Shown here: positions 1-27,633 of the stretch, one piece after another
How the letters are laid out: every line of letters begins with the position of its first letter
How positions within the stretch are numbered: the first letter of the stretch is position 1
Source of the DNA: a virus
Reading direction: 5' to 3' (one strand)
DNA: 27,633 nucleotides
Virus record (IMG/VR): IMGVR_UViG_3300031658_000086
Coordinates: 1-27,633 of that record
Notes under the pieces: generated by a model
The model's input: the letters and a program-made list of their open reading frames with translations, nothing else
Told to the model about the DNA's origin: nothing
The model's database searches: none
Translations under genes and position numbers: made by a program

Positions 1-477
1 GTTTTCAAGATGAACTAGGAACTTACCTTTGTTAGCCGTAGGCTGCATTGCTAGGTTTTGCTTGCGACTAGCCAAAGTTAAGATAGCAGCTTGAACATTG
101 CTGGCTTTATCAGTAGTAGTAAGATAAGCCTTAAATGCAACTAGCATCTCGCGGATATTAACTAGAGCAGAGCCATCACGTTCAGCAGGAGCAGTCAACT
201 CAGCCAGTGTTGTACTAATCTTAGCACCGTCTTTTAAGTCTGCGGTCTTAGATACTAGCTTGTTTCTAGCGTCAGCTTTAACTGCATTAAATACGCTATC
301 AAAAGCGAACTGTTCAGCTTCGTTATTGTAAGTAGGTAGCCCAGAATCATCATCTAAAGACTTAGGATCTACTGCAAAGCCTAGATCAGATAGTAAAGGA
401 TAGAAGATTTCAACTGTTCCAACCTTCTCGTACTTACCTGCAACTTTAGTATTAACAATCATTGTATATTTATTCAT
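1..477 (-). CDS. Leftward phage protein of unknown function (partial, 3' end outside window)
   Basis: The - strand is open from an ATG at 477 down to position 1, giving at least 159 residues with no stop, so the gene continues beyond the left edge. The protein begins MNKYTMIVNTKVAGKY and is soluble and mixed alpha/beta in character. It contains NKLVSKTADLKDGAKISTT and, near the visible end, RKQNLAMQPTANKGK. The style resembles small hypothetical proteins in the early/replication regions of podophages, but I cannot name a function. It is the only - strand gene here, so it probably starts a leftward operon transcribed away from the late genes. A promoter-like sequence lies about 60 bp upstream (534-563). 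No good Shine-Dalgarno sequence precedes the ATG; AGGG is about 15 nt away, which is odd. Confidence 0.8.
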   Translation of the reverse strand, partial: MNKYTMIVNTKVAGKYEKVGTVEIFYPLLSDLGFAVDPKSLDDDSGLPTYNNEAEQFAFDSVFNAVKADARNKLVSKTADLKDGAKISTTLAELTAPAERDGSALVNIREMLVAFKAYLTTTDKASNVQAAILTLASRKQNLAMQPTANKGKFLVHLEN

Positions 478-533
478 AGTATGTTAGAAAACCCTATAAA
501 GTTTATATGAGACGAACACCGCCCCATGCAATA

Positions 534-563
534 ATTATACTCCCTTTTTCCTGATAAGTACAA
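534..563 (-). promoter_or_regulatory. Putative leftward sigma70-type promoter
   Basis: Read on the - strand, TTGTAC (558-563) is followed after 18 bp by a perfect TATAAT (534-539). The predicted start near 527 would give a leader of about 50 nt before the ATG at 477. The -35 matches consensus at only 3 of 6 positions, so the call rests on the perfect -10, the spacing and the location directly upstream of the leftward gene. Confidence 0.45.
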
Positions 564-582
564 CCTTTTAACAATTAGATAC

Positions 583-717
583 TATCGTGCTTGGTCTACT
601 ATCAACCCCAGTAGACCAGGCCACGCTAGTCTAGTAGCTCTCATAGAGGCTAAAAAATTTTTCCCCTAAGCGTTCGCTATGCTCACAGGGGAAAGTTGTC
701 CAGTAAAGAGCACGATA
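583..717. other. Multi-stem structured element
   Basis: A perfect 9-bp pairing, TATCGTGCT (583-591) with AGCACGATA (709-717), encloses further stems. The first is TGGTCTACT (592-600) with AGTAGACCA (610-618), which directly abuts the closing stem. A small CTCT/AGAG hairpin lies near 638-648. The third is TTTCCCCT (660-667) with AGGGGAAA (687-694). Together they can be drawn as a multi-branch junction. It could be a structured RNA, a cruciform or protein-binding DNA, or partly chance. No known RNA family was recognised. Confidence 0.4.
652..694 (-). terminator. Putative leftward intrinsic terminator
   Basis: On the - strand the stem TTTCCCCT/AGGGGAAA (687-694 with 660-667) has a 19-nt loop and is followed, after AA, by a T run (652-657 read in reverse). 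That is the form of a rho-independent terminator for leftward transcripts coming from the right of 694. The loop is long. The same stem also belongs to the multi-stem element, so the two readings compete. Confidence 0.35.
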
Positions 718-730
718 AGGACTAAGTCAA

Positions 731-797
731 GGTCAAGAGACTATCGAGTTAAGTGCTACGACTAGGTCAAGAGCCTATCGAGTGAAGGACTACGCTA
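731..797. repeat. Tandem direct repeat, 34 and 33 bp
   Basis: Copy 1 (731-764) and copy 2 (765-797) both begin GGTCAAGAG and share CTATCGAGT, AAG, CTACG and CTA in order, about 29 of 34 positions. A degenerate third start, GGTCAAGGACTA, occurs at 814-825, and AAGTCAAGG precedes copy 1. The copies abut without spacers, so this is not CRISPR-like. Iteron, pac-site or regulator binding roles are all possible. Confidence 0.6.
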
Positions 798-977
798 GGA
801 ACAAACCAAGCAAGGTCAAGGACTAACCCAACCCTACCTAATGTAGTACACAGGGTATAGTGGTGGTGTGCTGCTGCTGTGAGAGTACAGAGGAGATGAC
901 AAGAGGGGTAGTCACCTTTTTTGAACCCTAGAGCCCGGTCATATCAATTGGACTATCTCAGAAATTCCTAAATTTTT

Positions 978-1015
978 CTAGTATTTTTGTTAACCTACTA
1001 TTAGTAGTATACTAG
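978..1015. promoter_or_regulatory. Nested inverted repeats, operator-like
   Basis: CTAGTAT (978-984) is the inverted complement of ATACTAG (1009-1015). Inside it CTACT (995-999) mirrors AGTAG (1003-1007), and the right side contains the palindrome TAGTATACTA (1005-1014). This sits just upstream of the rightward promoter-like sequences and could be a regulator binding site. Confidence 0.35.
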
Positions 1016-1021
1016 CTCTGC

Positions 1022-1050
1022 TTGGCAAGGCTAAAATTCAAAAATAACAT
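1022..1050 (+). promoter_or_regulatory. Putative rightward promoter, distal copy
   Basis: TTGGCA (1022-1027, 5 of 6 to the -35 consensus) is separated by 17 bp from TAACAT (1045-1050, 4 of 6 to the -10 consensus). It would drive the late block starting at 1114. Confidence 0.35.
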
Positions 1051-1079
1051 TAGCTTCAGTCCTCTTGCCCATGTATAAT
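1050..1079 (+). promoter_or_regulatory. Putative rightward promoter, proximal copy
   Basis: There is a perfect TATAAT at 1074-1079 with a weak -35 (TTAGCT, 1050-1055) at 18 bp. The predicted start near 1086 would leave a leader of about 28 nt before the ATG at 1114. A weak -35 with a perfect -10 could mean use with an activator or a phage-modified polymerase, but that is speculation. Confidence 0.4.
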
Positions 1080-1113
1080 AGATACATACCCTCTTTACGA
1101 GAAGAACAAAAAT

Positions 1114-1728
1114 ATGAACAAGCATAGAGTAGCAGCACTTTTAGCGAATGGCTTGAATCAGTTGGAAGTGGCAACCATAATAGGTGTGTCTCCTGCTGCT
1201 ATCTGCCAAGTGATTAAGAATGACGAGCCATTTAAGCTCCTACTAGCAGATTACCAGACTAAGGCAGAGAAAGAAGACTCTGAGGACATAGCTATTGACG
1301 CTAGGTATGTAAGTGCGGAACACGCTCTTGTTAAATCTGTAATAGCTCAGGCTGATGGTGCAGAATTACGAGACGCTGTAGCTGCTCTAAGAGTTATATC
1401 AGAAAGAAACCTACAAATTAGACGAGGACTAAGTAAGACTACTGTACATGGTGAAGCAGCAACAGGGCAGGTTAACGTTGTTATCAATTTACCTGCACAT
1501 ACTATTAGCACTCTGCAACAACCGGAAGTACACATAAATGGCGAGCAAGAAGTAGTAGCTATCGGTACAGATAGTATAGCCCCTATGCCTTCTAAGAGTG
1601 TATCTGAGTTATTTAAGAGACTGAGAGGAGAAGGACATGGATCAAAAGCTATTAAAGAAAGCGGAAGCCCTACGGAAGCTATTCCGACTACCGAAGCTAT
1701 TAGCAATCTAATATCAATGGGGGTATAA
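1114..1728 (+). CDS. Probable terminase small subunit
   Basis: This 204-residue protein opens with a helix-turn-helix (about residues 5-36; LNQLEVATIIGVSPAAICQ) as expected for DNA-recognising small terminases. A helical middle (about 62-108; ALRVISERNLQIRRG) would suit oligomerisation. The tail has an NVVINLPAH strand followed by EVVAIG and APMPSKSV, an arrangement I associate with small terminases of podophages. It lies two genes before the large terminase and is the first gene of the rightward block. The start ATG has a modest GAGAAG Shine-Dalgarno about 10 nt upstream. The stop overlaps the next start by one base (TAATG). A transcription regulator with an HTH is the main alternative. Confidence 0.65.
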   Translation: MNKHRVAALLANGLNQLEVATIIGVSPAAICQVIKNDEPFKLLLADYQTKAEKEDSEDIAIDARYVSAEHALVKSVIAQADGAELRDAVAALRVISERNLQIRRGLSKTTVHGEAATGQVNVVINLPAHTISTLQQPEVHINGEQEVVAIGTDSIAPMPSKSVSELFKRLRGEGHGSKAIKESGSPTEAIPTTEAISNLISMGV

Positions 1729-2969
1729 TGGCTAAAGAGAGCAGATTCGGAGCTAACCCCTCTGACCCAGATATACTATCAATGCTAGGTGACGCTGTTG
1801 TTGGAGCTGGCAAAGGGATAGCTGCGGATATTACTGATACAGTAGGTCTTATACCTGACGCACATAATGCTGTCCTTAAAAAGATGGATATTGATGTTCC
1901 TGATGAAGTAATACTAGGTGGTAGGAATCTAAGAAAGCTAACTGGGCAACCCGAATACAATACACCAGAGATGGATACTGGTTCTGCTTTAAGCATGCTA
2001 CTCCCTGGAGGTATAGTAAAGAAGGGAGCTCTAGCTATGGGCACATTATATGCAGCACAGCCTGCTAGACTAGCTAAGTTCAAGGAGTTACTCGAAAGGG
2101 GTGCTACAAAGAATGAGGCTCTACTACCCCTTAGTATGATACCTGGGTTAGGCAATGCTCCTCCTTCTTTCTTTGTTCCTGATACAAAGATGGCACTTAA
2201 AGGCAAGGCAGCTGATGTAGTAGATAGAGGATTAGGGAAGAAAAGTGTATCTTCCTTAGGTGATAGCATGATACACCCTGACCTATTCTCACTCAGCCCT
2301 AAGTTATCTACTAAGTTAAAAGAGATTGAACTAGTTGTCCAGAATGTTAATAGAGGACAATTCGAAAGACAGTCTGTTAGATACGGAGACTCTAAAGTAG
2401 GAGGTATGTTCTCACCAGAGGAGAATAGAATAACAGTATTCAATAGGGTATTCGACCCTGATGATAGTTTCTATAAAGGTGATATAAGGTTACGACTTGC
2501 AGATCAAGTAGAAGATAGTGATAACCGCATCAAAGCTAAGAGTACATTACTGCATGAGATACAACATGCAGTACAAAAGAACTTTAGTATGCCTGGTGGA
2601 ACTAGTCCAGAAGAGTGGAAGAGAAGGATAAAGTACGAGCAACTAACTCCAGGACAGCTAGTAGTAAAGAGGAATATAGAACAAGGTGCGTTCAAAGATC
2701 AGTTAGACGAAGGAACTATAACTATAGAGAATCTAATGTACCACTTTACTGCAGGCGAGATACAAGCTAGACATGTGCAGAAGATGTGGGAAGCACTAGC
2801 CAAGCCAGGACACGTTGGACTATATGGTGCAGGAGATCCTCTACTTAATAGATATGATAGAACCCAATTCAACCCTAGGAATATACTGTTCAAAGAAGAA
2901 TACATGACCTTAGACCCTGAAACAGGTAAGACAATACAAGTAGGAAAGCCACCTGAGATGGTAGAATAA
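1728..2969 (+). CDS. Zincin-type metallopeptidase-like protein
   Basis: This 413-residue protein carries an HExxH motif, LLHEIQHAVQ (H276, E277, H280), followed about 64 residues later by GEIQARHVQ, whose Glu (E344) is positioned as a third zinc ligand. The HExxH plus G-E-x-x-A-R pattern is typical of zincin-like domains in phage polyvalent proteins (LPD-type), where the substrate is unknown. The N-terminal half has a Gly/Ala-rich, possibly membrane-associating segment (about residues 20-45 and 85-110) and no recognised domain. There is no signal peptide. It sits between the two terminase subunits. Possible roles are processing of a head protein, virion-carried protease activity after ejection, or a non-catalytic structural role. 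The catalytic motif is clear; the function is not. Confidence 0.7.
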   Translation: MAKESRFGANPSDPDILSMLGDAVVGAGKGIAADITDTVGLIPDAHNAVLKKMDIDVPDEVILGGRNLRKLTGQPEYNTPEMDTGSALSMLLPGGIVKKGALAMGTLYAAQPARLAKFKELLERGATKNEALLPLSMIPGLGNAPPSFFVPDTKMALKGKAADVVDRGLGKKSVSSLGDSMIHPDLFSLSPKLSTKLKEIELVVQNVNRGQFERQSVRYGDSKVGGMFSPEENRITVFNRVFDPDDSFYKGDIRLRLADQVEDSDNRIKAKSTLLHEIQHAVQKNFSMPGGTSPEEWKRRIKYEQLTPGQLVVKRNIEQGAFKDQLDEGTITIENLMYHFTAGEIQARHVQKMWEALAKPGHVGLYGAGDPLLNRYDRTQFNPRNILFKEEYMTLDPETGKTIQVGKPPEMVE

Positions 2970-2972
2970 CCA

Positions 2973-4502
2973 GTGTCTGATCTAGTAGAGAGTGTAGACC
3001 TAGGGGCAGAGATAAAGGAATCTACTTCTAGCCAAGCTGTATCTATACCAGCATCTGTTAGTTATGAAAGAGGATACGTAGATGGTAACTTCTTTGCTGG
3101 CTTATGTATGCCAGATGTGTGTACTGCTCCTTTACCTGATTTCTACATAGCTATCTGGAATCTAATAAAGGACAGAACCCCAGAACAAATAGGGAAGATA
3201 CTACGACTAGCTCTAGGTCTCCCACGAGGTCATGCTAAAACTACCTTCACTAAGATCCTAATAGTGTGGCTTATAGTATACGATAGGATTAGTTTCCCAT
3301 TGATAGTAGCAGCGAATATAGGGCTGGCAGAGTTAATTCTAGCGGATATAGATGATATACTATCCTCACCTAATATTACAGCAGTCTATGGGGACTGGAA
3401 AGGCGGACTTATAATAGATAATGCTGACACTAAGAAGTGTGCTTTTCATGGTAGAAGCGTAGTGTTAGTAGCTAGAGGTTGGTCAGCTGGTATTCGTGGT
3501 CTTAATATTACTAACCAACGCCCTGATATGATCTTCTTAGATGATGCTCAGACAGCAGAGAATGATGAGTCAGTCTCGGATAGAACCAAGCTACTAAAGA
3601 CTCTAGTGGGTACTATATTCAAAGCGATAGCTCCTATGGGGGATCGTCTTATAGTATACCTAGGTAATATGTATTCATCTGAATGTGTTCTATTCCAGTT
3701 GAAGAAGAACAAGCAATGGCTTAGTATGATAACAGGTGCTATTAAAGAAGACAGTAGACCTCTATGGCCTGACCTATTCTCAATAGAAGACTTAATGGAA
3801 TCCTTTGAGCATGATGAGGCACTGGGACTAGCTCATGTATGGTTTGCAGAAGTTATGAATGATCCTAACTCTGTGGCTACTAGCCTACTCCCAAGCCCTC
3901 TTCCAACGTGTCCTTATGAGACTATAGAAGATCCTGATGGAGTGTTCTTAACAATAGATCCTGCAGGGTTTAGGAAGAATAGTGATGATAATGTTATATC
4001 CTTACACTATATATTCGAAGGTAAAGGGTATATAGCAGGGCGCAAGAGAGGAATACTTGACCCTTCTGAGATAGTACAGGAAGCATTTAAGATGGCACTA
4101 GAGCATGGTGCTAGCCTAATAGCTATTGAGGATACAGGGTATCAACAGTCTCTTATGTTCTGGTGTAACCACTTTATGAAGGAGTGGAACATAGATGGAG
4201 TAGAAATAGTAGCTGTCTCTCATCATGGCAGGAGTAAGGAATCTAGAATGAGGCTCTTTATAGCAGAGCTTTATAAGGAAACCTACTATCAGATGGAAAC
4301 AGTTGCTAGAAGCGAGTTCGTATGGCAGGCTACTAAGTATAAGATAGGCAAACCTAAAGGCAACAAGGATGATATAATGGATTGTGATGCCTATGGCTTA
4401 GATGTACGTAATGAATACTGGGGGCTAATAACTAATAATAAAAGAATAGCTAAGGTAATAGATAGTACCGCGAAGGTAATAAGTAATAATTCACCCTTTT
4501 AA
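2973..4502 (+). CDS. Terminase large subunit (packaging ATPase/nuclease)
   Basis: The 509-residue protein has the two-domain layout of large terminases. The N-terminal ATPase has a Walker A-like LPRGHAKTT (83-91) and Walker B MIFLDDAQ (186-193), with a coupling-motif candidate around IVYLGNMYS (227-235). The C-terminal RNase H-like nuclease shows the acidic positions FLTIDPAG (D329), IAIEDTG (E386) and DDIMD (466-470). It would dock on the portal, use ATP to translocate DNA into the prohead and cut concatemers. The start is GTG at 2973, three bases after the preceding stop. No in-frame ATG occurs before residue 46, so GTG is favoured although the Shine-Dalgarno is weak. Portal follows 11 bp downstream. 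Confidence 0.93.
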   Translation: MSDLVESVDLGAEIKESTSSQAVSIPASVSYERGYVDGNFFAGLCMPDVCTAPLPDFYIAIWNLIKDRTPEQIGKILRLALGLPRGHAKTTFTKILIVWLIVYDRISFPLIVAANIGLAELILADIDDILSSPNITAVYGDWKGGLIIDNADTKKCAFHGRSVVLVARGWSAGIRGLNITNQRPDMIFLDDAQTAENDESVSDRTKLLKTLVGTIFKAIAPMGDRLIVYLGNMYSSECVLFQLKKNKQWLSMITGAIKEDSRPLWPDLFSIEDLMESFEHDEALGLAHVWFAEVMNDPNSVATSLLPSPLPTCPYETIEDPDGVFLTIDPAGFRKNSDDNVISLHYIFEGKGYIAGRKRGILDPSEIVQEAFKMALEHGASLIAIEDTGYQQSLMFWCNHFMKEWNIDGVEIVAVSHHGRSKESRMRLFIAELYKETYYQMETVARSEFVWQATKYKIGKPKGNKDDIMDCDAYGLDVRNEYWGLITNNKRIAKVIDSTAKVISNNSPF

Positions 4503-4513
4503 TAGGAATCATA

Positions 4514-6451
4514 ATGGCTAATGAAAACAAAGCAGGCGTGGTACTAATACCTAGTTTACTATCCCAGAAGAGGATAAAGAACTGGTTAGAAGCAGCACTA
4601 ACAGAACATAAGAAATTTAACAATTACCATGACAAGATGGTAGCTATTGATATCGCGTATGCTAGATACCAGACCCTTAAGACGGACATAGATGGTGTAG
4701 TACAGACAAATGCTGGCGGAGTCGATGCAGCTACTACTACTGTTGGTGCTATTAATATGGCTCCTACTACCCCTCCTGTTGTAGTGTCTCAAGTTGATTC
4801 TATGGTAGCTTACCTAGCAGATGTGTTCCTATCGGGTGTCCCCTTGTTCCCTGTAGTATCAAATCCTAGTAACATAAAGGAAGCAGAGGATTTAGAGTCT
4901 ATTCTAGATGATCATGCACACATAGGTGGCTATGTAAGACAGCTACTCTTATTCTTAAAAGATGGAGTTAAGTATAACTTCTCTTGTATTGAAGTACCTT
5001 GGACTAGTATAGATCAGTATACCAGAGCAGATGAGGTGTTAGACCCAGCTGGTAAACCTAAGCTAGAAAAGAAAGCAAACAAATATACTAAGTGTAAGCG
5101 TCTTGATCCATACAATGTTATATGGGATCATAACGTAAACCCAGGTGATATGGCAGCAGAAGGAGATTATGCTGGCTATGTAGAACTCTTATCCAGAACT
5201 AAGGTAAAGAGACGCTTAACTAGAATGGGATTAGATAACGAAGCCTTTAACATTAAGGAAGCTCTAGACTCTAACCCCTCTAACGTATCAGGAGAAGGAT
5301 ATAATAACTTTGTATCAGCTCCTCAGATATCAGATTATATAAATGCTAGAAAGCCTTTAGATGGTATGGATTGGTTTGACTATCTCTCAGACAAAACTGG
5401 TTCTACTAAGAAGGCTGTTAGTGGTGTAGCTAATTATGAATGGGTTACTATATATGCTCGCATAATACCCTCTGACTTCGTGATGACTACTCCTCAGCCT
5501 AACACAGTACAGATATGGAAGTTCACTAGGGTCAATAATGTACTAGTAGAAGCTCGTAGAATCATATCAGCCTTTGATGTATTCCCTATGCTCTTTGGTC
5601 AACCACTAGAAGATGGTATGGGTTTCCAAACACAGTCTGTAGCAGAAGGTGCTATACCTTTCCAAGAAGCTGCTAAGACACTAATTAACATTAAGTTCAA
5701 CTCTCATAGAAGGGCTGTATCAGATCGTGCTTTATACGATTCTTCTATTATAAGCTCAGCTGATGTTAATGCTCCTGTGCCTGCTTCTAAGATCCCAGTT
5801 AAGGTTAACTCCTTAGGGTCTAGAACACTAGCAGATGCTTATCACCAGATACCATTTGATGCTAGGGGTACTGAATCTACCTTACAAGATGCTCTATTAA
5901 TAGCAGGGTTCTCTAAGGATATGGCAGGATTAACTCCAGCTAATAGAGGTCAGCATCAGAAGGGTAATAAGAGTGTAACAGAGTTCGTTACAACTCAGAG
6001 CAATTCAGAAAATATACTACGTATGCCTGCTCTAATACTGGAGTATCAGGTATTCATTCCTTTCAAAGCTATCCTAAAGCATAACCTATTCCAGCATGGG
6101 GAGAATGCTACAGTTGTTTCCCAGAGGGATGCGTCTGTCCGAGTAGTTGATATAGCTAAGTTGAGAGAAAAAGTACTAGCCTTTAGAATAGCTGATGGAT
6201 TTACTCCTAAGAGTAAGCTAGCATCAACAGAAGCTATAACAGCCTTAATGCAACTCATCCTACAATCAGATGCTCTTATACAGTTATACGGGCCGATGGT
6301 ACCTAAGATGATAGCTCACCTAGCACAGCTGCAGGGTATTAAAGGGTTGGAACAATACCTACCCCCGCAGCCAGCAATAGCTCCACCTCAGGAGCAAGCA
6401 CCAGAAGGAGAGCAACCCCCTCCAGAAGGTGAACAACCACCAACTCAATAA
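4514..6451 (+). CDS. Portal protein
   Basis: This 645-residue protein follows the large terminase and precedes scaffold and capsid, the normal place for the portal, a dodecameric ring at the head vertex that DNA passes through. Early residues (about 75-110) include VVVSQVDSMVAYLADVFLSG and the core has LDPYNVIWDHNVNPGDM, both in the style of podophage portals. A middle stretch, GAIPFQEAAKTLINIKFN (about 380-400), leads to long C-terminal helices for the stem and crown. The last ~30 residues are rich in Pro, Gln and Glu and probably disordered. The size is larger than T7 gp8 (536 aa) and smaller than N4-type portals. Shine-Dalgarno AGGAATC precedes the ATG. Confidence 0.88.
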   Translation: MANENKAGVVLIPSLLSQKRIKNWLEAALTEHKKFNNYHDKMVAIDIAYARYQTLKTDIDGVVQTNAGGVDAATTTVGAINMAPTTPPVVVSQVDSMVAYLADVFLSGVPLFPVVSNPSNIKEAEDLESILDDHAHIGGYVRQLLLFLKDGVKYNFSCIEVPWTSIDQYTRADEVLDPAGKPKLEKKANKYTKCKRLDPYNVIWDHNVNPGDMAAEGDYAGYVELLSRTKVKRRLTRMGLDNEAFNIKEALDSNPSNVSGEGYNNFVSAPQISDYINARKPLDGMDWFDYLSDKTGSTKKAVSGVANYEWVTIYARIIPSDFVMTTPQPNTVQIWKFTRVNNVLVEARRIISAFDVFPMLFGQPLEDGMGFQTQSVAEGAIPFQEAAKTLINIKFNSHRRAVSDRALYDSSIISSADVNAPVPASKIPVKVNSLGSRTLADAYHQIPFDARGTESTLQDALLIAGFSKDMAGLTPANRGQHQKGNKSVTEFVTTQSNSENILRMPALILEYQVFIPFKAILKHNLFQHGENATVVSQRDASVRVVDIAKLREKVLAFRIADGFTPKSKLASTEAITALMQLILQSDALIQLYGPMVPKMIAHLAQLQGIKGLEQYLPPQPAIAPPQEQAPEGEQPPPEGEQPPTQ

Positions 6452-6459
6452 GGATTGAT

Positions 6460-6708
6460 ATGTTAGATAAGATCATAACCTACAGGGACTTTAACGAGGC
6501 TGAGACATTGGAAGTAGCCAGATTGATAGGTCATGCTGTTACTAAGAGTTACTTAAAGAATCTAGCTAGTGAGACTATTGTTGAGATAGCTTCACTCCCT
6601 ATGCTAGGTGTACCGAATGATGAGATTGTAAAGTCGCATCTAAAAGCCCAGGGTAGATTAGAAGTACTCAATACCCTACTATCAATTGATGATACAAAAC
6701 AGGAGTAA
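6460..6708 (+). CDS. Small protein between portal and scaffold, unknown
   Basis: An 82-residue, largely helical protein (MLDKIITYRDFNEAETLEVA...), starting 8 bp after the portal stop and ending 6 bp before the scaffold start. It has no membrane segment or recognisable motif. The composition is acidic, with a charged C-terminus (SIDDTKQE). The position suggests a head-assembly helper, such as a portal- or scaffold-associated factor, but nothing in the sequence proves this. The tight spacing supports it being translated with its neighbours. Confidence 0.7.
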   Translation: MLDKIITYRDFNEAETLEVARLIGHAVTKSYLKNLASETIVEIASLPMLGVPNDEIVKSHLKAQGRLEVLNTLLSIDDTKQE

Positions 6709-6714
6709 TATAAC

Positions 6715-7449
6715 ATGAGCAATACATTTTCAGACTTTTTCAAACCTGCTGCAGAAATAGCAGCCAGAGATGCTAGTGCTACTGCTAGTGCTAACTCCAA
6801 TGCTAAAGCTAATGAGGACACAGGGATCTCAGCTGTTCCAGATGCTATAGACAATAAAGATAAGATACCAGGGTCTTCAGGAAATCAGCCGAATCCACTT
6901 GACGTATATAGCAAAATGTTAGAAAATGCAGGTAAGAGCAAATCAGAAGGCGCACCAGATTTTACTATTGACCCTAATATACTAAATGATGTAGCAGGGG
7001 GCATGGACTTTATGTCGGGATTAGATCCTGAGACACTAACCAAAGCTAAAGCTGGAGATACAGAAGCACTAATCTCCATGATGGATCACGTAGGAAAGAG
7101 TGGGTACAAAGCCGCACTAACACACCAAGCTAAGTTGACTGGAGTACATCTAGATCAACGATCAACCTTTGATGAAAGTCGTATTAAGAGTGCAGTTAAT
7201 AAAGGGCACATAGACAACGCACTATCATCAGCGCCAAACTATAACCATCCCGTAGTAAAAGCTGAATTAAATAGAGTAGCTACCGAGTACTCTGCGCAGC
7301 ATCCTGAAGCCTCTAACACAGAAGTTGCAGAAGCTGCACAGGCTTACATTAGAGAAGTAGCTTCTGCTCTTAATCCAGCTGTAGCAAAACCTGGACAAGA
7401 TACAAAAGGACAGCAACTAGAAATGGACTGGTCTTCGTATCTTAAATAG
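6715..7449 (+). CDS. Capsid assembly scaffolding protein
   Basis: This 244-residue protein lies directly upstream of the major capsid gene. It has the usual scaffold composition: low-complexity Ala/Ser/Asn and acidic N-terminal half (about residues 10-90, including ASATASANSNAKANED), no cysteine, few aromatic residues, and a helical C-terminal region ending EMDWSSYLK. Scaffolds guide capsid subunits into a prohead and leave before or during packaging. Sequence conservation in this family is poor, so the call rests on position and composition. There is no protease domain; a fused maturation protease is not seen here. Confidence 0.75.
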   Translation: MSNTFSDFFKPAAEIAARDASATASANSNAKANEDTGISAVPDAIDNKDKIPGSSGNQPNPLDVYSKMLENAGKSKSEGAPDFTIDPNILNDVAGGMDFMSGLDPETLTKAKAGDTEALISMMDHVGKSGYKAALTHQAKLTGVHLDQRSTFDESRIKSAVNKGHIDNALSSAPNYNHPVVKAELNRVATEYSAQHPEASNTEVAEAAQAYIREVASALNPAVAKPGQDTKGQQLEMDWSSYLK

Positions 7450-7482
7450 AGTACCCACTTAAACTTTTTATAAGGAATCACA

Positions 7483-8679
7483 ATGGCACTATTAAATGGT
7501 ATCTTTAATACCACGGATAATCCACCTGAACTGAATATGCGGAGCTTTGCAGCATCTATTCTCCGCTTGTTCCCATCAGGTTCTGCGCCTATGTTTGCAC
7601 TCTCATCTCAGAGTGGTCGTAGTAAGGCTAAACAGTCTACTCATGGCTATTTCAGCAAAACAATGGCTTTCGTTAAACAAACCCTAGCAGCCACCCACAC
7701 ATCAGGAGCTACAGCTATTGTAGTACCTAGTGTTGTAGGTATGACTGTTAACATGGTATTGCATAATCTTAGGACTCGTGAGAACCTACGCGTTACTGCT
7801 ATTAATACCGGTACTAACACTATTACAGTGACCCGAGCTTTTGGTCGTGTAGCAGCAGCAGCCGGAGCAGTAGGAGATGTATTGGTTCAAGTAGGTACGG
7901 CTTTCGAAGAAGGTTCTGTACGTCCTACCGCACGTGGGTTGAGTACTGTATATATCAGCACCTTCACACAGATCTTCCGTAACGCATGGGGCTTAACAGA
8001 TACTGCTAGAGCTTCTGTCTCAGAACTAGGCTTCTCTAATATTGCTGAGAACCGTAGAGACAATGCTATGTTCCATAGTACGGATGTTGAGTCTGCTATC
8101 ATATGGGGACAGGGTAAGATGGATACTACTGGCACACAGCCACTACATAGTACTCAAGGTGTACGTGATGCTATTGCTCAGTATGCCCCATCTAATATTA
8201 CCACAGCAGGCGGTACTACTACTATGGCTCAGCTAGAGACAGCAATGACTCCTCTGTTCCAGTATAGTACGGACATTGGTAATCCTACTCAACGTGTTGC
8301 GTTCATGGATAATACTGCACTTAAGGTATTTAACCAAATAGGGCGTTTATCAGGTCAGGTGTTCTTGAACAATGAACAGACTGTATTTGGTATGAAGTTC
8401 ACCACGTTCCAGATGTACTTAGGTACTATTACTCTGGTAAGTCATCCACTGTTGAATGGTTTAGGTACTTCTGGCACAGCTATCGTAATGGATATGCCAG
8501 CTCTTAAACTAGCCTACATGGAAGGTAGAGATACTAAAGCTGAGGAATATGGCGAATCTGGCAAGATGGTAGAGCTAGGTACTGATGGAGTAGGTGGTTC
8601 ACTTACTACTGAGTGTGCTGTAGAACTAGTTAACCCAGCAGCTTGTGGTATCATAGAAGGCTTAACAGCTGGAGCTTAA
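7483..8679 (+). CDS. Major capsid protein (DUF5309/SU10-like, HK97 fold)
   Basis: The 398-residue protein has features I associate with the DUF5309 capsid family: an N-terminal NMRSFAASILRLFPSGSAP, then a central block FRNAWGLTDTARASVSELG, NIAENRRDNAMFHSTDVESA and IIWGQGKMD. After these come TGTQPLHSTQGVRDAI and a C-terminal domain with AIVMDMPALKLAYMEGR. An inserted beta-rich stretch (about 65-125) may form a surface or E-loop-like element. It follows the scaffold with a 33-bp gap and an AAGGAATCACA ribosome binding site, which fits high expression. It is followed by a structured non-coding gap rather than directly by the next gene. Confidence 0.9.
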   Translation: MALLNGIFNTTDNPPELNMRSFAASILRLFPSGSAPMFALSSQSGRSKAKQSTHGYFSKTMAFVKQTLAATHTSGATAIVVPSVVGMTVNMVLHNLRTRENLRVTAINTGTNTITVTRAFGRVAAAAGAVGDVLVQVGTAFEEGSVRPTARGLSTVYISTFTQIFRNAWGLTDTARASVSELGFSNIAENRRDNAMFHSTDVESAIIWGQGKMDTTGTQPLHSTQGVRDAIAQYAPSNITTAGGTTTMAQLETAMTPLFQYSTDIGNPTQRVAFMDNTALKVFNQIGRLSGQVFLNNEQTVFGMKFTTFQMYLGTITLVSHPLLNGLGTSGTAIVMDMPALKLAYMEGRDTKAEEYGESGKMVELGTDGVGGSLTTECAVELVNPAACGIIEGLTAGA

Positions 8680-8741
8680 CCTAAGTAGTTTAATATTCCG
8701 TCCCTGGAATTAAGTAGGCTATAGTAACTACATAGTCATTT

Positions 8742-8786
8742 AGCTATCCATCCCTATTTGTCATATCGACTCTAGTGGATGGGGCT
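8742..8786 (+). other. Stem-loop downstream of capsid gene
   Basis: AGCT (8742-8745) and CCATCC (8748-8753) pair with GGATGG (8777-8782) and GGCT (8783-8786), giving a 10-bp stem with a 2-nt bulge and a 23-nt loop. No T run follows it directly, since a second hairpin starts at its 3' foot. Confidence 0.5.
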
Positions 8787-8829
8787 ATCTTATCCTCTCT
8801 TACTAACCCTATATAGAGGGGATAAGATA
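8786..8829 (+). other. Strong stem-loop before the adaptor gene
   Basis: TATCTTATCCTCTCT (8786-8800) pairs with AGAGGGGATAAGATA (8815-8829) over 15 bp, with one G-T wobble and a 14-nt loop. It ends 8 nt before the AGGAG Shine-Dalgarno of the adaptor gene. It lacks a downstream T run, so RNase III-type processing, mRNA stabilisation or attenuation are as likely as termination. Confidence 0.65.
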
Positions 8830-8847
8830 ACTTGCTAGGAGAAACAC

Positions 8848-9432
8848 ATGAACTTCACTGAAGCTGTATCGGAGATTCTGGAGATAACAGGCAGACCTGA
8901 TAAGCAGGTAGCAGCGGAGAACGCTGTAAATAGTATTCTAAACCTGTTAACATACAGAGCTAACTTTGTTGAGGATTTGGTAGAGGCTACTCATATTAAT
9001 GCCCAACCAACCTTGTACGAAGGTACTATAAGTAAGACTACCTTTCCTAATTTAAGGAAGTTAAAGTATATAAGAGCTACTTCTATTGTAGATCTACTGG
9101 AAGACTTACCTGTTGATAAAATAATAACCAATGGGGTTGTACGAAAGAACATCTTTTACCTAGCTGGTACTAACATAAACTGGGTACTAGATAAAGTAAC
9201 ACCTTCATTCGAAATAGGTTACTATGTATTCCCTTCTAAACTAACAGATGCCTCACCAACACACTGGATGCTAACGATGTACCCTTATGCAATAGTAGAT
9301 CTAGCGATAGCTAAAGTTTTTCTATCAATAGGAGATACTACCGCAGCTAGTGGGTACCAAGCTTCAGGAACTAGTCTATACCTAACCATGAGAAATGACA
9401 TGGAAGACGGTATCTCAGCAAAGGCACAATAA
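8848..9432 (+). CDS. Head-tail adaptor (tail tubular A / gp11-like)
   Basis: This 194-residue protein begins with a helical region (MNFTEAVSEILEITGRPDK) and ends with YPYAIVDLAIAKVFLSIGD followed by a helix (about 145-190), the pattern of short-tailed phage adaptors that sit under the portal ring. The middle is beta-rich (GTISKTTFPNLRKLKYI, VTPSFEIGYYVFPS). The position after the major capsid gene matches T7 gene 11, although here the nozzle gene lies about 9 kb further on. AGGAG lies 6 nt before the ATG. An alternative is another head-completion protein. Confidence 0.7.
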   Translation: MNFTEAVSEILEITGRPDKQVAAENAVNSILNLLTYRANFVEDLVEATHINAQPTLYEGTISKTTFPNLRKLKYIRATSIVDLLEDLPVDKIITNGVVRKNIFYLAGTNINWVLDKVTPSFEIGYYVFPSKLTDASPTHWMLTMYPYAIVDLAIAKVFLSIGDTTAASGYQASGTSLYLTMRNDMEDGISAKAQ

Positions 9433-9433
9433 C

Positions 9434-10492
9434 ATGGCTATAATTAATAGTAGTAAAGACTCTCCTGAAGTAGTACTATACAACGGGGATAGAATGGGCT
9501 TAACAGAGCTAGCCCTAGAAATACAGAAAGTCCTAGGTGGAGATGACTGGTTCATAACGAAGGGTGACTTAGCTGTTGCTACTGGCATACTAGCAGGGCA
9601 AGCTTCACGTTTACCAGCTGGTGCTAATGGACTGTTCTTGAGGGCTGATTCTTCAGAAGCTCTAGGTCTTATATGGAGTTCAGAGTCTGGTCTAGGGGAT
9701 GTAGTAGGCCCATCCAGTGCAGTAGATGCTAATATAGTACTCTTTGATGGTACTAGTGGTAAGGCTATTAAGACCTCCTTGAAGACTATTGCTCAGATCT
9801 TTGCAGATCATGTAGCTTTATCTGACCCACACGCACAGTATGTATTAGACTCAGCAGTAGGTACTATGGCTGCTCAGAATTCTAACGCAGTAAGTATAAC
9901 AGGTGGCTCTATAACCACTACTGTTGTTGATAATCTATCAGGTACTAACACAGGCGATCAAACAAATATAAGTGGTAATGCAGCTACAGTAACTACTAAC
10001 GCTAATTTAACTGGGCATATAACTAGTACAGGTAATGCAACTATATTAGGCTCATTTTCCTCAGCCCAATTAAAGGCTGCACTAACTGATGAAACTGGTT
10101 CTGGGATTGCTGTCTTTGCGACAAGCCCTACTCTAGTTACCCCAATATTAGGAGTAGCTGCAGCAACCTCAATAGCCTCTAGTGGTTTTGTAGGTACAGC
10201 AGTTACTGGAGCAATTAAACTACCAGTTGGGACTACGGCTCAACAGCCTACACCAGCTACAGGTATGCTACGGTATAACACAACTGATACTTCTTTCGAG
10301 GGCTATGATGGTTCTGCTTGGGGAGCAATAGGAGGTAGTGCTGCTGACGAAGGTTTTACTACTAATATTAATGCAGTAGCTGCTGATTATACTTTGGCTA
10401 CTAATAGTAACGCATCTAGTGTTGGACCAATAACAGTTAATACTGGAGTTACAGTTACTATACCTACTGGCTCACGATGGGTAATACTTTAA
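9434..10492 (+). CDS. Tail fibre protein with repeat motifs
   Basis: The start used is the ATG at 9434, just after the adaptor stop; an upstream in-frame ATG lies inside the adaptor gene and is unlikely. The 352-residue protein has fibre-type motifs seen across many phages: DPHAQYV (131-137), LSGTNTGDQTNISGNAATVT (168-187), ALTDETGSG...FATSPTLVTP (216-237), GMLRYNTTDTSFEGYDGSAW (277-296), and a C-terminal TVNTGVTVTIPTGSRWVIL. The N-terminal ~130 residues have no repeats and may anchor the fibre to the tail. It is the first of a run of fibre-like genes, all on one strand. The exact receptor role is unknown. Confidence 0.8.
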   Translation: MAIINSSKDSPEVVLYNGDRMGLTELALEIQKVLGGDDWFITKGDLAVATGILAGQASRLPAGANGLFLRADSSEALGLIWSSESGLGDVVGPSSAVDANIVLFDGTSGKAIKTSLKTIAQIFADHVALSDPHAQYVLDSAVGTMAAQNSNAVSITGGSITTTVVDNLSGTNTGDQTNISGNAATVTTNANLTGHITSTGNATILGSFSSAQLKAALTDETGSGIAVFATSPTLVTPILGVAAATSIASSGFVGTAVTGAIKLPVGTTAQQPTPATGMLRYNTTDTSFEGYDGSAWGAIGGSAADEGFTTNINAVAADYTLATNSNASSVGPITVNTGVTVTIPTGSRWVIL

Positions 10493-10502
10493 GGGGTATG
10501 AG

Positions 10503-11912
10503 ATGACAGTTATAATAGATGGATCAACAGGTATTGTCGGAGCTACATGGACAACAGGGGGTAGACCTTCTAGTCCTGCGGTTGGACAGCGTGGTTTTAA
10601 TACTACCCTTAATGCCTTGGAAGTATATAATGGCACTCAATGGAACTTACTAAGTGAGGGTCAATCAGCAGTAGGCGGAGTTATTACCACAGACGGAACA
10701 TACACTATACATACGTTTTTAAACTCAGGCACTTTCACTCCTAATATAGCAGGTACTGTTGACTACTTAGTAGTTGCAGGTGGAGGTGGCGGTGGGGGAT
10801 ATTGCGGAGCAGGCGGTGGTGCTGGTGGTTTTAGAACAGCTACTAACTTTGCTGTAGCAGCCACAGGACTTACAGTTACTGTTGGCGCGGGCGGTGCAGG
10901 TGGTAATGGTGTAGCAGTCTCAGGTTCACAAGGCACTAATTCTGTTTTCTCTACTATTACATCTGTTGGTGGCGGTTATGGGTCGCATGGTACTAGTGCT
11001 GTGGATGGTGGTGCGGGCGGGTCTGGCGGCGGGGCTACAACGGCTACTACTGCCTCTGGTACGGTTGGTCAAGGAAATTCTGGTGGTGCGGGTACAGTAG
11101 CTTCATCTCAAGGAGGGGGTGGTGGCGGTGGTGCTAGTGCAGCAGGAGGCACTGGTACTGCTGGTGCAGGAGGCACTGGCGGGGCAGGAACAGCTAATAG
11201 CTTCTCTGGTACAGCGATTACTTACGCAGGTGGCGGTGGTGGAGGGAATGGAGGTTCAACGGCTATTGGTGGCGCAGGTGGAGCAGGTGGTGGAGGAACA
11301 GGTACGGGCGCATCTACTGCTGTTAATTCTGGAACAGTTAATACTGGCGGTGGCGGTGGTGGTGCAGGTTATCCTACAACAACGCGCGCTGGTGCTGGTG
11401 GTTCAGGTATAGTAATTATTCGTTATCCTATAATTACTAAAGCCAACCTAATTGGTCAAGGTCCACAGCTAATGATAGTACAACAACAAGAGCCAATGGT
11501 TACGGGTGGTGGTGATGCGGTTGCAGGAGTTAATATAAGAGACTTAAACATTGTTCAGTTCAGTAATCTTGTAGGAGCTAGTTTATCTTCAAAGCAAATA
11601 ACACTAAGCGCAGGAACATATCGCATGAAAGGGTGGGCGGGTTGTTATCATGGAAACAATCATAAAGCCTATGTATATGATGTTACCAACTCAAGGAGGG
11701 TTATAGCAGGTTCAAGTGAACACGCTTATTCTTCCAGCTATGATACGTGTGCTTCCTTTGTGAATGGTGTTATTTCTACTACTGGAACTACAGTCTTTGA
11801 ATTAAGACACCATATAATTTATGCGACAACTAGTGGGCTTGGAACTGCAACGGGTGTAACAACTGCAGGACCAGAAGTTTACGCAGAACTAGAAATTACA
11901 AGGATAGCATAA
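10503..11912 (+). CDS. Glycine-rich tail fibre/adhesin with jelly-roll-like end
   Basis: The 469-residue protein has an N-terminal RPSSPAVGQRGFNTTLNALE module (21-40) related to one in the previous fibre. After TFTPNIAGTVDYLVVAGGGG comes a long glycine-rich region (about 95-300), ending in GSGIVIIRYPI. This layout matches the phage glycine-rich domain family, which can form polyglycine-II lattices as in T4-like gp38 adhesins. The C-terminal part (about 335-469: SKQITLSAGTYRMKGWAG, PEVYAELEITRI) has the look of a TNF/C1q-like jelly roll. It probably binds a surface receptor. The Gly codons (GGT, GGC, GGA) make this DNA locally richer in G than its neighbours. Confidence 0.8.
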   Translation: MTVIIDGSTGIVGATWTTGGRPSSPAVGQRGFNTTLNALEVYNGTQWNLLSEGQSAVGGVITTDGTYTIHTFLNSGTFTPNIAGTVDYLVVAGGGGGGGYCGAGGGAGGFRTATNFAVAATGLTVTVGAGGAGGNGVAVSGSQGTNSVFSTITSVGGGYGSHGTSAVDGGAGGSGGGATTATTASGTVGQGNSGGAGTVASSQGGGGGGGASAAGGTGTAGAGGTGGAGTANSFSGTAITYAGGGGGGNGGSTAIGGAGGAGGGGTGTGASTAVNSGTVNTGGGGGGAGYPTTTRAGAGGSGIVIIRYPIITKANLIGQGPQLMIVQQQEPMVTGGGDAVAGVNIRDLNIVQFSNLVGASLSSKQITLSAGTYRMKGWAGCYHGNNHKAYVYDVTNSRRVIAGSSEHAYSSSYDTCASFVNGVISTTGTTVFELRHHIIYATTSGLGTATGVTTAGPEVYAELEITRIA

Positions 11913-11913
11913 T

Positions 11914-12642
11914 ATGACTATTAAAATTACAACACCTAATAACGGAGCAGATAGCCTAAAGTTTGGTTCAGCTGTAACGGCTGTAGTAGCTGAGGTTACA
12001 GGTAGTGAGGTATCTAGTGGTGAGGGCAAGTTAGCCTTTAATACAACCACTAGTGGAACGAGTAAAGAACGTATGAGACTATTGAACAATGGAACGCTAG
12101 AAGCTCAATCACCTGTCTCTGCTACTGGTATTCAGGCATTTAAAATTGACTGGAAGAATGAAAACAACGCAGGAATAATGGCAAGTATAGGGTGTGATAG
12201 AACTGCTAGTTCGGCTGCTCCTGCTGATTTAGTATTTAGTACAACTACATCTGTAGATTCGGCAGCAATATCTGAGAAGATGCGGGTTACTTCCGCAGGT
12301 GACTTGAAGTTCAACTCAGGATACGGCTCTACTGCTACAGCTTATGGATGTAGAGCTTGGGTTAACTTCAATGGTACGGGTACAGTGGCTATAAGAGCTA
12401 GTGGAAATGTTAGTAGTATTACTGATAATGGTACTGGTGACTATACTATTAACTTCACAACTGCCATGCCTGATGTTAATTATTCAACTATTGGTATGTG
12501 TGTCGATTTAACATACGGATCATCAGTATATTTAGACGGAACATATAGCACTACCGCAGCCCGTATATTTACCCGTAATGGGTACACCGCAACACCCGCC
12601 ACAGGCGATCCAGTAATTGCGTGTATAGCTATCTTTAGATAA
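11914..12642 (+). CDS. Short tail fibre with common tip domain
   Basis: This 242-residue protein carries two copies of a fibre module: FNTTTSGTSKERMRLLNNGT (43-62) and, further on, LVFSTTTSVDSAAISEKMRV (about 105-124). Both match the 'ERMRI..NG' repeats common in phage fibres. The C-terminal ~95 residues start AWVNFNGTGTVAIRASGNVS and include DNGTGDYTINFTTAMPDVNY, a widespread phage fibre tip domain. It begins one base after the preceding stop with AAGGA upstream. It may extend or cap another fibre, because it is short and lacks a clear anchoring region. Confidence 0.8.
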   Translation: MTIKITTPNNGADSLKFGSAVTAVVAEVTGSEVSSGEGKLAFNTTTSGTSKERMRLLNNGTLEAQSPVSATGIQAFKIDWKNENNAGIMASIGCDRTASSAAPADLVFSTTTSVDSAAISEKMRVTSAGDLKFNSGYGSTATAYGCRAWVNFNGTGTVAIRASGNVSSITDNGTGDYTINFTTAMPDVNYSTIGMCVDLTYGSSVYLDGTYSTTAARIFTRNGYTATPATGDPVIACIAIFR

Positions 12643-12651
12643 AGGACAATT

Positions 12652-12840
12652 ATGAGAATAATATATGAAACAGAAGAAGGTGGTGTAGCAGTTCTTATCC
12701 CTTCACCTGAGTACCTACAAGATCACACTATTGAAGAACTTGCTGCTAAAGATGTACCAGAAGGTGCTAAGTTTGAAATAGTAGAGGATAGTGATGTACC
12801 TTCAGATAGAACTTTCAGAGGAGCTTGGACATGGGAATAA
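12652..12840 (+). CDS. Fibre-associated protein, N-terminal part (split family)
   Basis: This 62-residue protein ends SDVPSDRTFRGAWTWE. That ending matches the middle of a common proteobacterial phage protein, usually found beside tail fibres, which reads D-R-T-F-R-x-A-W and then continues directly into a helical region starting near 'D-x-x-K-A'. Here the frame stops at that point and the helical half is encoded by the next gene, so this looks like the N-terminal half of a split protein. Shine-Dalgarno AAAGGA lies 7 nt upstream. The function of the full-length family is unknown; a fibre assembly or virion role is assumed from its location. Confidence 0.7.
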   Translation: MRIIYETEEGGVAVLIPSPEYLQDHTIEELAAKDVPEGAKFEIVEDSDVPSDRTFRGAWTWE

Positions 12841-13055
12841 CAATAGATATAAATAAGGCTAAAGTTATTACTAAAGATAGACTAAGGACTGAACGCAAGC
12901 CTCTACTAGAAGCACAAGATATTCTATTTAATAGGGCATTAGAAGAAAATAAAGATACTTCAGCTATTGTTAAAGAGAAGAATAGACTTAGAGATATAAC
13001 AAAGAAAGTGAATAAAATGACCACTCTTAAGCAGCTTAAAGGAGCAACTGTCTAA
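12831..13055 (+). CDS. Fibre-associated protein, C-terminal part (split family)
   Basis: This 74-residue, highly charged helical protein begins at ATG 12831, overlapping the previous stop by 10 bases in the -1 frame. It reads MGITIDINKAKVITKDRLR, then RKPLLEAQDILFNRALEENK and LRDITKKVNK...LKQLKGATV. This order (K-A-x-x-I, R-x-x-R-x-P-L-L, a long helix, a short C-terminal helix) is the C-terminal half of the same family as the preceding gene. A TTG at 12825 is also in frame but the ATG is simpler. Tight overlap suggests coupled translation and association of the two halves. No classic slippery heptamer was seen at the junction. Confidence 0.7.
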   Translation: MGITIDINKAKVITKDRLRTERKPLLEAQDILFNRALEENKDTSAIVKEKNRLRDITKKVNKMTTLKQLKGATV

Positions 13056-14230
13056 TGGCATCTTCAATAGAAACTACAAGCACTACTACAACACTAAAGA
13101 ATAATGGTTCTACTTATCTAACAGTAGATGCTGATGAAAATGCTACGTTTGCAGCAGGTATTACTGCTACTTCGCTAAGTGGTGTTCAGTTAGCAGGTAA
13201 TAGGAACAAGATAATTAATGGTGATATGAGGATTAATCAGAGACACATAACATCAACCATTACATTAGGTAATACACGTACAAATACATTTGTTGCTGAT
13301 CGTACTAGAGCATACAAGGGTACTTCAGGTGGAGTTATGACAGGGAGAAAAACTTGGACTTCTACCCTAGAAGGATTCGCTGACTGTTTTGAAGTAAAGA
13401 CAACTACGGCAGCAACTGCTTCAGCAGGAGATATAAATGCTATATGGCAAGCTGTTGAAGGGTTTAATTTCACGAACATGAGTTTTGGTACAGCTAATGC
13501 GAAATCCTTTACTTTAAGTTTTTGGATGTATGCCAATACCGCAGGATCATACGGGGTTTCATTCTTAGGCAATATGGCACAAAGCAATAGGTCATATACT
13601 ACCGCCGTAACTGTCTCTGCGGGGCAAGCTAATTCTTGGGTACAACATAGTGTAACAGTTCCCGGAGATACAACAGGAACAGGTTGGGTTACTGCTGATA
13701 GCACTAATGGAGTTAGCATATATGTAGGTATCTGTGATATAGGGTCTGGTTCAGATCTCGAAACATCAACAGCAGATACATGGCAAGCAGGGAATTTTAA
13801 GCGCAAGGCTGCTGATGTAAAGTTAATAGGTGTCTTAAATGCTACACTTTATATAACTGGAGTCCAACTAGAAATAGGTTCAGTAGCTACACCATTTGAA
13901 CATAGAAGTTATGGAACTGAGTTTGCTTTGTGTCAGCGGTATTATTATAAGACAACTGATACGGGATCAGCTTTTGGTACTGCCGTACTTGGAAATCTAA
14001 CTGCTGAATCTTCTGAATGTAGTTTTATACTACCAACAACTATGAGAGCCGAGGCAACTGTAGTTATACATGATGCTGCCGGAACATTAAATAAAGTTAG
14101 TTATTACTCTGGTGGTTGGCAAAATGGCGGAACTGTTAATGAAGCTAATATGCAAGGAGAGAGTATTCTCCATGTTAATGCAGCTAATGCCTCTTGGAGA
14201 GCAAATGTATCCTTAGATGCGGAGTCATAG
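13055..14230 (+). CDS. Tail fibre with carbohydrate-binding-like domain
   Basis: The 391-residue protein has an N-terminal coiled repeat (SIETTSTTTTLKNNGSTYLT, then FAAGITATSLSG). It continues with the motif NKIINGDMRINQR (50-62), a long beta-sandwich region (about 110-270) with SFTLSFWMYAN and GNFKRKAADVKL, and the hinge LEIGSVATPFEHRSYGTE followed by CQRYYY. This NGDMRINQR...QLEIG..ATPFE..S arrangement is widespread in phage tail fibres and resembles carbohydrate-binding-module sandwiches. The remaining ~90 residues probably form a second tip domain. Start and stop of the adjacent genes overlap (TAATG), with AAAGGAG upstream. The role is likely binding of a surface polysaccharide; the ligand is unknown. 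Confidence 0.8.
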   Translation: MASSIETTSTTTTLKNNGSTYLTVDADENATFAAGITATSLSGVQLAGNRNKIINGDMRINQRHITSTITLGNTRTNTFVADRTRAYKGTSGGVMTGRKTWTSTLEGFADCFEVKTTTAATASAGDINAIWQAVEGFNFTNMSFGTANAKSFTLSFWMYANTAGSYGVSFLGNMAQSNRSYTTAVTVSAGQANSWVQHSVTVPGDTTGTGWVTADSTNGVSIYVGICDIGSGSDLETSTADTWQAGNFKRKAADVKLIGVLNATLYITGVQLEIGSVATPFEHRSYGTEFALCQRYYYKTTDTGSAFGTAVLGNLTAESSECSFILPTTMRAEATVVIHDAAGTLNKVSYYSGGWQNGGTVNEANMQGESILHVNAANASWRANVSLDAES

Positions 14231-14509
14231 GTGAACAAGGAACTAAGAGACCAGTCCCTACACTGTGGCAGTTGTCTAGGCTTTAGTCTACTAGCTGTTG
14301 TTCCTGTCTTTGGTCCCCTATTAGTAGTATGGCTATGGGCTATTACTAGAGAGTACTACCAGCACAAAAAGAAGGATAAGACCTTCAGGGAGAACATAAG
14401 TAAGCTAAGGTTCTTTAACCTAGATATGAAATGGAGCTGGGTAGGGCTACTAGCTGGAGCAATTATTAACACTACACTATGGAAAGTATTGTTAATAGAT
14501 AACGTATAA
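14231..14509 (+). CDS. Small two-helix membrane protein, unknown
   Basis: This 92-residue protein starts with GTG directly after the previous stop (GGAG 7-10 nt upstream). It has two hydrophobic segments: about 15-38 (GFSLLAVVPVFGPLLVVWLW) and about 70-88 (WVGLLAGAIINTTLWKVLL), separated by a basic loop with REYYQHKKKDK. The N-terminal RDQSLH, the RE-YYQ after the first helix and D-x-x-W before the second are faintly reminiscent of YfiM/VanZ-like small membrane proteins seen in phages. It lies between two fibre genes. It could be a holin or antiholin, or a host-envelope modifier; I cannot choose between these. Confidence 0.7.
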   Translation: MNKELRDQSLHCGSCLGFSLLAVVPVFGPLLVVWLWAITREYYQHKKKDKTFRENISKLRFFNLDMKWSWVGLLAGAIINTTLWKVLLIDNV

Positions 14510-14523
14510 CCAAGGAGATTATA

Positions 14524-15876
14524 ATGCCAACATCGGATCTACATAAGGAAGCCCCTCTAACAGAGATACATAGAGCTCATAACTGGGAGTATGCTAGTTC
14601 CTCTGTTAGAGAAGCTGCTACTGGTTTTGCAGCACTAGATGTCAATAAGCTAGCATTACAGCTAGATGATTACTCTCTATGGCTTCTAACTACCAATAGC
14701 CCAGCAGCATGGCGTAAGATAGCACCAGAAGCCTTATATGATAATAGAGGATTGTATGCAGCTTCTTCTAACTTATTTCCTGCAGCAGGGGGATCTGGAG
14801 TAGCTGGAGCAGTTAAAGCAGATGATGTATGGTATGCCAGTAGTACGGGTACTCTAGGTGGTACATCAGTTAGTGTAGATGATGCTATAAGAGCCTTGAT
14901 AGATGCCCCTCTCCAAGTAGCAACCAGCTGGGAGATCATAGGTAATAATGAGGATAGGCTAGGAAACCAAACTGTTATAAGAGACTCTGCTAATGGAGTG
15001 GTTGGGAAGACTAGTGGAATGATTAATATACTAAATGTAGCTCGTACCTTTAAGAATACATTAGCTAGTTATAGTACAGCTATTCGTGCTTATACCTTAC
15101 CTAACCATGCAGGGGATATCCTAGTAGGTGGTGAGTTCCCAGTAATTGCTTCTGCTACTAGTACTGTATTACTTGCGTCATTAAGTGCCGAAGTAAACAT
15201 AAGCGGTACTACTACTATAACTGGTTTTGGTGCTGCCCCTGTTAATACCTATAGATACGGTATGTTTACTGGTGCTCTAGTCTTAACCCATAATAGTACT
15301 AGCCTAATCCTTCCAGGTGGAAGTAATATAAATGTTAAAGCAGGTGACCGTTATATTGCTATCGCATTAGCAGGTGCTAGTGACTGGAAAGTACTCTCTC
15401 ATAGACCTGTTAATGGAGATGTACCTGCAGGAACTATCATAGACTACGCAGGATCTGCAGTACCTGATGGCTATCTAGCCTGTGATGGGCAGAACATAGC
15501 TAGAGCTGGGGTGTACGCTAACCTATTTTCTTATATAAGTACTACGTATGGAGTGGGAGATGGTTCTAGTACCTTTACCCTACCTGACCTAAGACGTAGA
15601 GTATCAGTAGGAGAGGGCGGTACAGGAACATCAGTACTCGCAAGTGCTTTGGGTAGTTATGGGGGTACAGAGACCCATACATTAATAACCTCTGAGATGC
15701 CAGCTCATACCCATACTAAAGCTACTGGGCAGTCTCATTCTAATGATCCAGAAGCAGGTACAGTAATGACAACGGGTAATGCTTCTAACACGCTCGTATC
15801 AGGATCTACCGGTGGGGGCGCAGCGCATAATAATATGCAGCCTTCTATTGTTGTTCAGAAGTTAATTAGATACTAG
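14524..15876 (+). CDS. Tail fibre with phage tail collar domain
   Basis: The 450-residue protein has an N-terminal region with NKLALQLDDYSLWLL and AAWRKIA (about 40-67), similar to fibre proteins that attach near the baseplate or tail stub. A variable beta-rich middle follows. From about residue 299 comes a tail-collar domain: DVPAGTIIDYAGSAVPDGYL, ACDGQ, YGVGDGSSTFTLPDLRRR. The C-terminus carries the typical MPAHTHT...HNNMQPSIVVQKLIRY ending. Collar-domain proteins are short tail fibres or receptor-binding tips in many phages. AAGGAG precedes the ATG by 6 nt. It closes the fibre module. Confidence 0.88.
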   Translation: MPTSDLHKEAPLTEIHRAHNWEYASSSVREAATGFAALDVNKLALQLDDYSLWLLTTNSPAAWRKIAPEALYDNRGLYAASSNLFPAAGGSGVAGAVKADDVWYASSTGTLGGTSVSVDDAIRALIDAPLQVATSWEIIGNNEDRLGNQTVIRDSANGVVGKTSGMINILNVARTFKNTLASYSTAIRAYTLPNHAGDILVGGEFPVIASATSTVLLASLSAEVNISGTTTITGFGAAPVNTYRYGMFTGALVLTHNSTSLILPGGSNINVKAGDRYIAIALAGASDWKVLSHRPVNGDVPAGTIIDYAGSAVPDGYLACDGQNIARAGVYANLFSYISTTYGVGDGSSTFTLPDLRRRVSVGEGGTGTSVLASALGSYGGTETHTLITSEMPAHTHTKATGQSHSNDPEAGTVMTTGNASNTLVSGSTGGGAAHNNMQPSIVVQKLIRY

Positions 15877-15889
15877 ATAAGGGGATAAT

Positions 15890-16273
15890 ATGATTACCAA
15901 TATACTTAGGTCTAATCTACCTACGAATGTCACAGAAAAGATGATAAGAGAAGACCAGGTTAAGTACGAAGAAGCTATGGTAAGACATTCTACTACAGTT
16001 GGTTTACCTGCTCCGCTATTTCGGTACCCCGTATCAGAGTACTTAGCAGAAGATTTCGTAGTAGACGAGGATCCTGTTGAGATACCTCCTGATGAAGAAG
16101 CAGGTAGGAAAGCTGCTGCTAAGGGTTTATTGCAACTAGAGATCAATGCTATCTTAACAAAGCAGTTAGAAGAAGTACTACTGTGGGTATCAAGACAGCC
16201 TGGAGCTCCCAGAGAATTTAACATAGCAAGAAGTGACTTAGCTCGAAAGAGAATAGCTTTAAAATTACTTTAG
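15890..16273 (+). CDS. Unknown protein after the collar fibre
   Basis: A 127-residue soluble protein with AAGGGGATAAT just before the ATG. It has an acidic centre (YLAEDFVVDEDPVEIPPDEE, about 50-69) and helical flanks (TEKMIREDQVKYEEAMVR; KGLLQLEINAILTKQLEEVL), and it ends in basic ARKRIALKLL. No family was recognised. The position between the last fibre gene and the membrane proteins of the lysis cassette leaves both a fibre-assembly helper and an unrelated role open. Confidence 0.7.
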   Translation: MITNILRSNLPTNVTEKMIREDQVKYEEAMVRHSTTVGLPAPLFRYPVSEYLAEDFVVDEDPVEIPPDEEAGRKAAAKGLLQLEINAILTKQLEEVLLWVSRQPGAPREFNIARSDLARKRIALKLL

Positions 16274-16305
16274 AACCACTTTAATAAACTCAAGGAGATA
16301 CTAGC

Positions 16306-16539
16306 ATGGCGAAAGATAAGGTGAAGGAAACACTAAAGCAGGGTAAAGTGGAAAGACATTATGAGAAAGTAGATATAAGCGTAGATAAACTTCTAGTTAA
16401 GTTTGCTAAGTCAAAGTATTCTACTATAATACTTGCAAGTGTTCTACTATCTATATTCGTAGTGGGGTTTACATTAGGTGTGACTCAAGAAATACCTGAG
16501 CTTCCTGTTGTTCTACCAACCTTGGATGTAAGAGGATGA
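16306..16539 (+). CDS. Small single-helix membrane protein (holin candidate)
   Basis: This 77-residue protein has a basic N-terminal half (about 1-38, rich in Lys and Glu), one transmembrane helix (about 40-59; TIILASVLLSIFVVGFTLGV) and a short tail with PELPVVLPTLDVRG. The lysine-rich N-terminus suggests N-in topology. It starts the run of overlapping genes leading to the endolysin and has a clear CAAGGAG site. It is one of three small membrane proteins just upstream of the endolysin, any of which could be the holin or an antiholin. Confidence 0.7.
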   Translation: MAKDKVKETLKQGKVERHYEKVDISVDKLLVKFAKSKYSTIILASVLLSIFVVGFTLGVTQEIPELPVVLPTLDVRG

Positions 16540-16874
16540 GCTTAGGAGGAACTTCCCCTAAAAGCAGGGGAAAGGTAGAGAAATATAGCAAGGAGGCAGA
16601 GTATATAGTGATTGATGAAAGAGCCCACGATAGAATAAACAGACTAGAAGATAGAGTAAACAGGCATACTGCTATACTAGTGAAAATAGAAGAGAGTATG
16701 AAGACTACCTGTACTACATTAACATCTCTGTCTGATAAACTTAAACCTATAACCTTTACTATATCTGCTACTGGGTATATACAGAAGTTCATTGTATGGG
16801 TAAGTCCCATAGCTTTGATATGTATTGCCTTCTGGAAGGTATATGATGAGTTATTACACAACCATGTTCCATAG
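16536..16874 (+). CDS. Coiled-coil membrane protein (lysis cassette)
   Basis: The 112-residue protein overlaps the previous stop by ATGA. It has a charged N-terminus, a predicted coiled coil (about 28-68; DRINRLEDRVNRHTAILVKI) and a C-terminal transmembrane helix (about 85-103; FIVWVSPIALICIAFW). A coiled coil followed by one helix near the C-terminus occurs in some holin-associated phage proteins. A tail-anchored topology is likely. It is a holin or holin-regulator candidate; the sequence alone does not decide. Confidence 0.7.
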   Translation: MSLGGTSPKSRGKVEKYSKEAEYIVIDERAHDRINRLEDRVNRHTAILVKIEESMKTTCTTLTSLSDKLKPITFTISATGYIQKFIVWVSPIALICIAFWKVYDELLHNHVP

Positions 16875-17082
16875 ACTAAGTTTCTTAGTATGTGATAGGA
16901 CAGGAGCAGGATCAACCGCTAAGATATGGAGACACATAGCTTTTGGAGTGATCACTTATAAGGTATCAATGATGTCTGATATTACTTATGAGATGCTCCT
17001 AGCCTACGCAACTGTGGTAGCAGGTGTTGAGTTAGGACAACAGCTTATAAAACCAAACAAAGAGGTTAAGAATGATAAATAG
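16846..17082 (+). CDS. Small membrane-associated lysis-cassette protein
   Basis: I place the start at ATG 16846 because GGAAGG (16834-16839) lies 6 nt upstream; ATG 16843 and 16864 are also in frame. The 78-residue product has FHRLSFLVCDRTGAGSTAKI, then two weakly hydrophobic stretches (about 29-43, WRHIAFGVITYK; about 49-67, YEMLLAYATVVAGVELGQQL) and a basic tail. Similar small proteins ('G-x-x-x-x-x-x-W-x-x-I-A' followed by 'Y-x-x-V-x-G-x-E') occur beside endolysin genes in other phages, with no established function. It overlaps the previous gene by 29 bp and the endolysin by 11 bp. Confidence 0.65.
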   Translation: MSYYTTMFHRLSFLVCDRTGAGSTAKIWRHIAFGVITYKVSMMSDITYEMLLAYATVVAGVELGQQLIKPNKEVKNDK

Positions 17083-17491
17083 CAGATCACTTAATGACCT
17101 ACGTCCTGCTGCAAGGGATAAAGCTAGGGAGTTTAAAGCACAGTGTAAAAGAGTATATGGGATAGACATACTTATATACTGCACTTATAGAGATGAAGCT
17201 CAACAGAACTTTCTATATGCTTCTGGCAGGACTAGACCAGGTAGGAAGTTGACTAATGCTAGAGGTGGTAAGAGCTGGCATAATCATAGATGTGCTTGGG
17301 ACTGTGTACCTATGGAGGGTGGTAAGACCATGTGGGGTGACAGAGCTTCTTACAGGAAGATGGGTAAGATAGCCGCTATGCTAGGTATTGTGTGGGCTGG
17401 CAACTGGAGAGCTTTTAAAGAGACTGCTCACTTTCAGTTTACTAATGGACATGATATGCAGCACTTCAGAGACGGAGGAACACTGAGATGA
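17072..17491 (+). CDS. Endolysin, M15-family L-Ala-D-Glu-type peptidase
   Basis: This 139-residue protein has the M15 (VanY/T5-endolysin-like) zinc peptidase signature: SWHNHRCAWD gives ligands H70 and D77, and KETAHFQF gives catalytic E117 and ligand H120. An upstream YRDEAQQNFLYASGRTRPGR matches the substrate-binding arm of the family. It would cut peptide cross-bridges in peptidoglycan during lysis. There is no signal peptide, so it needs a holin. The length matches single-domain members such as T5 Lys (137 aa). It overlaps the upstream small membrane protein by 11 bp and the i-spanin by 4 bp. Confidence 0.9.
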   Translation: MINSRSLNDLRPAARDKAREFKAQCKRVYGIDILIYCTYRDEAQQNFLYASGRTRPGRKLTNARGGKSWHNHRCAWDCVPMEGGKTMWGDRASYRKMGKIAAMLGIVWAGNWRAFKETAHFQFTNGHDMQHFRDGGTLR

Positions 17492-17964
17492 TGGTACAAG
17501 GTATGGCAGTAGGAGCAATAGGAGCTGTTATGGCAGTCCTTACAGTAACATTAGGCTTATGTATCAATGATAACCTTGATGTAAGGAATGACTTTAGCGA
17601 GCTTAAAGCTGCTGTACTGGCTGCTAACAAGCAGAATATGGCAAGGAAACTGGAGGTAGAAGATGCTAGTAGAAGAACACAGGAAGAAAGTGATATACGC
17701 TACAATACTATGCGGGCTAACCTTAGGGGCAGGCTTAATATCATGCACAACGATAGAAACAAGTGGCTCGAAAGACGCTATCCCACAACCGGGAAAAATG
17801 CCGAAGGTCTTCCACCAGTCTGCTTCAACAGACTTGAGTTTAATAGAAGCCAACAGGACTCGGAGAGATCAGCTAGCAACATCGCTAACCGAGGCGAAGA
17901 ATTCAGACTCGACCTTATCCTTGCCCGCGACTGGGCTAACAAACAACGGTGGACAGAAGAATGA
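17488..17964 (+). CDS. Inner-membrane spanin (Rz-like)
   Basis: The 158-residue protein has one N-terminal transmembrane helix (about 6-25; MAVGAIGAVMAVLTVTLGLC) and a long, charged, largely helical periplasmic region (about 33-90 with SELKAAVLAANKQNMARKLE). That is the layout of i-spanins that span the periplasm to an outer-membrane partner and fuse the membranes at the last step of lysis. A second ATG follows at 17491. Its gene contains the o-spanin gene in the +1 frame. The C-terminal ~60 residues are low in hydrophobics and constrained by that overlap. Confidence 0.8.
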   Translation: MMVQGMAVGAIGAVMAVLTVTLGLCINDNLDVRNDFSELKAAVLAANKQNMARKLEVEDASRRTQEESDIRYNTMRANLRGRLNIMHNDRNKWLERRYPTTGKNAEGLPPVCFNRLEFNRSQQDSERSASNIANRGEEFRLDLILARDWANKQRWTEE

Positions 17965-17971
17965 AGACTAG
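17663..17971 (+). CDS. Outer-membrane lipoprotein spanin (Rz1-like), nested
   Basis: This 102-residue protein starts inside the i-spanin gene in the +1 frame with an ideal GGAGG (17652-17656) 6 nt before the ATG. It has a lipoprotein signal: basic EHRKKV, a hydrophobic stretch, and lipobox LISC with Cys28 as the lipidation site. The mature part is Ser/Thr/Pro-rich and short, as expected for o-spanins, with QPGKMPKVFHQ after the cysteine. It extends 7 bp past the i-spanin stop, so it is almost fully embedded. The pairing of a signal-anchored helical protein with an out-of-frame lipoprotein gene is diagnostic of two-component spanins. Confidence 0.82.
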   Translation: MLVEEHRKKVIYATILCGLTLGAGLISCTTIETSGSKDAIPQPGKMPKVFHQSASTDLSLIEANRTRRDQLATSLTEAKNSDSTLSLPATGLTNNGGQKNED

Positions 17972-18356
17972 CAGATACCCACTATCTACTTCTAATGGGC
18001 AGCAGATAAGGACTGATATACTAAGAACTAGTGGTACTTTTAGATACTCCTTTGTTACTACTGGCAGGGCTGCAGAATCCTTACCTGTGGATACTGAGAT
18101 TGTTAGAGTGTGGGCTACCCAAGACTGCTGGTTTCTTAATGCAGATGCAGTTGCATTAGCTCCTGTGAACGCTACACCCAGTCTCATAGTAAACAGTATA
18201 ACATTCATACCTAAACTAGTATGGACTCTTATTGCGATAGACCCTACAGTTCTAAAGTATAGTGTAGTAAGAGATACAACAGACGGAGACATTCTAGTTT
18301 CTGTGATAGAGAAATGGAATCTACTAGCTCTTGATGTACAAACGCGTAACACATAA
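17961..18356 (+). CDS. Small beta-rich virion-type protein, unknown
   Basis: The start chosen is ATG 17961, which overlaps the i-spanin stop (ATGA); an in-frame GTG lies 12 bp upstream. The 131-residue protein is mainly beta-strand, with RVWATQDCWFLN, IPKLVWTLIAID and a final DILVSVIEKW. Proteins of this pattern ('V-R-V-x-x-x-x-D-C-W ... I-D-x-x-x') occur next to tail genes in other podophages. I know no assigned function; a tail or head decoration or connector role is possible. It is followed 15 bp later by the nozzle gene, suggesting a structural role rather than lysis. Confidence 0.65.
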   Translation: MKTSRYPLSTSNGQQIRTDILRTSGTFRYSFVTTGRAAESLPVDTEIVRVWATQDCWFLNADAVALAPVNATPSLIVNSITFIPKLVWTLIAIDPTVLKYSVVRDTTDGDILVSVIEKWNLLALDVQTRNT

Positions 18357-18371
18357 TAAAGGATCTGTCTA

Positions 18372-20372
18372 ATGGCATTTAATACCAAACCTATAGATGT
18401 AAAAAGCACTTATATCCCAGGAGATCCTAACGCTATCTCTGCTAACCTAGGCTATACTAGAGGGGAAGATGACCCTGTCCCTGTTATAAAGATTAGTCCT
18501 TATGAGGGGTATAACTTTATTCCTACTGATTATGGGTATAGAAGTTACTTTGGTACTAATGCCATATTAGATGTACCTGTCCTTGTTAGTAGATGTCAGG
18601 AACTAATACTATTACAATCACAGACTCTTACTAATAAGTTAGTAGCTCTATGTGAGGATGGTGTATGGAGTATAGATCCTTCCACTAATAGTTCTGTATG
18701 GGTACATGATATAGTATACCTATTGGCTAATGTAAAACCGGCTAATGTAACAGTGGAGGGAACTAGTTCACCAGCAGTAACAGAAACTTCTACACTTACT
18801 TTCACTAACCTAACAGCAGGTCAAACTGTCTCTGTTGCTGGTCGTATCTATACTTCTACAGGAGTTAGTAGTGCGGCTCAGGTGGCAACTGCTATGAGTG
18901 GGGGAGCTTCTCCTGCAGGTGTTATATCAGGTACCTTAGCACTATGGACTACTACATTAATATCCTCTGGTGTAGTAAAGTATACTAGTACTACTGCAAA
19001 TGCTAGTGTATCTAATATACTTATCTCTGTGACCTCTCCTGCGGATACGAGTTATGATCCTCTTGTATATAGGGAGTGGTCTGTAGCTAAAATGTCTAAC
19101 ATAAACTACTTCTATAACAAAGGCAGACCTAATATAGTAACTGCGAACACAGCATTAGTAATAGGTTATATTACCCCTAGCTTCCTAACTATGTCAGGTC
19201 AAATAGGTGTCTTTGAGGCTGGTGGTAGACTAGGACTATGGGACAGTACAGGGTCTATATCATGGTCTAGTGTGTTTGACTTCACAGATTGGACTCCTTC
19301 CTTAGAGACTCTAGCAGGTTTTGCTAAGTTCAATGCAGTAATCGGGGATATAGTTACTATTAAAAAGCATGGTGATGGATTCATTATTTATGCTAGGAAG
19401 TCTATCACAACAGTTAAACAATCACAGGCTGTTACTGGTTTACTCTGGGAAGCTACTCCTATTACTCTAACAGGTGGCATACGTCACCCGAATGAAGTGG
19501 CTGTTGGTATCTCTACTATGGAACACTTTGTATATACCACACAAGGGTTGATAATTATAAAGGCTTTCAATAGCTTTATGAAGCAGCATGAGATAGATAA
19601 CACACTAACACCTATAGTTGATTTCTTAAGAGAGAATAAAGAAGCTGTATTCATTAAGCTAATACAAGGACGATACCTATTCTTCTCCCTTATTAATCCT
19701 AACTACATTGATGGTATTGTTTCTTCTAAAGAGACTACTGGTTCTGGAGTAGGGGCAGTGGCTGTTAAGTGGGATGATGGGCACAATGTTCTTCTTTCTG
19801 ATGGTTCTAGCATGATGTTTACTGGGTCTAGAGTTATACCTTCTGCTTCCTTTAATATAAGCAGCGAGGCTTCTGTTCCTATGTACCCTACTTTTGTAGG
19901 CTCTCTAGTCTATGATATAGTGTACGAGAAATGGGGTAAGCATAGGGGAGATCATCAGATAGTATTGGGGTTAACTCCTGATAATAGCTTCGATGATGAT
20001 GTAGCAGGCTTTACTGATTTTGGTATGAATGCTGGAATACTAAACAAGGCTGGTGTTATTAGATTGTTTGATAATTCTCCTACTGATTCCTTTATCAGAT
20101 ATGGTAAGATAGGGTTTCATAGGACAGGATTCACAGCCTTGTATGCAGCTAGTGTACACTTTAGAAGTAATAGTACTGGGACACTGGAAGTAGAGAACTC
20201 TATTAATAATAGGGATTTAAGAGAAGCTAATAAACTAGTAACTACCTTTAGTGATACTCGAATAGTAGAACATAAAAGTTCCTTTAGTGCTAGATGGCAC
20301 ACACTCACAGTTAGGGGTATATGGGATTTGCAATATATGGAAGTATCTGCTAAAGTGTCAGGTAGAAGATAA
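18372..20372 (+). CDS. Tail nozzle / tail tubular B-like protein (gp12-like)
   Basis: The 666-residue protein shows the features of podophage nozzle proteins: GRPNIVTAN (251-259), LGLWDSTGSISWSS, VFDFTDWTPSLETLAGFAKF (301-320), then GDGFIIYARKSITTVK and MEHFVYTTQGL. These are beta-propeller-like blades. Residues about 139-222 (STLTFTNLTAGQTVSVAGR and following) form an inserted domain with a pattern known from large bacterial and phage adhesins. The nozzle closes the tail and holds DNA before ejection. It precedes internal-protein genes, as in T7. AAAGGA lies upstream of the ATG. Confidence 0.82.
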   Translation: MAFNTKPIDVKSTYIPGDPNAISANLGYTRGEDDPVPVIKISPYEGYNFIPTDYGYRSYFGTNAILDVPVLVSRCQELILLQSQTLTNKLVALCEDGVWSIDPSTNSSVWVHDIVYLLANVKPANVTVEGTSSPAVTETSTLTFTNLTAGQTVSVAGRIYTSTGVSSAAQVATAMSGGASPAGVISGTLALWTTTLISSGVVKYTSTTANASVSNILISVTSPADTSYDPLVYREWSVAKMSNINYFYNKGRPNIVTANTALVIGYITPSFLTMSGQIGVFEAGGRLGLWDSTGSISWSSVFDFTDWTPSLETLAGFAKFNAVIGDIVTIKKHGDGFIIYARKSITTVKQSQAVTGLLWEATPITLTGGIRHPNEVAVGISTMEHFVYTTQGLIIIKAFNSFMKQHEIDNTLTPIVDFLRENKEAVFIKLIQGRYLFFSLINPNYIDGIVSSKETTGSGVGAVAVKWDDGHNVLLSDGSSMMFTGSRVIPSASFNISSEASVPMYPTFVGSLVYDIVYEKWGKHRGDHQIVLGLTPDNSFDDDVAGFTDFGMNAGILNKAGVIRLFDNSPTDSFIRYGKIGFHRTGFTALYAASVHFRSNSTGTLEVENSINNRDLREANKLVTTFSDTRIVEHKSSFSARWHTLTVRGIWDLQYMEVSAKVSGRR

Positions 20373-20386
20373 AAGGAGAATATGTA

Positions 20387-20992
20387 ATGGCTATTCAAGG
20401 ATTTGAGTTCCTAGACCCAACACTAGCACTACAAGATACCCAGCTAAACCAAATAGCTAACGGTGGTATTGCTAAGTTTAACGGTGATGTGAATGTTAAT
20501 GGTACTAATGTCTCTGTGAAAGATGGTACTGGTAGCCTAAATGGGCAAGCCTATGTTGTTACTCCTGGTGGTAATGTTATGGATACAGGTGGACAGAACA
20601 TAGGACAGGTCACTAATGGGCAGTTCATAGAGGGCATGGATATTAATGCACTAATAGGAGGGGGTGATACAGCTAAGGTTACTACCCCTGTTAAAGACGT
20701 AGCTACCATGGGACTAGTCAAGGATAATGGATTAATCAGTGAAGCACAGGGTCTTATATCATCCCTTGGTAGCGCACAAGGTAAGGTAAGAGGTGCCATA
20801 TCTAATCCTGTCAATGCTTTAGATACCGCAGTAGAGAATCTAGCAGGTACCTCTCTAGGAGATTTGTCAGTAAATAGTTTATTAGATAGGGCAGAAGGTG
20901 GAAGTAAGCCTGGAGAAGTAGTTGAATCTACTAAGAAGGCAGTCAAGCAGGAATTACTTAAATCAGCACTCAAGGCTATGTTTGGTGCATGA
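20387..20992 (+). CDS. Unknown virion-region protein
   Basis: A 201-residue protein with an AAAAGGAGAA site. The N-terminal half is Gly/Asn-rich and beta-like (FNGDVNVNGTNVSVKDGTGS; VVTPGGNVMDTGGQNIGQVT). The C-terminal half is helical (EVVESTKKAVKQELLKSALK) and ends MFGA. No membrane helix or known motif was found. It lies between the nozzle and the gp13-like gene and its stop overlaps the next start (ATGA), so it is probably a tail or internal virion component. A tail-tip plug or needle is one guess, with no direct support. Confidence 0.7.
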   Translation: MAIQGFEFLDPTLALQDTQLNQIANGGIAKFNGDVNVNGTNVSVKDGTGSLNGQAYVVTPGGNVMDTGGQNIGQVTNGQFIEGMDINALIGGGDTAKVTTPVKDVATMGLVKDNGLISEAQGLISSLGSAQGKVRGAISNPVNALDTAVENLAGTSLGDLSVNSLLDRAEGGSKPGEVVESTKKAVKQELLKSALKAMFGA

Positions 20993-21441
20993 AAATTGAT
21001 CTACGCCCTTTTGAGTGGAGTGAAGACTGGGTACTAGCTCTATGGGAAGCAAGACAACATGGCTCATTCAGAGCGTATTCTTGCCATTCTTTAGAGGAGT
21101 TCCTAGAGGAATTTAAATCAGATATGAGTACTTATGATAGCTTCTTTATAATGGCTACTGAGAAAACTCCTATATGCTTTATCTTTCTTAGGTTTACAGA
21201 TGGGGTGTTAGAGCCTCATGTGGAGATGTTCCCTGATGCTAAGAATAAAAGGATCATCCTAGCAGCTTATAATATATTCTTTGCTCATGTATTGAAAGAT
21301 ACTAATATTAGAGTATGTTATGTTAGATCTTATAAGAGTAAGAAGCACGTATTTGATTATTACTGTAGGAAAGGTGTATTACACTACGTAAAGAAACTAG
21401 GTAAAGAGTATCATTATGCTCTTCTTAAGGAGTCCACATGA
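20989..21441 (+). CDS. GNAT-like protein (gp13-type internal virion protein)
   Basis: This 150-residue protein follows the GNAT topology: strands SFFIMAT and PICFIFLRF, then EPHVEMFPDAKNKRIILAAY with a helix IFFAHVL, then strand IRVCYVRSYKSKKHVFDYYC and RKGVLHYVKKLG near the end. Podophages commonly carry a GNAT-like protein at the T7 gene 13 position, where it is thought to work in virion assembly rather than as a proven acetyltransferase. The usual acetyl-CoA P-loop (Q/R-x-x-G-x-G/A) is not clear here, so enzymatic activity is doubtful. It is coupled to both neighbours by ATGA overlaps. Confidence 0.55.
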   Translation: MKIDLRPFEWSEDWVLALWEARQHGSFRAYSCHSLEEFLEEFKSDMSTYDSFFIMATEKTPICFIFLRFTDGVLEPHVEMFPDAKNKRIILAAYNIFFAHVLKDTNIRVCYVRSYKSKKHVFDYYCRKGVLHYVKKLGKEYHYALLKEST

Positions 21442-22067
21442 GTTACGAAAGAATTAGAAGAATACCAATTATACATAGTAACATTTGTTACCTTGGAGCT
21501 AAGGCTTCAAAGAGTAAAGAGAGTTCACAAAGCACTCAGGATAATTTCACAGGGATTACAGATCCTCTAGCACTTCAAGCTATTGAAAGTCTAATAGGTT
21601 CTCAAGGTGTGACCCCAGAGATATCAGAACAGAGGGCTCAACGTAGATCAGTAGCTGATTCTGCTGGAGAACTCAGTAAGAACTATAGTACTGAAAACGC
21701 TTTTGCATTATCTAAAGACGCAGTAGCAGGTCTAGTTAGAGGGCTTACTGAAAAGAATCAGCCTACAATAGATAGAGCAGTAGAAGCAGGTGGCGTAAGT
21801 GGTGGTAGCTTTTCAGCATTAGCTAAGCAAGATCTAGCAGCTAGAACAGCTGAACAAGGAGCATCTCTAGCTGCGAAATTAGTAGCTAGCTTCGGTGATT
21901 TAGCAACTAAGAACAAGCAGACACAGGCTAGCTTATCAACTATTGATCCTAGTTCTTTAGACGCACTTCTTAAAGCTGTCGGTGCTACTCAAATCAGCAC
22001 AGTTACTGCGCAGTCTACATCTAAAGGTAAGAGTAGCTCAGCAGAAGGTTCATTCTTCGGAGGTTAG
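21438..22067 (+). CDS. Internal virion protein (gp14-like ejection protein)
   Basis: The 209-residue protein is Ala/Ser/Gln-rich and helical (ISEQRAQRRSVADSAGELSK; GGSFSALAKQDLAARTAEQG), ending in a low-complexity TSKGKSSSAEGSFFGG tail. That composition and the position between a gp13-like and a gp15-like gene match gp14-type ejection proteins, which T7 inserts into the outer membrane. No long hydrophobic helix is seen, so membrane insertion would rely on amphipathic segments. AAGGAG lies upstream of the ATG. Assignment is by position and composition rather than a specific motif. Confidence 0.6.
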   Translation: MSYERIRRIPIIHSNICYLGAKASKSKESSQSTQDNFTGITDPLALQAIESLIGSQGVTPEISEQRAQRRSVADSAGELSKNYSTENAFALSKDAVAGLVRGLTEKNQPTIDRAVEAGGVSGGSFSALAKQDLAARTAEQGASLAAKLVASFGDLATKNKQTQASLSTIDPSSLDALLKAVGATQISTVTAQSTSKGKSSSAEGSFFGG

Positions 22068-22071
22068 TATT

Positions 22072-23745
22072 ATGGCAACTGTAATAAAATCAGCAGAGGA
22101 AGCGGGTACGGTAAGGTATCAACAACCTACCCCTTCTACCGTAGTACAGACTACTGGGTATCAACCAGTGAATACTGGACAGGTAGTCAATACAGTACCT
22201 ACTGAAGAAGGCCCTACTAACTCAGCCTCTTTCCTTACTAATGTAACTATATCTAAGGAGAACATAGAAAAGGAGACAGATCCTACTGAGAAGTTGCGTC
22301 TAATAGCAGACTTAAATAAGTCAATGCTGGTTAGGAAAACAGAGAGGACTCAGAAGATAGCCGAGGATATAACGTCAGCTTCTGGTATTCTACAACTGGA
22401 AAAAGACTTTAAGGCTACTACGGAGTCAGGCTTCTTTAGCGGCAATACTGTTGTTAATGTACTTAAGAGAAAAGCTGGCATAGAAAGTACTGAGCAATCT
22501 CAGCGTAGGGCTATCCAGACTATGAGGCAGAGTAATCAACAGAATCTAATTAACCAGATAGCTACTGATCCTGACCTAGCTGCTATAGACGCAGACTTCG
22601 ACCCCCAGACAGGGTACTTTACTATGCAAGTGAAGGAAGCTGATAGGCAACAGGGTATATCAGACCAGCAGATACTACATAAGCAACAAGTAGCTGCTAG
22701 AAGAACACTGAACGCTGAGAATAGAAAGCTAACATTAATCAATGCTCAGACTGGTAGGCTAGCCCAGGATCAAATAACAGATGCTAATAGAGAGGCTGCC
22801 AATCTTGTTATAGATGACAGGAAAACAGCTGACCTACTTAGAACACAGGAACTGGCTGAAGCTAGTACTTCTCCAAATCAACTTGCACTATTCTCTGCTA
22901 GTACAGGGAAACCCAATACTGAGATATCTGCACTAGCTCACCATAAGAAGATGACTTCAGATCCTGATTATAAGTTAGCTTCTATGAACGCAGATAGCCC
23001 AGGAAATCTATTAAAGCTATCATTGGGGGTAGGAGATAAGAATGGTAGAGAAAACCCGTATGCTAAAAAGTATCTAATACAAAAGCAAGCTGAACTTGTA
23101 GCAGGAACAACTGATAAGAATTCAACAGCTTACCAGAACGCTCTTAACTATGCAAATAGATCCCATAGATTCATGATGGATGTAGTAACTAAGCCTACTA
23201 AAAGAGATGCTGCTATGAGGTTAGTGTATGGTTCTCCTGAATCTGCTCCTGCTAAAGCGTGGAAGGATAGAATAGATACTTCTACTTATGGTCAGACTAA
23301 AGCAGAAGCTGAGCGTACAAGAGTAGACTTCTATTCACAACTAGCAGAAGATGCTCATGTACAAATAGAGCAGGATGCTTTCGTAGCAGACCTTTCCTCA
23401 TGGGGAGATGCTTCGTTTGCTAAGATTCAAGGATCTTCTATGTACAAGGAAATAAGAAAAGAGAAGGGAGAAGGTGCGCCTATTGGTATGCAGGATATGG
23501 TAAATGCCATTGTTAAGATAGAAGACCCTGCTACACGCAAAGGATATCTAGCGGAATTTACTGCTCTAGCAGAGACATCAGCTAATGAGAGGACTAGAAA
23601 GTCTTTCTTTGGAGTAGCTATGAATGCAGTAACTCTACAGAATATGATAGCTAAAGCAGTAACTAGAACTGTGTTTGGTATACCACTAGGTGCAGGAGAC
23701 ATAGGTGATAATATATATGACTTTGCCACAGGAGAAGAAAGATAA
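22072..23745 (+). CDS. Internal virion protein (gp15-like ejection protein)
   Basis: I use ATG 22072, which has GGAGG (22059-22063) 8 nt upstream, rather than an in-frame alternative start further upstream inside the previous gene. The 558-residue protein starts with a Pro/Thr/Gln-rich stretch (YQQPTPSTVVQTTGYQPV). It then becomes a long, charged helical protein (for example EKLRLIADLNKSMLVRKTER, TEQSQRRAIQTMRQ) and has a hydrophobic C-terminal part around GIPLGAGDIGDN. In T7, gp15 forms part of the periplasmic conduit for DNA entry. The order gp13-, gp14-, gp15-, gp16-like supports this role. The stop overlaps the next start (TAATG). Confidence 0.65.
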   Translation: MATVIKSAEEAGTVRYQQPTPSTVVQTTGYQPVNTGQVVNTVPTEEGPTNSASFLTNVTISKENIEKETDPTEKLRLIADLNKSMLVRKTERTQKIAEDITSASGILQLEKDFKATTESGFFSGNTVVNVLKRKAGIESTEQSQRRAIQTMRQSNQQNLINQIATDPDLAAIDADFDPQTGYFTMQVKEADRQQGISDQQILHKQQVAARRTLNAENRKLTLINAQTGRLAQDQITDANREAANLVIDDRKTADLLRTQELAEASTSPNQLALFSASTGKPNTEISALAHHKKMTSDPDYKLASMNADSPGNLLKLSLGVGDKNGRENPYAKKYLIQKQAELVAGTTDKNSTAYQNALNYANRSHRFMMDVVTKPTKRDAAMRLVYGSPESAPAKAWKDRIDTSTYGQTKAEAERTRVDFYSQLAEDAHVQIEQDAFVADLSSWGDASFAKIQGSSMYKEIRKEKGEGAPIGMQDMVNAIVKIEDPATRKGYLAEFTALAETSANERTRKSFFGVAMNAVTLQNMIAKAVTRTVFGIPLGAGDIGDNIYDFATGEER

Positions 23746-26700
23746 TGCCTAACCCTAATCTATACAACATAAGCCCTTTAAATAGGTATGAGGCTACTAC
23801 TGCAACAGCTGCTGATTCTATGGGGCTTACCAATAATATCACTGGTGGGGTACTGGCTACTGTAGTTGACCTAGGAGTTACTACCTTCAACTCACTTACT
23901 CCTGAGAGTATGGATGCTAATACTGCTGACTTGCTAGGAAGAATAAACTCTAATGCTCTACAGGTGTATGAAGAAAATCCTGAGACTATACGAGCTGCTT
24001 CCTTTGTTACTGGCTTAGTACTACCCGTAGGATTATCCATTAAAGCTATGGGTATGATGCGTAGTGGTATGAAGGGTGCTAACTGGTTTAACAATCAAGG
24101 TAGAGTTAACCAACTAGCTAAGGTGGATAAAGCATACAAGAACGCAGGTGCTTCTTCAGCAGAGTACAAACTTGCTAAGGGGCAGCTGTATAAGGGGATG
24201 GCAGTTAATGCTGTTGCTGATAACGTAGCAGCTGAGGCAGCTATACTTGCTACACTTAATGCACACCCATGGATGGAAGACTACCAGAAAGACTTAGGTA
24301 CTAACTTCTTAATATCAGTAGCATTGGGTGGGGCTATTCAATCTGGGATAGGAACTCTAACGACTAGAGCTGCTGTTAGGAAAATGGCAGCTAACACAGA
24401 CAAGGAATTTGCCCAGATAGCAGCACACGTATTTGGAGCTACACCTGTTAATAGAATGGAGCATACTGGTGTACAACTAGCAGGTAGGAATCAGAGAGTA
24501 GAGGATCTAGGTGCATGGATAGCTGCAGCAGAAGACGCAGCAGACCCATTGGTACTATCTCAGATAACTGTAGACTCCCTTAAGGTTGTTAAGTTACAAG
24601 AAGAAGGAAGATTCGTCAATGATTTCCTAGCTATGTCCTCTGATGAGATCAAGGCACTAGAAACTGTAGACAGAGACTTCTTCTTAGATAGAGTTAAAAG
24701 AATAGACTTTGCAGGGATAGACGCACTTAAGTTTGCTACTGTTAATTCAAAGCAACACGCTAGGATAGATAGGAATGTTAACAAAGGATTAAAAGAAACA
24801 GTTGATCTATTTGTAAGTAAGATAACTAAGAGTACTGGCGAAGTTAAGCTGTATCCTAGAGATGCTATCTACTCACCTGTACATAAAGCATGGTTCTCTA
24901 TGAATGAGGGAGTAGACTATCTAACCATAGCTGACTTAAACACTACTCTTAAAGAGCTATCTACACAGACAGATAATACTCTAGGTAGAATTGCTAGGTC
25001 AGATCAATCCCTAATAAATCTCGTAGAGTCCTCTGCTAGAATTGAAGCAGACTTTGCTAAGACTCTACTAGTAGTTGATAAGATGGACATAGATCAGATC
25101 GGTAAGTTGGTTGTTGCTTCTGATGATCTATCCATGCTCAAAGCAATACAAGCTAGGTTATCAGTGCTTAGTAAGACTGGTGATGTTTCTAAGGTTAGGA
25201 TTAAAGTGTCAGGCAAGGTAGCCTCAGCAGAAGCTAGGGAGATAGCAGTTCTTAATAAGGCTGGTGTAGCTCCTGGATTCCTGCATAACCTACGTAAACT
25301 AGCTGCTACTGATTGGGATAACTATACAGTTCCAACAACCATGAAAGAGCTAAGTACTACGGATGCTATAGCTACTCTTAGGAAGAACCCTAATAGTGCT
25401 AAGCTGAGGAACATGGCTTCAAGACAAGCGGATAGTGAGGGCTTTGTATACTTATACAAGACTACAGGCAAGACTCCTACTGGTGTTGCTATTCATACAT
25501 TGCTTCCTTCTGGTAAGGTAGATAATGCCCTACTGTATAGGGTTCATGTAGATGATATCCTAGGTACTATCACACAAGATGCAAAGAAACAACAGATCCT
25601 AGTAAGGCAGTCAGAGAAACTAACAGAGGAGCAAGTAACGCGTAATGCTATACCACTAGTTCCTGTTGGTGAAGCTACTACTCCTAAGGTTACGCAGTTA
25701 ACATCTGATACAATAGCGTCACATCTAGCCCAGACTAACTCGGCAGAAATCATTACTCTATCTAGGTTGAATCTAGGTGTGGAAGCGATTGCCTTGCGTA
25801 CAGGTACTCCTGTGTCTGCAGTAAATGCAGTACTGAGTGGTGATGCTGCTGGTCAATCCTTTACTAAGTTCAACTCAGTTGCGGATGTAGAAGAAGCACT
25901 CAAGGTTACTAACAAAGCATTGCAGGTTCATGCTAATGTAGATAAGATTCCTACAGCAGAGATGGCAGCTAACTTAAATGCACAAACACTAGATTCAATA
26001 TCACAAGGAGTTATAGAGTATTACCTTAAGACATCATCTAGCCCGTTCGTGCGTAAGATAGCAGAGGATTTGACAACAGCCGAGATACGAGCACAGATAC
26101 ACTTCTTGAAAGAAAGTCTGCCCGACCTACTACCGTCTAATGTCAAATCCTCTCTTTTCCGTTCTGCTGATTCTGTACTAGAGGATCTAGGAGCAATAGG
26201 TCAGTACGCGACAGCACTAGGTAAGCAGAGAATCAATGCAGGTAACTCAGTCTTAGATAATATTACAAGACCTATGTCTAATATCTTTGCTGAGATATCA
26301 CTAGATGCTACTAAGACTATTGAATTGAACACAGCTATTAATCTTAATGCAGGTCAGTCTGGTTACAGGTTCTATAAAGACGGGCAGTTCTGGAGATTCG
26401 GTGACGCTCCTGGAGCAGGTAGTCTTAGTATAGATGATATGCTGGCAATGGATAACAAGACCTTCAGAGGATTTGCAAATACAGTTGATAATTCAGCAGG
26501 TTATGAAACGTACAATGTACTACCTATAAAGATGAAAGATGCTGAGTACCGAGTAGTCTCCCCTGAAGTAAGGGAAGCTCTTGATATTATGCAGCACTCA
26601 GGTAGGGATATGTACCACCTAGCTAATGCCCAACACCAAGCTATTGGTAAGGGTATGCTGAATGATATAGGCTTATGGATTCCTGCTTTTAATGTAAGGG

Positions 26701-27633
26701 ATAAACAGATAGCTTATGTCTTCAACAAAGTAACACAAGAAACATCTATGATAATGGCTAAGACTACTGATGAGCTTAATGATGGTATCAAGTCATACGA
26801 AGCTAGTCAAGGTGCTGCTATGAAGAACATAGATATAATACGGAAGGATCAGCAAGAGGCTTACAATGCAATGGCAGGTAGGCATGACCCAATGTATATG
26901 TCAGTAGCAGATGTATCCAGACAGAAAAGCGGGGCTGCTGCTTCTGCTATCGTGTCTACTGGTACAGATATTATGACAGATATTATACGCTCTTATGATA
27001 GCCAGATCAATAGGCATTTGGATAATATCTTTGAGCTACAGCTAGCTCCTATAATCACAGCTACTAAGAACCTATCAGATATATCACAGATGGGGTTCTC
27101 TGATGCAGCTACTGGGATAGTTGGTAAGATGGCAGGTAAGCCTGTTGATCCCGGAGCTATTATTAAGAACATCATAATGGGCAAGCCTAATATAAACCAG
27201 AGTCCTGCTTGGGCGGCATGGCAACAACCAGTACAAGTTGCTACTGATTTAGGTCTCAAGACTATATCTAATATCCTAGCTCCTGTACTCTCTCCTCTTA
27301 TGAAGGGTGCAGCTACCTCTCGTAACGCAGATGATTGGACACGTGTTGTTAGAGAGATGGAAGATAAGGGGATTGTTAATCCTTTCCAAGTATTCGATAC
27401 ACTTACAGGGCAGTTCAGAGTATCTAATGAGTTTGGCAAGAAGCAGTTCCTATCACAGGCTGGCTTAGAAGTAGAGGCTCTTACACCACGTACCGTAGCT
27501 CTGGGTAATGCCTTAGCTGCAACGTCACTACTACGCTTTGCTGAATTATCACAACCCCTAGTTAATATGCTTTCATTACCTATCCTAACATCAGCTGCTG
27601 TAAGAAGGGATTTTGCTAAGTCATTAGGAGGTG
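23745..27633 (+). CDS. Giant internal virion/ejection protein (gp16-like), partial
   Basis: Starting at ATG 23745 the frame is open to the window edge, at least 1296 residues, which already equals the size of T7 gp16 (1318 aa). I read it codon by codon and found no stop. The N-terminus has hydrophobic segments (about 88-110, AASFVTGLVLPVGLSIKAMG; about 185-200, NFLISVALGGAIQSG) that could insert in a membrane. A very long helical body follows. No lytic transglycosylase or other peptidoglycan-cutting motif was seen in the visible part. GGAGAAG lies upstream of the ATG. The predicted role is ejection with the DNA and conduit formation in the envelope; the C-terminus lies outside the window. Confidence 0.75.
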   Translation, partial: MPNPNLYNISPLNRYEATTATAADSMGLTNNITGGVLATVVDLGVTTFNSLTPESMDANTADLLGRINSNALQVYEENPETIRAASFVTGLVLPVGLSIKAMGMMRSGMKGANWFNNQGRVNQLAKVDKAYKNAGASSAEYKLAKGQLYKGMAVNAVADNVAAEAAILATLNAHPWMEDYQKDLGTNFLISVALGGAIQSGIGTLTTRAAVRKMAANTDKEFAQIAAHVFGATPVNRMEHTGVQLAGRNQRVEDLGAWIAAAEDAADPLVLSQITVDSLKVVKLQEEGRFVNDFLAMSSDEIKALETVDRDFFLDRVKRIDFAGIDALKFATVNSKQHARIDRNVNKGLKETVDLFVSKITKSTGEVKLYPRDAIYSPVHKAWFSMNEGVDYLTIADLNTTLKELSTQTDNTLGRIARSDQSLINLVESSARIEADFAKTLLVVDKMDIDQIGKLVVASDDLSMLKAIQARLSVLSKTGDVSKVRIKVSGKVASAEAREIAVLNKAGVAPGFLHNLRKLAATDWDNYTVPTTMKELSTTDAIATLRKNPNSAKLRNMASRQADSEGFVYLYKTTGKTPTGVAIHTLLPSGKVDNALLYRVHVDDILGTITQDAKKQQILVRQSEKLTEEQVTRNAIPLVPVGEATTPKVTQLTSDTIASHLAQTNSAEIITLSRLNLGVEAIALRTGTPVSAVNAVLSGDAAGQSFTKFNSVADVEEALKVTNKALQVHANVDKIPTAEMAANLNAQTLDSISQGVIEYYLKTSSSPFVRKIAEDLTTAEIRAQIHFLKESLPDLLPSNVKSSLFRSADSVLEDLGAIGQYATALGKQRINAGNSVLDNITRPMSNIFAEISLDATKTIELNTAINLNAGQSGYRFYKDGQFWRFGDAPGAGSLSIDDMLAMDNKTFRGFANTVDNSAGYETYNVLPIKMKDAEYRVVSPEVREALDIMQHSGRDMYHLANAQHQAIGKGMLNDIGLWIPAFNVRDKQIAYVFNKVTQETSMIMAKTTDELNDGIKSYEASQGAAMKNIDIIRKDQQEAYNAMAGRHDPMYMSVADVSRQKSGAAASAIVSTGTDIMTDIIRSYDSQINRHLDNIFELQLAPIITATKNLSDISQMGFSDAATGIVGKMAGKPVDPGAIIKNIIMGKPNINQSPAWAAWQQPVQVATDLGLKTISNILAPVLSPLMKGAATSRNADDWTRVVREMEDKGIVNPFQVFDTLTGQFRVSNEFGKKQFLSQAGLEVEALTPRTVALGNALAATSLLRFAELSQPLVNMLSLPILTSAAVRRDFAKSLGG

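Follow-up and report, generated by a model that had tools for sequence, protein, structure and literature searches.

A divergent free-standing zincin-like protein encoded between the terminase genes of a bacterial virus

The terminase operon and its zincin-like gene

The DNA analyzed here (the window) is a 27,633-nucleotide stretch from a virus of bacteria (IMG/VR record IMGVR_UViG_3300031658_000086, positions 1 to 27,633), in which a gene for a zincin-like protein lies between both genes of the DNA-packaging motor. This gene (1728..2969, + strand) has an ATG start and one stop codon and encodes a solo, metallopeptidase-like protein of 413 amino acids. The terminase small subunit upstream (1114..1728, +) matches PHROG 16503 ‘terminase’ (E 1.5e-16) and also a separate profile that includes Tiera, PaP2 and P5. 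Downstream are the terminase large subunit (TerL; 2973..4502, +; PHROG 38, E 4.3e-55), 57% identical to that of EBPR podovirus 3, the portal protein (4514..6451, +; PHROG 15554, E 2.5e-131) and an SU10-type major capsid protein (7483..8679, +; PF17236, E 3.1e-36). The zincin start codon shares one base with the small-subunit stop codon (TAATG) and the GTG start of the large subunit is 3 bases past the zincin stop codon; the genes form a tight operon. An earlier note, made from the sequence alone, had described a free-standing 413-residue reading frame inside the packaging operon, and the PHROG matches of its two neighbors bear this out. Based on the portal protein, the nearest named phages are EBPR podovirus 3 (52%), Polaromonas phage Tiera (48%), and Pseudomonas phage PaP2 and its kin (39%).

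Upstream of the operon are two adjacent, non-coding 34-nt direct repeats that are 82% alike (716-783) and a 12-nt inverted repeat (589-621). Elsewhere in the window, tail-fibre-like proteins are encoded at 10503-11912 and 14524-15876 (+), with the glycine-rich domain PF21722 and the phage tail collar domain PF07484, and Pfam identifies an M15-type endolysin at 17072-17491 (+). The endolysin is followed by two overlapping reading frames (17488-17964 and 17663-17971, +) that by eye resemble a nested Rz/Rz1 spanin pair; the start of the inner frame resembles a lipobox (LISC), and neither frame has a Pfam match.

The zincin-like protein begins with a Gly-rich region (residues 1-109; 1728..2054, +; GAGKGIAAD...GGRNLRKLTGQP...). 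Residues ~110-164 (2055..2219, +) align with an LPD23 region of relatives, which is degenerate here and keeps Asp152. The zincin domain (residues 171-353; 2238..2786, +) includes an HPDLF motif, strands at 201-207, 224-229 and 234-240, and both motif helices. HEIQH (residues 276-280; 2553..2567, +) holds the predicted zinc ligands H276 and H280 and the predicted general base E277, and GEIQAR (residues 343-348; 2754..2771, +) the predicted third zinc ligand, E344. The intact HExxH and the downstream glutamate in a G-E-x-x-A-R context are thus as the earlier note had read them. Pfam and PHROGs yielded no second domain family in the 413-aa protein, which places it outside the definition of a polyvalent protein (at least two disparate domains).

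Family membership, catalytic residues and predicted fold

The Pfam scan of the window zincin returned only the SprT-like family (PF10263) at 14.2 bits (E 0.04), below the cut-off of 25.6 bits. Neither DUF6782 (PF20573; cut-off 27 bits) nor LPD23 (PF18838) matched at E<=1, peptidase M78 did not match the protein itself, and PHROGs gave no match. A full-length tblastn search against phages and plasmids had no matches, and scans of viral contigs with the protein or its 198-aa core recovered only copies of the same phage. Relatives were therefore gathered via the motif LHEIQHA[IV]Q, a TerL profile and alignment. The motif scan of viral contigs found at least 120 stretches. Based on a profile of 41 domains from the motif-scan matches listed, with the window phage left out, the window zincin scores 64.8 bits, and 200 shuffled versions of the unmasked protein reach at most 3.3 bits. 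Masking both motifs leaves 9.9 bits, a weak margin over the shuffles, contributed by the HPDLF and GGMFSPEENRI region upstream of the motifs. BLASTP against EBPR podovirus 3 gp3 gave E 4e-8 in a single comparison, and the family profile matches IrrE in the PDB (E 3.1e-4, or 0.011 with a 14-row profile).

Among the relatives, LPD23 scores above its cut-off in loci L059 and L013 and below it in EPV3_3 (EBPR podovirus 3 gp3), L070, L131, L155, L157 and L056, with the family consensus TGWxxGxDGKWRxEIxD; DUF6782 is above its cut-off in L155, L056 and L131. Since the relatives carry DUF6782 and LPD23, we conclude that, on sequence grounds, the window zincin belongs, as a divergent solo form, with the LPD23/DUF6782-type zincins of polyvalent proteins, a type familiar from large phage proteins that are injected. 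Its branch is the longest of the domain tree (3.81 versus a median of 1.06), too long for the tree to place the protein.

Across 73 aligned domains, largely recruited by motif, H276, E277, Q279, H280, Q283, Y338 and E344 are invariant, as in smaller alignments of 54 and 14 rows. Because most homologues were recruited by LHEIQHA[IV]Q, the invariance of H276, E277 and H280 is partly by construction; that of E344 and Y338 is less so, with GExxAR additionally required for the 41-row profile. HExxH and GExxAR are also kept in five of five homologues beside the terminase (EPV3_3, L153, L155, L157 and L158), four of which were flagged with the motif filter. Among the reading frames of >=150 aa in this position (21 loci listed), two lack this pair: in L157 a second gene of 505 aa, and in L194 an M15 peptidase-like gene of 158 aa. 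The comparison of H276, E277 and E344 that the earlier note had proposed thus finds them kept, together with H280, and all four predicted catalytic residues are retained despite an overall identity of ~20-25%. HEIQH is not followed by the EGFA motif in this protein, and ~24 inserted residues precede it; given these features and its long branch, its predicted activity could be altered.

A full-length model built from 14 rows was poor (pLDDT 53.6) and was replaced by a model of residues 110-400 built from 73 rows (pLDDT 77.7, pTM 0.80). In this domain model, three strands lead into the HEIQH helix (264-285), and the Glu344 helix (342-358) comes next, which is the zincin order. Ten viral structures match at E<=0.001, six of which bear the name ‘Large polyvalent protein associated domain’, and the matches cited here range from E 6.7e-8 to 6.8e-6. 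The best is a nameless protein of 335 residues, the same length as EPV3_3, which it probably is. Foldseek against the PDB had no match at E<=0.001 (best E 1.1). Fold matches in the PDB are weak (all Z<5). PprI/IrrE heads the list (Z 4.5), followed by the zincin region of the N4 virion RNA polymerase (Z 4.4); most of the matches are zincins, lethal-factor and collagenase-type peptidases among them. Structure prediction, which the earlier note had suggested as a check, therefore gives a zincin core with viral structure matches at E<=6.8e-6. Because the catalytic residues are conserved and the predicted fold is zincin-like, the zincin identity withstands the two points on which that note had staked it.

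These data also bear on whether the protein is a catalytically dead or purely structural fold, retained for loading or scaffolding. The very long branch would suit such a protein, as would the N4 virion RNA polymerase, whose zincin-containing region, the one matched by our model, is needed for encapsidation of a protein that is packaged uncleaved, as stated in Iyer 2017 (PMC5512222). Retention of the four predicted catalytic residues at such low identity argues the other way, and we consider a dead fold very improbable.

Distribution of the gene in the terminase slot

A TerL profile search of viral contigs found 107 relatives, of which 80 were kept. A small-subunit gene lies upstream of TerL in 71 of these 80 loci, and zincin reading frames occupy the slot between the two subunits in six: the window phage twice, L153, L155, L157 and L158 (no small subunit was found upstream in L158, where the contig starts). 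The remaining loci have short slots or small reading frames. PaP2, Tiera and Aeromonas phage P5 have a frame of 48-64 aa in this place. When the genomes of these three phages were searched whole, no member of the zincin family was found, despite their homologous capsid, portal and terminase proteins. L070 and L096 have a TerL that this profile also matches; their zincin gene follows TerL instead. In a tree built from 83 TerL rows, eight of them zincin-bearing, the distribution needs five changes, or four without the seven rows with uncovered slots. Given this patchiness, the zincin gene is, by tree reconstruction, an accessory gene that was gained or lost several times (at least four changes).

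The N-terminal 110 residues, which contain no motif, have only two matches among the 12,334 reading frames of the fetched loci: L153 (E 1.4e-5) and L158 (E 0.011), both of which are zincins directly beside TerL in related phages.

Other genes are found in the slot. In L157 the zincin is followed by the 505-aa second gene (2410-3927, +), for which neither PHROGs (E<=1e-5) nor Pfam (E<=0.1) gave a match, and the L194 gene (3469-3945, +) encodes a 158-aa M15-type peptidase (PF08291, E 1.7e-12). EPV3-type phages have a conserved-looking 59-aa reading frame before the zincin and after the small terminase subunit (EPV3_2, L004:347-526; L155:1065-1244). We found no report of a zincin in this slot in the literature, as judged from listings, which does not prove its absence.

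The earlier note had raised a role in head processing, in which the zincin would be the prohead (capsid-maturation) protease. The gene does sit in the head and packaging operon, and Pfam and PHROGs revealed no other head protease among the window proteins scanned. However, PaP2, Tiera and P5 have homologous capsid, portal and TerL proteins and manage without the gene, most of the 80 TerL loci have no zincin in the slot, and the N-termini of the major capsid proteins are collinear with and without it. The capsid protein of the window begins like those of phages that lack the zincin, with no N-terminal extension to be cleaved. The proposal thus found no support, and a prohead protease is very unlikely. 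The gene probably supplies additional cargo and is not required for head building.

A second potential substrate is the giant ejection-type protein encoded from 23745 onward, which the zincin could process in trans. Such domains have been proposed to autoprocess the polyvalent proteins that contain them (Iyer 2017, PMC5512222). The length of the giant protein does not vary with the zincin gene, however, being 1844 aa in EBPR podovirus 3, which has the gene, and 1845 aa in Tiera and 1849 aa in PaP2, which do not; such processing is improbable for this reason.

Solo zincins, possible role and known systems

The earlier note placed such domains usually within giant polyvalent proteins, which overstates the case, because solo forms are common. 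Among the matches listed for loci L011-L130 there are 18 distinct, complete solo reading frames of <520 aa (26 listed, minus five from other sources, two near-copies and one with a truncated start). TerL or the portal gene is within two genes in at least nine of the 18 (L013, L032, L056, L059, L061, L065, L070, L074 and L096), a raw count without a background rate and a lower bound, because only chosen large neighbors were tested. Among the neighbors tested there was no head or packaging gene for L053, L116, L122 and L129; those tested gave an amidase for L122 and a tail protein for L081. For the mid-size polyvalent members, neighbors of ~700-790 aa, picked by that size, were the portal in six of six cases.

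According to Iyer 2017 (PMC5512222), zincins are the commonest domain of phage polyvalent proteins. Genes for these proteins adjoin those of the virion, packaging and injection are predicted for them, and their zincins have been proposed to act in autoprocessing or to attack host proteins. The same paper states that solo LPDs are often near phage structural genes.

Based on the analogy with polyvalent-protein zincins and on the habit of the gene to adjoin terminase or portal genes, our best guess is that the window zincin is a protease carried in the virion and injected into the host, one of the two roles that the earlier note had raised. We favor, with a probability of about 0.5 for the whole, a divergent solo zincin encoded by an accessory gene that is co-translated with the terminase and repeatedly gained and lost, the product being made late, loaded into the virion and active as a peptidase at entry. 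The analysis establishes the family of the protein, its predicted fold, the intactness of its catalytic residues, its place in the operon and its patchy occurrence; that it is expressed late, loaded into the virion, injected and active as a peptidase on a target is inferred. The protein would be made late, together with the packaging genes, and would enter the head or the ejection complex, for which its N-terminal region may serve. H276, H280 and E344 would bind zinc and E277 would activate water, making the protein a zinc peptidase whose target at entry may be a host protein or a co-injected phage protein.

It is possible, if doubtful, that the protein is instead made late to act inside the infected cell, as an effector or as a factor associated with packaging, on a host or terminase-related protein, and is not carried by the virion. 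The overlap with the small-subunit stop codon implies co-expression with the terminase, no virion-targeting signal has been shown, and, because other optional genes such as the M15-like gene of L194 share the slot, it is not reserved for virion proteins. On the other hand, the polyvalent and portal-adjacent homologues better suit a virion-carried protein (Iyer 2017, PMC5512222).

We also raise, as a rather unlikely generalization, that the junctions between the terminase subunits and between TerL and portal are recurrent cargo docks, where optional peptidases are co-translated with the packaging motor and loaded into the head by proximity. If so, small podoviruses without a giant polyvalent protein would have an injected protease. 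If the window zincin is virion-carried, the recurring adjacency to terminase and portal would be a simple genomic cue for injected phage proteins; if not, it sets a limit on how far virion delivery can be assumed for the family. Giant proteins make the function of these very common phage domains hard to address, whereas solo zincins are small and thus expressible, purifiable and deletable, which offers a practical route.

Among known systems, IrrE/PprI (peptidase M78) is a host DNA-damage regulator, linked to the window zincin family by the weak profile match and the fold match given above, and is not known to carry LPD23. Residues 2124-2337 of the virion-carried N4 virion RNA polymerase gp50 align with the zincin core at the Z-score noted, with the motif HELVH where the window zincin has HEIQH. 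By sequence, membership of the window zincin in the clade of the N4 virion polymerase zincin is not supported (hhalign probability 6.7, not significant).

The slot zincins of IMG/VR loci L153 and L158 lie beside TerL like the window zincin and are homologous to it in the N-terminal region (L153 is 33% identical over 83 residues), but differ in having a canonical EGF motif after HExxH and no insert before it. EBPR podovirus 3 gp3 (EPV3_3; JF412296) is likewise a solo protein encoded directly before the large terminase subunit. Its HEIQHAVQ is identical and the aligned part is 26% identical, although its N-terminal region is of a different type (MEILPSLL).

The polyvalent-protein zincins (PF18838, PF20573), as described in Iyer 2017 (PMC5512222), share with the window zincin HExxH and the second-helix glutamate, the same core order, the HPxLF and GExxAR motifs and a place in phage late regions, and relatives of the window zincin have an LPD23-like stretch upstream. 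Unlike them, the window zincin is a free-standing protein of 413 aa, below Pfam thresholds and encoded between both terminase genes.
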